Positions 1 through 64,000 of a stretch of 64,000 nt of DNA are shown here, piece after piece. The stretch's first letter is position 1. Each line of letters starts with the position of its first letter. The notes under the pieces were generated by a model. That model did no database searches. It was not told where the DNA came from and saw nothing but the letters and a program-made list of their open reading frames with translations. The stretch is from contig NZ_JAATWC010000009.1 in the NCBI RefSeq assembly GCF_012979235.1, positions 1-64,000 of the forward strand, in the 5' to 3' direction. This DNA comes from Dissulfurirhabdus thermomarina. GTDB taxonomy: Bacteria > Desulfobacterota > Dissulfuribacteria > Dissulfuribacterales > Dissulfurirhabdaceae. A program made the translations under genes and the position numbers.

Positions 1-163
1 GCACCGGCGCCCCCGGGGTCACCACGGCGCCGTCCTGGGAGTCGTGCATGGTGTGGCAGTCGGCGCAGGGTCCCTGGACCGCGGCCCACGTGGCCGATGG
101 GAAAAGGGGTGCAACGATGGCAAAAGACAAGTTGGCGAATACAATAAAAACAAAATGCCTCAT
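1..163 (-). CDS. exported c-type cytochrome, N-terminal fragment
   Basis: Only the first 54 codons are inside the window; the gene runs off the left edge. The start MRHFVFIVFANLSFAIVAP is a signal peptide (hydrophobic stretch about residues 4-20), followed by a CADCH haem c attachment motif (CxxCH) near residues 36-40. The product is therefore a periplasmic or surface haem protein, probably one of the multihaem cytochromes common in sulfur- and metal-respiring bacteria. Haem number and family cannot be told from this piece. No Shine-Dalgarno sequence precedes the ATG, and a promoter-like -10 box lies only 7 bases upstream; an in-frame TTG 22 codon-bases further up is an alternative start. Confidence 0.7.
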   Translation of the reverse strand, partial: MRHFVFIVFANLSFAIVAPLFPSATWAAVQGPCADCHTMHDSQDGAVVTPGAPV

Positions 164-170
164 ATCAAAG

Positions 171-199
171 ATTATGGCGCGAAATTGGCAAAAAAGCAA
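171..199 (-). promoter_or_regulatory. candidate promoter of the cytochrome gene
   Basis: On the minus strand TTGCTT (194-199), a 17-base spacer and CATAAT (171-176) fit a sigma-70 promoter. The -10 box ends 7 bases before the ATG, so transcription would start at or next to the start codon and give a leaderless message. The -35 box is only moderate, so this is tentative. Confidence 0.4.
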
Positions 200-370
200 T
201 AATTTTGGTTAGTTTCGGCTTCGCGGATATTCAAGGACGGGCCCGATGCAAGTCGTCCCCGCCCGTTGGCGGATATCGGCTGGGCCGGGGGGCGGCACGG
301 AAGTGGAGCGGCGTGGCCGGGGAAGGCGAGGGGAGGAGGAACCTCGCCGCCGCGAGCGGCCGGTCGAGGA

Positions 371-403
371 AAGGGAAGGGCCGGGCACCAGGGGGCCCGG
401 CCC
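371..403 (-). terminator. rho-independent terminator after tRNA-Glu
   Basis: On the minus strand a perfect 9-bp GC stem (GGGCCGGGC with GCCCGGCCC, 378-403, 8-base loop) is followed by TTCCCTT. It lies 12 bases past the tRNA-Glu 3' end and should end that transcript. The interval 204-370 between it and the cytochrome promoter holds no recognisable gene. Confidence 0.6.
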
Positions 404-415
404 GGATCTTCGAGG

Positions 416-491
416 TGGCGGTCCCAAGGGGACTCGAACCCCTGTTTCCGGCGTGAGAGGCCGGCGTCCTAGACCGCTAGACGATGGGACC
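416..491 (-). tRNA. tRNA-Glu (anticodon CTC)
   Basis: A 76-base cloverleaf on the minus strand. The acceptor stem GGTCCCA pairs with TGGGACC, the anticodon stem CCGGC/GCCGG carries loop CTCTCAC with anticodon CTC, the T arm contains GGTTCGAGTCC, and CCA is encoded at 416-418. D-arm and variable-loop sequences closely match bacterial tRNA-Glu. It reads GAG, the favoured Glu codon in this GC-rich DNA. It has its own promoter and terminator, so it is a single-gene unit. Confidence 0.95.
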
Positions 492-509
492 GTCCGTTAC
501 GGCGTGGGC

Positions 510-538
510 AAGATATAAGCCGGGGCCGGTGCTGTCAA
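510..538 (-). promoter_or_regulatory. promoter of tRNA-Glu
   Basis: On the minus strand a consensus TTGACA (533-538), a 17-base spacer and TATCTT (510-515), ending 18 bases before the mature tRNA 5' end. The spacing and the full -35 match make this one of the clearest promoters in the window. Confidence 0.75.
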
Positions 539-568
539 GGCCGGGCGGCGGCCCGGAAAGGCCCCTTC

Positions 569-1048
569 CTAGAGCGGGAAGGGGGAGTCCGGGTCATCCT
601 CGTAGCGGATCTCGTCCACGGGCTCCCGCCGGCCCTCGCCCGCGTAGAGCCGGTTGGGACAGTTGAAGACGAGGCCCGGCCCCTCCCCCACGTTCCGGTA
701 GCCGTGGACCACCCCCGGCGGCACGATCACCACCGTAGGGGCCTCCTCCCCGGCCAGGATCTCCATCCGGGCTCCGCGGGAGGGGCTCCCTTCCCGGGCG
801 TCCCAGAGCCGGACCCGGAAGGTGCCGGGGCCGACGAAGCCGAAGAGGTCGGTCTGGTCCCGGTGGGCGTGGGGGCCCCGGGCCACGCCGGGATGTGTGA
901 GAGAGACGTAGGCCATCGCCGGCAGGTGCTCGGGGGCGATCTCATCGCGCCGGAAGACCTCGCACAGCCAGCCCCTCGGGTCCTCGTGCCGGGCCAGGCG
1001 GCGGACGATGACCCCGGAGATGTCGCCGTCGCAGAAGGTGTCCTTCAT
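569..1048 (-). CDS. RmlC-like cupin, dTDP-sugar 3,5-epimerase family
   Basis: A 159-residue single-domain cupin. The metal or substrate site region GPHAHRDQTD, the strand GTFRVRLWDAR and the late motif VIVPPGVVHGY resemble the dTDP-4-dehydrorhamnose 3,5-epimerase family, in which this fold epimerises 4-keto sugars for rhamnose or related surface sugars. It is shorter than classical RmlC (about 180 residues) and has GPHAH where RmlC has GLHYQ, so the exact substrate is uncertain. The ATG at 1048 is chosen for the AGGAG 5-9 bases upstream. It is the last gene of the pyrR-headed operon, 52 bases after the nucleotidyltransferase gene, which supports a joint role in nucleotide-sugar synthesis. Confidence 0.75.
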   Translation of the reverse strand: MKDTFCDGDISGVIVRRLARHEDPRGWLCEVFRRDEIAPEHLPAMAYVSLTHPGVARGPHAHRDQTDLFGFVGPGTFRVRLWDAREGSPSRGARMEILAGEEAPTVVIVPPGVVHGYRNVGEGPGLVFNCPNRLYAGEGRREPVDEIRYEDDPDSPFPL

Positions 1049-1100
1049 GTGAGGCTCCTTGGTCTTTCGCCGTCCGGCCCGCGAAGCCGGCCGGCACCGC

Positions 1101-2168
1101 TTAGATCTCCACCAGGCAGTGGTCGCCCACGGCGAGCCGAAGGGCCTGGCGGCGGCCGTCGCTCCGGCGGACCGTGGCATGCCGCCCCACCAGGCTGTCC
1201 TCCAGCCGGGGGATGCCTTCCACGGCCGCCCCCTCGAGGAGCACCGAGTGCTCCACCACGGAGTCCACCACCCGGCTGCCGGGGCCGATGCTGCTGAAGG
1301 GGCCGATGAAGGCGTCCGTGATCCGGGCCGATTCCCCCACCACGGCGGGGCCTCGGATGGTGCTGTTGCGGATCTCGGCCCCGGCGGCCACGGTGACGCG
1401 TCCCTCGATGCGGCTGGCCGCGTCCACGTCGCCGAGGATCCGGCGCTCGGCGTAGTCGTCGAGGACCGTGGAGTTGGCGGCGAGGATGTCGTCCTTCTTC
1501 CCGGTGTCCAGCCACCAGCCCTCCAGGACCTCGCCCTGCACCTTTCCCCCGGCCTCGATGAGCGCCTGGATGGCGTCGGTGATCTCGAGCTCGTTGCGCC
1601 AGGAGGGGCGGATGCGGTCGATGGCCTCGTGGATCCGGGGCGAGAAGAGGTAGACGCCCACCAGGGCCAGGTTGGACGGGGGGTCCTTGGGCTTTTCCAC
1701 CAGGCGCCGGATCCGTCCTGTCTCGTCCAGGACGGCCACTCCGAAGGCCCGGGGGTCCGCCACCTCCTTCAGGAAGATCAGGGCGTCGGCGCCCTCGGAC
1801 CGGAACCGGGCCAGGGCCTCGGAAAGCCCGGTGCCGAGGAGGTTGTCGCCGAGGTACATCACGAAGGGGGCGTCCTGCAGGAAGGGGCGGGCGGTCTTGA
1901 CCGCGTGGGCGAGCCCCAGGGGCTCCGCCTGCGGGATGAAGGTGATGGAAAGGCCCCATCGGGCGCCGTCCGCGAGGTAGGAGCGGACCTCCGCCTCGGT
2001 CTCCGGCGCCACGATGACGCCCACGTCGGTCAGCCCCGCCTCGGCCAAGTGCCGCATGACGTAGCCGAGGATGGGCTGGTTGGCCACCGGCACGAGCTGC
2101 TTGGCCATGGTGTGGGTCAGCGGCCGGAGCCGGGTCCCCTTTCCGCCGCTCAAAACGAGTGCCTTCAT
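1101..2168 (-). CDS. rmlA: glucose-1-phosphate thymidylyltransferase, long form
   Basis: A 355-residue protein that should couple glucose-1-phosphate to dTTP, giving dTDP-glucose for surface polysaccharide sugars. The N-terminal nucleotidyltransferase domain begins MKALVLSGGKGTRLRPLT, the nucleotide-binding signature, followed by VPVANQPILGY. Residues of about 240-355 form hexapeptide-like repeats of a left-handed beta helix, typical of the long RmlA/StrD-like subgroup rather than the 290-residue short form. The start is set by GGAGGAG 8 bases upstream of the ATG. The neighbouring epimerase-like gene fits the same pathway. A related sugar-1-phosphate uridylyltransferase activity cannot be excluded. 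Confidence 0.88.
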   Translation of the reverse strand: MKALVLSGGKGTRLRPLTHTMAKQLVPVANQPILGYVMRHLAEAGLTDVGVIVAPETEAEVRSYLADGARWGLSITFIPQAEPLGLAHAVKTARPFLQDAPFVMYLGDNLLGTGLSEALARFRSEGADALIFLKEVADPRAFGVAVLDETGRIRRLVEKPKDPPSNLALVGVYLFSPRIHEAIDRIRPSWRNELEITDAIQALIEAGGKVQGEVLEGWWLDTGKKDDILAANSTVLDDYAERRILGDVDAASRIEGRVTVAAGAEIRNSTIRGPAVVGESARITDAFIGPFSSIGPGSRVVDSVVEHSVLLEGAAVEGIPRLEDSLVGRHATVRRSDGRRQALRLAVGDHCLVEI

Positions 2169-2205
2169 GCCGCGTCTCCTCCAGGTCGTCGGTATCGGGC
2201 GGGCC

Positions 2206-2715
2206 TCAGGCCGGCGGTCCAGGGCCCGCTCCCCCGTTCTCTTCGGCATCCGGCCGCCGGGGGAAGAGTCCCTCGAGGCGCCGGTGCCACCCTTCGCCCC
2301 TCGGCGCCAGCTCCGCTTCGCGGGAGGCGGGGCCCGTCCATCGGAGCCGGATCTCCAGGGCCTCGTCCACCGCCTCCCGCGGGAGGTGCTCCGCCCACTC
2401 TACGACCACCACCGCCTGCCCGTCGAGGTGGTCGTCGAGGCCGATGTCGGCCGGGTCCACCCCGGGGCCCAGGCGGTAGAGGTCGGCGTGGACCAGGGGG
2501 AGGCGGCCCCGGTGTTCGTGGATCAGGGCGAAGGAGGGGCTCGTCACCTCGGCGGGGTCGATGCCCATCTCCGCCGCCAGGGCCTTGGTGAAAAAGGTCT
2601 TTCCGGCCCCGAGGTCCCCGGAAAGGAGCACCACGTCCCCCGGCCCGAGGAGGGCGGCGATCCGGGCGGCCAGCCGCAGGGTGGCCGCCTCGTCCGGGAG
2701 GCGGAGCCGGGTCAC
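2206..2715 (-). CDS. tsaE: tRNA threonylcarbamoyladenosine biosynthesis ATPase TsaE
   Basis: A 169-residue P-loop ATPase needed, with TsaB and TsaD, to make t6A37 in tRNAs that read ANN codons. The Walker A motif is GDLGAGKT near residues 34-41; TSPSFALIHEH and HADLYRL are family signatures, and VVVVEWAEHLP is the later conserved region. The GTG start overlaps the stop of the ABC permease gene as GTGA, implying translational coupling. It is slightly longer than E. coli TsaE (153 residues) because of a low-complexity C-terminal tail. TsaB and TsaD are not in the window. Confidence 0.92.
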   Translation of the reverse strand: MTRLRLPDEAATLRLAARIAALLGPGDVVLLSGDLGAGKTFFTKALAAEMGIDPAEVTSPSFALIHEHRGRLPLVHADLYRLGPGVDPADIGLDDHLDGQAVVVVEWAEHLPREAVDEALEIRLRWTGPASREAELAPRGEGWHRRLEGLFPRRPDAEENGGAGPGPPA

Positions 2716-3467
2716 TGGATGAGCCTCCGGCGCAGGAGGCGAGTGGCGGCCCAGGCCGCGGCGGCCGCCATGGAGAGGGAGAAGGCCAGGTCCAGGGGCC
2801 AGCCCGGTTCGATGCGGCCGTAGCAGAACATGCGGGCCAGGGCCACCTCGTGGGTGAGGGGCATGGCCAGGATGACCCGTCGGGCCGCGGGGTGGAGCGC
2901 CGAGAGCGGGAAGAAGATCCCGGAGAACAGGAAGAGCGGGGTGATGAGGAGCGAGGTGAAGTAGTTGAAGAATTCGTAGTTGGCGGCCAGCGCCGTCATG
3001 ATGAGGCCCAGGGCCGCGAAGAAGACGCCCTCCACGAAGAGCACGGGAAGGAGGGCGGCGGTCCAGGCCGAGGGCCAGACCCCGAAGAGGGGGAGCGCCG
3101 CCAGCATGATGGCGCCGGAGAGGAGGCCCTTGGTGGCCCCCCAGGCGATCTCGCCGAGTGCCAGCTCCTCCACCGTGACCGGGGTCATGAGGATGGCCTC
3201 GAAGGTCCGCTGGGTGGAAAGGCGTGTGTAGGAGCCGTAGGTGGCCTCGAAGGCCGCGCTGTACATGACCGCCGAGGCCACGAGCCCCGGGGCGATGAAC
3301 TGGAGGTAGGTGAGGCCCTGGATCTCCGGGATGTCGCGCCCCAGCCCGTAGCCCATGGCCACCAGGAAGAGGAAGGGCTGGCCGAGGTTGCCGATGAGGC
3401 TGGCCCGGACGTGTTTCCGCCAGACCCGGGCGTTTCGGGCCCATACCTTGAGGAACCGGTGGCTCAT
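2712..3467 (-). CDS. ABC-2 type transporter permease
   Basis: A 251-residue inner-membrane protein with about six hydrophobic segments, of the ABC-2 (NodJ/DrrB-like) family. The N-terminal half contains the first membrane span, and the family-like stretch FEAILMTPVTVEELALGEI lies near residues 88-106. It overlaps the ATPase gene by ATGA and the tsaE gene by GTGA. With the ATPase it forms an exporter of unknown substrate; lipid-linked saccharides, drugs or surface polymers are all possible in this family. Confidence 0.88.
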   Translation of the reverse strand: MSHRFLKVWARNARVWRKHVRASLIGNLGQPFLFLVAMGYGLGRDIPEIQGLTYLQFIAPGLVASAVMYSAAFEATYGSYTRLSTQRTFEAILMTPVTVEELALGEIAWGATKGLLSGAIMLAALPLFGVWPSAWTAALLPVLFVEGVFFAALGLIMTALAANYEFFNYFTSLLITPLFLFSGIFFPLSALHPAARRVILAMPLTHEVALARMFCYGRIEPGWPLDLAFSLSMAAAAAWAATRLLRRRLIQ

Positions 3468-4417
3468 GCGGTCTCCCGGAGGGTCCGGCCGGTGAGGTGG
3501 ATGAAGAGGTCCTCGAGCCCGGCCGGGCGCCGCACCCAGTGCTTCATGGGGCGGATCCGGGCCTCGAGCTCGGGGCAGGCGGCGCGGGTGAAGACGAAGA
3601 GCCGGCCGGGCAGGCGCTCGGTGGTGACGTCGCAGGGGGCGATGGCCGCGAGCAGGCCGTCGAGTTCCGCCTCCGTCCCCGTCACCTCCACCACCTCTTG
3701 GCCCAGGAGGTCCCGCACCATCTGCCGGGGCTCGCCCCGGGCCACGATCCGCCCGTGGTCCATGATGAGGACCCGGCTGCTGAGCCGTTCCACCTCTTCC
3801 ATGTAGTGGCTGGTGAGCAGCATGGGCGTCCCCCGGGCGCGCAGGGCGTCCAGGCGGTCCCAGATGAGGTGGCGGGCCTGGGGGTCGAGCCCGATGGTGG
3901 GCTCGTCCAGGATGACGAGGTCCGGGGCGTTGATGAGGGCGCGGGCGAGGAGGAGGCGGCGCCGCTGCCCGCCGGACAGATGCTGGATGATCTCGTCGCG
4001 GTAGCCGTCCAGGGCGAAGAAGTCCAGGAGCTCCTCCGCCCGCCCGCGGGCGGTCCGGGCCGGCACGTCGAAGTAGGCGGCGTAGGTGAGGAGGTTTTCG
4101 AGGACCGTGAGGTCCGGGTCGAGGTTGTCGGCCTGGGGCGTGACCCCGGTCCGGAGCTTGATGTGGCGCAGGCGGCTGGGCACGGGCATCCCGAAGACCC
4201 GGACCTCGCCGGCGGTCTTTCGCACGAGGCCCAGCAGGACGTGGATGGTGGTGGTCTTGCCGGCGCCGTTCGGGCCGAGGAGGCCCACGCACTCCCCGGC
4301 GTGGATCCGGAAGTCGATGCCCCGCACCGCCTGGCGCTCGCCGAAGTCCTTCCGGAGCCCCACCACCTCCACCACCGGTTCCGCGGCCCCCGCCATGCCC
4401 GCTTCTTCCGTCTTCAC
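3464..4417 (-). CDS. ABC transporter ATP-binding protein (NodI/DrrA-like)
   Basis: A 317-residue ATPase that should power the permease next door. Walker A is GPNGAGKTT near residues 48-56, the ABC signature is LSGGQRRRLL, Walker B is LVILDEPTIGLD, and the switch histidine sits in LLTSHYMEE. A C-terminal domain of about 90 residues follows, as in NodI/DrrA exporters. I chose the GTG at 4417 because GGAGGG lies 5 bases upstream and it overlaps the pdxA stop as GTGA; an ATG at 4396 would give a protein 7 residues shorter. Confidence 0.9.
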   Translation of the reverse strand: MKTEEAGMAGAAEPVVEVVGLRKDFGERQAVRGIDFRIHAGECVGLLGPNGAGKTTTIHVLLGLVRKTAGEVRVFGMPVPSRLRHIKLRTGVTPQADNLDPDLTVLENLLTYAAYFDVPARTARGRAEELLDFFALDGYRDEIIQHLSGGQRRRLLLARALINAPDLVILDEPTIGLDPQARHLIWDRLDALRARGTPMLLTSHYMEEVERLSSRVLIMDHGRIVARGEPRQMVRDLLGQEVVEVTGTEAELDGLLAAIAPCDVTTERLPGRLFVFTRAACPELEARIRPMKHWVRRPAGLEDLFIHLTGRTLRETA

Positions 4418-5436
4418 GGCCGCCCTCCGGCGCGGCGGCGGTGGCGAACCATGGTGCGCGCCGTGGCCACGGCGGCCAGCAGGCTCGACGGGTCGGCGGC
4501 GCCGGTGCCGGCGATGTCGTAGGCGGTTCCGTGGTCCACGGAGGTTCGGACCAGGGGGAGCCCCAGGGTGACGTTCACCCCGTCCCGGAAGTGGAGGAGC
4601 TTGAGCGGGATGAGGCCCTGGTCGTGGTACTGGGCCACCACCACGTCGAAGCGCCCCCGGCTGGCGAGGTAGAAGACCGTGTCGGGGGGGTGGGGGCCCG
4701 AGGCGTCGATACCCTCGGCCCGGGCCGCGGCCACCGCGGGCCCGATGATCCGTTCCTCCTCGTCGCCGAACATGCCCGCCTCCCCGGCGTGGGGATTGAG
4801 CCCGGCCACGGCCACCCTCGGCCGCTCGAGGCCGAAGTCGCACCGGAGGGCTTGGTCCGCCAGCCGGATGGTCTCGAGGACCCGGCCGGTGTCGAGCCGG
4901 CCGGGCACCTCGGCGAGGGCGCAGTGGATGGTGCAGAGCACCACCCGGAGGCGCCGCCCGGACAGCATCATGGCATACCGCCGGCAGCCCGTAAAGTCGG
5001 CGAGGATCTCTGTGTGGCCCGGGAACGGGATCCCCGCCAGGCGGAGGCCGAGCTTGCTGATGGGGGCGGTGACGATCCCGGAAAGCTCCCCCGCCCGGAT
5101 TCGCCGGAGTCCTTCCAGGACGTAGGCGTGGGAGGCGGCCCCGGTGGCGGCGTTGGGGGTGCCGGTCCGGAAGTCGCCGGGGCCGAGCCGCGTCACCTCG
5201 ACCACGGGGATCGCCCCGGCCGGGGGGGCGTCCCCCGGGCGCCAGGGATGGGGCCGGAAGGGAAGGCCGAGGGCCGCCGCGGTCCGCCGGAGGACCCCGG
5301 GGTCGCCGAGGACCACGGGGGCCCGCCGGCCGCGCCAGCCGGGCCGGCGGGCGAAGGCCTTGAGGACGACCTCGGGACCGACGCCCGCGGGGCAGCCCAT
5401 GGTGAGGCCCAGCGGGGGCAACGCGCGCGGGGTCAC
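4414..5436 (-). CDS. pdxA: 4-hydroxythreonine-4-phosphate dehydrogenase
   Basis: A 340-residue enzyme of the DXP-dependent pyridoxal phosphate pathway; it oxidises 4-phosphooxy-L-threonine with NAD. Family signatures run in order: GLTMGCPAGVGPE at the N-terminus, VTAPISK, FPGHTE with a metal-binding His, LNPHAGE, QYHDQGLIPLK, and SVDHGTAYDIAG near the C-terminus, whose His residues bind the divalent metal. The GTG start overlaps the birA stop as GTGA. Length matches E. coli PdxA (329 residues). Confidence 0.95.
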   Translation of the reverse strand: MTPRALPPLGLTMGCPAGVGPEVVLKAFARRPGWRGRRAPVVLGDPGVLRRTAAALGLPFRPHPWRPGDAPPAGAIPVVEVTRLGPGDFRTGTPNAATGAASHAYVLEGLRRIRAGELSGIVTAPISKLGLRLAGIPFPGHTEILADFTGCRRYAMMLSGRRLRVVLCTIHCALAEVPGRLDTGRVLETIRLADQALRCDFGLERPRVAVAGLNPHAGEAGMFGDEEERIIGPAVAAARAEGIDASGPHPPDTVFYLASRGRFDVVVAQYHDQGLIPLKLLHFRDGVNVTLGLPLVRTSVDHGTAYDIAGTGAADPSSLLAAVATARTMVRHRRRAGGRP

Positions 5437-6266
5437 GGCAGGGGCTCCAGGGGGTGGAGGGTGCCGCTGACGAGGTGGATCCGGTCCCCGGACCCGGTGA
5501 CGAGCACCAGCGCTCCGGTCTCGTCGATGCCCGCCGCCCGGCCGCGAAGGGGCGCCGATCGGTCGGCGGAACGGTCCGGCGCTCCCCAGTCGGCGGCCTC
5601 CACGGCCCGACCGGCCAGGGCGTCCCGGCGGCGGATCTCGGCCCTGGCGGTGCCGGGGCCCTCGCGGTCCAGGCGGTGGAGCCAGGCGCCGAGGGCCCGG
5701 GAGAGGGGGCGGAACAGCCGCCCGGGCGGCACCGCCCGCCCGGTGGCCGAGGCGATGGAGGCCGCCCGGCCGCGGACCTCCGGGGGGAAGATCGCCTCCG
5801 GGGTGGTGCAGTTGATCCCGATGCCCACCACCCAGAGGTCCCGGTCCGCGGCCTCGCAGAGGATGCCGCCGATCTTCCGCCCCCGGCAGTAGAGGTCGTT
5901 GGGCCACTTGAGGCGGACGAGGGGCGGATCGGCCCCGGCCCGCCCGGCGGCGGTCTCCACGGCCTCGGCGGCGGCGAGCCCCGCCACCAGCGGCAGCCAA
6001 GCCGCCGGCTCCGGGCGGGGCACCAGCACCGAGAGGTAGAGCCCGTGGCCCGGCGGCGAGCACCAGGACCGCCCGCGCCGCCCCCGACCCCGGTCCTGGG
6101 CCCCGGCCGCGAAGGCGCAGCCCGCCCCGGCCCCGGCGGCCGCCGCCCGGCGGGCGAGCTCGTTGGTGGAGCCGGCGCGGGGGATCCAGGTCAGGCGCCG
6201 GACGGCCTCCGCCCGGCTCCCGGCCTCAGGCGCCTTCGGGCTGGAGGACCACGGCGTCGCGCCCAT
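5433..6266 (-). CDS. birA: biotin--[acetyl-CoA-carboxylase] ligase, no DNA-binding domain
   Basis: A 277-residue biotin protein ligase that should attach biotin to carboxyl-carrier proteins through biotinyl-AMP. The catalytic domain begins about residue 25 (GSTN), has the biotinyl-AMP loop GRGRRGRSW near residues 60-68, and the KWPNDLYCRGRKIGGIL core near residues 119-135. The N-terminal helix-turn-helix of E. coli BirA is absent, so this is a monofunctional ligase that cannot act as a repressor by itself. The ATG overlaps pyrR by 41 bases and has AGGAG just upstream; no other good in-frame start is seen. Confidence 0.92.
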   Translation of the reverse strand: MGATPWSSSPKAPEAGSRAEAVRRLTWIPRAGSTNELARRAAAAGAGAGCAFAAGAQDRGRGRRGRSWCSPPGHGLYLSVLVPRPEPAAWLPLVAGLAAAEAVETAAGRAGADPPLVRLKWPNDLYCRGRKIGGILCEAADRDLWVVGIGINCTTPEAIFPPEVRGRAASIASATGRAVPPGRLFRPLSRALGAWLHRLDREGPGTARAEIRRRDALAGRAVEAADWGAPDRSADRSAPLRGRAAGIDETGALVLVTGSGDRIHLVSGTLHPLEPLP

Positions 6267-6771
6267 GGGTCTCCTGGAGGAAGACGTCGACGTGCTCGTC
6301 CACCTGCGTCTCCACGGCCGTTCCCACGTAGTCGGCCTGGATGGGAAGCTCTCGCCACCCCCGGTCCACGAGGACCGCGAGCTTGATGGTGCGGGGGCGG
6401 CCGAGGTCGGAGAGGGCGTCCAGGGCCGCCCGGATGGTGCGCCCGGTGTAGAGGACGTCGTCCACGAGGACGATGTCCTTGTCGTCGATGGAGAAGGGGA
6501 TCTCCGTCTTCCGGATGATGGGGTGGTGACTCAGCCGGCTCCAGTCGTCCCGGTAGAGGGTGATGTCGAGGATGCCCGTGGGGACGGGCGTGCCGGTGAG
6601 GGCGGCGATCCGCTGGCGCAGGCGCTCGGCCAGGGGGACACCGCCGGTGCGGATCCCGATGAGGGCGAGGCCGTCGAGTTCCGCGTGGGTGTCGACGATC
6701 TCCCGGGCCATGCGGGTGAGGGCCGCCTCCACGCCGGCGGCGTCGATGATTTCCTTGGGGGATGGGGTCAC
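6226..6771 (-). CDS. pyrR: PyrR-like uracil phosphoribosyltransferase / pyr regulator
   Basis: A 181-residue type I phosphoribosyltransferase. The PRPP loop VLVDDVLYTGRTI sits near residues 101-113, and the N-terminal IGIRTGGVPLA is typical of PyrR. In Bacillus PyrR binds pyr mRNA to cause attenuation and has weak UPRTase activity; here no pyr gene follows, so only the enzyme family is supported. The start is GTG at 6771 with AGGAGG 6 bases upstream. It is the first gene of the minus-strand operon that continues through birA and pdxA. Confidence 0.9.
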   Translation of the reverse strand: MTPSPKEIIDAAGVEAALTRMAREIVDTHAELDGLALIGIRTGGVPLAERLRQRIAALTGTPVPTGILDITLYRDDWSRLSHHPIIRKTEIPFSIDDKDIVLVDDVLYTGRTIRAALDALSDLGRPRTIKLAVLVDRGWRELPIQADYVGTAVETQVDEHVDVFLQETHGRDAVVLQPEGA

Positions 6772-6831
6772 GGGTATCCTCCTGGCCCGCGCGGCGGGCG
6801 GCAGGGCGTGTTGTGGCGGGTGATGCTTTTT

Positions 6832-6859
6832 GTTAAATAGATCGGTTACGTTTTGTCAA
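6832..6859 (-). promoter_or_regulatory. promoter of the pyrR-birA-pdxA operon
   Basis: On the minus strand a consensus TTGACA (6854-6859) is followed after 16 bases by TTTAAC (6832-6837). The leader of about 50 bases to the pyrR GTG contains a short GC stem (CCCGC/GCGGG) just before the Shine-Dalgarno site. The divergent EF-G gene starts 28 bases away on the other strand, so the two units share this region. Confidence 0.6.
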
Positions 6860-6886
6860 CGACCGCCGCGGCGCCGAGGGGTCTCA

Positions 6887-8923
6887 ATGGCACAGAGAAC
6901 GCACATCCAAAAGATCCGCAACATCGGGATCATCGCCCACATCGATGCCGGAAAGACCACCCTCACCGAGCGCGTCCTCTTCTATACCGGCAAGACCCAC
7001 AAGATCGGCGAGGTCCACGACGGCCAGGCCGTCATGGACTGGATGCCCGAGGAACAGGAGCGGGGCATCACCATCACCTCGGCGGTCACCACCTGCTACT
7101 GGCGGGAGCACGAGATCCACATCATCGACACCCCTGGGCACGTGGACTTCACCATGGAGGTGGAGCGATCCCTCCGGGTCCTCGACGGGGCGGTGGGCGT
7201 CTTCTGCGCCGTGGGAGGGGTCGAACCCCAGTCCGAGACGGTCTGGCACCAGGCCGACAAGTACCGGGTCCCCAAGATGGCCTTCGTGAACAAGATGGAC
7301 CGGCTCGGGGCCGACTTCTGGAACGTGGTGGACCAGATGAAGGAGCGGCTCGGGGCCCATCCCCTGGTCCTCACCCTGCCCTACGGGGCCGAGGAGGACT
7401 TCCAGGGGGTCTTCGACGTGGTCCGGGGGACGTGGATCGCCTGGGACGAGGCCAGCCAGGGGATGCACTTCGAGGAGCGGCCCGTCCCGGAGGACCGGCG
7501 GGAGGAGGTGGCCCGGGCCCGGGAATCGCTTCTCGAGGCCCTCTCCGAGGTGGACGACGCCATTCTGGAACGGTACCTGGGGGAGGAGGAGATCCCGGAG
7601 GCCGACATCCATGCCGCCGTCCGCCGGGCCTGCATCGGGCTCAAGGGCGTCCCGGTCTTCTGCGGGTCGGCCCTCCGGAACAAGGGGGTGCAGCCGGTTC
7701 TGGACGGCGTGGTCCGGTATCTGCCGAGCCCGGTGGACATCCCGCCCGTCAAGGGGGAGGATCCGAAGACCGGGGCGGAGGTCGAACGTCCGCCCCGGGA
7801 CAAGGCGCCTCTGGCGGCCCTGGCCTTCAAGGTGCAGATGGACCAGGGGCGCAAGCTCACCTACGTGCGGGTCTATTCCGGCATGCTGAAGGCCGGCGGC
7901 GAGTTCTTGAATCCCGGCAAGGGGATCCGGGAGCGGGCGGCCCGCCTCCTCCTCATGCACGCCAACAAACGGGAGCGGGTCCAGGAGGCCGGGGCCGGGT
8001 CCATCGTCGGGGTCATGGGCCTCAAGGAGACCACCACCGGCGACACCCTCTGCGACCCCGAGCATCCGGTGCTCCTCGAGCCCATCGATTTCTACAAGCC
8101 CGTCATCTCCGTGGCCATCGAGCCCAAGACCACCGGCGACCAGGACAAGGTGGACCTCGCCCTCTCCAAGCTGGCCGAGGAGGACCCCACCTTCCACGTG
8201 CGCCTCGACGAGGACACCGGCCAGACCATCGTCTCGGGCATGGGGGAGCTGCACCTCGAGGTGCTGATGCACCGGCTCGTCCGGGAGTTCAACGCCCCGG
8301 TGAACGTGGGGCGGCCCCAGGTGGTGTACCGGGAGACCATCCAGCGGGAGGCGCGTCTCGAGGGCTGCTTCGACAAGGAGATCGGCGGCACCCGTCAGCG
8401 GGCCGCGGTGACCGTTCGGGTGGCGCCCCGGGAGCGGGGGGCGGGCAACCGGGTGGAGAGCCGGCTGCCCGAGGGCGCGCTCCCGGAGGGCTACGAGCCC
8501 CTGGTGCTCGAGGTGCTCACCCAGGGCCTGGACGGTGGCGTCCTCCGGGGGTACCCCATGGTGGACGTGGAGGTCCGGCTCGAGGCCGCCCGTTTCGAGG
8601 AGGGGCTTTCCACCGAGATCGCCTTCCGGGCGGCGGCCTCCGTGGCGCTCCGGGAGGCCCTGGAGGCGGCGGGGCCGGTGCTCCTCGAACCGGTGATGCG
8701 GCTCGAGATCACGGTGCCGGAGAGCTTCATGGGCGAGGTCATCGGCGACATCAACGCCCGGCACGGCAAGGTGGAGGAGATCGGTCCCCGGGGCGCGGTC
8801 CAGGTGATCCGGGCCACGGCGCCGCTCTCCCGGCTCTTCGGCTACTCCACCGAGCTCCGGTCCCTCACGCAGGGCCGGGGTACCTTCACCATGGTCTTCA
8901 GCCACTACGAGCCCGTGGAATAG
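6887..8923 (+). CDS. elongation factor G paralog
   Basis: A 678-residue GTPase with the full EF-G domain order: G domain with AHIDAGKTT (P loop, about residues 17-25), RGITI switch region, DTPGHVDF and NKMD; then domains II to V, ending ...[14 protein letters not shown] moves tRNA and mRNA through the ribosome. It is not next to rpsG or tuf, where the main fusA normally lies, so I read it as a second EF-G of the EF-G-2 type. The ATG at 6887 has GAGGGG about 7 bases upstream. It is 21 bases before the YcaO gene, so the two are probably co-transcribed. Confidence 0.88.
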
Positions 8924-8944
8924 GCGGGGGCGGAAGGAGGCGAC

Positions 8945-10669
8945 ATGCTGCACGACAGCTACAAGGAAAGCGGCGCCGGCTACGACAAGGTCTGTACCCC
9001 GGAGGAGACCCTCCGGTGGGTCCGGGAGCGGTTCCGCCGGGCGGGCCTTCCCGTCCTCCGCGACGTGGAACGCATCGACAAGGGGCGGCTCGGGATCCCC
9101 GTCTACGTGAGCCTCTACGCCGCGGAGGCCACCCGGCTCACGGGCACCGCCAAGCAGATGGGAAAGGGCGCCACCCCGGCCCAGGCCGAGTGCAGCGCCG
9201 TCATGGAGCTCGTGGAGCGCTACAGCCTCTTCTCCTTCCTCCGGGAGGGCCGCCGCCCCCTGGCCCGCTGGAGCGAGGTGGACGGGCGGGCCGTCTCCAA
9301 GGAGGACCTCTTCCGCGCCCTCCATGATCCCCTGGAGGAACCGGGGGCGGTGGCGCGGGCCGAGGAGCTGCTCGATCTGCTCCCCCTCGAGTGGGTGACG
9401 GCCTACGATCCCCTGGCCCGGACCGCGGGACGGCTCCCCTGGTCCTGGTTCTGGCCCATCAACGAGTACAACGGGTCCGCCGCGGGGAATTCCCTCGCCG
9501 AGGCCGCCGTCCAGGCCCTCTCCGAGGTGGTGGAACGCCACGTCTGCTCCCTGGTGACCTTCGACCGGCGGACCACCCCCACCATCGACCCGGCCTCCGT
9601 GCGCGGGGAGACGGCCCGGGGGCTCCTCCGCTGCTTCGAGCGCGTGGGCGTCGAGGTGCACCTCAAGGACTTCTCCCTCGGCTACGGCATCCCCACCGTG
9701 GGGGCCATCGCCTGGGATCCCGCCACCTTTCCCCGCCGGAGCGAGATCGTCTACACCGCCGGAACCTCGCCGGACCCGGAGCGGGCACTCATCCGGGCGC
9801 TGACCGAGGTGGCGCAGTTGGCGGGGGATTTCGACACCGACGGGAAATACGTGGAGAGCGGGCTGCCGCTCTTCGCCACCCTGGACGAGGCCGGCTACGT
9901 CCTGGAGGCCCCCGCGGTGGTGGGGCTCGATGCCCTGCCGTCCTGCGCCTCGCGCAACTTCCGCGAGGAGGTGGAGCGGGCCGCCGCCGACCTCCTGGGC
10001 CACGGCCTCCCCGTCCGCGTGGTGGACGTCACCCACCCGGCCCTGGGGGTGCCCGTGACCTATGTGGTGGCGCCGGGCACCCACTTCCGGGACCGCACCC
10101 GGGGGGTCTCCGTGGCCTACCACGGCGCCCGGGTGGCGGCGGCGCTGCCGGATCCCCGCGCCGCCCTGGCCGTCCTGGACCGCATCGAGGCCCTCTATCC
10201 CGAAAGCTACGAGGCGGCCTTCTACCGGGGGCACGCCATGGAACGGGCGGGGGACTACTCCGCCGCGCTCCGCCAGTACGAGAAGGCCCTGGCCCTCGGC
10301 CCGGCCGAGTCCGACCGCGCCAGCGTCCATTGTCACCGGGGACTGTGCCACAAGGAGCTCGGGGACTATGCCCGGGCCGAGGCGGAGTTGGAGCTGGCCC
10401 GGGACCTGAACCCCGGTCTCAAGGAGGTCCACAACCTCCTCGGCTTCTGCCGCTACAAGCAGGGCCGGTACCTGGAGGCCGTGGAGGCCTTCGAGGCCGC
10501 CGTGGCCCTGGACCCGGCCTCGGCCATCGACTACGCCAACATCGGGACCAATCTCCGGATGCTCGGGTTGGCGGCGGCCGCCCGCCGGTGGTACGAGATG
10601 GCCCTCGAGATCGACCCCGACCTCGATCTGGCCCGCCAGGGATTGGCCAAGCTGGCCGAGGCGGCCTAG
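8945..10669 (+). CDS. ycaO: YcaO domain protein with C-terminal TPR repeats
   Basis: A 574-residue protein. Residues of about 45-400 form a YcaO domain, an ATP-dependent fold that activates peptide backbones. The ATP and magnesium motif SxxxExxER is Ser84-Glu88-Glu91-Arg92, a second acidic helix runs through EVVERH (about 194-199), and ExxQ is Glu288-Gln291. Residues of about 405-570 are tetratricopeptide repeats. E. coli YcaO has a similar length and layout and helps RimO methylthiolate ribosomal protein S12; other YcaO proteins make thioamides or azolines. AGGAGG lies 5 bases before the ATG. It follows the EF-G paralog and precedes dsrC. The PxPxP end of azoline-forming YcaOs is missing. 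Confidence 0.87.
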   Translation: MLHDSYKESGAGYDKVCTPEETLRWVRERFRRAGLPVLRDVERIDKGRLGIPVYVSLYAAEATRLTGTAKQMGKGATPAQAECSAVMELVERYSLFSFLREGRRPLARWSEVDGRAVSKEDLFRALHDPLEEPGAVARAEELLDLLPLEWVTAYDPLARTAGRLPWSWFWPINEYNGSAAGNSLAEAAVQALSEVVERHVCSLVTFDRRTTPTIDPASVRGETARGLLRCFERVGVEVHLKDFSLGYGIPTVGAIAWDPATFPRRSEIVYTAGTSPDPERALIRALTEVAQLAGDFDTDGKYVESGLPLFATLDEAGYVLEAPAVVGLDALPSCASRNFREEVERAAADLLGHGLPVRVVDVTHPALGVPVTYVVAPGTHFRDRTRGVSVAYHGARVAAALPDPRAALAVLDRIEALYPESYEAAFYRGHAMERAGDYSAALRQYEKALALGPAESDRASVHCHRGLCHKELGDYARAEAELELARDLNPGLKEVHNLLGFCRYKQGRYLEAVEAFEAAVALDPASAIDYANIGTNLRMLGLAAAARRWYEMALEIDPDLDLARQGLAKLAEAA

Positions 10670-10794
10670 GCGGTGCTTTCTGAATGGGGGTTCATTCCGG
10701 CGCATGGAAGCCGGGGCGGCGTTCCGGGATATTTCCATGGAATTATGGGGAAAATTAGATAAATCCTTCGGGCCTTTTCGGTGGTCGCTCCGGG

Positions 10795-10823
10795 TTGACA
10801 AATCCCGGGGCGTATAGTATGAA
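10795..10823 (+). promoter_or_regulatory. promoter of dsrC
   Basis: TTGACA (10795-10800), a 17-base spacer and TATGAA (10818-10823). The predicted leader is about 55 bases and ends in a strong TAAGGAGG at 10872-10879. A dedicated strong promoter and ribosome site fit the very high expression of DsrC known in sulfate reducers. Confidence 0.7.
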
Positions 10824-10884
10824 CGGGATCGGAATTTTTGCTGGACCAGAATTCGACCAGATATCACCACGTAAGGAGGGCCAG

Positions 10885-11205
10885 ATGCCAACTGTCGAGT
10901 ACAAGGGGAAGACGTTTGAGGTTGACGAGGACGGTTTCCTGACCAAGGGAATGGAAGAGTGGAGCGAGGAGTGGGTCGAGTACGTGAAGGAGCAGGAGGG
11001 TATCTCCGAGCTCAACGATGATCACTGGAAGATCATCAACGTGCTCCAGGACTACTTCAAGAAGAACGGGATCGCTCCCATGGTTCGGATCCTCTCCAAG
11101 ACCACGGGGTACCCGCTCAAGAAGATCTACGAGCTCTTCCCCTCCGGACCGGGCAAGGGAGCCTGCAAGATGGCCGGGTTGCCGAAGCCGACGGGTTGCG
11201 TCTAA
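10885..11205 (+). CDS. dsrC: dissimilatory sulfite reductase-associated protein DsrC
   Basis: A 106-residue sulfur carrier. In sulfite-reducing bacteria DsrC accepts sulfur from DsrAB on its two C-terminal cysteines, and the DsrC trisulfide is then reduced by the membrane complex DsrMKJOP. Both cysteines are present: Cys94 in KGACK and penultimate Cys105 in PTGCV, spaced C-x10-C, which separates true DsrC from TusE-type relatives that keep only the last one. The family start VEYKGKTFEVDEDGFL is also seen. The ATG has TAAGGAGG upstream and its own promoter. Codon choice is less GC-biased than neighbours, consistent with high expression. dsrAB is not in the window. Confidence 0.96.
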   Translation: MPTVEYKGKTFEVDEDGFLTKGMEEWSEEWVEYVKEQEGISELNDDHWKIINVLQDYFKKNGIAPMVRILSKTTGYPLKKIYELFPSGPGKGACKMAGLPKPTGCV

Positions 11206-11259
11206 CCCTCCTTCGCGCACCCGGGGCGCTCCGGCGCCCCCGGAATATTCGAAGACGAG

Positions 11260-11291
11260 ACGGCCCTCGCCGAAAGGTGGAGGGCCGTTTT
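11260..11291 (+). terminator. rho-independent terminator of dsrC
   Basis: A 9-bp stem ACGGCCCTC/GAGGGCCGT (11260-11268 with 11280-11288, 11-base loop) is followed by TTTT. A second GC hairpin (GGGGCGC/GCGCCCC, near 11223-11240) without a T run lies just before it. The terminator touches the stop codon of the convergent ATP-grasp gene. Confidence 0.8.
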
Positions 11292-12099
11292 ACGTCCGCG
11301 GTTCGGCCGGGGGCGCTTCGCCGGTGACCTCCCGGAGGAAGGCGGCGTTGAGCTCCTCGATCTTTTCCTGGTAGGCCCGGTGGTCGATCCGGGCGCCCTT
11401 GAGACCGCCCCGGAGGTTGATCTCCGACAGGTACGCGGTGCCGTCCGGTGCCACGAGGAGATCCACGTGGGCGTAGGGGAAGCGCCCTCGCGCCATGGCG
11501 TCGCGGCAGAGGGCCTCCTGCTCGGGCGTGAGACGGTGGTGTCCTGACCGCCCCCCGAAGAAGAGGTTGTTTCGAAAGGAGTTGGGGTTCTCTCGCCAGT
11601 AGGCCTCCACGTAGTCGCCCAGGATCACGACCCGGATGTCGCGGGCTCCTTCCAGGAAGGGCTGGACCACGAAGGGATAGGCGAGACTCCCGAAGCAGGC
11701 CTGGTTGTAGACCGCTTCGAGGCTTTCCCACCGGTGGATTCCGAGCCCGCAGTTGAAGCGGTTCTGCTTGGTCACCACCGCCCCGTGGCCCCTGGCGCCG
11801 TAGCGGTTCAGCTGGCGGACCAGGTCGTGCCGGTCCCGGGCCACGAAGGTGTCGGGGACCATCCACCGGCCGAGGACCATGGCCTGGAGGCACTTCGACC
11901 GGCTCAGATGCTGGGCGAGGGCGGGCGGGAAGAGCCGCACCCCCCGCTCGGAGAGGTCGAGGAAGAGGGATTCCTCGGTGGGCTTGAGGTTGAGGAGCCC
12001 CACCACCACGTCCCCGGCCCGGAGATCGGGGTAGAGCTCGCGGAAGGTGCGGTTGTCGCGGACGATGCGGATGCCGGTCTCCGGCGGGGCGTCGCTCAA
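11290..12099 (-). CDS. ATP-grasp (RimK-like) protein of unknown substrate
   Basis: A 269-residue protein with an ATP-grasp fold: VVTKQNRFNCGLGI in the ATP-lid region, VVQPFLEGARDIRVVILGDYVEAYWR, then NNLFFGG and the metal-binding end VDLLVAPDGTAYLSEINLRGG. The asparagine and acidic residues of the metal site are kept, so it should be active. RimK-like enzymes join an amino group to a carboxylate using ATP. The only usable start before the domain is the TTG at 12099, with a weak GAGG 9 bases upstream; upstream in-frame DNA belongs to a repeat element. It converges on dsrC and lies downstream of the zinc-ribbon gene. The substrate is unknown. Confidence 0.75.
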   Translation of the reverse strand: MSDAPPETGIRIVRDNRTFRELYPDLRAGDVVVGLLNLKPTEESLFLDLSERGVRLFPPALAQHLSRSKCLQAMVLGRWMVPDTFVARDRHDLVRQLNRYGARGHGAVVTKQNRFNCGLGIHRWESLEAVYNQACFGSLAYPFVVQPFLEGARDIRVVILGDYVEAYWRENPNSFRNNLFFGGRSGHHRLTPEQEALCRDAMARGRFPYAHVDLLVAPDGTAYLSEINLRGGLKGARIDHRAYQEKIEELNAAFLREVTGEAPPAEPRT

Positions 12100-12103
12100 G
12101 GGA

Positions 12104-12258
12104 GATGGCCTCGGAGGAAGTCCTCTGGGGGGATGGCTCGGCAAAGATCGCCAGGTGCGAAGGGCGAGGATGTCGAGAAATGATGGATACTTAAACCAGC
12201 CGCAATGACGAGGGCATCCGAGGCCACGCCGCAGCCCGCGCATTTTTGCGGCGCCATC
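12104..12258 (+). repeat. dispersed inverted-repeat element, copy A
   Basis: A 155-base copy of the window's repeat family (compare 17212, 22676, 24203 and 42586). It begins GATGGCCTCGG, contains GGCTCGGCAAAGATCGCC, GCGAGGATGTCG and CAATGACGAG in the family order, and ends TTTTTGCGGCGCCATC, the reverse complement of the family left end. It exactly fills the gap between the ATP-grasp start codon and the zinc-ribbon stop codon, with 4 and 1 bases to spare. Confidence 0.8.
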
Positions 12259-12259
12259 G

Positions 12260-12556
12260 TCAAAAGAGCATCTCCACGAAGCGTCCGTGGTACTGGCTGA
12301 GGTCGGCGTTGCATTCGGCGCAGTAGAACCGGATGTCGCCGAGGATCTGCGAGTCGTCGCTCTGCGGCGTGAAGCTGCCGTCCTCGTTCTGGACGTAGCG
12401 GGTGGTCAGCATGACCTCCTCGGCCACCTCGAAGAAGTGGCGGTCGTTACCGCAGTGCGGGCAGACGATGCGGCGCCCCATCCGGACCAGGGCCGCCGCC
12501 GAGGGCGGCGCCGTCTTTTTCTTTCGGGATCGTGGCTTTCGTCCGGTGAACGTCAT
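12260..12556 (-). CDS. small zinc-ribbon protein
   Basis: A 98-residue protein with a lysine- and arginine-rich start (GRKPRSRKKKT, residues 5-15) and two cysteine pairs, CPHCG near residue 36 and CAEC near residue 82, that can bind one zinc. Between them lies HFFEVAEEVMLTTRYVQ. I do not recognise a named family or activity; zinc-ribbon proteins of this size often bind nucleic acid or a protein partner. The ATG at 12556 has a weak GGGAG upstream. It follows the YbhB-like gene by 47 bases and precedes the ATP-grasp gene, with only repeat copy A between. Confidence 0.75.
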   Translation of the reverse strand: MTFTGRKPRSRKKKTAPPSAAALVRMGRRIVCPHCGNDRHFFEVAEEVMLTTRYVQNEDGSFTPQSDDSQILGDIRFYCAECNADLSQYHGRFVEMLF

Positions 12557-12603
12557 GGATCTCTCCCGGGGGTGTGTGCCGGGCCGCCACGCAGGCGGCC
12601 GGG

Positions 12604-13152
12604 TCAACGGCCAAGATACCCCGTCAGGCGGCTTTCCGCCAGGACGGCCCCCCGGATCGCCGCCTGGAAGTCCGCAAGCCGGCACCGGTCCGGCAGGTCG
12701 AGATGGCGGACCTTCAGGGCGTAGAGGGTGAAGACGTAGGGGTGGGGGCCGGTCCCCGGCGGCGGCTGCGGGCCGCCGTAGCCCGGCTGGCCGAAGGAAT
12801 TGACCAGCTCCCGGGCCCCGGGCGGGAGGCCGCCCGGCGAGGCCCCCTCCGCCAGTGCCCGCGTCTCGGGGGGGATGTCCACCACCAGCCAATGCACCCA
12901 GTTGCGGGCCACCGGGTGCGGGTCCACCACGGCCAGGGCCAGGGACCGGGTGCCCTCGGGAGGGGCGGACCAGGCGAGCGGCGGGGAGAGGTTCCGGCCG
13001 CCGGCAGGGGCCCTGGCGAAGCGGATGGGCAGGGTGGCGCCGTCGGTGAAGGCAGGGGATGACAGCTCCATGGCTCGCCTCCCTTCCGCCGCGTGGACCA
13101 GGAGGACGGCACAAAGACCCAGCACGGCGGCGATGAACCGGGCATGTTCCAT
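12604..13152 (-). CDS. YbhB/YbcL family PEBP-like protein
   Basis: A 182-residue phosphatidylethanolamine-binding-protein fold. Family motifs are LSPPLAWSAPPEGTRSLAL, VVDPHPV, NWVHWLVVDIPP, GGPQPPPGTGPHPYVFTLYAL. The biochemical role of bacterial members is unsettled. Two starts are credible. The ATG at 13152 gives a signal peptide (hydrophobic residues 6-21) and follows a TATAAT box by only 6 bases. The ATG at 13071 begins MELSSPAFTDG, like cytoplasmic YbhB, and has GGGAGG 6 bases upstream. I list the longer frame because an in-frame signal peptide is unlikely by chance. Confidence 0.8.
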   Translation of the reverse strand: MEHARFIAAVLGLCAVLLVHAAEGRRAMELSSPAFTDGATLPIRFARAPAGGRNLSPPLAWSAPPEGTRSLALAVVDPHPVARNWVHWLVVDIPPETRALAEGASPGGLPPGARELVNSFGQPGYGGPQPPPGTGPHPYVFTLYALKVRHLDLPDRCRLADFQAAIRGAVLAESRLTGYLGR

Positions 13153-13219
13153 GAAAAGATTATAGGATCGGGGACCCGGAAAATCCACGGGTTTCGTGCC
13201 GTCCGTCCCGCCCTGCTCC

Positions 13220-13248
13220 TTGCATGGCCCCTGGGAGTCGCGTAAATT
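13220..13248 (+). promoter_or_regulatory. weak candidate promoter upstream of pgi
   Basis: TTGCAT (13220-13225), 17 bases, TAAATT (13243-13248). Each box is a partial match. The stretch 13153-13505 otherwise holds GC-rich inverted repeats and no gene that I can support; the leader from this promoter would be about 250 bases. Confidence 0.25.
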
Positions 13249-13505
13249 GACGACCTTGGAATCAGCCGGCGACGGCGAAGCCGCCAGCGGAAGGCACGGC
13301 GTCGAGATCCCAGGGCGCAAATGAAGCCTGCCCACCGGGCGCGTCCCGCGCCCGCCGCCGTGCGGGGGCGCCTCGCTTTGGACCGTCTGCGGTTCCTTCC
13401 AGGCGGGCGTTCCCCCGCCGGCCGCCCTCCGGGGCGCGATGCCCCGGCGGCGGCCTGCGGCCGGAGCCCGTCACCGCCTCGAATCCTCGTCCCGGGAGGT
13501 ATCCC

Positions 13506-15188
13506 TTGATCATCCGCCCGTCGTCCCTCTCCCCCGAAGCAAAGAACGAGATCCTCCAGCGCTTCTGGCGCCGGGACCCGTCCCTGTGGGCCGCCGAGCC
13601 GGAACGGCAGGCCGCCGTGGCGAACCGGCTGGGCTGGCTGGACGTCCACCGGAAGATGCGGGACGCGGTCCCGGATCTCTTGGCCTTCGCCGCCGACGTC
13701 CGCGAACGCGGCATCCGGCGGGTGGTGCTCCTCGGCATGGGGGGGTCGAGCCTGTGCCCGCTGGTGCTCGCGCACATCTTCGGCCCCGCCGAGGGACACC
13801 CGGAGCTGGTGGTCCTCGACACCACCGACCCCCGCGAGATCCAGGCCGTGGCCGACGGCGCGGACTGGTCCTCCACCCTCTTCGTCGTGGCCAGCAAGTC
13901 GGGCACCACCGTGGAACCCAACGCCCAGTACGCCTTCTTCCGCGAGCTCGTGGCCGGGGCGGTGGCCGACCCGGGCCGCCACTTCGTGGCCATCACCGAT
14001 CCAGGTTCCCCCCTGGAGGAGCTGGCCGAACGGGACGGCTTCCTCCGGGTGTTCCTGAACCCCCCGGACATCGGCGGCCGGTACTCCGCCCTGTCCCTCT
14101 TCGGGCTCGTGCCGGCCGCGCTCCTGGGGATGGACCTCGGGCGGCTGCTCGACCGGGCCGAGGAGATGGTCCGCCGGTGCGGGCCCGACGTCGCCTGGGA
14201 GGAGAACCCGGGATGCCGCCTGGGCGAGTTCCTCGGGGAATACGCCAACCAGAGCCGCGACAAGCTCACCCTGCTCGCCGACGCCCCCATCCGGCCCTTC
14301 GGGCTCTGGCTGGAGCAGCTCTTGGCCGAGAGCACCGGCAAGGAGACCATGGGGATCGTGCCCATCTTCGGCGAGACCACCGGCATTCCGGGCTTCTACG
14401 GGGGCGAGCGGATCTTCGCCTACCTCCGGCTGGCCGGGGTGCCCGAGTCGGAGAGCCTCGGCGACTTCGTTCGCGAGCTCCGGGAGGCGGAGTTTCCCGT
14501 GGAGGAGGTCGAACTCCGGGACCCCTACGACCTCGGCGGGGAGTTCTTCCGCTGGGAGATGGCCACGGCCCTGGCCTCCCACTTCATCGGTGTCAACGCC
14601 TTCGACGAGCCGGACGTGGGCAGCGCCAAGGCCAAGACCCGGGAGGTCATGGAACGCTACCGCTCGGAGGGAAAGATGCCGGTGAAGTTCTGGGTGGATC
14701 CCCAGAGCGAGATCCACTTCCGGGCCTCCAAGCTGCTGGCCCCTTCCATGAAGAGCCTGTCCAGGACCCTCCGGGACATCTTCGAGGTGCTCCCCTCCTG
14801 GGGCTACCTGGGTTTCCTGCCGTACCTTCCCTACGACCCCCGGGTGGAGGAGTTGATCCGCGACATGCGCCACCTCGTCCGCCAGGAGCGCGGGTGCGCC
14901 ACCACCCTGGGGTTCGGCCCCCGTTACCTCCACTCCACGGGGCAGATCTACAAGGGCGGCCCCATGTCCGGCGCCTTCATCATCTTCACCCGGCGCCGCG
15001 AGGCGGACTACCCGGAGATCCCCGGCCTCGGCATGAGCTTCTGGCATCTCCAGTTCGCCCAGGCGGCCGGGGATTTCGAGGCGCTCTCCGAGGCACGGCG
15101 CCGGGTCGTCCACGTCCACCTGCCGGCGGACTATGCCCTCGGGCTCGAGAGTTTCGGCAAGGTGCTCTCCCGGGCGGTTCGGCTCTGA
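13506..15188 (+). CDS. pgi: glucose-6-phosphate isomerase
   Basis: A 560-residue isomerase interconverting glucose-6-phosphate and fructose-6-phosphate. Sugar-phosphate isomerase motifs are GMGGSSLCPLVL near residues 78-89, SKSGTTVEPN near 130-139 and LLAESTGKE near 272-280. The sequence resembles the Pgi half of bifunctional transaldolase/Pgi proteins rather than E. coli Pgi, but no transaldolase domain is attached. The start is TTG at 13506 with GGGAGG 6 bases upstream; no ATG lies near the domain start. The K+ channel gene follows 3 bases after the stop. Confidence 0.87.
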   Translation: MIIRPSSLSPEAKNEILQRFWRRDPSLWAAEPERQAAVANRLGWLDVHRKMRDAVPDLLAFAADVRERGIRRVVLLGMGGSSLCPLVLAHIFGPAEGHPELVVLDTTDPREIQAVADGADWSSTLFVVASKSGTTVEPNAQYAFFRELVAGAVADPGRHFVAITDPGSPLEELAERDGFLRVFLNPPDIGGRYSALSLFGLVPAALLGMDLGRLLDRAEEMVRRCGPDVAWEENPGCRLGEFLGEYANQSRDKLTLLADAPIRPFGLWLEQLLAESTGKETMGIVPIFGETTGIPGFYGGERIFAYLRLAGVPESESLGDFVRELREAEFPVEEVELRDPYDLGGEFFRWEMATALASHFIGVNAFDEPDVGSAKAKTREVMERYRSEGKMPVKFWVDPQSEIHFRASKLLAPSMKSLSRTLRDIFEVLPSWGYLGFLPYLPYDPRVEELIRDMRHLVRQERGCATTLGFGPRYLHSTGQIYKGGPMSGAFIIFTRRREADYPEIPGLGMSFWHLQFAQAAGDFEALSEARRRVVHVHLPADYALGLESFGKVLSRAVRL

Positions 15189-15191
15189 GCC

Positions 15192-16223
15192 ATGAAGGGG
15201 ATGCTCCCGGGCCGGTATTCCCGCCGGTGGGCCCGGCTCTCGGCCCTGCTCCTCCTGCTCTGGGCCGCGGGGGTGGGGGGGTACATGTGGATCGAGGGCT
15301 GGAGCTTCCGGGACGCCCTCTACATGACCACCATCTCCCTCACCACCGTGGGCTACGAGGAGGTGCACCCCCTCTCCCCCGAGGGCCGGAGCTTCACCGT
15401 CGGACTGCTGCTCGTGGGGGTGGGCTTCTTCTTCTATGCCCTCGGCTTGCTCAGCCAGGCCGTGCTCGAGGGGCACCTCAGGGGATTCTGGGAGCGACGA
15501 CGCATGGAAAAGGCCATCGACAAGCTCAACCACCACTTCATCATCTGCGGTTACGGCCGGATCGGCCGGACCATCCAGCGCACCATCTCCGAGCGGGGCA
15601 TCCCGGTGGTGGTGGTCGAGAACCAGCGGGAGGTCGTGGAGGAGCTTTCGGCGGCGGGGCTCCTCTACGTGGAGGGGGACGCCACCCAGGACGAGGTCTT
15701 GTTGACCGCCGGGGTGGAGCGGGCCCGGGGGGTCATCTGCGTCCTCCACTCGGACGCCGACAACGTCTACGTGACCCTCACCGCCCGGGCCATCAACCCC
15801 GGGCTCATGATCGTGGCCCGGGCCGACGATGCCAACGCCGAGAAGAAGATGATCCAGGCGGGGGCCGACCGGGTCATCTCCCCCTACGAGATCGGCGCGC
15901 GGCGGATGGCCCTGGCCGTCCTGCAGCCCACCGTCACCGAGTTCCTCGACCTGGCGGTCCACTCCACGGCACTCGACTTGAAGATCGAGCAGGTGGAGCT
16001 GGCCGAGGACAGCCCCCTGGTGGGGCGGAGCCTCGCCGAGGCCGCCATCCGGGAGGAGACCGGCGTGACCGTCCTGGCGGTGCAGCAGCTGGAGAACCAC
16101 ATGTTCCTGGGGCCGCCGCCGTCCTACGTCCTGCGCGGCGGCGATATCCTGGTGGTCATGGGGGACGGGCGGGGGCTGGCGGCCTTCCGGGACCTGGCCT
16201 CGGCGGGGACAAGGGAGGCTTGA
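15192..16223 (+). CDS. two-helix potassium channel with RCK (TrkA-N/TrkA-C) domains
   Basis: A 343-residue MthK-type K+ channel subunit. Two membrane helices (about residues 15-33 and 66-90) flank a pore loop with the selectivity filter Thr51-Thr52-Val53-Gly54-Tyr55. A Rossmann RCK-N domain starts at FIICGYGRIGRT (about 116-127), and a TrkA-C-like domain ends the protein (DSPLVGRSL ... GGDILVVMGDG). It should sit in the inner membrane and be gated by a cytoplasmic ligand such as Ca2+ or a nucleotide. It follows pgi by 3 bases and probably shares its transcript. Confidence 0.92.
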   Translation: MKGMLPGRYSRRWARLSALLLLLWAAGVGGYMWIEGWSFRDALYMTTISLTTVGYEEVHPLSPEGRSFTVGLLLVGVGFFFYALGLLSQAVLEGHLRGFWERRRMEKAIDKLNHHFIICGYGRIGRTIQRTISERGIPVVVVENQREVVEELSAAGLLYVEGDATQDEVLLTAGVERARGVICVLHSDADNVYVTLTARAINPGLMIVARADDANAEKKMIQAGADRVISPYEIGARRMALAVLQPTVTEFLDLAVHSTALDLKIEQVELAEDSPLVGRSLAEAAIREETGVTVLAVQQLENHMFLGPPPSYVLRGGDILVVMGDGRGLAAFRDLASAGTREA

Positions 16224-16234
16224 TGCCTTATAAT
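16206..16234 (+). promoter_or_regulatory. promoter of the DUF2892 gene
   Basis: GGGACA (16206-16211), a 17-base spacer and a perfect TATAAT (16229-16234), lying across the end of the channel gene. The leader is about 60 bases and ends in AAGGAGG. Confidence 0.6.
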
Positions 16235-16301
16235 GAGGGGCGTCAAGGTCCGCCGCTGGGCGGGCCCGGAATCCACCGACCCACCGAGTAAGGAGGCACA
16301 C

Positions 16302-16535
16302 ATGTATCGCGCCAGAACCGACAGCTGGTACCTCGAACGCATCGTGTTCGTCATCGCCGGTGTGGTGGTGCTCGGGGGCACCATCCTCGGCATCGTGCAC
16401 CATCCCTACTGGTTCGCCCTTCCCATCCTGGCCGGCCTCAACATGTTGATCTTCGCCTTCACGGGGTTCTGCCCGGCGGCCATCGTCTTGTACAAGCTGG
16501 GCGCCAGGCCCATGTGCGGGCGGCCGGAGGCCTGA
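16302..16535 (+). CDS. small inner-membrane protein, DUF2892 family
   Basis: A 77-residue protein with two membrane helices (about residues 12-31 and 36-57). The motif GFCPAAIVLYKLGARP matches the DUF2892/YgaP-membrane family, which is often found next to rhodanese-type sulfur enzymes; here it stands alone with its own promoter and terminator. Its function is not known. AAGGAGG lies 7 bases before the ATG. Confidence 0.85.
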   Translation: MYRARTDSWYLERIVFVIAGVVVLGGTILGIVHHPYWFALPILAGLNMLIFAFTGFCPAAIVLYKLGARPMCGRPEA

Positions 16536-16541
16536 ACACCG

Positions 16542-16571
16542 CGGGCGGCCGAAAGGCCGCCCGTTTTCTTT
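16542..16571 (+). terminator. rho-independent terminator
   Basis: A 9-bp perfect stem CGGGCGGCC/GGCCGCCCG with a GAAA tetraloop (16542-16563) followed by TTTTCTTT. It ends the DUF2892 transcript 7 bases after the stop codon. Confidence 0.92.
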
Positions 16572-16597
16572 GGCAGCCCGCCGTTGCGTCCGGGGGG

Positions 16598-17185
16598 TCA
16601 CCGGGAGAAGAAGAGGGTGCGCCGCTCGGTGACCAGGACGTCCAGCCGCTGATCGTAGGGCCCCAGGGGGATCTGGTCCAGGACCTGGAAGTCGAACCCG
16701 AGCCCCACTCGGAGGGCGCCGGGGGCCTCATGGGCCAGGAACCGGTCGTAGTAGCCGCCGCCGTAGCCGTAGCGCCCGCCCCGGAGGTCGAAGACGCTGC
16801 CCGGGACGAGGACCAGGTCGATGTCCGAGGGGGCCACCGGGGCGGCCCTTTCCGGGTCGGGTTCCGGGATGCCGTAGAGGCCCGGGACGAGGTCGTCCAT
16901 CCCGGTGACCCGGTAGGGGACGAGGCGCCGGTGGAGCGGATCGGTCTTGGGGACGGCCAGGGGCAGTCCGCGGGCGAGGCGGGTCCGGATGTGCCGGCGG
17001 GTGTCCACCTCGCTTCGAAAGGAGACGAAGGCCATGGGGAGGGCGGCCGACCGGTAGGCCGGAAGCTCTTCCAGCCGTTCGGTGATCCGCGCACTCCAGT
17101 CGTCCCGGAGTTCCGGGGCGATGTCATCCCGCCGGGCCAGCATCTGGCGCCGGAGGGTCTCGGTGTCGTCGGCCGCGGGCTTCAT
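16598..17185 (-). CDS. ygfA: 5-formyltetrahydrofolate cyclo-ligase
   Basis: A 195-residue enzyme that converts 5-formyl-THF to 5,10-methenyl-THF using ATP. The N-terminal RRQMLARRDDI, and the C-terminal signature RYGYGGGYYDRFL, with the glycine-rich loop and basic residues that bind ATP and substrate, place it in the family. VLVPGSVFD precedes it. Length matches the family. No clear ribosome site precedes the ATG at 17185; repeat copy B starts 26 bases upstream. Confidence 0.93.
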   Translation of the reverse strand: MKPAADDTETLRRQMLARRDDIAPELRDDWSARITERLEELPAYRSAALPMAFVSFRSEVDTRRHIRTRLARGLPLAVPKTDPLHRRLVPYRVTGMDDLVPGLYGIPEPDPERAAPVAPSDIDLVLVPGSVFDLRGGRYGYGGGYYDRFLAHEAPGALRVGLGFDFQVLDQIPLGPYDQRLDVLVTERRTLFFSR

Positions 17186-17211
17186 GGATTCGATGTGCGG
17201 GCGTCACGGGT

Positions 17212-17367
17212 GATGACGTCGCGAAAATGCACGGGCTGCTGCGGTGCTTCGGATGCTCTCGTCATTGCGGCGGAGCTCAGCTACGCCTCATTCCTCGACA
17301 TCCTCGCGCCTCGCGTTTGGCGATTTTGGCTCATCCATCCCCCCAGGGGCCTTTTTACGAGGCCATC
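17212..17367 (-). repeat. dispersed inverted-repeat element, copy B
   Basis: A 156-base copy on the minus strand. Read on the plus strand it starts GATGACGTCGCGAAAATGC, carries CTTCGGATGCTCTCGTCATT and TCGACATCCTCGCGCC, and ends CCTTTTTACGAGGCCATC. The gene-free stretch 17186-17522 contains this copy plus a 7-bp GC hairpin at 17491-17507 and nothing else that I can support. Confidence 0.8.
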
Positions 17368-17522
17368 AGGGGTTGCAGGTGGAACGGCCCCGCCGAAACG
17401 CCGGGTGCAAGAGCGGAAGCTTCGAGGGCCGGTGGGCCGCTTGCGGCCCGGGAGCCCGACCGCGCCCCTTCCCTGGAACCTTCCTACCACGCCCCCCGGC
17501 GGGGGGCAAGACGGCAGCCGGA

Positions 17523-18035
17523 TCAGGGCCCGGCGGGCGGGGCGGGAGCGGGGGCGGAGTGGAAGACGCGGATGCAGGAGGCGTTGCGGCAGGCGGGGTT
17601 GCGCCAAACAGGGCGGCAGGCGGCGTCGCGGAAGGTCTGGACGCGCCCGGATTCGGGGAACCTCACCTCGCGGGCCAGGAGGGCCAGCTCACCGTTGACG
17701 TCGTAGAACTTGGACCCCACCACGGTGACCTTTTCGTCCTGCTGGAGGGTGAAGCCGATGCGCCGCAGGAACCACCGCGGCGCGGTGAGGACCCGGTAGG
17801 TGTGGCCCCCCGCCCGGAGCAGGAAGACGTGCATGCCCCTGCGGAAGGCGGCGGGGGGGAAGGCCGCCACCGTGCCGGTGAGGACGATCTCGGTGTTCTC
17901 GTCGTAGACCGTCTCGTCGGCCCCCGGGGCCTGGGCGGCGCAGAGGAAGACCAGGGCGGCGGCCAGGGCGGCCCCCCAGCCGCAGGGCCGGTGTCCGAAG
18001 GGTCTCGCTGGCTTCTGGATATCTCGATGCTTCAT
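17523..18035 (-). CDS. exported OB-fold-like protein of unknown function
   Basis: A 170-residue protein. Residues of about 15-38 form a signal peptide (GWGAALAAALVFLCAAQAPGA). The mature part has a small beta domain, VLTGTVAAF ... HVFLLRAGGHTYRVLTAPRWFLRRIGF ... KVTVVGSKFYDVNGELALLAREV, ending FRDAACRPVW. This layout recurs in exported OB-fold-like proteins of unknown role. The tail has three cysteines. The ATG at 18035 has only a weak AAAAGG next to it; a candidate TTGCGG-17-CACAAT promoter lies upstream at about 18071-18099. Confidence 0.6.
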   Translation of the reverse strand: MKHRDIQKPARPFGHRPCGWGAALAAALVFLCAAQAPGADETVYDENTEIVLTGTVAAFPPAAFRRGMHVFLLRAGGHTYRVLTAPRWFLRRIGFTLQQDEKVTVVGSKFYDVNGELALLAREVRFPESGRVQTFRDAACRPVWRNPACRNASCIRVFHSAPAPAPPAGP

Positions 18036-18257
18036 ACCTTTTGGATACGACACGCAATGATTGTGCCGGACGTATCGGCCGGCCGCAAGCTCCGGCCGCC
18101 CGCCGGGCCTCCGGGGTGCACGCAAATCTTGCGTTCGGCGTGCAGTTCTTGCATGTGCCTGCCACGCGGGGGGCGCCTGCCGAGGCCGGGGTTCCGCCCG
18201 GTCGGGGCCTGTCCGGCCGGGTGCGAGGGTGCCGGGGGAAGAGGCCCGTTCGGGTAC

Positions 18258-18317
18258 ACTGCGGTGGCGGGCACGTCCGAAGCGTTGCGGCACAGCGGCG
18301 GTTTCGGCGGCGCCATC
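18258..18317 (+). repeat. degenerate right end of the dispersed element (copy F)
   Basis: ACGTCCGAAGCG (18273-18284) and GGCGGCGCCATC (ending 18317) match the last third of the family in the same order and spacing, but the middle has diverged and no left half is seen. It probably represents an old, decayed copy. Confidence 0.4.
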
Positions 18318-18357
18318 AAAAAATGAAGGCCTTCCGTCGGATGACGTGAAGGCCTTC
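18317..18357 (-). terminator. terminator of the NtrC-type regulator gene
   Basis: On the minus strand GAAGGCCTTC is repeated as an inverted pair (18325-18334 and 18348-18357) around a 13-base loop, followed by ATTTTTTG. The rest of the gene-free interval 18036-18446 holds a decayed repeat (18258-18317) and overlapping short inverted repeats at 18117-18144. Confidence 0.75.
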
Positions 18358-18446
18358 GGGGAGAGGAGGGTTGGGAGGGATTGGGTTGCTCGTGCCCCAG
18401 AACAAAAGCAAGCGGCATGCCATCCATGATGCCCTCGCCGAAAGGG

Positions 18447-19841
18447 TCATCCCGCGGGTGTCTCATCCGCGGGGCGGTCCTGTCCCCGCCGGCCCGAAAG
18501 GCCGTAGGCCTTCAGCTTGTACTGGAGGGTCCGGAGGGAGATGCCCAGCAGTTCCGCCGCCTTGCGGCGGTGCCCCCCCGTCTGGCGCAGGGCCTCCTCG
18601 ATGGCCTCCCGCTCCCGCTCCTGGAGGGTCTTCACCGGGCCCGTCTCGGGCCCGGAAGGGGCGGACCCCGGCGGCGGTGCGCCGCCGGGGGGCGAGAGCA
18701 TCAGGCGGCCCTCCCGGCTCAGGATGATGGCCCGCTCGAGGTAGTTGTAGAGCTCCCGGATGTTGCCGGGCCAGGGGTAGTCCGCCAGCCTCTCGTAGTC
18801 CGCCCCTTCCGGCGGGCGCACCTTCTTGCCCACCCGGGCCGCGATGGTTTCCACGAGGTGGGCGGCGATCCGGGGCAGGGCGTCCCGCCGGGCCCGGAGG
18901 GGCGGCAGGGTGACGGGGAAGACGTTGAGCCGGTAGTAGAGGTCTTCCCGGAAGCGCCTTTCGGTGGTGGCCCGGGCGAGGTCCTGGTTGGTGGCGGCCA
19001 CGAGGCGGGCGTCGGTGATCAGGGTCGACGTCCCGCCCACCCGCTCGAAGGCCCGGTCCTGCACCACCCGGAGGAGCTTGCCCTGGGCGGGGAGTGGCAG
19101 CTCCCCGATCTCGTCCAGGAAGAGCGTGCCCCCCTGGGCCAGCTCGAACTTGCCCCGTCGGGTCTTGACCGCCCCGGTGAAGGCCCCGCGCTCGTGGCCG
19201 AAGAGCTCGGACTCGATGAGGGTCTCGGGGATGGCGGCGCAGTTGATCTCCACGAAGGGCCCGTCCTTGCCGCTCAGGTGGTGGATGGCCCGCGCCACGA
19301 GGCTCTTTCCCGTGCCGCTCTCCCCGAGGAGGAGCACGGTGGCCTCGGTGCCCGCCACCTCTCGGATCTCCCGTTCCACCTCGGGCATGCCGGCGAAGAG
19401 GATCTCCGGCGGCGGGAGCCCCTCTGCGAGTTTCCCCCGGAGGACGTCGCTGGCGGCCACGAGGGCCTGGCGCTCCAGGGCCCGGCGAACGGCGAGCCGG
19501 AGTTCCTCCGGTTCCTTGAGCGGCTTGACGAGGTAGTCCAGGGCCCCGTCCTTCATGGCCTGGACGGCGGTCTCCACGGTGGCGTAGGCGGTGAGCAGGA
19601 TGAAGTCCACCTCGGGCCGCTCCGAGCGCACCTGCCGGAGGAGTTCGAGCCCGGAGATGTCGGGCATCTTGAGGTCGGTGAGCACCAGGTTGGGCGAGAA
19701 CGCCCCCACCCGTTCCAGGGCCTCGCGGCCGCTGTGGGCGGTCTCCACCTGGTAGCCCGCGTCCTGGAGGATGCGGGAGAGGAGGGTGGCCAGGGGCCTT
19801 TCGTCGTCGACGACGAGGATCCTGAAGGTTCCGGGTTCCAT
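18447..19841 (-). CDS. sigma-54-dependent response regulator, NtrC family
   Basis: A 464-residue regulator. A receiver domain (about residues 6-120) has the acidic pair VVDDE, the phosphorylation Asp in LVLTDLKMP and the later Lys in LVKPL. The AAA+ domain (about 140-375) has Walker A GESGTGKS, the sigma-54 contact loop GAFTGA and Walker B GGTLFLDEIGELP. A Fis-type helix-turn-helix ends it (RRKAAELLGISLRTLQYKLKAYGL). When phosphorylated it should open sigma-54 promoters. The partner kinase is not in the window. The ATG at 19841 places MEPGTFRILVVDD at the usual start; a GTG at 19874 is the alternative. Confidence 0.92.
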   Translation of the reverse strand: MEPGTFRILVVDDERPLATLLSRILQDAGYQVETAHSGREALERVGAFSPNLVLTDLKMPDISGLELLRQVRSERPEVDFILLTAYATVETAVQAMKDGALDYLVKPLKEPEELRLAVRRALERQALVAASDVLRGKLAEGLPPPEILFAGMPEVEREIREVAGTEATVLLLGESGTGKSLVARAIHHLSGKDGPFVEINCAAIPETLIESELFGHERGAFTGAVKTRRGKFELAQGGTLFLDEIGELPLPAQGKLLRVVQDRAFERVGGTSTLITDARLVAATNQDLARATTERRFREDLYYRLNVFPVTLPPLRARRDALPRIAAHLVETIAARVGKKVRPPEGADYERLADYPWPGNIRELYNYLERAIILSREGRLMLSPPGGAPPPGSAPSGPETGPVKTLQEREREAIEEALRQTGGHRRKAAELLGISLRTLQYKLKAYGLSGRRGQDRPADETPAG

Positions 19842-20003
19842 GGAGTCGGGGCCGGCGACCCGTCGGCCGGGCACCGGATACAGCTACTATAAGAAAAGGG
19901 ACCCGGCGGCGCCACCCCGCCGCCGCCCGGCTGTTTGCCCGGCCGCCGAAGTACGGTAAAGTCGGGGCGCGGGACCGCCTCGTCCCGGCGGACCAGGCCC
20001 CTT

Positions 20004-21011
20004 ATGGATTGTCTCTTCCTCGTCAACCCCACCTCCGGCAACGGCGCCGGCCGGCGCCTGGCCGCCCGGCTCGAGGCGGCCTCCCCGCCGGACGTGGGCG
20101 TCCAGGTCGTCTTCACGGACCCGGGCCGGCTCGAACGCCAGGTGACCTCCCTGGCCCCGGGCCGGGACCTCGTCGTGGCGGCCGGGGGGGACGGGACGGC
20201 CACCCGGGTGGGCCGGGGGCTCCTGGAGCTGGCCGCGCCGCCCTCCCTGGCGGTGGTACCCCTCGGGACGGGCAACGACCTCGCGCGCAGCCTCGGGTGG
20301 CTCCGCGTGTGGCGGGCCGGGGGGCTGGAGGCCTTCTGGGCCGGGGTGGCCGCCGGCCGGGTGGCGGCCCTGGACGTATGGCAATTCGGCGCCGGCCGGC
20401 CCTTCCTGTGCTACGCCAGCTTCGGACTGGACGCCCGGGTGGTGGAGGGCTTCAGCCGGGGCCGCGGGTCCGGGCCCCGCTGGCTCCACAACCTGCGGTA
20501 CCTGGCCCACGGGCTCCGGCAGGCGATGGCCTTCCCGGGACCCCGTTCCGCCCTGCGGCTCGAGCTCCGCGGTGCCGGCCGGCGGGAGGGCTCCCGGGTG
20601 ACGGCGGAACCGGCGGTGCTGTTGGCCGGCAACATCGACTCCTACGCGGGGGGCGCCAGGCTCGCCCGGGACGCCCACTGGGGCGACGGTCTCATCGAGA
20701 TCTACCTGTTCTCCACGGTGGCCGCCTACGTCCGCTTCGTCCTCGCCGCGCGGCTGCCCCGCTTCCGCGCGCCGGAATGCAGCTTCCGGGCCCGCGGGGT
20801 GGAGATCCGGGGCACCGGTCCCTTCCCCGTTCAGGTCGACGGGGAGTGGGCCGGCCGCCTCTACCCGGACGGCGCCTTCACCATCGAGCCCGTCAGGGCG
20901 CTCCCCGTCCTCGTCCCCCCGGCGGACTTCGCCGTCCGGGAGTTCACCGGGGTGCGCTGGACCGCCCCCGCCCCGGTCCATCCGCCGGTCCCCACCACCT
21001 TCGGGGAATGA
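20004..21011 (+). CDS. diacylglycerol/sphingosine kinase-like lipid kinase (YegS/DgkB type)
   Basis: A 335-residue protein with a DAGK catalytic domain: NPTSGNGAG at the start, the nucleotide loop AAGGDGTATRV near residues 57-67, and PLGTGNDLARSLG near 84-96. The C-terminal domain contains NIDSYAGGARLARDAHWGDGLIEI and VQVDGEW. Members phosphorylate diacylglycerol, phosphatidylglycerol or ceramide-like lipids at the membrane; which lipid is used here cannot be read. It is transcribed divergently from the NtrC-type regulator. Confidence 0.9.
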   Translation: MDCLFLVNPTSGNGAGRRLAARLEAASPPDVGVQVVFTDPGRLERQVTSLAPGRDLVVAAGGDGTATRVGRGLLELAAPPSLAVVPLGTGNDLARSLGWLRVWRAGGLEAFWAGVAAGRVAALDVWQFGAGRPFLCYASFGLDARVVEGFSRGRGSGPRWLHNLRYLAHGLRQAMAFPGPRSALRLELRGAGRREGSRVTAEPAVLLAGNIDSYAGGARLARDAHWGDGLIEIYLFSTVAAYVRFVLAARLPRFRAPECSFRARGVEIRGTGPFPVQVDGEWAGRLYPDGAFTIEPVRALPVLVPPADFAVREFTGVRWTAPAPVHPPVPTTFGE

Positions 21012-21024
21012 GGGATGGATCGGC

Positions 21025-21054
21025 TTGACAGGAGCGAGTTCTCCGTTTTATCTA
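21025..21054 (+). promoter_or_regulatory. promoter of tRNA-Ala
   Basis: TTGACA (21025-21030) with TATCTA 18 bases later (21049-21054). The short leader before the tRNA carries a 6-bp hairpin, CCGGGC GAA GCCCGG (21063-21077). Confidence 0.6.
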
Positions 21055-21096
21055 GGATTCTTCCGGGCGAAGCCCGGTGTGGAACCGACGGATCAT

Positions 21097-21172
21097 GGGG
21101 GTGTAGCTCAGCTGGGAGAGCGCCACGTTCGCAACGTGGAAGTCAGGGGTTCGAATCCCCTCATCTCCACCA
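21097..21172 (+). tRNA. tRNA-Ala (anticodon CGC)
   Basis: A 76-base cloverleaf with encoded CCA. The anticodon stem CCACG/CGTGG holds loop TTCGCAA with anticodon CGC, which reads GCG. The acceptor stem has the G3-U70 wobble pair that identifies alanine tRNAs. The T arm is GGGGTTCGAATCCCC. Confidence 0.95.
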
Positions 21173-21180
21173 GATTTCCG

Positions 21181-21218
21181 GGAAAGGGCGAGGCCTCGAG
21201 CCTGGCCCTTTCCTTTTG
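21181..21218 (+). terminator. terminator after tRNA-Ala
   Basis: GGAAAGGGC (21181-21189) pairs with GCCCTTTCC (21205-21213) and is followed by TTTTG. It ends the tRNA-Ala transcript 8 bases past the CCA. Confidence 0.85.
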
Positions 21219-21376
21219 CGTTCGTGCCGGGATGACGGCGAAGCGGCCGCCGGCCGCGTGCCTTTCCTCCCGGCGTTCCGATTTGGCGCGGCCGGAACCC
21301 ATCGCGCCGGGCACGGGGAGCTCTGGGCCCGCCCCCGGGGCTGGAACTGCATGCGACTTGAAGGAGGTCCGCCGAG

Positions 21377-21562
21377 ATGAAAGATTCCACCTACGTCCGC
21401 GAGGAATGCCTTCGGCAGACGGTCGAGATCGCCAAGGCCTACGCCCAGTCCGGGGAGAACAAGCACGGGCCCATGACGGAGTTCCTCGACGCCGTCTACC
21501 GGAAGCTCATCGAGCTGCGGGAGGACCTGGACCGGGAGACGCCGGGGCCTGACCGGGCCTGA
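21377..21562 (+). CDS. small conserved-looking hypothetical protein
   Basis: A 61-residue mostly helical, acidic protein (MKDSTYVREECLRQTVEIAK ...). AAGGAGGT at 21361-21368 stands 8 bases before the ATG, a strong reason to believe it is translated. I recognise no domain. It lies 53 bases upstream of the DUF1178 gene in the same direction and may be co-transcribed with it. Confidence 0.65.
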   Translation: MKDSTYVREECLRQTVEIAKAYAQSGENKHGPMTEFLDAVYRKLIELREDLDRETPGPDRA

Positions 21563-21615
21563 CCGGGCCGCCGGTTTGCGGCCTTTCGGCCGAGCTGGTA
21601 TCCATTGAAGGAGCC

Positions 21616-22032
21616 ATGATCGCCTTCGACCTTCGGTGCGACAACGACCACGTCTTCGAGGCGTGGTTCAAGGACGGCGCCGCCTACGAGGCCCAGCAGG
21701 AGGAAGGGCGCCTCTGCTGTCCCGTCTGCGGCAGCTGTTCCGTCCGCAAGGCCCCGTCCGCCGTGGCCGTCCGCACGGGGCCGCCCCGGGACGGCCCGGA
21801 CCCGCGCCATGCCCTGGCCGTCCTCGTCCACCGGGTGGCCAAGGCCATCCGGGAGACCACCGAGGACGTCGGCCACCGGTTCGCCGAGGAGGCCTTGAAG
21901 ATGCACTACGGCGCGTCCGAGCCGCGGAACATCCGGGGAGTGGCCACCGCCGAGGAGGAAGAGATGCTGCGCCGGGAAGAGGTCCCGTTCTTCAAGTTCC
22001 CGCTCCCTGACGAGGAGAAGGGAAGCCACTGA
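21616..22032 (+). CDS. DUF1178 family zinc-binding protein
   Basis: A 138-residue protein that opens MIAFDLRCDNDHVFEAWF, has a cysteine pair CPVCGS near residues 36-41, and carries the family end motif TEDVGHRFAEEALKMHYG followed by RNIRGVAT. These are DUF1178 signatures; the first Cys of the N-terminal region and the CxxC pair could bind zinc. No function is established. The FKBP gene follows 2 bases after the stop. Confidence 0.88.
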   Translation: MIAFDLRCDNDHVFEAWFKDGAAYEAQQEEGRLCCPVCGSCSVRKAPSAVAVRTGPPRDGPDPRHALAVLVHRVAKAIRETTEDVGHRFAEEALKMHYGASEPRNIRGVATAEEEEMLRREEVPFFKFPLPDEEKGSH

Positions 22033-22034
22033 AG

Positions 22035-22520
22035 GTGCCGGACGCCGGGGCGGAGCGCAAGGTGGTGGAGCCGGGCCTCCTGGTGGTGGTGGAGTACGAG
22101 GTGCGCCTTGCCTCCGGGAGGGTCGTGGACTCGTCCGAGAAGTCCGGGGGGGCCGCGGCCTTCGTCTGCGGCGCCGGCGACTTTCCCCGTCCCGTGGAGG
22201 AGGGGATCGTGGGGCTCTCGGTGGGCGATCGCAAGGTCATCGTGGTCCCGCCGGCCTTCGGCTACGGCGCCTACGATCCCCGGCGGGTGGTGCTGGTGGC
22301 CAGCGAGCGCATGGCCGGGGAGGTGGAGGCCGGGAAGGTGGTCAAGGCCCCGGACGAGTTCGGCATCCGCCGGCCGGCCCTGGTGCGGGCCGTCTGGGAG
22401 GGGGTCGTCCTCGTGGACTTCAACCATCCCCTGGCGGGCAAGGACCTCCACTTCGAGGTGGTGGTCCGGGACGTCCGGCCGGCCGGGGAGGCGCCGGCGG
22501 CGGCTCCGGCGGCTTCTTGA
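22035..22520 (+). CDS. FKBP-type peptidyl-prolyl isomerase, SlyD-like
   Basis: A 161-residue prolyl isomerase or chaperone. LLVVVEYEVRLASGRVVDSS, the loop PRPVEEGIVGLSVGDRK, VVPPAFGYG, the insert-in-flap region and a final NHPLAGKDLHFEVVVRDV fit the SlyD subgroup, in which the flap domain binds unfolded protein. The His-rich metal tail of E. coli SlyD is absent. The start is GTG at 22035. Its stop codon TGA forms part of the -35 box of the next promoter. Confidence 0.9.
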   Translation: MPDAGAERKVVEPGLLVVVEYEVRLASGRVVDSSEKSGGAAAFVCGAGDFPRPVEEGIVGLSVGDRKVIVVPPAFGYGAYDPRRVVLVASERMAGEVEAGKVVKAPDEFGIRRPALVRAVWEGVVLVDFNHPLAGKDLHFEVVVRDVRPAGEAPAAAPAAS

Positions 22521-22545
22521 CATTCCGGCCGAATGCCGGTAATAG
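22517..22545 (+). promoter_or_regulatory. promoter of tRNA-Met
   Basis: TTGACA (22517-22522), 17 bases, TAATAG (22540-22545), ending 13 bases before the tRNA. The spacer is a palindrome, CCGGC CGAAT GCCGG. The -35 box contains the stop codon of the FKBP gene. Confidence 0.65.
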
Positions 22546-22558
22546 GTGACGCCCACGT

Positions 22559-22635
22559 GGCGGTGTAGCTCAGTTGGTTAGAGCATGCGGCTCATATCCG
22601 CAGCGTCCGGGGTTCAAGTCCCTGCACCGCCACCA
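22559..22635 (+). tRNA. tRNA-Met (anticodon CAT)
   Basis: A 77-base cloverleaf with encoded CCA, acceptor GGCGGTG/CACCGCC and anticodon loop CTCATAT with CAT. The perfectly paired first base pair and the D arm AGCTCAGTTGGTTAGAGC fit elongator tRNA-Met; an initiator would have a mismatched first pair. An Ile tRNA with lysidine at position 34 also has CAT in DNA and cannot be fully excluded. Confidence 0.9.
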
Positions 22636-22675
22636 CTTTCCATCCCTGGTCTTCGGTCCTTGACGGACGCAATCC

Positions 22676-22833
22676 CGATGGCCACGCAAAAAGGCCTCTA
22701 TGTGGATGGCTCGGCAGAAATCGCCGGATGCAAGGCGCGAGGATGTCGGGGAATGAGGCGGAGTTGAGCTCCGCCGAAATGACGAGAACATCCGAAGCAC
22801 CGCAGCAGCCCGCGACTTTTTGCGGCGCCATCG
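22676..22833 (+). repeat. dispersed inverted-repeat element, copy C (best preserved)
   Basis: A 158-base copy. The left end CGATGGCCACGCAAAAAG and right end CTTTTTGCGGCGCCATCG are inverted repeats of each other (15 of 18 bases). Inside, GGATGT at 22741 pairs with ACATCC at 22788-22793, and GGCGGAG/CTCCGCC (22757-22775) forms the central hairpin. The element lies between tRNA-Met and the DUF2065 gene. Confidence 0.88.
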
Positions 22834-22851
22834 ATTCCGGCGGGTCCTTCC

Positions 22852-23052
22852 ATGAAGCTCCTCGTCTGTCTCCTCGGTCTCGTCCTGGTCGTGGAGGGAC
22901 TTCCCTACTTCGCCTTCCCGGAGAAGATGCAGGGGTGGCTCCGGCAGCTTTCGGAGATCCCGCCGGGCCACCTCCGGTGGATCGGCCTGGCCAGCACCCT
23001 CTTCGGGCTGGCCCTCTGCTACCTGGGAAGGCGAAGCGGCCTCCTCCCGTGA
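22852..23052 (+). CDS. DUF2065 (YjeT-like) small membrane protein
   Basis: A 66-residue protein with two hydrophobic segments (residues 3-22 and 43-59). LLVVEG-like start, YFAFPEKMQGWLRQL and the ending GLALCYL match the DUF2065 family of inner-membrane proteins with no assigned role. Repeat copy C ends 18 bases before the ATG, and no clear ribosome site is seen. Confidence 0.8.
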   Translation: MKLLVCLLGLVLVVEGLPYFAFPEKMQGWLRQLSEIPPGHLRWIGLASTLFGLALCYLGRRSGLLP

Positions 23053-23125
23053 TGGCGCTGCGACGGGGCCGCGCCGGCCGGCCCGCCCCGGTCTTTCCCC
23101 GAAGCCGGCGGATCCACGCCGTCCC

Positions 23126-24178
23126 ATGACCCGGGGATTCTCCCTCTCCGAGTACGACTACCCGCTTCCGGAATCCGCCATCGCCCGGTACCCGGCGCCC
23201 AGGCGGACGGGTTCGCGCCTCTTGGTGATGGACCGGCGGACGGGCCGGCTCGCCGACCGCCGCTTCGCCGAGGTGGGGGCCTATCTCCGGCCGGGTGACT
23301 GCCTGGTCCTGAACGACACGGCGGTCTTCCCCGCCCGTCTCCGCGGCCGGAAGCCCACGGGCGGCCGGGTGGAGCTGCTCCTCCTCGGCTTTCCCCGGGA
23401 GGCGGGGGACGGGACGGCCGAGGCCCGGGCCCTGTGCCGCGCCTCCAAGGGGCTTCGGGCCGGGCAGCGCGTGGAGGTGGCCCCCGACCTCGAGGTGGAG
23501 GTCCTGGCCGTGGAGGGCGGCGGCGAGGCGCGGGTCCGGCTGCACTACCGGGGAGGGCTCGCCCGGGTCCTCGACCGGCGCGGGGAAGTTCCGCTGCCGC
23601 CCTACATCCGCCGGGCGCCGGAGGCCCCCGACCGCCGCCGCTACCAGACGGTCTACGCCGCGCGGACGGGTTCCGTGGCGGCCCCGACCGCCGGACTCCA
23701 CTTCAGCCGGGGGCTGCTGGAGGAGATCCGGGCCGCGGGGGTCCGGGTGGCCCGGGTCACCCTCCACGTGGGCTACGGGACCTTCGCGCCCATCCGGGTG
23801 GACGACGTCCGGGCGCACCGGATCCACGAGGAATGGGTCTCGGTGCCGGCCGAGGCCGTGGCGGCCGTGGCCGAGACCCGGCGGGCCGGCGGGCGCGTGG
23901 TTGCCGTGGGCACCACCACGGTCCGGGCCCTGGAATGGGCGGCGGAGGGCGAGGGGGGGCTCGAGCCGCGGGAGGGGGCCTGCGGCCTCTACATCCTCCC
24001 GGGGCACCGGTTCCGGGTGGTGGACGCCCTCGTCACCAACTTCCACCTGCCCCGGTCCTCGCTGCTGGTGCTGGTGGCGGCCTTCGCCGGGCTGGACCCG
24101 GTGCTTCGGGCCTACGCCCATGCCCGGGACCGCGGCTACCGGTTCTACAGCTACGGAGACGCCATGCTGATCCTCTGA
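23126..24178 (+). CDS. queA: S-adenosylmethionine:tRNA ribosyltransferase-isomerase
   Basis: A 350-residue enzyme that transfers and rearranges the ribose of S-adenosylmethionine onto preQ1 in tRNA, making epoxyqueuosine. Signatures are SEYDYPLPESAIARYP at the start, LVLNDTAVFPARLRG, YQTVYAARTGSVAAPTAGLHF, VTLHVGYGTFAP and VDALVTNFHLPRSSLL. Length equals the family norm. It is followed by repeat copy D after 24 bases. Confidence 0.96.
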   Translation: MTRGFSLSEYDYPLPESAIARYPAPRRTGSRLLVMDRRTGRLADRRFAEVGAYLRPGDCLVLNDTAVFPARLRGRKPTGGRVELLLLGFPREAGDGTAEARALCRASKGLRAGQRVEVAPDLEVEVLAVEGGGEARVRLHYRGGLARVLDRRGEVPLPPYIRRAPEAPDRRRYQTVYAARTGSVAAPTAGLHFSRGLLEEIRAAGVRVARVTLHVGYGTFAPIRVDDVRAHRIHEEWVSVPAEAVAAVAETRRAGGRVVAVGTTTVRALEWAAEGEGGLEPREGACGLYILPGHRFRVVDALVTNFHLPRSSLLVLVAAFAGLDPVLRAYAHARDRGYRFYSYGDAMLIL

Positions 24179-24202
24179 CCCGGCGGGGATGAGGCCTTGT
24201 AG

Positions 24203-24358
24203 GATGGCCGCGTGAAAAGTCCTCGAAGTGGAGGCTCGGCAAAGATCGCCGGATGCAAGGCGCGAGGATGTCGGGGGATGAGGCGGAGTTGAGCTGCGCC
24301 GCAATGACGAGAACATCCGAACGCCACCGCAGCCCGCGACTTTTTGCGACGCCGCCAT
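24203..24358 (+). repeat. dispersed inverted-repeat element, copy D
   Basis: A 156-base copy with left end GATGGCCGCGTGAAAAGTCC and right end GACTTTTTGCGACGCCGCCAT. The interior GGCTCGGCAAAGATCGCC, GCGAGGATGTCGGG and GACGAGAACATCCGAA match copy C nearly base for base. It lies directly upstream of the aroF promoter, 3 bases from its -35 box. Confidence 0.87.
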
Positions 24359-24361
24359 GAA

Positions 24362-24390
24362 TTGACCGGTTTCGCGGCCGGTGGTATAGG
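24362..24390 (+). promoter_or_regulatory. promoter of aroF
   Basis: TTGACC (24362-24367), a 17-base spacer and TATAGG (24385-24390). It gives a leader of about 46 bases containing AAGGGAG before the ATG. Confidence 0.65.
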
Positions 24391-24443
24391 TAAAAATTCC
24401 TCCCGGTTCGATGGGGAGGTGAGTCCCCGAAGGGAGTCCAGCC

Positions 24444-25589
24444 ATGATCATCATCCTCAAGCCCGACACGGATCCCGCCGGCCCGGAGGTGGCCCAGATC
24501 CTCGAGTACCTCCGGCAGTTCCCCGACGTGAAGACCCGGCTCTCCGGGGTCCGGGGTGCCAGCCGGGTGGTCTCCGAGATCTACCTCATCGGCCCCACCC
24601 ACAGCGTGCCCATGGAGACCCTGGAGCGCATGGCCGGGGTCGAGCGGGTGGTCCGGATCTCCAGCAAGTACCGCCAGATCGGCCGACACGGCGGCCAGCT
24701 GGAGGAATTCGGCTTCGACTACAACGGGATCCACTTCGACCAGAACTGCTTCCACGTCTTCATGGGGCCCTGCGCCGTGGACACCCCGGAAAACGTCGAG
24801 GCCATGTGCCGAAGCATGCAGCGGCTCGGCGTCACCACCGCCCGCATGGGGGCCTACAAGCCCCGGACCAGCCCCTACGACTTCCAGGGGCACGGCAAGG
24901 CCTGCCTCCCCTGGGTCTTCGAGATCGCCGGCAAGTACGGCATCAAGGTCATCGCCATGGAGGTGCTCCGGGCGGTCCACATCGAGGAGATCTTCGAGGC
25001 CCTCGAGGCGGCCGGCCGGCCCACCGGCGTCATGCTGCAGGTGGGCACCCGAAACGCCCAGAACTTCGAACTCCTGAAGGCCGTCGGGTCCCAGCAGGAG
25101 TTCCCCGTCCTCTACAAGCGCGGCATGGGGCTCACCCTGGAGGAGTCCCTGAACGCCTGCGAGTACATCGCCAGCGAGGGCAACCGCAACATCGTCTTCT
25201 GCCTGCGCGGGGTGAAGTCGCACCTCGGGGAACCCCACCGGAACCTCATCGACTTCGGCCACGTCCCCGTGCTGAAGCGGCTGACGCGGCTGCCCGTCTG
25301 CGTGGATCCCACCCACTCCGTGGGGACCAAGGACCGCGCCCCGGACGGCATCCTCGACATCTTCCACGCCACCGCCGAGGGCGTGGTGGCCGGGGCCAAC
25401 ATGGTGCTCGTGGAGTTTCACCCGAAGCCCGAGACGGCCCTCTGCGACGGCCCCCAGGCCCTCACCCTCTCCGAGATGGAGCACTACCTCGAGGACGTCC
25501 GCATCGTCCGCGAGGCCTACGAACAACGCAAGGCCCTCGCGGAGCGCCGGGTCTTCGGGGAGTGGAGCACGAAGGGCGCGGCGGCGTGA
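24444..25589 (+). CDS. aroF: 3-deoxy-7-phosphoheptulonate synthase (DAHP synthase)
   Basis: A 381-residue enzyme that starts the shikimate pathway from phosphoenolpyruvate and erythrose-4-phosphate. An N-terminal part (residues 1-75) resembles a ferredoxin-like regulatory domain (MIIILKPDTDP), as in Thermotoga-type class Ib enzymes. The TIM-barrel has GPCAVDTPENVEAM, RMGAYKPRTSPYDFQG, KRGMGLTLEE, CLRGVKSH, DPTHSVGTKD and VEFHPKPETALCDGPQ; Cys, His, Glu and Asp of the metal site are all present. The next gene overlaps by GTGA and the trp operon follows, so it supplies chorismate for tryptophan. Confidence 0.94.
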   Translation: MIIILKPDTDPAGPEVAQILEYLRQFPDVKTRLSGVRGASRVVSEIYLIGPTHSVPMETLERMAGVERVVRISSKYRQIGRHGGQLEEFGFDYNGIHFDQNCFHVFMGPCAVDTPENVEAMCRSMQRLGVTTARMGAYKPRTSPYDFQGHGKACLPWVFEIAGKYGIKVIAMEVLRAVHIEEIFEALEAAGRPTGVMLQVGTRNAQNFELLKAVGSQQEFPVLYKRGMGLTLEESLNACEYIASEGNRNIVFCLRGVKSHLGEPHRNLIDFGHVPVLKRLTRLPVCVDPTHSVGTKDRAPDGILDIFHATAEGVVAGANMVLVEFHPKPETALCDGPQALTLSEMEHYLEDVRIVREAYEQRKALAERRVFGEWSTKGAAA

Positions 25590-26311
25590 CCTCGGCGTCC
25601 GCGCCTCGGATTCACGCCCTCCAGCACGTCCCCTTCGAGGGGCCGGCCGCCCTGGCCCACTGGGCCCGCGAGCGGGGCCTCCGCCTGGAGGTGACCCGCC
25701 TCTTCGCCGGCGAGCCCCCGCCGGAGACGGCGGCCTTCGACCTCCTGGCCGTGCTCGGCGGACCCATGGGGGTGGGGGACGCCGCGGACCATCCCTGGAT
25801 GGCGGGGGAGATGCGCCTCGTGGAGGCGGCGGTCCGGGCGGGGAAGGGCGTCCTGGGCGTCTGCCTCGGGGCCCAGATCCTCGCCCACGTCCTGGGGGCG
25901 GCGGTGCGGCGGAATCCCCACCGGGAGATCGGCTGGTTCCCCGTGACCCTCACCCCGGAGGGGCGCCGCCATCCCCTCACCGCCGGGCTCCCGGAGACCT
26001 TCGAGGCCTTCCACTGGCACGGGGAGACCTTCGACATCCCCGCCGGCGCCGAGCACCTGGCCTCGTCCGAGGCCTGCCGCCACCAGGCCTTCGCCCTGGG
26101 GCCCCGGGTGATCGGGCTCCAGTTCCACCTCGAGACCACACCGGCGGCGGTGGAGCGGCTCGTCACCCACTGCGCCGACGAGCTCGACGGTGGTCCGTGG
26201 GTCCAGGCCCCGCACGAGATGGCCGCCGACCCGGGCCGTTTCTCCGCCCTCCGGGGCCGCCTCGACGCCCTGCTCGATGCCTGGGCGGCGGCCGGCGCCG
26301 CCGGGGGTTGA
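25586..26311 (+). CDS. class I glutamine amidotransferase-like protein (GMP synthase GATase-like)
   Basis: A 241-residue stand-alone amidotransferase fold. AVLGGPMGVGD, the nucleophile elbow GVCLGAQ with the catalytic Cys, and VIGLQFHLETT with the His-x-Glu partner are all present, so it should hydrolyse glutamine or a related gamma-glutamyl compound. Its partner enzyme is unknown; the trp anthranilate synthase has its own TrpG downstream. The start is GTG, overlapping the aroF stop as GTGA. Its own TGA lies inside the -35 box of the trp promoter. Confidence 0.83.
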   Translation: MTSASAPRIHALQHVPFEGPAALAHWARERGLRLEVTRLFAGEPPPETAAFDLLAVLGGPMGVGDAADHPWMAGEMRLVEAAVRAGKGVLGVCLGAQILAHVLGAAVRRNPHREIGWFPVTLTPEGRRHPLTAGLPETFEAFHWHGETFDIPAGAEHLASSEACRHQAFALGPRVIGLQFHLETTPAAVERLVTHCADELDGGPWVQAPHEMAADPGRFSALRGRLDALLDAWAAAGAAGG

Positions 26312-26336
26312 CAGCCGGCCCCGGCCGGGTCATAAG
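26308..26336 (+). promoter_or_regulatory. trp: promoter of the trp operon
   Basis: TTGACA (26308-26313), a 17-base spacer and CATAAG (26331-26336). The transcript would carry a leader of about 260 bases before trpE. The -35 box includes the stop codon of the amidotransferase gene. Confidence 0.7.
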
Positions 26337-26505
26337 ACTAGCGATGCGCGTCCCTCCACTCGAAGGAGGGCGCCCGGGGAGGCGGCCCAGTGCAGCCCGA
26401 AAGACCCATCCCGAGACCGCACCGACCGGGTCCCACCCCGGGGCGCCGATGGCGCCGCGCTCCCGCCGACTGAACCGACGAGGGCGCGCCCATCTCACCG
26501 TGACG

Positions 26506-26571
26506 GGGCACCACAGGGGGTTGGAGCACCGTGGGCACGTACCTCTGGCCCACGGTTTTTTCGTGGTGCCC
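26506..26571 (+). promoter_or_regulatory. attenuator-like terminator in the trp leader
   Basis: CCGTGGGC (26529-26536) and GCCCACGG (26548-26555) form an 8-bp stem followed by six T residues (26556-26561): a rho-independent terminator 43 bases before trpE. An outer stem, GGGCACCAC (26506-26514) with GTGGTGCCC (26563-26571), could wrap around it. This is what transcription attenuation needs. No short leader peptide rich in Trp codons and no good T-box match is seen, so the sensing mechanism is open. Confidence 0.65.
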
Positions 26572-26603
26572 TCCGCCATCGCCCCCCTGTGAACGAGCCG
26601 ACC

Positions 26604-28079
26604 ATGCTGACGCCGGACCTCACCCAGTTCAAGGCCCTGGCCGCCGATTACAACCTGATCCCCGTGTGGCGCGAGGTCCCGGTGGACTTCGACACCCCGG
26701 TTTCCCTCTTCGCCAAGCTTTCGGACGGGGGGCCCGCCTTCCTGCTCGAGTCCCTCGAGGGCGGCGAGAAGTGGGGCCGGTACAGCTTCATCGGCCTCCG
26801 GCCCTTCCTGGTCTTCGGGTGCCGGGGACGCGAGGTCTTCACCGAGGTTCGGGGCCGCCGGGAGACCCGGGCGGCGGACGATCCCCTGGAAGTCCTCCGG
26901 GAGATCATGGGGGGGTTCCGCCCGGCGCCGGTCCCGGGGCTGCCCCGTTTCTACGGCGGCGCCGTGGGTTACCTCGGCTACGACATGGTCCGGTTCATGG
27001 AGCGGCTGCCGGAGCTGGCCCCCGAGACCACGGGCTTCGCCGACGCCACCTTCATGTTCCCGGAGCTCCTCCTGGTCCACGACAATCTTCGCCACAGCCT
27101 CCAGATCGTCGCCTGTCTCCGGGTGGACGACCCGGCCGGGGCCGAGGGCGTCTACCAGCAGGGCGTCCGGGCCGTGGAGAACATCACCCAGCGCCTGCGC
27201 CGTGGCATCGACTACCGGGATCCGCCCGTGGGGCAACAGGTGCTCACCCATCTCGCCCCGGAGATCCCCCGGGAGCGGTTCGAGGAGATGGTCCGACGGG
27301 CCAAGGAGTACATCCGGGCCGGGGACGTCATCCAGGTGGTGCTCTCCCAGCGGTTCTCCGGGCAGGCCGGGGTGCCGCCCTTCGACCTGTACCGGGCCCT
27401 GCGGAAGATCAACCCCTCGCCCTACCTCTACTACCTCCAGCTGGGGGACGAGGTCCTGGTGGGATCCTCCCCCGAGATCCTGGTGCGCCTCACCGACGGG
27501 CTGGTGGAGGTGCGCCCCATCGCCGGCACCCGGCCCCGCGGGCGGACGCCCGAGGAGGACGCGGCCCTCGAGGCGGAACTCCTCGCCGACCCCAAGGAAC
27601 GGGCCGAGCACCTCATGCTGGTGGACCTCGGACGCAACGACGTCGGGCGGGTGGCCCGCATCGGCACCGTCCGGGTCAACGACCTCATGGTGGTGGAGCG
27701 CTACTCCCACGTGATGCACCTCGTCTCCGGGGTGACCGGGCGGCTCGCCGAGGGCCGGGACATGTTCGACGTGCTCCGGGCCTGCTTCCCCGCCGGGACG
27801 GTGAGCGGCGCGCCCAAGATCCGCGCCATGGAGATCATCGAGGAGCTCGAGCCCGTCCGGCGGGGGCCCTACGCGGGGGCCGTGGGCTACCTCGGCTTCT
27901 CCGGGAACATGGACCTCGCCATCACCATCCGGACCCTTTTCCAGAAGGGAGACCGGCTGTATCTTCAGGCGGGCGCCGGGATCGTGGCGGATTCCGACCC
28001 GGCCCGCGAGTGGGACGAGACCCTCAACAAGGGCCGGGCCCTCATGCGCGCCATCGACCTGGCCCAGGAGGGGCTCTGA
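26604..28079 (+). CDS. trpE: anthranilate synthase component I
   Basis: A 491-residue chorismate-using enzyme; with TrpG it makes anthranilate. The N-terminal [18 protein letters not shown] holds the Ser of the tryptophan feedback site. The catalytic part has [78 protein letters not shown] and [11 protein letters not shown]. The ATG at 26604 is used; an in-frame GTG 15 bases upstream is possible. It is the first gene of the trp operon, behind the attenuator. Confidence 0.96.
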
Positions 28080-28101
28080 GGCACCCGTGACGGGGCGGAA
28101 C

Positions 28102-28662
28102 ATGCTGCTGGTCATCGACAACTACGATTCCTTCACCTACAACCTCGTCCAGGCCCTCGGGACCCTGGGCGCCGAGATGCGGGTCATCCGCAACGACGAG
28201 GCCACGGTGGAGGAGATCGCCGCCTGGCCCGTGGACCGGCTCCTCGTCTCGCCGGGGCCCTGCACGCCCAACGAGGCGGGCATCTCCGTGGCGGCCATCC
28301 GCCACTTCGCCGGCAAGGTGCCCATCCTCGGGGTCTGCCTCGGCCACCAGTCCATCGGGGCGGCCTTCGGGGCCCGGGTGGTGCGGGCCGGCCGTCTCAT
28401 GCACGGCAAGACCTCCCTGGTCCACCACGACGGGCAGGGGGTCTTCCGGGGGCTTCCCGATCCCTTCGAGGCCATGCGGTACCACTCGCTCCTGGTGGAG
28501 GAGGGCCTCCCCGACTGCCTGGTGAAGACGGCCTGGACCGCCGAGGGGGAGCTCATGGGGCTGCGCCACCGAGAGCTCCCGGTGGAGGGGGTGCAGTTCC
28601 ACCCGGAGTCCATCATGACCCCGGAGGGGCCGGCGCTCCTCCGAAACTTCCTGGAGATGTGA
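28102..28662 (+). CDS. trpG: anthranilate synthase component II (glutamine amidotransferase)
   Basis: A 186-residue amidotransferase that supplies ammonia to Trp[29 protein letters not shown], the nucleophile [11 protein letters not shown] and the His-Glu end [11 protein letters not shown] are complete. A GTG 15 bases upstream (28087) is an alternative start. It is not fused to TrpD, unlike in enterobacteria. Confidence 0.95.
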
Positions 28663-28664
28663 CC

Positions 28665-29687
28665 ATGGAGGCGATCCGCGCGGCCATCTCCGCCCTGGTG
28701 GAGGGGCAGGACCTGGACGAGGCGGCCATGGCGGCCGTCATGGGCGAGATCATGGAGGGCGCGGCCACCCCGGCCCAGATCGGCGCCTTCCTGACGGCGC
28801 TGCGGCTCAAGGGCGAGACGGTGGCCGAGATCACCGGGGCGGCCCGCGTCATGCGGGCCAAGGCCGAGGGGATACCGGTCCGCCGGGCGCCCGGCGAGGT
28901 CCTGGTGGACACCTGCGGGACGGGCGGCGACGGCGCGGCCACCTTCAACGTCTCCACCACCGCCGCCTTCGTGGTGGCCGGGGCGGGGGTCCGGGTGGCC
29001 AAGCACGGCAACCGGTCGGTCTCGAGCCGCTCCGGGAGTGCCGACGTCCTGGAGGCCCTCGGGGTGGACCTGTCGCTTGCGCCCGAGGCCGTGGGGCGCG
29101 CCGTGGAGGAGATCGGTATCGGCTTCCTCTTCGCCCCGGCCCTGCATCCCGCCATGAAGCACGCCATCGGCCCCCGGCGGGAGATCGGGATCCGGACCCT
29201 CTTCAACGTCCTCGGCCCCCTCACCAACCCGGCGGGGGCCGAGGTCCAGCTCCTCGGGGTCTACGACCCGGCCCTCACGGCCCCGCTGGCCGAGGCCCTT
29301 GGGCGCCTCGGCGCCGCCCGGGCCTGGGTGGTGCACGGGGCGGGGGGCCTCGACGAGGTGAGCCTCCTCGGGCCCACGGAGGTGGCGGAGTGGACCGGGT
29401 CGGGGGTCCGGACCTTCCGGGTGGGCCCCGAGGACGCGGGGCTCGCCCCCTGCCGCCCGGAGGATCTCGCCGGCGGGGACGCCGCCGAAAACGCCCGCAT
29501 CCTGGAGGCCGTGCTCTCGGGCGAGCCCGGGCCCCGGCGGGAGATGGTGCTCTTGAACGCGGGGGCCGCCATCCACCTGGCCGGGAAGGCGCCGGGCCTG
29601 CGGGAGGGGGTCCGGGCGGCGGCCGAGGCCGTGGATTCCGGCGCGGCCCTGGCGAAGCTCCGGGCGCTTGCCGGGTGGCGGGGATGA
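28665..29687 (+). CDS. trpD: anthranilate phosphoribosyltransferase
   Basis: A 340-residue enzyme joining anthranilate to PRPP. The diphosphate loop [45 protein letters not shown], the metal-binding region and [12 protein letters not shown] are family signatures. The ATG at 28665 lies 2 bases past the trpG stop with GGAG 8 bases upstream; a GTG at 28659 would overlap the stop. Confidence 0.96.
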
Positions 29688-30463
29688 ACATCCTCGAGAC
29701 CATCGTGGCCCACAAGCGGGAGGAGGTGGCCGCCCGGCGGCGGGCGGGGCTCCGCCCCCCCGAGCGGGAGATCGCCCCGCACCGGCCGTTTCGCGCCGCC
29801 CTCCTGGACGAGCCGGGGGTCTCCGTCATCGCGGAGCTCAAGAAGGCCTCCCCCTCCAAGGGGGTCCTCGCGGCGGACTTCCGGCCCCTGGACCTCGCCC
29901 GCCGGTACCGGGCCGGCGGGGCGGCGGCCATCTCGGTCCTGACCGACGAGCGCTTCTTCCAGGGGCGGATCGAGACCCTCGCCGCGGTCCGCGAGGTGGT
30001 GGACCTCCCCCTCTTGCGAAAGGACTTCCTCATCGACCACTTCCAGGTGGACGAGGCCTTCGCCTGGGGCGCCGACGCGGTCCTCCTCATCGCGGCCATC
30101 CTGGACCGGGTGCTCCTCGGGGAACTCCTGGCCCACGCCCGGGAGGCCGGCCTCGACTGCCTGGTGGAGGTCCACGACGAGAGGGAGCTGGAGGAAGTCC
30201 TCGCGGCCGGGGCGGATCTCGTCGGCGTGAACAACCGCAACCTCCGGGACTTCACCGTCTCCATCGAGACCACCCTCCGGCTGCGGGAGCGCGTGCCCGG
30301 GGAGGTGCCCCTGGTGAGCGAGAGCGGGATCTCCACGCCGGAGGACGTGGCCCGGCTGCGGGCGGCCGGCGTCACCGCGGTGCTCGTGGGCGAGGGCCTG
30401 GTGACGGCCCCGGACCCGGCCGAGGCGGTCCGGGCGCTTCGCGGGGCGGGGGCGGGCCGGTGA
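29684..30463 (+). CDS. trpC: indole-3-glycerol phosphate synthase
   Basis: A 259-residue TIM barrel that closes the indole ring. [67 protein letters not shown] and LVSESGIS cover the catalytic Lys, Glu and Asn residues. It is not fused to TrpF. It overlaps trpD by ATGA. Confidence 0.96.
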
Positions 30464-31092
30464 CCCGGGTCAAGGTCTGCGGCCTCACCGACGCGGCCGA
30501 GGCCGTGGCCGTGGCCGCCGCCGGGGCGGATGCCGTGGGGCTCGTCTTCGCGGAGAGCCCCCGCCGGGTGAGCATGGAGACGGCGCGGGGGATCGTGGCG
30601 GCCCTGCCGCCTTTCGTCCAGTCCGTGGGGGTCTTCGTGGACGAGGACCCCGCCAGGGTGGCGGAGGTGGCGGCGGCCTGCGGGCTCGACCTCCTCCAGT
30701 TCCACGGGGAGGAACCCCCCGCCTACTGCGCCCGGTTCGCCCCCCGGGCGGTGAAGGCCCGACGGGTCCGGTCCGCCGACGACATCGAGGCCTTGCGGCC
30801 CTACGAGGCGGCCGTCCGGGCCTTCCTCCTGGATGCCTGGGCCCCGGACGCCCACGGGGGAACCGGGCGGACCTTCGACTGGGCCCTGGCGGTCCGGGCG
30901 GTCAGGGAACTGGCTCGGCCGGTGATCCTCGCGGGGGGGCTCGACCCCGAAAACGTCGGCCGGGCCGTGGCCCGGGTACGGCCCTGGGCCGTGGACGTGA
31001 GCTCGGGGGTGGAGCGCGCCCCGGGCCGGAAGGACCCGGCCCGGGTGGCGGCCTTCGTCCGGGCCGTGGCCGCGGCCCCGGAGCCCGCCTGA
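30460..31092 (+). CDS. trpF: phosphoribosylanthranilate isomerase
   Basis: A 210-residue TIM barrel for the Amadori rearrangement between TrpD and TrpC. VKVCGLT near residue 4 carries the catalytic Cys; GLVFAESPRRV, GVFVDEDPARV, LDLLQFHGEE, LLDAWAPDAHGGTG with the catalytic Asp, ILAGGLDPENVG and VDVSSGVE follow. The GTG start overlaps trpC as GTGA. Confidence 0.94.
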   Translation: MTRVKVCGLTDAAEAVAVAAAGADAVGLVFAESPRRVSMETARGIVAALPPFVQSVGVFVDEDPARVAEVAAACGLDLLQFHGEEPPAYCARFAPRAVKARRVRSADDIEALRPYEAAVRAFLLDAWAPDAHGGTGRTFDWALAVRAVRELARPVILAGGLDPENVGRAVARVRPWAVDVSSGVERAPGRKDPARVAAFVRAVAAAPEPA

Positions 31093-31107
31093 AAAAACTG
31101 GATCCGT

Positions 31108-31212
31108 GGGCGTCCAAGAACGGGCCGGATGCAAGGCGGCGGCGATATCGATAATATTTTGAAGCATATCGACGACTTGCCAACGTCGCAGATGGCCCGT
31201 CATCGGACGCCC
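31108..31212. repeat. 105-bp inverted-repeat element between trpF and trpB
   Basis: The ends are 19-base imperfect inverted repeats (31108-31126 and 31194-31212, 15 of 19 bases), sharing GGGCGTCC and ACGGGCC. The interior holds a second pair, CGATAT/ATATCG, and is more AT-rich than its surroundings. It contains GGATGCAAGGCG, also found in the other repeat family, but the ends differ, so I treat it as a separate type. It splits trpEGDCF from trpBA. Nothing else is seen in 31213-31339. Confidence 0.65.
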
Positions 31213-31339
31213 CGCAGGGCGGCGGGGTGAGTCCGCCACGGAAGAGGATCATGTCCGCCCATGATCTGGGATCCCAGGCCAGCTCGGCCTAGTGTGCCGC
31301 ACGGCCGCCACGGATCCAGGAAAAGGAGAAGAGCAGAGA

Positions 31340-32625
<1,286 letters not shown>

Positions 32626-32629
<4 letters not shown>

Positions 32630-33465
32630 ACCGCATCGACCGGGCCTTCTCGCGCCTCAGGCGCCGCGGCGAGGCCGCGCTCATCCCCTTCGTCACCGCC
32701 GGCGACCCGGACCTCGACACCACCGAGGCCCTGGTGCTCGAGATGGCCCGCCGGGGGGCGGACATCGTGGAGCTTGGCATCCCCTTCTCCGATCCCCTGG
32801 CCGACGGGCCCACCATCCAGGCCGCCAGCCAGCGGGCCCTGGAGGGCGGGGTGACCCCGGCGGAGATCCTCGGCCTCGTCCGCCGGATCCGCCGCCGGTC
32901 CGAGGTCCCCCTGGTCCTCATGGGCTATTACAACCCGGTGCTCCAGTTCGGCCTCGAGGCCTTCGCCGCCGCGGCCGCCGAGGCGGGGGCCGACGGGACC
33001 ATCGTCCCCGACCTTCCGCTGGAGGAGGCGGGTCCCTGGAGCCGGGCGGCGCGGGCCCACGGGCTCGCCAACGTCCTGCTCGCCGCCCCCACCACGCCGC
33101 CGGAGCGGGTGCGCCGCCTGGCCGCCGCCACCCGCGGCTTCCTCTACTACGTCTCGGTGGCCGGGATCACCGGGGCCCGGTCCGAGCTGCCGCCGGAACT
33201 CGCCGCGGCGCTCCGGGCCGTCAAGGGCCTCTCCCGCAGGCCCGTGGCGGTGGGGTTCGGCATCAGCCGGGCCGACCAGGTGGCGGCGCTGGCCGCCGTG
33301 GCCGACGGGATCATCGTGGGCAGCGCCCTGGTCCGCCTCGTGGAGGCCCACTGCACCCGCCGGGACGGCCGGCTCGCGGCCGGTCCCGGTCTCGTGGCCG
33401 CCGTGGGCGGCTTCGTGGCGGAGCTCAAGGCCGCCACGCGGACCGCGGCCGGGCGCCGGGGGTGA
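32626..33465 (+). CDS. trpA: tryptophan synthase alpha chain
   Basis: A 279-residue TIM barrel that releases indole from indole-3-glycerol phosphate. [26 protein letters not shown] with the catalytic Glu, [20 protein letters not shown] with the catalytic Asp, [12 protein letters not shown] and [11 protein letters not shown] are in order. It ends the trp genes; uvrC starts 36 bases on with no terminator between. Confidence 0.96.
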
Positions 33466-33501
33466 CGGCCCCCGGCGTGCCGGCCAGACGGGGGTGAGGC
33501 G

Positions 33502-35334
33502 GTGATCCTGGACCTCGAGGGCCCGGACGTCCTCGCCAGGGTGCCGGCCCGGCCGGGGGTGTACCTCTTCCGGGCGGCGGACGGGATCGTGCTCTACGTG
33601 GGAAAGGCCAAGGCCCTCCGGCAGCGCCTCGCCGCCTATCTTCGTCCCTCGGCGGAGCCGGCCCCCAAGACGGCCCTCATGCTGGCCCGGGCTCGGCGGG
33701 TGGAGCTGGTGCTCACCGGCTCCGAGAAGGAGGCCCTCTTGCTCGAGGCGGCGCTCATCAAGGAACACCGGCCCCGTTACAACGTCCGCCTGCGCGACGA
33801 CAAGGCCTACCCCTTCCTGCGCCTGTCCACGGGGCACCCCTTCCCCAGGCTCACCGTGGTGCGGCGCCGCCGGCCCGACGGCGCCCTCTACTTCGGCCCC
33901 TACCCCTCGGCGGGGGCGGTGCGGGCCACGCTCCGGCTCCTGGCCCCGGCCTTCCGGCTCCGCTCCTGCTCCGACCATGCCTTCCGGCACCGGCGCCGGC
34001 CCTGCCTCCAGTACCAGATCGGCCGCTGCAGCGCGCCGTGCGTCGGCCGGGTGTCCCGGGAGGCCTACGCCGCCCAGGTGCGGGAGGCGCGGCTCTTCCT
34101 GGAGGGGCGGACGGCGCCGCTGCTCCGCCAGCTCCGCCGGCGGATGGCGGCCGAGGCCGAGGCGCTTCGCTTCGAGGCGGCGGCGGAGCTCCGGGACCGC
34201 ATCCGGGCGGTGGAGTCGCTGGTGGAGGGCCAGGCCGTGGTGGCGGGGCAGGGGGCCCGATGGGACGTGGTGGGGTTGGCCCGGGAGGGGGAGCGGGCGG
34301 CGGCGGCGGTGCTCCGCGTCCGCGCCGGGGTGCTGCGGGGCCAGGAGACCCTGGAACTCGCCGGCCCGGGGGACGTCCCCGACGGGGAGATCGTGGCGGC
34401 CTTTCTCCGCGACTACTACGGGGCCGGGCGCCCGGTGCCGCCGGAGGTCCTGGTGCCCGTCCTCCCGGAGGAGGCCGACGTCCTCGCCGAGGGCCTCCGG
34501 GAGATGGCCGGCCGGAAGGTCCGGCTCGCCCGCGCCCTCCGGGGACGCCGCCGGCGGCTGGCGGAGATGGCGACGCGGAACGCCCGGGAGGCCCTGGCGG
34601 CGGCCGGCGCGGAACGGGCGGCCTGGACGGCCGTGGCCGACCGGCTGGTGGCGGTGCTCGGCCTCCGGCGCCGCCCCCGGCTCGTGGAGGGGGTGGATAT
34701 CGCCACCACCGGGGGAGAGGGCGCGGTGGCGGGGCTCGTGGCCTTCCGCGACGGGCACCCCTTCCGGGACGGCTACCGGATCTACGGGATCCGGACCGTC
34801 GCCGGGATGGACGACTTCGCCATGATCCGCGAGGCCGTGGAGCGGCGGCTGGCGCGGGCCGGGGAACCCGGCAGGGGCGGCTGGCCCGACCTCCTGCTCG
34901 TCGACGGCGGCCGGGGACAGCTCGGGATGGCGGAGGCGGCCCTGGCGGCGGCGGGCGCCGCCGGCCGGGTGGAACTGGTGGCCCTGGCCAAGGACCGGGA
35001 CGGCGGGGGGGAGCGGCTCTACCGGCCCGGGCGGCCGGAGCCCATCCGCCTGGACCGGGCCGATCCCGCCCTCCTCTTCCTCCAGCGGGTCCGGGACGAG
35101 GCCCACGGCTTCGGAAACCGCTTCCACGGGCGGCGCCGCGACCGGGGCCGCCTGGCCTCCAGCCTCCGGGACGTCCCGGGGGTGGGGCCGGGCTGGGAGC
35201 GGCGCCTGCTCGCCCGGTTCGGCAGCATCGCCGGCCTCCGGGCCGCCGGCCGCGAGGCGCTCCGCGGGGTGCCCGGGCTGCCCGCCGCCCTGGCGGACCG
35301 GATCTACGACCACCTCCACGGGGGGGAGGGCTAG
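33502..35334 (+). CDS. uvrC: excinuclease ABC subunit C
   Basis: A 610-residue nuclease that cuts on both sides of DNA damage with UvrAB. A GIY-YIG domain (PGVYLFRAADGIVLYVGKAK, about residues 14-33), a cysteine cluster near CLQYQIGRCSAPCVG, a UVR motif near residues 210-240, an RNase H-like nuclease domain (VEGVDIATTGGEGAVAG ... LLVDGGRGQL) and two helix-hairpin-helix motifs at the C-terminus give the full domain order. The start is GTG at 33502. Confidence 0.95.
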   Translation: MILDLEGPDVLARVPARPGVYLFRAADGIVLYVGKAKALRQRLAAYLRPSAEPAPKTALMLARARRVELVLTGSEKEALLLEAALIKEHRPRYNVRLRDDKAYPFLRLSTGHPFPRLTVVRRRRPDGALYFGPYPSAGAVRATLRLLAPAFRLRSCSDHAFRHRRRPCLQYQIGRCSAPCVGRVSREAYAAQVREARLFLEGRTAPLLRQLRRRMAAEAEALRFEAAAELRDRIRAVESLVEGQAVVAGQGARWDVVGLAREGERAAAAVLRVRAGVLRGQETLELAGPGDVPDGEIVAAFLRDYYGAGRPVPPEVLVPVLPEEADVLAEGLREMAGRKVRLARALRGRRRRLAEMATRNAREALAAAGAERAAWTAVADRLVAVLGLRRRPRLVEGVDIATTGGEGAVAGLVAFRDGHPFRDGYRIYGIRTVAGMDDFAMIREAVERRLARAGEPGRGGWPDLLLVDGGRGQLGMAEAALAAAGAAGRVELVALAKDRDGGGERLYRPGRPEPIRLDRADPALLFLQRVRDEAHGFGNRFHGRRRDRGRLASSLRDVPGVGPGWERRLLARFGSIAGLRAAGREALRGVPGLPAALADRIYDHLHGGEG

Positions 35335-37179
35335 ATGGGACGCATCGGGATCCTGCCGACCCACGTGGCCAACCAGATCGCCGCCGGCGAGGTGGTGGAG
35401 CGGCCCGCCTCGGTGGTCAGGGAGCTCCTCGACAACGCCCTGGACGCCGGGGCCCGGCGGATCCGGGTGGAGGTGGCCGACGGGGGCAAGGGGCTCATCC
35501 GGGTGACGGACGACGGGTGCGGGCTCGACCGCGGGGACCTCGAGCTCGCCCTGGAACGCCACGCCACCAGCAAGATCCGGGATGCCTCGGACCTCGCCGC
35601 CATACGGACCCTGGGCTTCCGGGGCGAGGCCCTGCCCAGCATCGCGGCGGTCTCGGCCTTTCGCATGGCCTCCCGCCCCGCCGGCCAAGCCGAAGGCTGG
35701 GAGGTCTCGACCCGGTTCGGGCGCGGGCGGACGCTCCGGGCGGTGGGATGCCCGGCCGGGACCACGGTCACGGTGGAGGAGCTCTTCCTGGAGATCCCCG
35801 CCCGGCGCCGCTTCCTCCGAAGCCGCCGGACGGAGGCGGCCCACGTGGTCCAGGCGGTGCGGCTCGCCGCCGCCGCCCATCCCGGGGTCCGGCTGGAACT
35901 GGTGGCGGAGGGGCGGCGGGTCTTCCGGTCGGAGGGGCGGGAGGAAGACCCGGCGCCCCTCGTCGCCCTCTTCGGCGAGGAGCTGGCCGGAGCGCTCCTC
36001 CCCGTGGAGGGACGGGCCCCCGGCATCGAGATTCGGGGCGCCATGGCCCCGCCGGAGCTGGCCCGGGCCTCGTCGGGGGGCCTGCACTTCTTCCTGAACC
36101 GGCGCCCCATCCAGGGCCGGCTCCTCTGGAAGGCGGTGCGGGAGGGCTACCGGGGCCGGCTCATGACCCGGTTCCACCCCGTGGGGTGTCTCTTCATCGA
36201 GATGGACCCGGCCCTCGTGGACGTGAACGTGCACCCGGCCAAGCAGGAGGTGCGGTTCCGGGAGCCGGAGGCCGTCTACCGGTGCGTCCACCAGGCGGTG
36301 CGCCGGGCCCTCGACGGGGTGCGGGCCCCGGCGCCGACGGGCGCCGCCGAGGGCGCCCGCGGGGAGCCTCCCCCGCTGCGAGAGGGCGCATCGCTCCCGT
36401 GGGGCGGGGCGCCGGAGCCGCCGCCCCGGGCGGAGGGGGTCGCCGATTTCCTGCCGCCCTCCTGGGCGGCCGAGGCGGCGCCGCCGGCGGAGGCCCCTTC
36501 CCCGGGAGCGCCGGCCGTCCGCCGCCAGCCGGCGACCGGGCCCGCAGCGGCCGCGGTCCAACCCGGGGAGGAGCCCCGGGGCCCCGTCCCCGGCGTTTCG
36601 CCGGGCGGGCTCCGGCTCATCGGGCAGCTCGCCCGCACCTACATCCTCGCCGAGGGGCCGGAGGGGCTCGTCCTGGTGGACCAGCACGCCGCCCACGAGG
36701 GCCTGCTCTTCAGGCGGTTCCTGGAGCGGCTGGCCGGGGGCGGCGGGGTCGCCTCACAGGCGCTCCTCGTCCCGGAGGTCTTCGAGCGCCCGCCGGCCGA
36801 TGTGGCCCGCCTCCCGGAGCGGCGGGCGGTCCTCGAGCGGCTGGGGATCGACGCCGAGCCCTTCGGCCACGACCAGGTGGCCGTCCGGGCGGTGCCCTCG
36901 TTCCTGGCCGGGCACGGGGGCGCCCCCCGGGCACTGGTGGAGATCCTCGACCGGGCCCTTTCGCCGGCCGCCGAGCCCGCCGAGGCGCTGCTCCACGGCC
37001 TGGCGGCCACCCTGGCCTGCCATGCCGCCGTCCGCGCCGACCAGGAGCTGGCCCCGGAGGAGATGGAGAGCCTCCTGCGGGAGCTGGCGGCGGCGGAGGT
37101 CCGCCATTGTCCGCACGGGCGGCCCGTGGCCTGGACCGTGACCCTGGCCGAGATCCGCCGCGGGTTCGGCCGGACCTGA
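35335..37179 (+). CDS. mutL: DNA mismatch repair protein MutL
   Basis: A 614-residue MutL. The N-terminal GHKL ATPase has NQIAAGEVVERPASVVREL with catalytic Glu30 and Asn34, DDGCG and TLGFRGEALPSIAAVS. A proline- and alanine-rich linker spans about residues 330-425. The C-terminal domain keeps DQHA, ACHAAVRAD and CPHGRP of the metal endonuclease type, but DQHA(X)2E(X)4E ends in Arg instead of the last Glu. The ATG follows the uvrC stop directly. MutS is not in the window. Confidence 0.95.
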   Translation: MGRIGILPTHVANQIAAGEVVERPASVVRELLDNALDAGARRIRVEVADGGKGLIRVTDDGCGLDRGDLELALERHATSKIRDASDLAAIRTLGFRGEALPSIAAVSAFRMASRPAGQAEGWEVSTRFGRGRTLRAVGCPAGTTVTVEELFLEIPARRRFLRSRRTEAAHVVQAVRLAAAAHPGVRLELVAEGRRVFRSEGREEDPAPLVALFGEELAGALLPVEGRAPGIEIRGAMAPPELARASSGGLHFFLNRRPIQGRLLWKAVREGYRGRLMTRFHPVGCLFIEMDPALVDVNVHPAKQEVRFREPEAVYRCVHQAVRRALDGVRAPAPTGAAEGARGEPPPLREGASLPWGGAPEPPPRAEGVADFLPPSWAAEAAPPAEAPSPGAPAVRRQPATGPAAAAVQPGEEPRGPVPGVSPGGLRLIGQLARTYILAEGPEGLVLVDQHAAHEGLLFRRFLERLAGGGGVASQALLVPEVFERPPADVARLPERRAVLERLGIDAEPFGHDQVAVRAVPSFLAGHGGAPRALVEILDRALSPAAEPAEALLHGLAATLACHAAVRADQELAPEEMESLLRELAAAEVRHCPHGRPVAWTVTLAEIRRGFGRT

Positions 37180-37198
37180 CCCGGGGAGGCTTCCGGAC

Positions 37199-38140
37199 GT
37201 GCCCCCGCGCCCCGCGCCCTTTCCGCTGGTGGCCCTCGTGGGCCCCACCGCCGTGGGCAAGACCGCCCTCTCCCTCCGGCTGGCCCGCGAACTCCACGCG
37301 GAGATCGTGAGCGTGGACTCCGTCCAGGTCTACCGGGGGCTGGACGTGGGCTCCGCCAAGCCCACCGCCGCCGAGCGGGCCGAGGTGCCGCATCACCTCA
37401 TCGACGTGGCGGACCCCGACGAGCCCTTCGATGCCGCCGATTTCGCCCGGCGGGCCGCCGGGGTCATCCGGGCGGTGCGGGCCCGGGGGCGGAACGTGCT
37501 CCTCGTGGGGGGGACGGGGCTCTACCTCCGGGCCCTGCTCCGGGGGCTGGCGCCGTGCCCGGGCCGGCACCCGGCCCTTCGGGCCCAGCTGCGCCGGGCG
37601 GGGGAGCGCTTCGGGACGGCGGCGCTCCACGGCTGGCTCCGGGATGTGGACCCGGCGGCCGCGGCGCGCATCGCACCCAACGACCTCGTCCGGGTGATCC
37701 GGGCCCTGGAGGTGTACGCGCTCACACGGTCGCCCCTCTCCGCCCACCACGCGCGGGCCCGGGGGCGGCCCGCCGCCCTCCCGTACCGCATCTTCGGGCT
37801 CATCCGGCCGCGACAGGAGCTGGACGCGCGGATCGACCGGCGGGTGGACCAGATGATCGCCGAGGGACTCCTGGATGAGACCCGGGCGCTCCTGGCCCGG
37901 GGATACCGCCCGGACCTCGGTCCCTTGCAGTCGCTGGGGTACCGGCATATGATCCGGTACCTCCGGGGGGAGCGGAACTGGGAGCAGGCGGTGGCGGAGA
38001 TGAAGCGCGACACCCGCCGCTACGCGCGGCGCCAGCTGACGTGGTTCCGGGGCGAGCCGGTCTGGCGGTGGGTCCACCCCGATGCGGCGGCCCGGGCGGT
38101 GTCGCCGTGGGCCTACCTCTCGGGCGGGGAGGGGCCGTGA
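37199..38140 (+). CDS. miaA: tRNA dimethylallyltransferase
   Basis: A 313-residue enzyme adding a dimethylallyl group to A37 of UNN-reading tRNAs. The P loop GPTAVGKTALS near residues 16-26, SVDSVQVYRGLDVGSAKPT, PHHLIDVADPDE, VGGTGLYLRALL and the basic C-terminal RRYARRQLTWFR are complete. The GTG start has GGGGAGG 9 bases upstream. Confidence 0.95.
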   Translation: MPPRPAPFPLVALVGPTAVGKTALSLRLARELHAEIVSVDSVQVYRGLDVGSAKPTAAERAEVPHHLIDVADPDEPFDAADFARRAAGVIRAVRARGRNVLLVGGTGLYLRALLRGLAPCPGRHPALRAQLRRAGERFGTAALHGWLRDVDPAAAARIAPNDLVRVIRALEVYALTRSPLSAHHARARGRPAALPYRIFGLIRPRQELDARIDRRVDQMIAEGLLDETRALLARGYRPDLGPLQSLGYRHMIRYLRGERNWEQAVAEMKRDTRRYARRQLTWFRGEPVWRWVHPDAAARAVSPWAYLSGGEGP

Positions 38141-38688
38141 ATCTCCCGAACCTCCTCACCCTCCTCCGCATCCTGCTCGTCCCCCTCCTGGTCATCTGCC
38201 TCATCGAGCGGCGGATGGCCGAGGCGCTGGCCATCTTCGCGGCGGCGGGGTTCACCGACGCCTTGGACGGCTTCCTGGCTCGGTGGCTTCGCCAGAAGAC
38301 CCGGCTCGGCGCCGTCCTCGATCCCATCGCCGACAAGCTGCTCCTCATGAGCGCCTGCGTCACCCTGGCGGTGATCGGGCGGCTGCCCGGCTGGCTGGCG
38401 GTGATCGTCATCAGCCGCGACGTGATCATCCTGCTCGGCGTGGGGGTGCTCTTCCTGATCCTGGGCGGCGTGGAGATCCGGCCGTCGTTCCTGGGAAAGG
38501 TGACCACCTTCTGCCAGCTCTTCACCGTCTTCCTGGTGCTTGCCGGGGCGTGGCTTGCCGGGGCGGAACGGTGGCTCCCGGCGGTCTTCTGGGCGACGGC
38601 CGCCGTCACGGTGGCCTCCGGGCTCCACTACATGGCCCGGGGCCTTTCCCTGGTGGGCGCCGGAAACGGCGGCCGGCCGGAGGCCTGA
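38137..38688 (+). CDS. pgsA: CDP-diacylglycerol--glycerol-3-phosphate 3-phosphatidyltransferase
   Basis: A 183-residue integral membrane enzyme for phosphatidylglycerol synthesis. NLPNLLTLLRILLVP opens it, and the CDP-alcohol phosphotransferase motif DALDGFLARWLRQKTRLG followed by VLDPIADK holds the four conserved Asp residues. Four to six membrane spans follow. The GTG start overlaps miaA as GTGA. PgsA is the best fit, though other CDP-alcohol transferases share the motif. Confidence 0.9.
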   Translation: MNLPNLLTLLRILLVPLLVICLIERRMAEALAIFAAAGFTDALDGFLARWLRQKTRLGAVLDPIADKLLLMSACVTLAVIGRLPGWLAVIVISRDVIILLGVGVLFLILGGVEIRPSFLGKVTTFCQLFTVFLVLAGAWLAGAERWLPAVFWATAAVTVASGLHYMARGLSLVGAGNGGRPEA

Positions 38689-38708
38689 CCGCCGCGGGGG
38701 CTTCGGGC

Positions 38709-39557
38709 TCAGGCCTGGAAGAGCCGCCAGTGCTCCTCGATCCGGGGCGCCAGGTCCCGGGCCCGTTCCCGGAGGGCCTCGAAGTCGTCCGGCGGCATGC
38801 CCAGGACCTCCAGGAACCCCTCCGGCAAAGGGCCCGGGGTCTCCACCCCCGGGCCGAAGCCGAGGTCCAAGGCGAGGTGGTCCGCCAGGGCCACGTCCAG
38901 GATGTAGCCCGGGGGGTCGAAGTCCTCCAGGGGGGCATGGTGGTGGAAGGCCACCACCTGGAAGGGTTCCGGCAGGCCCCAGGTCTCGGCGAGCCGGGCG
39001 CCCCAGAGCCGGTGATCCACGCCCCAGGCCGTCTCTCCGGCGGTGTCGGCCCCGCCCGCCTCGGCGGCGATACCCCGGTAGACCTCCGGGGCCTGGGCCA
39101 GCGCCACGAGCCACCCCATGTCGTGGAGCAGGGCCAGAGTGTAGCGGTCGAGGACCGGGTCGTCGGCCTCGCCCCGAAGTTCCCGGGCCAGGACGGCGGC
39201 GGCCAGGCTGTGGCGCCAGAGGGCCTCGGCATGGGGCCGCATCTCGGGCCCCACGGTGAGGAAGCGCTCGGCCAGCACGGAGCCGAGGGCGATGCGGCGG
39301 ACCTCGTCCATGCCCAGGAAGACCACGGCCTGGCGCACCGAGGTCACCTCCACGCTCAGGGCGAAGAGGGCGCTGTTGGCCGCCCGCAGGATCTTCAGGG
39401 TCAGGGAGGGATCCTGGCCCAGGATCTCCGTGAGCTCGGCGGCCGAGGCCTCCTCCCCGGAGGCGAGGGCCATGAGCCGGTGCGCCACGGCGGGGAGGGT
39501 GGGAAGCTCCTCGCTCTTCCAGTCGATCTCGAGCAGTCCGGTTCTGGGACTTTCCAT
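38709..39557 (-). CDS. HDOD domain signalling protein
   Basis: A 282-residue protein with one HDOD domain (about residues 15-215): LPTLPAVAHRLMAL, DPSLTLKILRAANSALF, SVRQAVVFLGMDEVRRIAL and the helix with LLHDMGWL. HDOD proteins are thought to act in signalling without a known catalytic product. It is the last gene of the UDG-NfeD-slipin row, 35 bases after the slipin gene. Confidence 0.87.
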   Translation of the reverse strand: MESPRTGLLEIDWKSEELPTLPAVAHRLMALASGEEASAAELTEILGQDPSLTLKILRAANSALFALSVEVTSVRQAVVFLGMDEVRRIALGSVLAERFLTVGPEMRPHAEALWRHSLAAAVLARELRGEADDPVLDRYTLALLHDMGWLVALAQAPEVYRGIAAEAGGADTAGETAWGVDHRLWGARLAETWGLPEPFQVVAFHHHAPLEDFDPPGYILDVALADHLALDLGFGPGVETPGPLPEGFLEVLGMPPDDFEALRERARDLAPRIEEHWRLFQA

Positions 39558-39592
39558 GGCGAAGTCTCCGTGTCGTCTTTCCCGGCCGGGGC

Positions 39593-40372
39593 TCAGGGGG
39601 CCTCGGGGCCCTTCGGGCCGCCCGCGCCGCCTTCCAGGAAGGGCTTGAAGAGGTCGATGGGAATGGGGAAGAGGGTGGTGGAGTTGTTCTCGGCCGCCAC
39701 CTCCCGGAGGGTCTGGAGGTAGCGGAGCTGGAGCGCCGCCGGGGCCCGGTGGATGATGGCCGCGGCCTCGGCGAGTTTCTCGGCGGCCTGGTATTCCCCC
39801 TCGGCGTTGATGATCTTGGAGCGGCGTTCGCGCTCGGCCTCGGCCTGCTTGGCCATGGCCCGCTTCATCTCCACCGGGAGGTCGATCTCCTTGACCTCCA
39901 CCTTACTCACCTTGACGCCCCAGGGCTCCGTGTCCTGGTCGAGGATGCCCTGGATGCGCAGGTTGATCTCCTCCCGCTCGGAGAGGAGCTGGTCGAGTTC
40001 CGCCTGGCCGCAGACGCTCCGGAGCGTGGTCTGGGCCAGCTGGGAGGTGGCGAAGAAGTAGTTCTCCACCTCGATCACGGCCCGCACCGGGTCGAGCACC
40101 CGGAAGTAGACCACGGCGCTCACCTTCACCGAGACGTTGTCCCGGGTGATGACGTCCTGCGGGGGGACGTCCAGGGTCACGGTCCGCAGATCCACCTTGA
40201 CCATTTTGTCGATGCCGGGGATCAGGATGATGAGCCCGGGGCCCTTGGCCCGGAGGAGGCGGCCGAGGCGGAGGATGACACCCCGCTCGTATTCGTTCAG
40301 GACCTTCAGCACCATGGCGCCCACGGCGCCGACGAGGATCAGGACGGTGATGAGGGTGGGCAGCATCGGCAT
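39593..40372 (-). CDS. slipin, SPFH/Band 7 membrane protein
   Basis: A 259-residue stomatin-like protein. One N-terminal membrane helix (residues 5-24) is followed by the SPFH domain: [45 protein letters not shown], and by the charged helix [18 protein letters not shown]. Slipins assemble in the inner membrane and normally partner NfeD proteins, whose gene lies 11 bases upstream here. Confidence 0.93.
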
Positions 40373-40383
40373 GTCGTGCCTCC

Positions 40384-41751
40384 TTAGGCGTCTTCGGGGG
40401 CGTCTTTCCCCCGGTGTTCATCGGCCGGGACCACGTGGAGCGTGAGTCCCTCCACCCGCTCCACCACGACCTCCCGGCCCGGCGGGATGGGGACGGGGCT
40501 CCGGGCGTTCCAGTATTCCCCGTGGAGGAAGACGCGGCCCGAGCGGGCGTCCACCGCCTCCCGGGCGGTCCCCCGGGCCCCCACCAGGGCGGGGAGGCCG
40601 GTCTCCGGCCGGCGGATCCGGACCCGGACCACCAGGTAGACCACGGTGGAGATCGCCGCCGCGGCCAGGAGCACCGTGGGCCAGAGCACCGCGGCGGCCA
40701 CGGCGACCCCGGTCTCCGGGGTGTCGAAGAGGAGGAGCGAGCCGAGGATCAGGGCGACCACGCCCCCGAAGCCGAGGATGCCGTAGCTCGTCACCAGGAT
40801 CTCCAGCACGAAGAGCCCCATGGCCAGCAGGATGAGGAGGAGCCCGATGGTGTTGACCGGCAGCGCCTGGAGGGCGTAGAGACCGAGCAGCAGCGAGATG
40901 GCGCCGATGGTCCCCGGCAGGATCACCCCCGGGTGGGCGAGCTCGAAGTAGAGCCCCACCATCCCGATCATCATGAGGATGTAGGCCACGTTCGGGTCGG
41001 CGATGGCGCGGAGGAGGCGTTCCCGGAGCCCCTCCCGGACCACCCGGACCTCGGCGTCCCGGGTCTCGATCACCCTCGGGGAGCCGCCCGCGGTGACGCG
41101 GCGCCCGTGGAGCCGTTCGAGGAGCTCGGCCCGGTCGCGGGCCAGGAGATCCACCACCCCCAGGCGGAGGGCCTCCCGGGCCGTGGCCGAGACGCTTTCC
41201 CGGACCGCCTTCTCGGCCCATTCCACGTTCCGCCCCCGCTCCCCGGCCACGCTGCGGGCCATGGCGGCGAGGTCGTTCTCGGCCTTGGCCGACAGGGTCT
41301 CGTCCTTGGCGCCCCGGCCGAGCTCCACCGGGTGGGCGGCCCCGATGTTGGTGCCGGGGGCCATGGCCGCCACGTGGGCCGCCAGGGTGAGGAGGGCCCC
41401 GGCGGAGGCCGCCCGGGCCCCGGCCGGGGCGACGTAGACCACCACGGGGACGGGGGAGGCCATGACGTCTTGCACCATGGAACGGAGGGAGGCCACGAGC
41501 CCGCCCGGGGTGTCGAGTTCCACCACCAGGCAGGCGGCCCGGGCGGCGGCCGCCTCGCGGAGGGCCCGCCGGAGGTAGAGGGCCGTCCCCGGGTTGATGG
41601 TGCCCTCGAGTCGGACCAGGAAGACCGGGTGGGGGGCGGGCGGCGGTGTCGCGGCCCCCGCCGCGGCCGCGAGGCCCAGGAGGAGGAGGACGAGGGCGAG
41701 GGCCAGGCGGCCCGCGCCGGGCCGCCGCCCGTTACGGTTCCGCGGAGTCAT
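40384..41751 (-). CDS. NfeD family membrane-bound ClpP-class serine protease
   Basis: A 455-residue protein. A signal peptide (about residues 12-33), a ClpP-like protease domain with the nucleophile region [15 protein letters not shown] and TNIGAAHPV, then four membrane spans (about residues 240-385) and a C-terminal NfeD OB domain ([27 protein letters not shown] ... [12 protein letters not shown]). Such proteins cleave slipin or stomatin C-termini. It overlaps the UDG gene by 20 bases and precedes the slipin gene. Confidence 0.92.
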
Positions 41752-42502
41752 GGCGCGCCTTGATGAGTTGGAGGTCGTGCCAGGCCTCGCGCTTGGCGGC
41801 CTTCTGTCGCTCCCCCGACAGGCGGAGGAGGTAGGAGGGGTGGTAGGTGGCCACGAGGTCCGCGTCGCCCAGGCGGTGGATTCGCCCGCGGAGGTCCCGG
41901 ATGGGGGCGTTGCTGCCGGTGAGGGCCTGGGCCGCCACCCGGCCCAGGGCCAGGATGCACCGGGGGCGGACGACCCGGATCTGGGCGTGGAGGAAGGGCA
42001 GGCATCGGGCGATCTCGGCGGGCTCCGGGGTGCGGTTTCCGGGCGGCCGGCACTTGAGGACGTTGGCGATGTAGACCGCGTCGCGGCCGAAGCCGATGGC
42101 CCGGAGCATCTTGGTGAGGAGTTCGCCGGCGGCGCCCACGAAGGGCAGCCCCCGGCGGTCTTCCTCCTGGCCCGGGGCCTCGCCCACCACCATGAAGGTG
42201 GCGTCCTCGGCGCCGTGACCGAAGACGAGGTGGCGGCGGCCCTGGTGCAGGGGGCAGCGGCGGCAGTCGCCCAGCCGGGCGCGGACCTCGGCGAGGGTCC
42301 CGGCCGCGGCGAGGTCCGGAGGGGCGGGGCCGGCCTCGGCCTCCGGCACGCCGGGGCGCTGCGCCGGCCGGGGGGCGAGGAACCGGTCGAGGGCCTCGCT
42401 CCGGGGCAGGGCGTCGAGGCCGAGGCCCTTCAGGTACCTGAACCAGCCGCCGAGGTCCGCCAGGGCCTCGCGGACGGCGGGATCTCTCACCCGGTGTTCC
42501 AT
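41732..42502 (-). CDS. uracil-DNA glycosylase, type 4-like (Fe-S)
   Basis: A 256-residue glycosylase that removes uracil from DNA. CRRCPL and, later, CRPPGNRTPEPAEIARC supply the four cysteines of a 4Fe-4S cluster; GEAPGQEEDRRGLPFVGAAGELL is the uracil-binding motif, and TYHPSYLLR the later His motif. An N-terminal extension of about 80 residues includes a short proline-rich stretch. The ATG at 42502 gives MEHRVRDPAVREALAD. It heads the minus-strand row to nfeD. Confidence 0.92.
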   Translation of the reverse strand: MEHRVRDPAVREALADLGGWFRYLKGLGLDALPRSEALDRFLAPRPAQRPGVPEAEAGPAPPDLAAAGTLAEVRARLGDCRRCPLHQGRRHLVFGHGAEDATFMVVGEAPGQEEDRRGLPFVGAAGELLTKMLRAIGFGRDAVYIANVLKCRPPGNRTPEPAEIARCLPFLHAQIRVVRPRCILALGRVAAQALTGSNAPIRDLRGRIHRLGDADLVATYHPSYLLRLSGERQKAAKREAWHDLQLIKARHDSAEP

Positions 42503-42585
42503 GCCAGAAGAATGGCATGGCGCCCGGCCGGGCGTCAAGCGGCGGCCGTCCTTGTCCGGTGGGACGACTTCTTCTAAGATCCGCC

Positions 42586-42719
42586 CATGACGGCGTCGCA
42601 AAAGGTCGCGGGCTGGGGCGGTGCTTCGGATGTTCTCGTCATTGCGGCGGCGCTCAACTCCGCCTCATTCCTCGACATCCTCGCGCCTTGCATCTGGCGA
42701 TTTTTGCCTAGACATCCAC
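42586..42719 (-). repeat. dispersed inverted-repeat element, copy E (truncated or interrupted)
   Basis: On the plus strand it starts CATGACGGCGTCGCAAAAGG and continues CTTCGGATGTTCTCGTCATT, CGACATCCTCGCGCCTTGCAT and GACATCCAC in the family order, reversed relative to copies A, C and D. The expected right end is missing here and appears 85 bases later, at 42805-42824, after an AT-rich block. Confidence 0.85.
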
Positions 42720-42723
42720 TCGG

Positions 42724-42824
42724 GATGGTCTCGCAAGAAGTCAAAATTACAAAATTGATACATAATGTTTTCAATAAGTTAGCTATGGTAAGATTGCCAA
42801 GATCCGACTTTTTGCGAGGCCATC
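42724..42824. repeat. 101-bp AT-rich element with the same terminal repeats
   Basis: Left end GATGGTCTCGCAAGAAGTC and right end GACTTTTTGCGAGGCCATC are inverted repeats (17 of 19 bases) and match the ends of the 155-bp family, but the interior is AT-rich and unrelated to it. It adjoins copy E and ends 4 bases before the PfkB gene, whose promoter it may supply. The whole gene-free interval 42503-42828 is thus made of these two elements. Confidence 0.8.
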
Positions 42825-42828
42825 ACCC

Positions 42829-43806
42829 ATGATCGACGTGCTCGGGTGCGGCGCCCTCAACCTCGACCTCTTCTACGAGGTGGCGGACCTGGAGGGCCTC
42901 CGGTCCCTGGGGTTCGACCTCGTCCCGGGCGGCGAGAAGGTGGGGACCCCCGACGAGGCCCGCCGCCTCCTGTCGCACCTTCGCCGGGCAGGGCGCCTGC
43001 GCGCCTCGGGCGGCGGCGGTTCCGCCGCCAACGCCACGTGGATCCTCTCCCGGATGGGCTGGCGGACCGCCTTCCTCGGCGGGGTGGGGTCGGATGCGGA
43101 GGGGGCGGCCGTCCTCGAGTCCATGTCCGGCGTGGACTGCACGGGGGTCCGCCGCCGCGGCCGGAGTCCCCTCTGCATCGTGGTCCTCGATGCCGGGCGC
43201 CGCGACCGGGCCCTTTACCTCGTCCCCGGCGACGACTGGCCGGTGCCGGATCTCTCCCCGGAAACGCCCCCGGCGCGGCTTCTCCACCTGAGTTCCCTGG
43301 TCCCGGAGGCGGGCCGGCGTTTCCAGGAACGGCTCCTCCGGGACCGGCCGCCCGCCGGATGGGTCTCATTCGACCCGGGGGAGGTCTATGCCCGGCTGGG
43401 GGCGGCGGTCATGGAGCCCTGGCTTCGGCGGACCCACCTCCTCTTCGTCACGGAGCAGGAGGCGGCGATGCTCGCCGGCGGCGGGGGACGGGCGGCCGCC
43501 TCGACCCTGCTCGGGATGCTGGCCCCGGCCGAGGCCCCGCCGGGGTTCCCCCTGCCGGCGGTGGTGCTCAAGCGGGGGCGGGCGGGGGCCGCCTTCGTCT
43601 CGAGGGAGGCGGCCCTCGAGGTGCCGGCGGTGCCGGTGCGGGAGGTGGTGGACAACACGGGGGCCGGGGACGCCTTCGCCGCGGGGGTTCTGCACGGCCT
43701 CCTGTCCGGGTGGAGCGCGGCGGCGGCGCTGGAGGAGGGGGCGCGGCTCGCCGCCCGTTCCCTGGCGGGCTACGGGCGTTCCTGGCTGGGAGCGGCCGGG
43801 GCGTAG
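42829..43806 (+). CDS. PfkB family carbohydrate kinase
   Basis: A 325-residue ribokinase-fold sugar or nucleoside kinase. GCGALNLDLFYEV at the start, GGGGSAANATWILSRMGWRTAFLGGVGSD near residues 61-89 and the ATP and catalytic motif DNTGAGDAFAAGVLHGL near 275-291 are diagnostic. The substrate is unclear. The start ATG lies 4 bases after the AT-rich repeat. The formyltransferase-like gene follows in the same direction after 18 bases. Confidence 0.85.
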   Translation: MIDVLGCGALNLDLFYEVADLEGLRSLGFDLVPGGEKVGTPDEARRLLSHLRRAGRLRASGGGGSAANATWILSRMGWRTAFLGGVGSDAEGAAVLESMSGVDCTGVRRRGRSPLCIVVLDAGRRDRALYLVPGDDWPVPDLSPETPPARLLHLSSLVPEAGRRFQERLLRDRPPAGWVSFDPGEVYARLGAAVMEPWLRRTHLLFVTEQEAAMLAGGGGRAAASTLLGMLAPAEAPPGFPLPAVVLKRGRAGAAFVSREAALEVPAVPVREVVDNTGAGDAFAAGVLHGLLSGWSAAAALEEGARLAARSLAGYGRSWLGAAGA

Positions 43807-43824
43807 AGGAAAGGAGGCAGGGCC

Positions 43825-44646
43825 ATGTGGCAGGCGGGATGGTGGACCACGGGGCGCGACCGGGCGGCGCTGGACCTCTTCCGGGCGGTGCGCTCGGCCA
43901 TGGCGGACGGTACGATCCCGGGGGCCTTCGGCTACCTCTTCTGCTCCCGCGAGGCGGGGGAGTCGGCCCCGAGCGACGCCGTGATCCGGGAGGCGGAGGC
44001 CGCCGGGGTCCCGGTGGTGACCTGCTCCGCGGCCCGCTTCCGACCGGAGCTCCGGGCCGCGGATCGGGAGGCCTGGCGCACGGCCTATCACCGGGAGGTT
44101 CTCGCGCGCCTTTCCGGCTTCACGGCGGACCTGGTGGTCCTGGCCGGGTACATGTGGGTGGTGAGCGCCGAGGTCTGCCGGTCCCTGCCCGTGATCAACC
44201 TCCATCCCGCCGCCCCCGGGGGGCCGGCCGGGACGTGGCAGGAGGTGATCTGGCAGTTGCTCGAGGCCGGCGCCGCGGAGACGGGGGTGATGATGCATCT
44301 CGTCACCCCGGAACTGGACCAGGGGCCGCCCGTGACCTTTTGCCGTTTCCCCATCACCGGCGGGGCCTGGGATGCCCTCTGGACGGCCTACCGGGACAAG
44401 CGCCGCAGCGCGGACCTTTCGGAGATCCAGGCCTCGCAGGGGGAGGCCGAGCCCCTCTTCGCGGCCGTCCGGCGGGAGGGCGTCCGGAGGGAACTCCCCC
44501 TCATCGTCCAGACGCTCCGGGCCTTCGCCGCCGGGGAGGTGGCCCTGGCCGGGGGACGCCTGGTGGACGCCGCCGGCCGGCCCCTGGACGGCCCCCGCGA
44601 CCTCACCGGGCCCATCGAGGAGATGCTGGCGGGCGGGGCGGGATGA
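43825..44646 (+). CDS. formyltransferase-fold protein (PurN/Fmt-like)
   Basis: A 273-residue protein with the formyl-transfer domain: LVVLAGYMWVVSAEVC, INLHPAAPGGPAGTWQEV with the Asn and His of the active site, and HLVTPELDQGPPV with the Asp. It resembles phosphoribosylglycinamide formyltransferase but has an unusual start (MWQAGWWTTGRDRAALDLF) and an extra C-terminal 60 residues, so the acceptor may differ. AAGGAGG lies upstream of the ATG. It follows the PfkB kinase gene and converges on the TtcA-like gene. Confidence 0.75.
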   Translation: MWQAGWWTTGRDRAALDLFRAVRSAMADGTIPGAFGYLFCSREAGESAPSDAVIREAEAAGVPVVTCSAARFRPELRAADREAWRTAYHREVLARLSGFTADLVVLAGYMWVVSAEVCRSLPVINLHPAAPGGPAGTWQEVIWQLLEAGAAETGVMMHLVTPELDQGPPVTFCRFPITGGAWDALWTAYRDKRRSADLSEIQASQGEAEPLFAAVRREGVRRELPLIVQTLRAFAAGEVALAGGRLVDAAGRPLDGPRDLTGPIEEMLAGGAG

Positions 44647-44674
44647 ACGGCGCCATCTCCCCGGTGGCGGCCGC

Positions 44675-45394
44675 TCAGAGGAGGTAGTCCGGGCGCACGT
44701 TGGAGAGGGCGTGGAAGAGGTTTCCCCGGATGCGGGGGTCGCGCCGAAAGAGGCCGTCCAGGAGGCGCCGGACCTCCTCGCGCCGGGTCTTGCCCGCCGA
44801 CGGGCAGGGGTTCGGGACCACGGGCAGCCCGAGTTCTCGGGCCAGGCGATCGATTCGTGCCTTGTCCGCCAGCGCCAGGGGCCGGATGAGGGCCAGGCGG
44901 CCGCCGAACATGTCCACCCTCGGCACCAGGGTGCTCAGCTCTCCGCCGAAGAGCATGTTCAAGAAGAAGGTGTGCAGGATGTCGTCCTGGTTGTGCCCCA
45001 GGGCGAGCTTGTTGCAGCCGAGGCGGTGGGCCAGCTCGAAGAGGCGTTTGCGGCGGAGCCGGGCGCAGAGGAAGCACGGGCTCTTTTCACGGTTTTCGGG
45101 GCCGTGGGCCCTGGGCCCGTAGTCGGTCTCCTCCATGTGGAAGCCGCCTTCGGCCGCGAGGTGGGCGCGGAGGGCCCCGGTGTCCGCCCCCGCGAAGCCC
45201 ATGTCCAGGTGGACGGGGAGGAGGGAGAAGCGGATGGGGGCCTTCTCCCGCCAGCGGCGGAGAAACCACAGGGCGAGCAGGCTGTCGGAGCCGCCGGAGA
45301 CCGCCACCGCGATCCGGTCGCCCGGCTCGAGGAGTCGGTAGCGATGGACGGCGGTGCCCACGAGGCGGTTGAGTTCCTTCCGGAGGCGGTTCAT
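44675..45394 (-). CDS. TtcA-like PP-loop tRNA thiolation protein
   Basis: A 239-residue ATP pyrophosphatase. The PP loop AVSGGSDSLLAL lies near residues 32-43, the cysteine pair PCFLC near 106-110, GHNQDDI near 134-140 and a further Cys in PNPCPS near 193-198. These match TtcA and related tRNA 2-thiolation enzymes, which use a 4Fe-4S cluster; which tRNA base is modified cannot be told. The ATG at 45394 has GGGGGA 7 bases upstream. It is divergent from mltG. Confidence 0.85.
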   Translation of the reverse strand: MNRLRKELNRLVGTAVHRYRLLEPGDRIAVAVSGGSDSLLALWFLRRWREKAPIRFSLLPVHLDMGFAGADTGALRAHLAAEGGFHMEETDYGPRAHGPENREKSPCFLCARLRRKRLFELAHRLGCNKLALGHNQDDILHTFFLNMLFGGELSTLVPRVDMFGGRLALIRPLALADKARIDRLARELGLPVVPNPCPSAGKTRREEVRRLLDGLFRRDPRIRGNLFHALSNVRPDYLL

Positions 45395-45492
45395 GGTAGA
45401 TCCCCCGTGGAGACCGGCGTCGCGGGGACGCCCCGGCCGGGTATCAAGACGGTCCGGATCCGACCGATAGGTATATAGGGCTGGCATCACCC

Positions 45493-46557
45493 ATGGACAA
45501 GCGACCGCTGGATCGAATCGGCCTCATACCCAACTTCCGCGGACTCTGCTGGCTGCTCCTCCTCTACGGCGTCTTCCTGGTGGGGTTCCAGGGGTGGCGC
45601 GTGTGGCAGGGCTGGATGCGGCCCGTGGCCTCTTCGGGGCCGGGCCAGGTGGTGGTGGTGCCCCCCGGGGCGGCCTTCTCCGAGGTGGCCCGGGAACTCG
45701 AGAACCGGGGGCTCATCCGCTCCCGCTACGCCTTCACCGTGCTGGCCTGGCAGTGGGGCGTCCTCGACAAGGTCCAGGCCGGCGAGTACCGGTTCTTCCC
45801 CAGCCAGACACCCCGCCGGATCCTCTCGGACCTCGTCGAGGGCCGTGTGCTCCAGCATGTTATCACGATCCCGGAGGGTTACAATCTCTTCCAGGTGGCC
45901 GATCTCCTTCACCGGGCGGGCCTGGTGGACCCGGCCGACTTCGTCGAGGCCTGCGAGGACGAGTTGCTGCTTCGCCGGCTCGGGATCCCCGGTCCCTCGG
46001 CCGAGGGGTACCTCTACCCCGACACCTACTACCTCTCCAGGGGGATGTCCGCCCGGGAGCTGGTGCGGCACTTCGTCCGCCGGTTCTGGGAGACGTGGAC
46101 CCGGGAGGGCTTCGACCAGCGGGCCCTCGAGATGGGCATGGACACCCACGACGTGGTGATCCTTGCCTCCATCGTGGAGAAGGAGACCAGCCTCCCCGGC
46201 GAACGGCCGCTCATCGCGGGGGTCTTCCTGAACCGCCTCCGCAGGGGCATGCCCCTCCAGGCCGATCCCACCGTCTACTACGGGATCCTGGTGGAGTCCT
46301 CCGTGCGGAAGCGCCGGCTCCGCAAGGCGGACCTCCGCCGGGGGACGCCCTACAATACCTACGTGGTTTCCGGGCTGCCGGCGGGTCCCATCTCCAACCC
46401 CGGGCGGGAGTCCATCCGGGCGGTCCTCTACCCCGCCAAGACCAACTACCTCTACTTCGTGGCCAAGAACGACGGCAGCCACCACTTCTCCCGGACGCTG
46501 GCCGAGCACAACCGGGCGGTGGACCGCTACCAGCGCCACCGCCGTCGCCGCCGCTGA
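45493..46557 (+). CDS. mltG: endolytic transglycosylase MltG
   Basis: A 354-residue inner-membrane protein that cuts nascent glycan strands and may set their length. One membrane span (about residues 18-37), a LysM-like part (VVVPPGAAFSEVARELENRGLI), then the YceG domain with AEGYLYPDTYYL, the catalytic Glu in ILASIVEKET, and QADPTVYYGI, NTYVVSGLPAGPISNPG, NYLYFVAKNDGSHHFS. It lies just before the dcw cluster, separated by the mraZ promoter. Confidence 0.95.
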   Translation: MDKRPLDRIGLIPNFRGLCWLLLLYGVFLVGFQGWRVWQGWMRPVASSGPGQVVVVPPGAAFSEVARELENRGLIRSRYAFTVLAWQWGVLDKVQAGEYRFFPSQTPRRILSDLVEGRVLQHVITIPEGYNLFQVADLLHRAGLVDPADFVEACEDELLLRRLGIPGPSAEGYLYPDTYYLSRGMSARELVRHFVRRFWETWTREGFDQRALEMGMDTHDVVILASIVEKETSLPGERPLIAGVFLNRLRRGMPLQADPTVYYGILVESSVRKRRLRKADLRRGTPYNTYVVSGLPAGPISNPGRESIRAVLYPAKTNYLYFVAKNDGSHHFSRTLAEHNRAVDRYQRHRRRRR

Positions 46558-46740
46558 CCCCGAGGGCCCCCGCTTCTCTCCCACTTTCGCCCACCACGTG
46601 TTCCCCGCCGGCGTCCCCGGCCGGCCGCCTGCCGCCCCGCCGCGGTTTCAATCTCTCCGCCCCGCCCGGGCCTCCAGGTTCGTCCCACTCGGTCGAGGGA
46701 TTTATCCATTTAAAAATGCAACCAATTTCAAGATCGATAC

Positions 46741-46770
46741 TTGACACGGAGCCTTTTTCTCTTCTATAGT
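46741..46770 (+). promoter_or_regulatory. promoter of the mraZ/dcw cluster
   Basis: TTGACA (46741-46746), an 18-base spacer and TATAGT (46765-46770). The preceding 46690-46740 is AT-rich. It is the only clear promoter that I see upstream of the 16-kb division and cell wall cluster. Confidence 0.8.
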
Positions 46771-46779
46771 GGTCCGCAG

Positions 46780-46804
46780 TGGGGCAAAGTGGGGGAAAGG
46801 GGGC
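46780..46804 (+). promoter_or_regulatory. MraZ operator repeats
   Basis: TGGGG, CAAAG, TGGGG, GAAAG, GGGGC: three G-rich blocks at exact 10-base steps starting 46780, 46790 and 46800. This is the repeat layout bound by MraZ, which represses its own operon in studied bacteria. It lies 10 bases after the -10 box, in the early leader. The third block lacks the leading T. Confidence 0.8.
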
Positions 46805-46878
46805 ATCCCCCGCCGCGCCCGATCCGAGCCGAACCGGCGGATGCCGGCCCTTGCCCCCCTTGCCTTCAGGGAGGGGTC

Positions 46879-47331
46879 TTGTTCAGAGGGCGTTCCACCC
46901 ATAGCCTGGACGCAAAGGGGCGCCTCAGCATCCCCGCGCGTTTCCGCGACGTCCTGAAGGCCAAGTACGACGGCCGCCTCATCGTCACCAACCTGCCCGG
47001 TTGCCTGGCGGCCTATCCCTACGAGGAATGGCGGGTGCTCGAGGAGCAGTTCAGCCGCTACCGCCTCGCCCGCCCGGAAGTCCTTGCCTTCCAGCGTTAT
47101 TTCCTGGCCGCGGCCGTCGAGTGCCCCCTGGACGGCCAGGGCCGGATTCTCATCCCCCCGGCCCTGAGGGACGAGGCCGGGTTCCAGAAGGAGGTCGTCC
47201 TCTCCGGGATGCTCACCTACTTCGAGATCTGGAGCCGGGAACGGCTGGAGGCGGAACTCAGCAAGGCGAGGGAAAACTTTGACCAGTACAGCAGCGTTGT
47301 GGCCAACATCGGCGGGTTCCCGGAGGGCTGA
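46879..47331 (+). CDS. mraZ: transcriptional regulator MraZ
   Basis: A 150-residue DNA-binding protein with two AbrB-like halves: FRGRSTHSLDAKGRLSIPARFRD near residues 2-24 and CPLDGQGRILIPPALRD near 84-100. MraZ binds the repeats at its own promoter and controls the dcw cluster. The start is TTG at 46879, giving MFRGRS, the usual family start; GAGGGG lies close upstream. Confidence 0.93.
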   Translation: MFRGRSTHSLDAKGRLSIPARFRDVLKAKYDGRLIVTNLPGCLAAYPYEEWRVLEEQFSRYRLARPEVLAFQRYFLAAAVECPLDGQGRILIPPALRDEAGFQKEVVLSGMLTYFEIWSRERLEAELSKARENFDQYSSVVANIGGFPEG

Positions 47332-48289
47332 GGACGTCGGCCACGTGCCGGTCCTGGTCTCCGAGGTCCTGGAGGGGCTGGCGCCGGTCACGGGCGGGGT
47401 CTACGTGGACGGGACCGTGGGCCTCGGCGGGCATGCCGAGGCGCTCCTCCGCCATCCCGCCGGGGTGGGCCGGGTCATCGGGCTCGACCGGGACGCCTCG
47501 GCCCTGGACCTGGCGGCGGCGCGGCTGGCCCCCTTCGCCGACCGGCTCACCCTCGTCCACAACACCTTCGCGGCGCTGCCGGACGTCCTGGCGGTCCAGG
47601 GGCTCAAGGGGGTCCACGGCATCCTCCTGGACCTCGGCATCTCGTCCCACCAGCTGGAACACAGCGGCCGGGGGTTCGCCTTCTCCCGGGACGAGCCCCT
47701 GGACATGCGGATGGACGAGAGCGAGGGGATCACCGCCGCCGAGATGGTGAACCGGCTGCCGGCGGAAGGGCTGGCGGAGGTGATCCGCGTCTACGGGGAG
47801 GAACGCTGGGCCCGGCGGATCGCCGCGGCCATCGTCCGGGCCAGGCAGAAGACGCCCATCCGGACCTCCGCCGAGCTGGCCGGCGTGGTGACCTCGGCCA
47901 TCCCGGCCCGGTACCGGACGCGCCGGATCCACCCGGCCACACGGACCTTCCAGGCCCTGCGGATCGCCGTGAACCGGGAACTCGACGCATTGAAGGAGGC
48001 CCTGGACGTCTTGCCGTCCTGCCTGCTGCCGGGGGGACGGCTGTGCGTCATCTCCTTCCACTCCCTGGAGGATCGCATGGTGAAGCACGCATTCCGGGAG
48101 GACGTTCGGCTGGCGGTGATCACCCGCCGGCCGGTGACGCCCTCGACGGCGGAGGTGGCGGTCAACCCGAGGGCCCGGAGCGCCAAGCTCCGGGTGGCGG
48201 CACGAAGGGACGCGGCCGGCCGCCGGGGAAGGGCGGCCGGGGCTCCCGCGGACATCCCCGGTCGGGGACGGCAAGGAGGTCGATCATGA
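47279..48289 (+). CDS. rsmH: 16S rRNA (cytosine(1402)-N(4))-methyltransferase
   Basis: A 336-residue SAM-dependent methyltransferase for C1402 of 16S rRNA. HVPVLVSEVLEGL, VDGTVGLGGHAEALL (SAM loop), GLDRDASAL, ILLDLGISSHQLE, GFAFSRDEPLDMRMD, and the C-terminal CVISFHSLEDRMVK are present. I use TTG at 47279 because GAGGG stands 6 bases before it; it overlaps mraZ by 53 bases. A GTG at 47345 would remove the conserved His before PVL. Confidence 0.92.
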   Translation: MTSTAALWPTSAGSRRAEDVGHVPVLVSEVLEGLAPVTGGVYVDGTVGLGGHAEALLRHPAGVGRVIGLDRDASALDLAAARLAPFADRLTLVHNTFAALPDVLAVQGLKGVHGILLDLGISSHQLEHSGRGFAFSRDEPLDMRMDESEGITAAEMVNRLPAEGLAEVIRVYGEERWARRIAAAIVRARQKTPIRTSAELAGVVTSAIPARYRTRRIHPATRTFQALRIAVNRELDALKEALDVLPSCLLPGGRLCVISFHSLEDRMVKHAFREDVRLAVITRRPVTPSTAEVAVNPRARSAKLRVAARRDAAGRRGRAAGAPADIPGRGRQGGRS

Positions 48290-48645
48290 CGAGCAGAGCA
48301 GCCGTCTTGCGGATGCCGCAACGCCCCCGCGGCCGGGTGGTCGCCGCCGGGCGGGCGGCGGGCGCTGGCCGGCGTGAGCGGGCGCTCACCCTCCGGGAAG
48401 GGGTGGTCGCCGTGGTGGTCCTGGTGGCGGTGGCGCTGGGCGCCTGGACCAGTTACGAGATCCGCATGGTGGGGCGCGACATCGCTGCCCTGAGCCGGGC
48501 CGCAGCGGAACTCGAGGTCCAGAAGGCCCGACTGGCCGAGCGGCGGGACGCCCTCCTCAAGACCGGGCGGCTCGAGGCCCTGGGGCGTTCCATGGGGCTC
48601 CATCCCCCCACCCGGGAGCAGGTCTACCGGATCCGGGTCCGGTGA
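48286..48645 (+). CDS. ftsL: cell division protein FtsL
   Basis: A 119-residue single-pass protein: basic cytoplasmic start, membrane helix at about residues 38-56, then a periplasmic coiled coil (about 60-100) and a short end GLHPPTREQVYRI. Position, size and layout identify FtsL; sequence identity in this family is low. FtsL bridges FtsQ, FtsB and the FtsW-FtsI pair. AAGGAGGT precedes the ATG, and the start overlaps rsmH by ATGA. Confidence 0.83.
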   Translation: MTSRAAVLRMPQRPRGRVVAAGRAAGAGRRERALTLREGVVAVVVLVAVALGAWTSYEIRMVGRDIAALSRAAAELEVQKARLAERRDALLKTGRLEALGRSMGLHPPTREQVYRIRVR

Positions 48646-48660
48646 GGGAGCGGCTGCCGG

Positions 48661-50328
48661 ATGCAGTGGCCTTCGGCTCGGGGATGGACCTTCTGGGGAG
48701 GGGCGGCCTGCGTCCTGGTGGCGGCCGCCCTCGCCCTGGATTCCGTCCTGGCCGTGGTGGCCCGCCCCCGGGAGGTCGGCACGGGGCCGGTCCCCGCGGC
48801 GACCCGGTGGACGGCCTGCGCCGGTGAAGGCGCCCCCTTCGCCCGGGGCGAGATCCTCGACCGGGGCGGCGTGATCTTGGCCGCCAGCCGCCCGGTGTTC
48901 CGCGCCCGGCTCCGGGCGGAGGACCTCGCCGGTGATCCCGGCCGGATCGGGCGCGTGGCGGCGCTGCTCGGCCTCGATCCCACCGAGCTCTCCCGCGAGT
49001 TGCTCGCCGGCACGGGCCCCGTGTGCCTGGACGAGGAGGTGCGGGGGGGGCGGCTCCAGGGGCTCCGCGGTCTCGGCGGCGGGGTGGACCTCGTGGAGGC
49101 CTGGCGCCGGGTGTATCCCTACGGGGAGGCGGCCTGCGCGGTTCTCGGCTACGTCTCGCCCGAGGGTCGGGGGCTCGACGGCGTGGAATACCTCCTGGAC
49201 ACCGCCCGGGCGGGCGGGGATCGGCCGATCGCCCTCAACCTGGACATCGGCCTCCAGATCCAGACGGAGCGGGTGCTCCGGCGGGTCTCGGCCGGCCTGG
49301 GCGCCGGGCGGGGGTGTTTCGTGGTGATGGACGTCCGGAGCGGGGCGGTCTCCGCCATGGCCAACTGGCCGGCCTGGGACCCCGCCCGATTCTACGCGAC
49401 CGACCGCGAGCGGTTGGGCAACCGGTCGCTCCGGGCCGACGTGGAACCGGCCGGGCTCCTGGCCGCCCTGGCCTGGGCCTCGGGCGGGGCCGCCCCCGCC
49501 GACCTGGCGGCCTGGGCCTGGCGGCCCCTCGGCCCCGACGTGCGGGTCTGGGGGCCGTGGTCCGGCTCCGCCCTGCGGCGCCTGGGGATCGGGGCGAAGG
49601 CCTTGGAGACCCTGTGGCGCTTCCGGCTGGGACAGGCCACGGGGGTGGATCTCCCGGGCGAGGAGACCGGGGCGCTGCCCGCCCTGGCGGCGGAGGCGGA
49701 CCTGCCCCTGGACAAGACCGGGGTCCGGGTCTCGCCCCTCCAGATGCTCGCGGCCTTCTCGGCCCTCCTGGACGGGGGCGTCCTCCACCGGCCGAGAATC
49801 GCGGCGGAGACCCCGGACGCCCCCGCCCGGGTCCCCGGCGAGGTGGTGCGTCCCCTGGCGGGGCTCTTTGCGGACCGGGGCGGCATGGTCCTCGGTGCCC
49901 GGGTGCGGGAGGGGATCCGCGGCACCTCGCGCCGGGACACCTGGCGCCTGTCGCTCTTGGGATGCTGGCCCCCCGGAGCCCCCAGGGTGGCCTACGTGAT
50001 GGTGCTGGACGGGATCGCCCCGGCCTCGGAGGCCCTTTTGCCGCCATGGCCGGAACTGGGTAGAATAGCCCGCTACGCCGCAGAACTTCCGGCGGACGAA
50101 ACCCTCTCCGCCACCGGAGGGGCGAATGGGCCGCCCGCCGCCGCGCCGCGGCGGATGCCCGACCTCAGGGGGAAGTCCTTCCGCGTGGCCCTGCGCATGC
50201 TCCAATCCACCCGACTCCAGATCCGGATCGAAGGCCGGGGCCGGATCGCGGACCAGGCCCCCCGGCCGGGCGCCCCCCTGGAGGGGGTCCGCGTCTGCCG
50301 CCTGGTCGGCGGGGAGGGGGGGCGATGA
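48661..50328 (+). CDS. FtsI-like penicillin-binding protein lacking the catalytic motifs
   Basis: A 555-residue protein in the ftsI slot of the cluster. A membrane anchor (about residues 11-33), a dimerisation region (GEILDRGGVILA, RVYPYGEAACAVLGYV, GLDGVEYLLD) and a transpeptidase-like domain (about 190-455) are clear, followed by one PASTA domain (about 499-551). All three active motifs of the family are gone: the SxxK site reads VEPAGLLA (261-268) where EPGSTFK is expected, the SxN site reads SGS, and KTG is missing near 418-428. The frame is intact. It is therefore likely a pseudo-enzyme with a structural role. No good ribosome site precedes the ATG. Confidence 0.85.
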   Translation: MQWPSARGWTFWGGAACVLVAAALALDSVLAVVARPREVGTGPVPAATRWTACAGEGAPFARGEILDRGGVILAASRPVFRARLRAEDLAGDPGRIGRVAALLGLDPTELSRELLAGTGPVCLDEEVRGGRLQGLRGLGGGVDLVEAWRRVYPYGEAACAVLGYVSPEGRGLDGVEYLLDTARAGGDRPIALNLDIGLQIQTERVLRRVSAGLGAGRGCFVVMDVRSGAVSAMANWPAWDPARFYATDRERLGNRSLRADVEPAGLLAALAWASGGAAPADLAAWAWRPLGPDVRVWGPWSGSALRRLGIGAKALETLWRFRLGQATGVDLPGEETGALPALAAEADLPLDKTGVRVSPLQMLAAFSALLDGGVLHRPRIAAETPDAPARVPGEVVRPLAGLFADRGGMVLGARVREGIRGTSRRDTWRLSLLGCWPPGAPRVAYVMVLDGIAPASEALLPPWPELGRIARYAAELPADETLSATGGANGPPAAAPRRMPDLRGKSFRVALRMLQSTRLQIRIEGRGRIADQAPRPGAPLEGVRVCRLVGGEGGR

Positions 50329-51824
50329 GCGTCACGCTCCGCGTGCTCCTGGACCGGCTGGCACCGCCGGAGGAGGTCCGCGTCAGCGGTGACCCGGACG
50401 TCCCGATCCGGGGGGTGGCCATCGACTCCCGGCGCGTGGGCCCCGGGGACCTCTTCGTGGCTTTGCCCGGCACGCGGAGCCACGGGGGGTGCTTCGTCCC
50501 TGAGGCACTCCGTCGCGGCGCCGCCGCGGTGGCCGGCGACGGCGACGCCTTCCCCGAGGGGTTCGAGGCCGCCGCGCCGGTGCCGGTGGTGCGGGTCCTT
50601 GATGCGCGGCGATTTGCCGGGCGGGTCGCGGACGCCTTCTACGGCGGTCCCGGCCGCCGGCTCCGGCTGGTGGGGGTCACCGGCACCAACGGGAAGACCA
50701 CCGTCACCCACCTGGTGGCCGCGATCCTCGATGCCGCGGGCATCCCCTGCGGCGTCATCGGTACCGTGACCCGCCGGTTCGGTGCCGTCTCCGAGCCCTC
50801 GGACATGACCACCCCGGACGTGGTCCGGCTGCACCAGACGCTGGCGGAGATGGCGGCCAAGGGGGCGCGGGCCGTGGCCATGGAGGTTTCGTCCCACGCC
50901 CTCGACCAGGACCGGGTGGCCGGCTGTGCCTTCGATGCGGCGGTGTTCACCAACCTGAGCCACGACCACCTGGACTACCATGGCGACATGGCGGCCTACG
51001 GGGCGGCCAAGGCGCGGCTCTTCCATGCGCACCGCCCGGGCACCGCCGTGGTGAACGTGGACGACCCCTTCGGCGCCGGACTCTGGGCGGATCTTTCCCG
51101 CCGGGGAATCAGCTTCGGACTCTGCGAGGAAGCCATGGTCCGGCCCCTGGCCTGGCGGTGCGACGCCGGTGGGATCTCGGCGGAGATCGCGACCCCGGCG
51201 GGCCGCGTGGAGATCGCCAGTCCCCTGGTGGGCCGGTTCAACCTCTCGAACCTCCTCGCCGCCGCGGCCGCCGCCGTGGCCCTCGGGGTGCCGGTGGCGG
51301 CGGTGGCGGAGGGGATCGGCGCCATGGGCGGGGTGCCGGGCCGCCTCGAGCGGGTGGACGCGGGGCCCGGGCGGCTGGCCCTGGTGGACTACGCCCACAC
51401 GCCGGACGCCCTCGAGAGCGTCCTCGCCGCCCTCCGGGAGCTGGGGCCCCGGCGGCTCGTCTGCGTGGTGGGCTGCGGCGGTGATCGGGATCCCTCCAAG
51501 CGGCCGGTCATGGCGCGCACGGCGGCCCGTTTGGCGGATCTGGCCGTGTTCACCTCCGACAATCCCCGCACCGAGGACCCCGCGGAGATCCTCCGGCAGA
51601 TGACCGACGGCCTGGAGGGGGGCGCACCGAACGTCCGGGTGATTCCCGACCGGCGGGAGGCCATTCGCTGGGCCGCGGCCCGGCTGGAGGCGGGCGACTG
51701 CCTCCTGGTGGCGGGGAAGGGGCACGAGACCTGCCAGATCGTGGGCACGGAACGCCGGTTCTTCGATGACCGGCTCGAGCTGGCGGAGGCCCTCCGGGCG
51801 GGCGGCCTCCGGCGGGCGGTGTAA
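50325..51824 (+). CDS. murE: UDP-MurNAc-L-Ala-D-Glu--2,6-diaminopimelate ligase
   Basis: A 499-residue Mur ligase that adds meso-diaminopimelate to the peptidoglycan precursor. The ATP loop GVTGTNGKTTVTH lies near residues 116-128, TTPDVVRLHQ binds the substrate, the carbamylated Lys lies in the following part, and SDNPRTEDP holds the DNPR motif that selects diaminopimelate over lysine. The ATG overlaps the FtsI-like gene as ATGA. Confidence 0.95.
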   Translation: MSVTLRVLLDRLAPPEEVRVSGDPDVPIRGVAIDSRRVGPGDLFVALPGTRSHGGCFVPEALRRGAAAVAGDGDAFPEGFEAAAPVPVVRVLDARRFAGRVADAFYGGPGRRLRLVGVTGTNGKTTVTHLVAAILDAAGIPCGVIGTVTRRFGAVSEPSDMTTPDVVRLHQTLAEMAAKGARAVAMEVSSHALDQDRVAGCAFDAAVFTNLSHDHLDYHGDMAAYGAAKARLFHAHRPGTAVVNVDDPFGAGLWADLSRRGISFGLCEEAMVRPLAWRCDAGGISAEIATPAGRVEIASPLVGRFNLSNLLAAAAAAVALGVPVAAVAEGIGAMGGVPGRLERVDAGPGRLALVDYAHTPDALESVLAALRELGPRRLVCVVGCGGDRDPSKRPVMARTAARLADLAVFTSDNPRTEDPAEILRQMTDGLEGGAPNVRVIPDRREAIRWAAARLEAGDCLLVAGKGHETCQIVGTERRFFDDRLELAEALRAGGLRRAV

Positions 51825-51827
51825 ACC

Positions 51828-53297
51828 ATGGCAGAGCGCGGGGAGCGGGGCCATATGGGCTGGAGCGCCGGGGACGTGGCCGCGGCCACCGGGGGGCGCC
51901 TCTGCGGCGGCGGGCCGGATGCCTGGGTGGCGGGCGTCTCCACCGATTCGCGCCGGATCGCTCCCGGGGAACTCTTCTGGGCGCTCAAGGGCCCGAGGTT
52001 CGACGGGCACGAGTTCGTCGGCGAGGCCCTCCGCCGGGGGGCCGCCGGCGCCGTGGTCCAGCAGGACGCCTGCGGCGCCCATCCCGGGCCGCTCCCCGGG
52101 GGCGCCAGCCGGAACGTCATCATCCGCGTGGCGGATACCCTCCGGGCCCTGGGCGATTTTGCGGCCTGGCACCGGCGCCGGATCGGCCTCCGGGTCTTCG
52201 GCGTGACCGGCAGCTGCGGCAAGACCACCACGAAGGACCTCGTGGCGGCGGTGCTCGGCCGGCGGTGGCCGACCGTGGCCACCCGGGGCAACTTCAACAA
52301 TCTGATCGGTCTTCCGCTGACCCTGCTCGGGGCCCGGCCCGAAGACCGCTGGGCCGTCCTCGAGATGGGGATGAACCAGCCGGGGGAGATCCGGCGACTG
52401 TGCGAGATCGCCGGGCCCGAGGCCGGGCTCGTCACCACGGTGCAACCCGTCCACCTCGAGGGCCTCGGGGACATCGAAGGCGTCGCGGCGGAGAAGGCGG
52501 CCCTCTTCGCCGCTCTCCCGGCCTCCGGCGTGGCCGTGGTCAACCTCGACGACCCCCGGGTGCGGGCGGCGGCAGAGGGATTGGCCTGCCGGCGCGTCAC
52601 CTGGTCGCTGGCGGGGGCGGCCGGGGCGGAGGCGCGGTGCCGCCGCTGGGAGCCCCGGAAGGACGGGACCCTGGCGGTCTTCGACCTGGCGGGGACGGTG
52701 CTGGAATGCCGCCTGCGTCTCGTGGGGGTCGTCAACGTGGCCAACGCCCTGGCGGCGGCCGCAGCGGGGCTGGCGGTCGGCGTGCCCGCGGCCGAGATCC
52801 GGGCGGCCCTCGAGGCGGCGGCCCCGGCCCCGGGGCGGCTGCGGCTGGCGCCGCTGCCCGGCGGCCGCCGGCTCCTGGACGACACCTACAACGCCAACCC
52901 CGCCTCCATGCGGGCGGCCCTCGAGACCCTGGCCCGGTGGGCCGGGGACCGGCCGCGGGTGGCCATCCTCGGCACCATGTTCGAGCTGGGGGCGGAGGCG
53001 GCCGCCTACCACGAGGCCCTCGGGGCCGCGGCGGCCGCCGCCGGCCTCTCGCACCTCGTGGCGGTGGGGGAGTTCGCCGACCGGGTGGCGCGGGGTGCCG
53101 GGGGGATGCCCTGCACCGCCCTCGAGAGCACCGAGGCCCTCCTCGAGTGGTTGCCGGCGCACGCGGCGGGCCTCTGCCCGGAGGGCGGCTTCGTCCTCGT
53201 CAAGGGGTCCCGGGGCATGGGGCTCGAGCGGGCGGCGGCAGGGCTCGCCGAGGCCTTGTCGGGGCGGCGGGACCTGGCCGGGGCGGGAGGGCGCTAG
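51828..53297 (+). CDS. murF: UDP-MurNAc-tripeptide--D-Ala-D-Ala ligase
   Basis: A 489-residue Mur ligase completing the pentapeptide. STDSRRIAPGELFWALKG, the ATP loop GVTGSCGKTTTKD near residues 125-137, GNFNNLIGLPLTLL, EMGMNQPGEI and DDTYNANPASM are signatures. The ATG at 51828 follows the murE stop by 3 bases; a second ATG at 51855 has a better ribosome site and would remove 9 residues. Confidence 0.95.
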   Translation: MAERGERGHMGWSAGDVAAATGGRLCGGGPDAWVAGVSTDSRRIAPGELFWALKGPRFDGHEFVGEALRRGAAGAVVQQDACGAHPGPLPGGASRNVIIRVADTLRALGDFAAWHRRRIGLRVFGVTGSCGKTTTKDLVAAVLGRRWPTVATRGNFNNLIGLPLTLLGARPEDRWAVLEMGMNQPGEIRRLCEIAGPEAGLVTTVQPVHLEGLGDIEGVAAEKAALFAALPASGVAVVNLDDPRVRAAAEGLACRRVTWSLAGAAGAEARCRRWEPRKDGTLAVFDLAGTVLECRLRLVGVVNVANALAAAAAGLAVGVPAAEIRAALEAAAPAPGRLRLAPLPGGRRLLDDTYNANPASMRAALETLARWAGDRPRVAILGTMFELGAEAAAYHEALGAAAAAAGLSHLVAVGEFADRVARGAGGMPCTALESTEALLEWLPAHAAGLCPEGGFVLVKGSRGMGLERAAAGLAEALSGRRDLAGAGGR

Positions 53298-54377
53298 ATG
53301 TTCTACCACCTCCTCTACCCGCTGCACGAGACCTGGCCGGTCTTCAACGTCTTCCGGTACATCACCTTCCGGACCATCTACGCGGCGCTCACGGCCCTGT
53401 TCCTGGTCTTCTTCCTGGGCCCGTGGTTCATCGAGCGGGTCCGTCGCCTCCAGCTCGGCCAGGTGGTCCGGGAGGACGGTCCCGCCACCCACCATGCCAA
53501 GGCCGGGACGCCGAGCCTGGGGGGGCTGCTCATCGTGGGCGCCGTGGTGGCCTCGACCCTGCTCTGGGCCAACCTCGGCGACCTCTACGTCTGGATCGTC
53601 CTCCTCATCCTCTGCGGCAACGCGGGGGTGGGCCTGGTGGACGATCTCCGAAAGGTCCGGTACCGGAACGCCGAGGGGCTGCCGGCCAGGTGGAAGCTCG
53701 TCCTCCAGGCCCTGGTCTTCCTGGTCGCCGTGGTCATCCTGGTCCGGGAGGGCGCCTACGACACCCGTCTCAGCGTGCCCTTCTTCAAGGGCTTCAGGCC
53801 GGACCTGGGCGCCTGGTACGGGGTGCTCGCCTTCTTCGTGGTGGTCGGCGCGGCCAACGCGGTCAACCTCACCGACGGGCTGGACGGGCTCGCCACGGGC
53901 CCGGTGGTGGTGACCTCGGCGGTCTACACCCTGTTCGCCTATCTGGCCGGCCACGCCAGCCTCGCCGCCTACCTCCAGATTCCCTCCGTCCCCGGGGCCG
54001 GGGAACTGGCGGTCTTCTGCGGGGCGCTGGTGGGGGCCGGCCTCGGCTTCCTCTGGTACAATGCCCACCCGGCCGAGATCTTCATGGGCGACGTGGGGTC
54101 CCTGGCCATGGGGGGCGCCCTGGGGGCCGTGGCGGTGCTCTCCAAGCAGGAGATCCTGCTCGCCATCGTGGGCGGGGTCTTCGTGGCGGAGGCCTGCTCC
54201 GTCATGCTCCAGGTGGGGTTCTTCAAGATGACCGGCGGGCGGCGCATCTTCCGGATGGCGCCGCTCCACCACCATTTCGAACTGAAGGGATGGCCCGAGT
54301 CCAAGGTCATCGTCCGGTTCTGGATCGTCTCCGTGCTGTTGGGCCTCCTGGCCATCAGCACGCTGAAGCTGCGCTGA
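53298..54377 (+). CDS. mraY: phospho-MurNAc-pentapeptide transferase MraY
   Basis: A 359-residue membrane enzyme with about ten spans that makes lipid I. HHAKAGTPSLGGLLI, VDDLRKV with the metal-binding Asp pair, NAVNLTDGLDGLA, WYNAHPAEIFMGDVGSLAMGG and APLHHHFELKGWPE are family motifs. Length equals E. coli MraY (360). The ATG directly follows the murF stop. Confidence 0.97.
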   Translation: MFYHLLYPLHETWPVFNVFRYITFRTIYAALTALFLVFFLGPWFIERVRRLQLGQVVREDGPATHHAKAGTPSLGGLLIVGAVVASTLLWANLGDLYVWIVLLILCGNAGVGLVDDLRKVRYRNAEGLPARWKLVLQALVFLVAVVILVREGAYDTRLSVPFFKGFRPDLGAWYGVLAFFVVVGAANAVNLTDGLDGLATGPVVVTSAVYTLFAYLAGHASLAAYLQIPSVPGAGELAVFCGALVGAGLGFLWYNAHPAEIFMGDVGSLAMGGALGAVAVLSKQEILLAIVGGVFVAEACSVMLQVGFFKMTGGRRIFRMAPLHHHFELKGWPESKVIVRFWIVSVLLGLLAISTLKLR

Positions 54378-54378
54378 G

Positions 54379-55881
54379 GTGTCCATGATGGGCATGGGAA
54401 CGTCACAGGCCGTCGCGCCGGAGCCCGGTAGATTCCATGGCTGCCGTGCCGTGGTCCTCGGTCTCGGCCTCTCAGGCCGGGCGGCGGCCCGGTGGCTGGC
54501 CCGGGGCGGGGCACGGGTCCACTGCACCGACGCCAGGCCCGTGGAGGAGTGGCCGCGGGAGTTCGTGGCCTGGTGCCGGGCCGCCGGGGTGGAGGTCCGG
54601 GGCGGCGGGCACGAGGCCGACCGCTTCGCGGCGGCGGACCTGGTGGTGGTCTCCCCCGGGGTGCCGCCCCGGCTCCCGGCGCTCCAGGCCGCCAAGCGGG
54701 CCGGGGTCCCGGTGGTGGGCGAACTGGCCCTGGCCGCCGATGCCTGGGAGGGGCCCATCCTCGCCGTGACGGGGACCAACGGGAAGACCACCACCACGGA
54801 GATCGCGGGCGCCATGCTCCGGGCGGGCGGCGTGGCCGGGGTCGTGGCGGGCAACATCGGGGTGCCCCTGGCGGATCTCCTCTGCGAGGGAGAGGGGAGG
54901 GGGACCGCCGTGGTGGAGGTGAGCAGCTTCCAGCTCGATACCTGCCCGGATCGGCCCGTCCCCGTGGGCGCCGGGGCCCCGCTCCGGCCCTTCTCGCCCC
55001 ATGCCGGGGCCTGGCTGAACCTGGCCCCCGACCACCTCGACCGCTACCCGGGAATGGAGGCCTACGGGGCGAGCAAGGCACGGCTGCTCCGGCTCCAGGG
55101 CGAGACGGACTGGGCCGTGCTCAACCGCGGGGACGTCTTCCTCGCGCCCTGGGCCGGCACGGGCCGGGGGCGCCGGCTCTTCTTCGGCTTCGGGGCGGAG
55201 GACATCCCCGGGGCCTGGGCCGACGCCGACGGCGCCGCCTGCCGGGTCCTCTGGCCCGACGGGAGGGAAGAGCGCTACGATCTCGCCGGCTGGACCCTCA
55301 AGGGCCGGCACAACCTCGAAAACCTCATGGCGGCGGTGCTGCTCGCCCGGGTGGCCGGGGCTCCGCCCGAGGCGGTCCAGGAGGTGATCCCCCTCTTCCG
55401 GGCTCCCGCCCACCGGATGCAGTGGGTGGGGCGCAGGGACGGCGTGGACTACTTCGACGACTCCAAGGCCACCAACGTGGCCGCGGTGGTGCGGGCCCTG
55501 GAATTCTTCGGCTCCGGGGTGGTCCTCGTGGCCGGAGGCCAGGGCAAGGGGGAGGACTACCGGCCCCTGGCGGAGGCCGCCCGGGGCCGGTTGCGCGGCG
55601 CGGTGGTGATGGGCGAGGACCAGGACGCCCTCGCCCGGGAACTCCGGCGCGTGACCCAGGTGGTGACGGTCCCCTACATCCCCGGCGGGGAACCCGATGA
55701 CGGGTTCCGGGCCATGCGGCGGGCGGTCCGGGCCGCCGCCGAGATGGCGCGGCCGGGGGACACGGTGCTTCTCGGGCCCGCCTGCGCCAGCTTCGATCTC
55801 TTCGAGAACTACGCCGCCCGGGGGCGCGCCTTCCAGGAGGCGGTGCGCCGGCTCGGCGAGGGCGACGGGGGGGAGGCGTGA
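54379..55881 (+). CDS. murD: UDP-MurNAc-L-alanine--D-glutamate ligase
   Basis: A 500-residue Mur ligase adding D-Glu. VVLGLGLSGRAAARWL at the start, VVSPGVPP, the ATP loop VTGTNGKTTTTE near residues 128-139, EVSSFQL, NLAPDHLDRY, and FDDSKATNVAAV follow. The stretch between EVSSFQL and NLAPDH (TCPDRPVPVGAGAPLRPFSP ...) is longer than usual, adding about 18 residues. The start is GTG at 54379; ATGs at 54385 and 54388 are alternatives. murG follows directly, with no ftsW. Confidence 0.93.
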   Translation: MSMMGMGTSQAVAPEPGRFHGCRAVVLGLGLSGRAAARWLARGGARVHCTDARPVEEWPREFVAWCRAAGVEVRGGGHEADRFAAADLVVVSPGVPPRLPALQAAKRAGVPVVGELALAADAWEGPILAVTGTNGKTTTTEIAGAMLRAGGVAGVVAGNIGVPLADLLCEGEGRGTAVVEVSSFQLDTCPDRPVPVGAGAPLRPFSPHAGAWLNLAPDHLDRYPGMEAYGASKARLLRLQGETDWAVLNRGDVFLAPWAGTGRGRRLFFGFGAEDIPGAWADADGAACRVLWPDGREERYDLAGWTLKGRHNLENLMAAVLLARVAGAPPEAVQEVIPLFRAPAHRMQWVGRRDGVDYFDDSKATNVAAVVRALEFFGSGVVLVAGGQGKGEDYRPLAEAARGRLRGAVVMGEDQDALARELRRVTQVVTVPYIPGGEPDDGFRAMRRAVRAAAEMARPGDTVLLGPACASFDLFENYAARGRAFQEAVRRLGEGDGGEA

Positions 55882-57047
55882 TGCCGGCCGGCTCCCGCGA
55901 CGTCTTTCGCCTGGCCATCACCGGCGGCGGCACCGGGGGGCACGTCTTCCCCGGCATCGCCGTGGCGGAGGCCCTGGCGGCCCGGCGCCCCATGGAGGTC
56001 CTCTGGATCGGCACCGGCCGGCCCGTGGAGCGGGACGCCTTCCGGGATCGGCCCTGGGACTACCGCGTCCTCGACGTGCGGCCCCTCCAGGGGGTGGGCC
56101 CCGTGGAGCAGGTGCGGGCCGTGGCGGGGCTGCCGGCCGCGGTGCTGCGGGCGTGGCGGTGGCTCAGGGAGTTCCGGCCCCACGTGGTCTTCGGCGTCGG
56201 CGGCTACGTCTCGGGGCCGGTCCTCCTGGCCGCCCGGCTCTGCGGGCTGCCCGCCGCCATCCACGAGCAGAACGTGGTGCCGGGGCTCGCCAACCGGTTG
56301 GCTGCCCGGTTCGCCAACCGGGTCTTCATCAGCTTCGCCGGGAGCGCGGATCGCTTTCCCGCCGGAAAGACCGTGCTCACCGGGAATCCCGTGCGGCGGG
56401 CCATCCTCGAGGCCCGCAGGCGGGCCCCGCGGCCCCGGCGGGGGGTGATGAGGCTCCTGGTGCTGGGAGGGAGCCAGGGGGCCCGGCGGCTGAACCGCCT
56501 GGCCAGCAACGCCGTCATCTCCCTCTGGAACTCCGGGGTGGATCTCCGCGTGACCCACCAGACCGGCGCCGACGACCGCGAAGAGATCGCCCGGCGCTAC
56601 CGGGAGGCGGGGGGCAGCCACCGGGTGGAGGCCTTCATCACGGACATCCACCGCGCCTACGCCGAGGCGGACCTGGTGCTCTGCCGGGCCGGGGCCACGA
56701 CCTTGGCGGAGCTGGCCGCGGTGGGGCGGCCGGCCATCCTGGTGCCCTACCCCTTCGCGGCGGGGCGCCACCAGGAGGCCAATGCCCGGGAGATGGCGGC
56801 GGCCGGCGCCGCCCGAGTGATCCTGGAGGAGGACACCGGGGCGGTGACCCTGGCCGAGGAACTCCGCTTCCTCCTGGAGAACCCGGAGCACCTGGACCGG
56901 ATGTGCGAGAACGCCGCCCGCCTGGGGCGGCCCAACGCGGCGGAGGAGATCGCCGGGGCCCTCGTGGAACTGGCCGAGGGGGCGCCGACCACCCGGCCGG
57001 AGGCGGAGCACCGGCCGGAAGACGGGGAGGGCGACGACCATGTATAA
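55881..57047 (+). CDS. murG: lipid II synthase MurG (GlcNAc transferase)
   Basis: A 388-residue glycosyltransferase on the inner face of the membrane that turns lipid I into lipid II. ITGGGTGGHVFPGIAVAEAL at the start, FGVGGYVSGPVLLAA, HEQNVVPGLANRL, LVLGGSQGARRLN and LVLCRAGATTLAELAAVGRPAILVPYPFAAGRHQ are signatures. The last 25 residues form an acidic tail not seen in E. coli MurG. The ATG shares one base with the murD stop; a GTG at 55878 is also possible. Confidence 0.95.
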   Translation: MPAGSRDVFRLAITGGGTGGHVFPGIAVAEALAARRPMEVLWIGTGRPVERDAFRDRPWDYRVLDVRPLQGVGPVEQVRAVAGLPAAVLRAWRWLREFRPHVVFGVGGYVSGPVLLAARLCGLPAAIHEQNVVPGLANRLAARFANRVFISFAGSADRFPAGKTVLTGNPVRRAILEARRRAPRPRRGVMRLLVLGGSQGARRLNRLASNAVISLWNSGVDLRVTHQTGADDREEIARRYREAGGSHRVEAFITDIHRAYAEADLVLCRAGATTLAELAAVGRPAILVPYPFAAGRHQEANAREMAAAGAARVILEEDTGAVTLAEELRFLLENPEHLDRMCENAARLGRPNAAEEIAGALVELAEGAPTTRPEAEHRPEDGEGDDHV

Positions 57048-58434
57048 GAAGCAGCACGTCCATTTCGTGGGTATCGGGGGGATCGGCATGAGCGGACTGG
57101 CCCGGGTGCTCCTGACCCTCGGGCACTCGGTGAGCGGCTCCGATCTCCGCCAGACCGAGCTCACCCGGGCCCTGGAGCGCATGGGCGCAGTGGTCTACCG
57201 GGGGCATGCGCCGGAACACGTCCTGGGGGCCGACGTGGTGGTGATCTCCTCGGCCGTCCGGGCCGACAACCCCGAGGTGGAGGCCGCCCGGGTGGCCCAG
57301 ATCCCGGTGATCCCGAGGGCCGAGATGCTGGCGGGGCTCATGCGGCTCAAGAAGTTCGGCATCGCCGTGGCCGGCGCCCACGGCAAGACCAGCACCACCT
57401 CCCTGGTGGCCGCGGTGCTCCGGGAGGGGGGGCTGGATCCCACGGTGATCATCGGCGGCAAGGTCAACGGCATCGGCGGGAACGCCTGCTGGGGCCGGGG
57501 CGACTACCTCGTGGCCGAAGCCGACGAGAGCGACGGGAGCTTCCTCCGCCTGACCCCCAGCATCGCCGTGGTCACCAACATCGACCGGGAACACCTGGAC
57601 CACTACCGGGATCTCGACCACATCCGCCGGAGCTTCGCCGAGTTCCTGGACCGGCTCCCTTTCTACGGGCTGGCGGTGCTGTGCGCCGACGATCCCCACG
57701 TGGCGGACCTCCTTCCCGGCGGGGACCGGCGGGTCATCACCTACGGCACCTCCGAAGCGGCGGACCTCCGGGCCCGCGACATCCGGCACGAGGCGGGCGG
57801 CGTGGCCTTCAGCGCCTGGTGGCAGGAGGCGGAACTCGGATCCATCCGCCTCCGGAAGCCGGGGCTCCACAACGTCCGAAACGCCCTGGCGGCCCTGGCG
57901 GTGGGGATCGAGCTGGAGATCCCCTTCGAGGTCATCCGGCAGGGCCTCCACGGTTTCACCGGGGTGGGGCGGCGCTTCGAGCACGTCGGCGAGGTCCGCG
58001 GCATCACCGTCATGGACGACTACGCCCACCACCCCACGGAGATCCGGGCCACCCTCGAGGCGGCCCGGGCCTGCTGGCCCGACCGCCGGCTGGTGGTGCT
58101 GTTCGAGCCGCACCGCTACACCCGGACCCACGCCCTCATGGACGAATTCGCCGGCGCCTTCACCGGCGCCGACCTCCTCTTCCTCACCGAGATCTACCCG
58201 GCCAGCGAGGAGCCCATCGTGGGGGTGAGCGGTGAGCGGCTCGCCCGCCGGGTCCGGGAGCGGCATGCGGGGGAGGTCCAGTTCGTCCCCTCGTGCGAGG
58301 CCCTGGCCGAGGCGGCGGCCACCCGCCTCCGGCCGGGTGACGTGGTCTTCACCCTGGGAGCGGGCGGGATCGGGGCCGTCGGCCAACGGCTCGTGGAGAT
58401 CCTCGGGGGAAAGGCGCAGGCGGCGGTCCCATGA
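57040..58434 (+). CDS. murC: UDP-N-acetylmuramate--L-alanine ligase
   Basis: A 464-residue Mur ligase starting the peptide stem. HFVGIGGIGMSGLARVL, GSDLRQTE, the ATP loop AGAHGKTSTTSLV near residues 109-121, EADESDGSFL, NIDREHLDHY and MDDYAHHPTEIRATL are all present. It overlaps murG by 8 bases. Confidence 0.97.
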   Translation: MYKKQHVHFVGIGGIGMSGLARVLLTLGHSVSGSDLRQTELTRALERMGAVVYRGHAPEHVLGADVVVISSAVRADNPEVEAARVAQIPVIPRAEMLAGLMRLKKFGIAVAGAHGKTSTTSLVAAVLREGGLDPTVIIGGKVNGIGGNACWGRGDYLVAEADESDGSFLRLTPSIAVVTNIDREHLDHYRDLDHIRRSFAEFLDRLPFYGLAVLCADDPHVADLLPGGDRRVITYGTSEAADLRARDIRHEAGGVAFSAWWQEAELGSIRLRKPGLHNVRNALAALAVGIELEIPFEVIRQGLHGFTGVGRRFEHVGEVRGITVMDDYAHHPTEIRATLEAARACWPDRRLVVLFEPHRYTRTHALMDEFAGAFTGADLLFLTEIYPASEEPIVGVSGERLARRVRERHAGEVQFVPSCEALAEAAATRLRPGDVVFTLGAGGIGAVGQRLVEILGGKAQAAVP

Positions 58435-59369
58435 TGCAGGCCTTCCGGCAGCGGACGGGCGGGGCCTCGGCCCTGGCGGCGGACCTGAGGGGTATCGCCG
58501 GGCTCGAGGTCCGGGAGGACGTCCCACTGGCCCCCTTCACCACCTTCCGGATCGGCGGGCCGGCGCGCCTCTTCCTGCGCCCGGCGGACCGCGGGGCCCT
58601 GGAACGGGCGGTGGCCTTCCTGGGCCGGCGGGGAATCGGGTTCCGGGTGCTCGGCCGGGGGAGCAACCTCCTGGTGGACGACCGGGGGGTGGACCTGGTA
58701 CTGGCCCCGTCGGGGCTGCAGGGCTTGGAAGGGGCGGGGGCGGCCGGGCGCCTTCGGGCCGAGGCCGGGGTGCCCCTGGCGCGGCTCATCGCCCGCTCCC
58801 TCGCGGCCGGCCTCGTGGGGCTCGAGGCCCTGGCCGGGATCCCGGGGAGCGTGGGCGGGGCCTTCGCCGGCAACGCCGGGGCCGGCGGAACGGCCTTCCT
58901 CGACCGCGTGCGCCGGGTCTTCCTGGTCTCGGGGGAGGGGGGCGGCTGGATGGAACGGCGCGACCTCGCCACCGGCTACCGTCGCGTGGACCTCCCCCCC
59001 GGGACTGTGGCGGCGGTGGTGGAGGTGGAACTCGGCGCCGGCGACCCGGACGAGGCCCGGCGGCGCATCCGCGGCCTCATGGCCCGCCGGGCACGGACAC
59101 AGCCCCTGGGGCGGCCCAGCGCGGGGTGCGTCTTCCGGAATCCGCCGGGAGACTCCGCGGGCCGGCTCATCGAGGCCCTGGGCTTCAAGGGCTATACCCT
59201 GGGCGGGGCCCGGGTGTCCGAGCGCCACGCCAACTTCATCGTGAACCTGGGCGGGGCCCGGGCGGCGGACGTGCGCGCCATCATGAAACGGATCCAGGAG
59301 CGGGCCCTGCGGGCGGCCGGGGTCTTCCTCCAGCCCGAGATCCGGGTCTGGAGCGAGGAGGGAGAATGA
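58431..59369 (+). CDS. murB: UDP-N-acetylenolpyruvoylglucosamine reductase
   Basis: A 312-residue FAD enzyme giving UDP-MurNAc. PFTTFRIGGPARLF and LGRGSNLLVDDRG bind FAD; EALAGIPGSVGGAFAGNAGAGG and the catalytic region PSAGCVFRNPPGDSAGRLIEALGFKGYTLGGARVSERHANFIVN follow. The Ser of SAGCVFRNP is the proton donor. It is of the short, type II-like form. It overlaps murC as ATGA; no ddl gene follows. Confidence 0.95.
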   Translation: MMQAFRQRTGGASALAADLRGIAGLEVREDVPLAPFTTFRIGGPARLFLRPADRGALERAVAFLGRRGIGFRVLGRGSNLLVDDRGVDLVLAPSGLQGLEGAGAAGRLRAEAGVPLARLIARSLAAGLVGLEALAGIPGSVGGAFAGNAGAGGTAFLDRVRRVFLVSGEGGGWMERRDLATGYRRVDLPPGTVAAVVEVELGAGDPDEARRRIRGLMARRARTQPLGRPSAGCVFRNPPGDSAGRLIEALGFKGYTLGGARVSERHANFIVNLGGARAADVRAIMKRIQERALRAAGVFLQPEIRVWSEEGE

Positions 59370-59391
59370 TGCGGGTCACGGGAGAACGGCC

Positions 59392-60225
59392 ATGAGGATC
59401 CGGCAGGCCACGAGGGGGCGGCCGCGGCGGATCGCGGCCGCGAAGCGGGGGACGGCCGGGCGCACGGCCCGGCGGCTGGGTGCGTACGGGGTGCTCTGCG
59501 CCGCGGTGCTGGCGGGGCTCTACCTCGGCTGGACCGCCCTCGGTCACTGGCCGGCGCTGGCCCTCAAGACCGTGGAGGTCCGCGGCGCCCACCGGGTCGG
59601 GCGCGCGGAGGTCATCCGGCTGAGCGGCGCCAGGCCGGGGATGAACCTTCTTGCCCTGGACCCCGGCGCCATGGCCCGGGCCGTGGAGGCCCAGCCCTGG
59701 ATCCGGCGGGCGGCCGTCCGGCGGGTCTTTCCCGACCGCCTGGTGCTCACCCTGGAGGAGCGGACCCCCGTGGCCCTCGTCAACCTGGACGGGATCCGGC
59801 TGGTGGACGCCGACGGCGTGGTGTTCAAGGCGCTCGAGCCGGGGGATCCGTCGGACCTGCCCCTCATCTCGGGGCTTTCGGCGGATCCCGGGCGCCCGGG
59901 CCGGCTTCCGTCCAAGGGGCTTCGGGCCCTTCGGCTCATCGCCATGGCGGGCCGGGGCGAACGGGTGCTCAGCGCCCGAAACATCGCCCAGATCCACTTC
60001 GAAAAGGACGGCCGGATGGTGGTCTACACGGCGGATGCCGCCGTGCCCATCGCCTTCGGCGACGGGGACCTCCGCCGGGAGTTCCGAAAGGCCGAGGCCG
60101 TCCTCTACCAGGTCTATCGATCCGGCCGGTATCACCGGGTCGCCAGGATCGAGTTGGACTACTCGAACCAGGCCGCCTGGGCCAGACTCAAGGAGGCTGG
60201 GGACCTCGTCCGGGCCCCGGAATGA
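59392..60225 (+). CDS. ftsQ: cell division protein FtsQ
   Basis: A 277-residue single-pass protein: a basic cytoplasmic start, membrane helix at about residues 29-48, a POTRA domain (LKTVEVRGAHRVGRAEVIRLSG ... QPWIRRAAVRRVFPDRLVLTLEERTPVALV) and a C-terminal FtsQ domain. FtsQ joins FtsL and FtsB at the division site. It is placed as usual between murB and ftsA. Confidence 0.92.
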   Translation: MRIRQATRGRPRRIAAAKRGTAGRTARRLGAYGVLCAAVLAGLYLGWTALGHWPALALKTVEVRGAHRVGRAEVIRLSGARPGMNLLALDPGAMARAVEAQPWIRRAAVRRVFPDRLVLTLEERTPVALVNLDGIRLVDADGVVFKALEPGDPSDLPLISGLSADPGRPGRLPSKGLRALRLIAMAGRGERVLSARNIAQIHFEKDGRMVVYTADAAVPIAFGDGDLRREFRKAEAVLYQVYRSGRYHRVARIELDYSNQAAWARLKEAGDLVRAPE

Positions 60226-60229
60226 GCAC

Positions 60230-61441
60230 GTGAAGGACATCGTCGTAGGACTCGATATCGGTACCACCAAGATCTGCGCCGTGGTGGGCGAGGTCCACTC
60301 GGACGGCGTGGAGGTGGTCGGGGTGGGGACCCACCCCTCCGACGGCCTCCGAAAGGGCGTGGTGGTCAACATCGAGAGCACGGTGAACTCCATCCGCAAG
60401 GCGGTGGAGGAGGCCGAGCTCATGGCCGGGTGCGAGATCGGCGCCGTCTACGTGGGGATCGCCGGCAGCCATATCAAGGGCTTCAACAGCCACGGGGTCA
60501 TCGCCGTCAAGGGGCGCGAGGTGAGCCAGGACGACGTGGACCGGGTCATCGACGCCGCCCGGGCCGTGGCCATCCCGCTGGACCGTGAGGTCATCCATAC
60601 CCTGCCCCAGGAATACATCGTGGACGACCAGGACGGCATCCTCGACCCGGTGGGGATGACCGGGGTCCGCCTGGAGGCCCGGGTCCACATCGTGACCGGG
60701 GCGGTGACCGCCGCCCAGAACCTCATCAAGTGTGCCAACCGGGCCGGCCTCGACGTGGTGGACATCGTGCTCCAGCCGCTGGCCTCGGCGGAGGCCGTCC
60801 TGACCGACGAGGAACGGGCCCTGGGCGTCGCCCTGGTGGACTTCGGGGGCGGGACCACGGACCTGGCCATCTTCGCCGACAGCACCATCAAGCACACCTC
60901 GGTCCTGGGACTCGGGGGGAACAATCTCACCAACGACATCGCGGTGGGGCTCCGGACGCCCATGCGGGAGGCCGAGCGCATCAAGGTCGGCCACGGCTGT
61001 TGCGCCAGCGGCCTCGTGGGACGCGACGAGATGGTCGAGGTGCCCAGCGTCGGCGGCCGAAAGCCCCGCCTGCTCTCCCGCCAGGTCCTGGCGGAGATCC
61101 TGGAGCCGAGGGTCGAGGAGATCTTCTCCCTCATCGACCAGGACATCGAGCGGACCGGGCTCAAGGATCTCCTCGCCTCCGGCGTGGTGCTCACCGGGGG
61201 CACCGCCGAGCTGGAGGGAATGGTGGAGGTGGCGGAACAGGTGTTTCAGCTCCCGGCCCGGGTGGGCTATCCCCGGCGGGTGGGCGGCCTGGTGGACGTG
61301 GTGAGCGCCCCGATGTACGCCACCGCCGTGGGCCTCGTGCTCTACGGCGTCGACAACCCGCCCCGGCACAAGTTCCGCATCCGGGACGGGAACATCTTCA
61401 ACCGGGTGGCCGGCCGGATGAAGAACTGGTTCCGGATCTAG
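60230..61441 (+). CDS. ftsA: cell division protein FtsA
   Basis: A 403-residue actin-like protein that ties FtsZ to the membrane. [17 protein letters not shown] (phosphate 1), the 1C subdomain (about residues 85-160), [16 protein letters not shown] (phosphate 2), [15 protein letters not shown] (adenosine) and the C-terminal amphipathic helix [11 protein letters not shown] are all clear. The start is GTG at 60230, 4 bases after the ftsQ stop. Confidence 0.96.
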
Positions 61442-61496
61442 GGGCGGCCGGCGGCGAGCGCACAGGAACGACCAGGGAACGAGCAGGGGGAAGAAG

Positions 61497-62666
61497 ATGC
61501 CTTTCGAATTCGTCGAACCGGAGCAGGCCGCGCGGATCCGGGTGATCGGTGTCGGGGGCGGCGGGGGCAACGCCGTCAACAACATGATCGCCTCGGAGCT
61601 CAAGGGCGTGGAATTCATCGCGGCCAACACCGACGCCCAGGCCCTGGAGCTCTCCCGCGCGGGGCAGAAGATCCAGCTGGGCCGCAATCTCACCAAGGGG
61701 CTCGGCGCCGGGGCCAAGCCCGAGGTGGGGCGCGAGGCCGCCGAGGAGGCGGTGGACGAGATCCGAGAGGCCCTGTCCGGCTCGGACATGGTCTTCATCA
61801 CGGCCGGCATGGGCGGCGGGACGGGAACCGGGGCGGCACCGGTCATCGCCGAGCTCAGCAAGGAGATGGGGGCGCTCACGGTGGCCGTGGTGACACGCCC
61901 CTTCATGTTCGAAGGCAAGCGCCGGATGCGCCAGGCCGAGGAGGGGCTGGAGCGGCTCAAGGAGGTTGTGGACACCATCATCACCATCCCCAACGACCGG
62001 CTCCGCAGCCTGGCCGCGCCCAACACCCCCCTCATCGAGATGTTCCGGAAGGCGGACGAGGTGCTCTACTTCGCGGTCCGGGGCATCTCTGACCTCATCG
62101 TGGTCCAGGGCTACGTGAACGTCGACTTCGCCGACGTCCGGACCGTCATGGGGGAGATGGGGATGGCCCTCATGGGGACGGGCGTCGCCCGGGGCGAGCG
62201 CCGGGCGGTGGAGGCGGTGCAGATGGCCATCGCCAACCCGCTCCTCGAGGACATCTCCATCAGCGGGGCGCGGGGCATCCTCATGAACATCACCGCCAGC
62301 AGTGCCACCCTCAGCATGGAGGAGGTGGACCAGGCCTCCACCCTCATCCACAACGAGGCCCACGACGACGCCAACATCATCTGGGGGACCGTCTTCGACG
62401 ACAGCCTCGGCGACGAGATCCGCGTAACGGTGATCGCCACGGGGCTCGGCGCCGGGGCACAGCCCGAGGCCCGCTCCATCGTGGCGCCCATCGAGCTGGC
62501 CCGGGCGGGGGGCAAGGGCGAGGCGGGTCGCGGCGGGAAGGAGGACGTCGGGCTGGGCGATCCCGGGGCCAGAGCCCTCCGCCGCCGGCCGGCGAGGAGG
62601 GCGCTCACGGAGCTGGACGAGGCCCAGCTCGAGATCCCGACCTTTTTGAGGCGAAAGGCCGACTAG
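61497..62666 (+). CDS. ftsZ: cell division GTPase FtsZ
   Basis: A 389-residue tubulin homologue that forms the division ring. [14 protein letters not shown], the tubulin signature GGGTGTG at residues 106-112, NDRL, the T7 synergy loop [12 protein letters not shown] and the C-terminal peptide [11 protein letters not shown], which binds FtsA and others, are complete, joined by a linker of about 60 residues. The upstream gap of 55 bases has GGGGGAAG before the ATG. Its TAG stop overlaps the glmM stop on the other strand. Confidence 0.97.
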
Positions 62667-64000
62667 GCGCCCTCGGCCCCCCCGCAGACGGAGCGGATGT
62701 GGTCGCCCATGGCCTGGGCCATGTCGGCGATCCGTCCCTCGTCTTCCCCCTCCACCATGACACGGATGACGGGCTCGGTCCCGGAGGCCCGGATGAGGAT
62801 CCGGCCCTTTCCGGCCAGTTCCCGCTGGAGCCGCTGCCGCAGGGCCTCCAGTCCCTCGATCTGGTCGATGGGGCGCCGCGCGGCCAGGCGGACGTTGTGG
62901 AGGACCTGGGGGAAGGTCTCCATGACGGCGGCAAGCTCGGAGAGGGGCCGCCCGGTGCGCTGCATCACCGCCAGGAGCTGGAGCGCGGCCAGGATGCCGT
63001 CGCCGGTGGTGATGTGGTCCAGGAAGACGAGGTGCCCGGACTGCTCCCCTCCGAAGTTGTAGCCTTCCGCGCGCATGGTCTCCACCACGTAGCGGTCGCC
63101 CACCTGGGTGCGGATCAGCCGGGCGCCCATGCGTTCCAGGGCGATCTCGAGGCCCATGTTGCTCATGACCGTGGCCACCACGGTTCGGTGGGCCAGGCGG
63201 CCGGCCTCCAGCAGGTCCCGGGCGCAGACCGCCATGATGTGGTCGCCGTCCACGATCCGGCCCTTCTCGTCCACCACGATCACCCGGTCGCCGTCGCCGT
63301 CGAGGGCGATGCCCATGTGGGCCCGGTGGCGGAGGACCGCTTCTCGGAGGGGCTCCGGGTGCAGGGCGCCGCAGTCCTGGTTGATGTTGGTCCCGTTGGG
63401 CGAGACGCCCAGGGCGATCACCGAGGCGCCGAGTTCCTCGAGGACCGCGGGCGCCACCCGGTAGGTGGCGCCGTTGGCGCAGTCGAGCACCAGGCGCAGG
63501 CCTTCGAGGGTGAGGTCCTTGGGGAAGGTGTGTTTCAGGAAGACGATATAGCGGCCCCGGGCGTCGTCGATGCGGAAGGCCTTGCCCACGTCGGCCCCGG
63601 TGGGCTGGGCGCGGAGCGGTTCGTCCGACTCCATGAGCGCTTCGATGCGGGCCTCCACCTCGTCGGGGAGCTTGAAGCCGTTTCCGGCGAAGATCTTGAT
63701 GCCGTTGTCCTGGAAGGGGTTGTGGGAGGCGGAGATCACCACCCCGGCGTCGGCCCGCATGTTGGTGGTGAGAAAGGCGATGGCCGGGGTCGGCATGGGG
63801 CCCACGAGGAAGACGTCCACCCCCATGGAGCAGATGCCTGCCGCCAGGGCGTTCTCGAGCATGTAGCCGGAGAGCCGGGTGTCTTTCCCGATGAGGATGC
63901 GCCGGTGGCGGTGGCGGCTGTTGCGGAAGAGGTGGGCCACGGACCGGCCGATCTTGAGGGCCGTGTCCACCGTCATGGGCGGGACGTTGGCGACGCCGCG
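62663..64000 (-). CDS. glmM: phosphoglucosamine mutase, 5' end beyond the window
   Basis: The last 446 codons of an alpha-D-phosphohexomutase that makes glucosamine-1-phosphate for UDP-GlcNAc. At the right edge the frame reads [18 protein letters not shown], which continues the family start FGTDGIRG outside the window. The catalytic serine lies in [17 protein letters not shown], the metal loop is [10 protein letters not shown], the sugar loop [10 protein letters not shown], and the phosphate loop [13 protein letters not shown]. An ATG at 63976 is internal, not the start. It converges on ftsZ, sharing CTAG. Confidence 0.95.

Follow-up and report, generated by a model that had tools for sequence, protein, structure and literature searches.

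An FtsI-like protein without catalytic motifs is maintained in a bacterial order where no FtsW is found

What is left for FtsI to do in a bacterium whose copy has lost its catalytic residues? The FtsW-FtsI pair is treated as near-universal for the division of walled bacteria, and the question is raised by a gene in the dcw cluster of Dissulfurirhabdus thermomarina (the genus belongs to Thermodesulfobacteriota, Dissulfuribacterales in the NCBI taxonomy), within the 64,000 nucleotides analysed here (hereafter the window). The gene (48661..50328; this and all other window features are on the + strand), referred to as pseudo-FtsI, is an intact open reading frame of 555 amino acids. An earlier note had described an intact FtsI-like dcw gene without the transpeptidase motifs; as a whole this observation held, and the phenomenon is wider than noted, as both the absence of FtsW and the clade-wide spread of the dead state had been missed. 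The genome used here amounts to 2,461,349 bases in 34 contigs, and the published assembly of strain SH388T, whose cells are Gram-negative short rods, comprises 2,461,642 bp in 36 contigs (two of them <200 bp) with a GC content of 71.1% and ~1384x coverage (PMC7463578).

The FtsI layout and the intact frame are supported by the translated ORF, Pfam searches and the hydrophobicity of the anchor. A membrane anchor lies approximately at residues 16-34 (48706..48762; Kyte-Doolittle maximum 2.47, no lipobox), followed by the PBP dimerisation or pedestal domain at residues 61-168 (48841..49164; PBP_dimer PF03717, 38.4 bits), a Transpeptidase Pfam match over residues 313-384 (49.8 bits) and a PASTA domain at residues 498-540 (50152..50280; PF03793, 25.5 bits). 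Compared with solved structures, a profile of the order found its best match in FtsI/PBP3 (E 2.1e-53). The cluster reads mltG, mraZ, rsmH, ftsL, pseudo-ftsI, murE, murF, mraY, murD, murG, murC, murB, ftsQ, ftsA and ftsZ, several of these names being assigned from sequence and position. The gene at the FtsL position (48286..48645), between rsmH and pseudo-ftsI, gave no hit in a Pfam search and is identified by its place, where relatives have homologues as well. The division genes ftsQ (59392..60225; POTRA_1 and FtsQ_DivIB_C), ftsA (60222..61441, with an approximate start and a name based on sequence and position) and ftsZ (61497..62666) are all retained.

Is the active site really gone? As AlphaFold2, run on a two-sequence alignment of the window protein, reached a pLDDT of only 28.1, the motif positions rest on profile alignment, for which HHalign compared 24 members of the order with 39 active FtsI from this phylum (E 1.3e-82). 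At the SxxK position, E262-P-A-G265-L-L-A268 (49444..49464) replaces EPGSxxK, with G265 aligned to the nucleophile serine and the SxxK lysine facing a gap, A268 being next. The SxN position is occupied by W297-G298-P299 (49549..49557; HHalign and column counts), where a W(G/S/T)P motif conserved in the order stands in place of SSN, and the KTG position by R416-E417-G418 (49906..49914). Thus, the placement of the SxxK site at VEPAGLLA (residues 261-268) in the earlier note held; its SxN site, SGS at 301-303, was put four residues too far downstream, and the segment IRGTSRRDTW that it quoted for KTG (near 418-428) begins just after the aligned position, the loss itself being correct in both cases. 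A KTG at residues 352-354 is a chance occurrence in the TGVRVSPLQML region, off the active-site strand. A scan of the whole protein found S-x-x-K at none of its 555 positions. In the order alignment the Ser column holds V, P, I, G and others and the Lys column never a lysine; given that both columns vary freely, the loss of catalytic residues exceeds chance. We therefore consider it very unlikely that the protein is still catalytic with an unusual residue set, a reading for which no supporting evidence was found and which is contradicted by the missing S-x-x-K, the presence of only three lysines (K313, K352 and K505) and the inconstant Ser column.

Homologues of pseudo-FtsI (19-38% identity) are found throughout the order's families, in the same dcw position in the neighbourhoods fetched, and both Ser and Lys are lost in 28/28 relatives covering the site as well as in the window protein (row L027, whose sequence does not cover the site, was left out of this count). 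Other parts of the protein are well kept, e.g., the LGQATGVDLPGE region (residues 322-334, 49624..49662), with invariant or near-invariant columns in the order alignment (A1), and the GCWPPGAPRVAYV segment (residues 434-446, 49960..49998), in which G434, P437, P441 and Y445 are invariant in A1; besides W(G/S/T)P, the order-conserved segments are LGxGQxTGIDLPGE and GFWPxxxPxxSYI. In the pairs tested, dN/dS is 0.11-0.40 for the whole gene and 0.08-0.31 for the dead transpeptidase domain, which is similar to, or slightly higher than, the values of murE (0.15-0.24) and rsmH (0.12-0.36) in these genomes. Given this purifying selection (~0.1-0.4), we conclude that the protein is maintained. A decaying pseudogene or a sequence error would account for catalytic residues that are all gone, but is very unlikely in view of frames that are intact order-wide, including the complete genome G004, of the selection just described and of the ~1384x coverage of the published genome. 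Two marks of a pseudoenzyme are present, homology to an enzyme family with lineage-wide catalytic loss and purifying selection, and the suggestion of a pseudo-enzyme in the earlier note held in the sense of a maintained one; the scaffold or regulatory role it attached to this remains an inference.

The architecture is not uniform within the order, as PASTA is kept in most members but seven (L011, L015, L017, L018, L026, L032 and L033) end before it, and most members of family f9 lack part of the pedestal. As a separate observation, pseudo-FtsI of families f2 and f9 has a lipobox-like N-terminus (e.g., FVGC, FSGC; rows L006, L010, L012, L020-L022, L024, L025, L028, L030 and L031), in contrast to the transmembrane anchor of the window protein.

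The usual partner of FtsI is also missing. No FtsW-type SEDS was found in the order: at the usual ftsW site of the window murD overlaps murG (55878..55881) without a SEDS gene, the two genes adjoin in the neighbourhoods of relatives too, and the one SEDS of the window genome is located outside this dcw cluster. Exactly one SEDS is present in 45/46 genomes of the order (none in 1/46, which is fragmentary), and in the well-assembled ones (35/35) it is RodA beside PBP2, adjacency being judged only where both genes were placed. The window genome holds three PF00905 proteins (PBP2, a class A PBP1 and pseudo-FtsI) plus one YkuD protein. With all catalytic residues and FtsW lost, the dividing wall must therefore be built another way, and because only PBP2 (beside RodA) and PBP1 remain with a transpeptidase fold, plus the YkuD protein, it follows that septal cross-linking falls to a different enzyme, as the earlier note had proposed. 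In the window genome, PBP2 (L001:580-2571, G000 C1) reads AGKTATV, against AGKTGTA in those order members whose PBP2 motif was readable, so that the elongation enzyme has an altered third motif as well. Genomes of f2 and f9 (e.g., G041:C239, G001:C66) encode a further PF00905 protein (~410-490 aa) that the window genome lacks, a candidate extra transpeptidase in these families.

Dead FtsI and loss of FtsW go together across the phylum. Most of the 296 genomes surveyed have two SEDS, and among 30 FtsI loci from such genomes, 29 are full length, all of them (29/29) with SxxK, SSN and KTGT, the 30th being cut before KTG. FtsI is also active in 7/7 genomes whose single SEDS lies in the dcw cluster (G064, G068, G111, G138, G194, G252 and G286), so that, where a genome has two SEDS or one in the dcw cluster, FtsI keeps the motifs SxxK, SxN and KTG in 36/36 cases. 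Conversely, 14 genomes in which the SEDS lies beside PBP2 (families f25, f28, f71, f72, f81 and f95; they include G059, where RodA is split over two frames) have a dead dcw FtsI, as does G148 (f25), in which no SEDS was found; this makes 15 genomes with a dead FtsI and no FtsW, from six families outside the order. In f63 (L201:6780-7766, G132) the FtsI slot of the dcw cluster is filled by a 329-aa protein that has a hydrophobic segment at its N-terminus and a PASTA-like C-terminus but no recognisable transpeptidase domain, while f35 gave short PASTA-matching frames and f39 PBP2-like matches only. Apparent exceptions, with active FtsI and FtsW not found (G237, G046, G281 and G087), have an interrupted dcw cluster or a fragmented assembly (100 Ns in the fetched region of G237; 380-740 contigs in the other three), and in G184 the single SEDS and an active FtsI are on different contigs. 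The Clostridia FtsI L065 is active (EPGSTFK, KTGT). On a host tree (rsmH and murE) the dead state needs three changes, and a single dead clade is not rejected (AU p 0.341 on a reduced taxon set; 0.727 without f28). Because one versus several origins is unresolved, the association cannot be counted as many independent events.

That FtsW is absent has been reported before, for four Desulfobulbaceae genomes (PMC7873302) and, as regards the dcw cluster, for Thermodesulfobacteria (PMC8871954), and our genomes agree in this respect. However, the relevant sections of these papers do not describe a dead FtsI active site, and in the literature searched (subscription papers were mostly outside its scope) we found no dcw FtsI described as catalytically dead. 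The cable-bacteria paper (PMC7873302) instead counts FtsI as present and invokes its activity, and this assumption is now put in question for that group. Cultured carriers, identities being inferred, are Desulfurivibrio alkaliphilus AHT2 (which we take to be G211) and Dissulfurimicrobium hydrothermale Sh68 (type strain Sh68T, taken to be G004); G220 is only tentatively taken to be Thermodesulfatator indicus.

Which known system comes closest? The window protein resembles FtsI/PBP3 in its dcw slot between the ftsL position and murE and in combining a pedestal with a penicillin-binding transpeptidase fold (from sequence profile, not structure), but lacks SxxK, SxN and KTG as well as the cognate SEDS polymerase FtsW. 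In SpoVD/SpoVE of endospore formers (PMC10693644) a dcw-encoded bPBP is likewise diverted from vegetative division, but to sporulation and with a SEDS partner; a leftover SpoVD was rejected here, as Spo0A_C was found in 0/45 genomes tested. In Clostridioides difficile the septal synthase is the class A PBP1 (PMC10693644), and a class B PBP (PBP3) forms a complex with it and promotes it non-catalytically (PMC12539705), i.e., division is promoted without a functional FtsW/FtsI pair. That bPBP is an orphan and has an active site, though this role does not depend on it; in our case the protein encoded in the dcw cluster is itself dead. Of what a class A PBP-driven divisome calls for, the lack of a canonical FtsW/FtsI pair and the presence of a class A PBP are seen in our case, whereas a septum made by that PBP is inferred by analogy.

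The FtsI layout, the dcw position, the catalytic loss, the purifying selection, the coupling to FtsW loss and the retention of ftsQ and ftsZ are all shown at the level of sequence. From these we infer, leaning towards this reading without being able to press it, that in this lineage, which has also lost FtsW, an FtsI ortholog has turned into a divisome subunit with a non-catalytic part to play. Pseudo-FtsI would stay with FtsQ/FtsL at the Z-ring, where its pedestal, dead transpeptidase fold and PASTA domain may recruit or switch on the remaining synthase. Septal peptidoglycan is predicted, from sequence alone, to come from the class A PBP1 and/or RodA-PBP2, the partner being unproven; the bifunctional PBP1 would be the likeliest by analogy with the non-catalytic role of C. 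difficile PBP3, and RodA-PBP2 the second choice. This preference rests on the analogy only, and interaction, localisation and activity are all inferred. It is possible that the contacts differ between families, given the lipobox-like anchor of f2/f9 and the incomplete pedestal of most f9 members.

A swap of SEDS partner also remains possible: pseudo-FtsI would pair at the septum with RodA, activating it by the pedestal, while cross-links would come from PBP2 or PBP1. FtsI activates its SEDS partner separably from transpeptidation, contacts between the pedestal and ECL4 have been proposed as what activates FtsW and RodA alike, and some bacteria need FtsI though its transpeptidase activity is dispensable (PMC8078798); moreover, RodA is the only SEDS left and the window protein keeps both transmembrane anchor and pedestal. 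Against it, most f9 members lack part of that pedestal, and f2/f9 proteins look lipidated and not membrane-spanning, so that the usual contact of SEDS and bPBP within the membrane would be lost. We consider it unlikely that the protein is a PASTA-based sensor or wall landmark without a direct synthase partner, the remaining fold being a relic: PASTA in most members, the f63 slot protein and the short f35 frames speak for this, but the seven members that stop before PASTA and the purifying selection on the dead transpeptidase domain speak against it. A bolder version of the non-catalytic subunit reading, as likely in our view to fail as to stand, is that in diderm Thermodesulfobacteriota the loss of FtsW made FtsI an obligate non-enzyme subunit that drives a septal class A PBP or RodA, leaving a divisome that has no SEDS-bPBP enzyme pair at the septum; a single ancient origin is not ruled out by the AU test (p 0.34).

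With FtsI kept without catalysis and without FtsW, the order amounts to a natural separation-of-function experiment in which the non-enzymatic role is isolated, and PBP3-specific beta-lactams are predicted not to block division via pseudo-FtsI. A minor observation concerns the adjacent murE, which in many loci (L066, L068, L069, L071-L073, L075-L085, L191, L197 and L198) is a frame of ~900-1000 aa, with no murF as a gene of its own. This suggests that MurE and MurF are fused in most families of the order as well as in f25, whereas the window (f1) and f4 (L067, L074) have two distinct genes.
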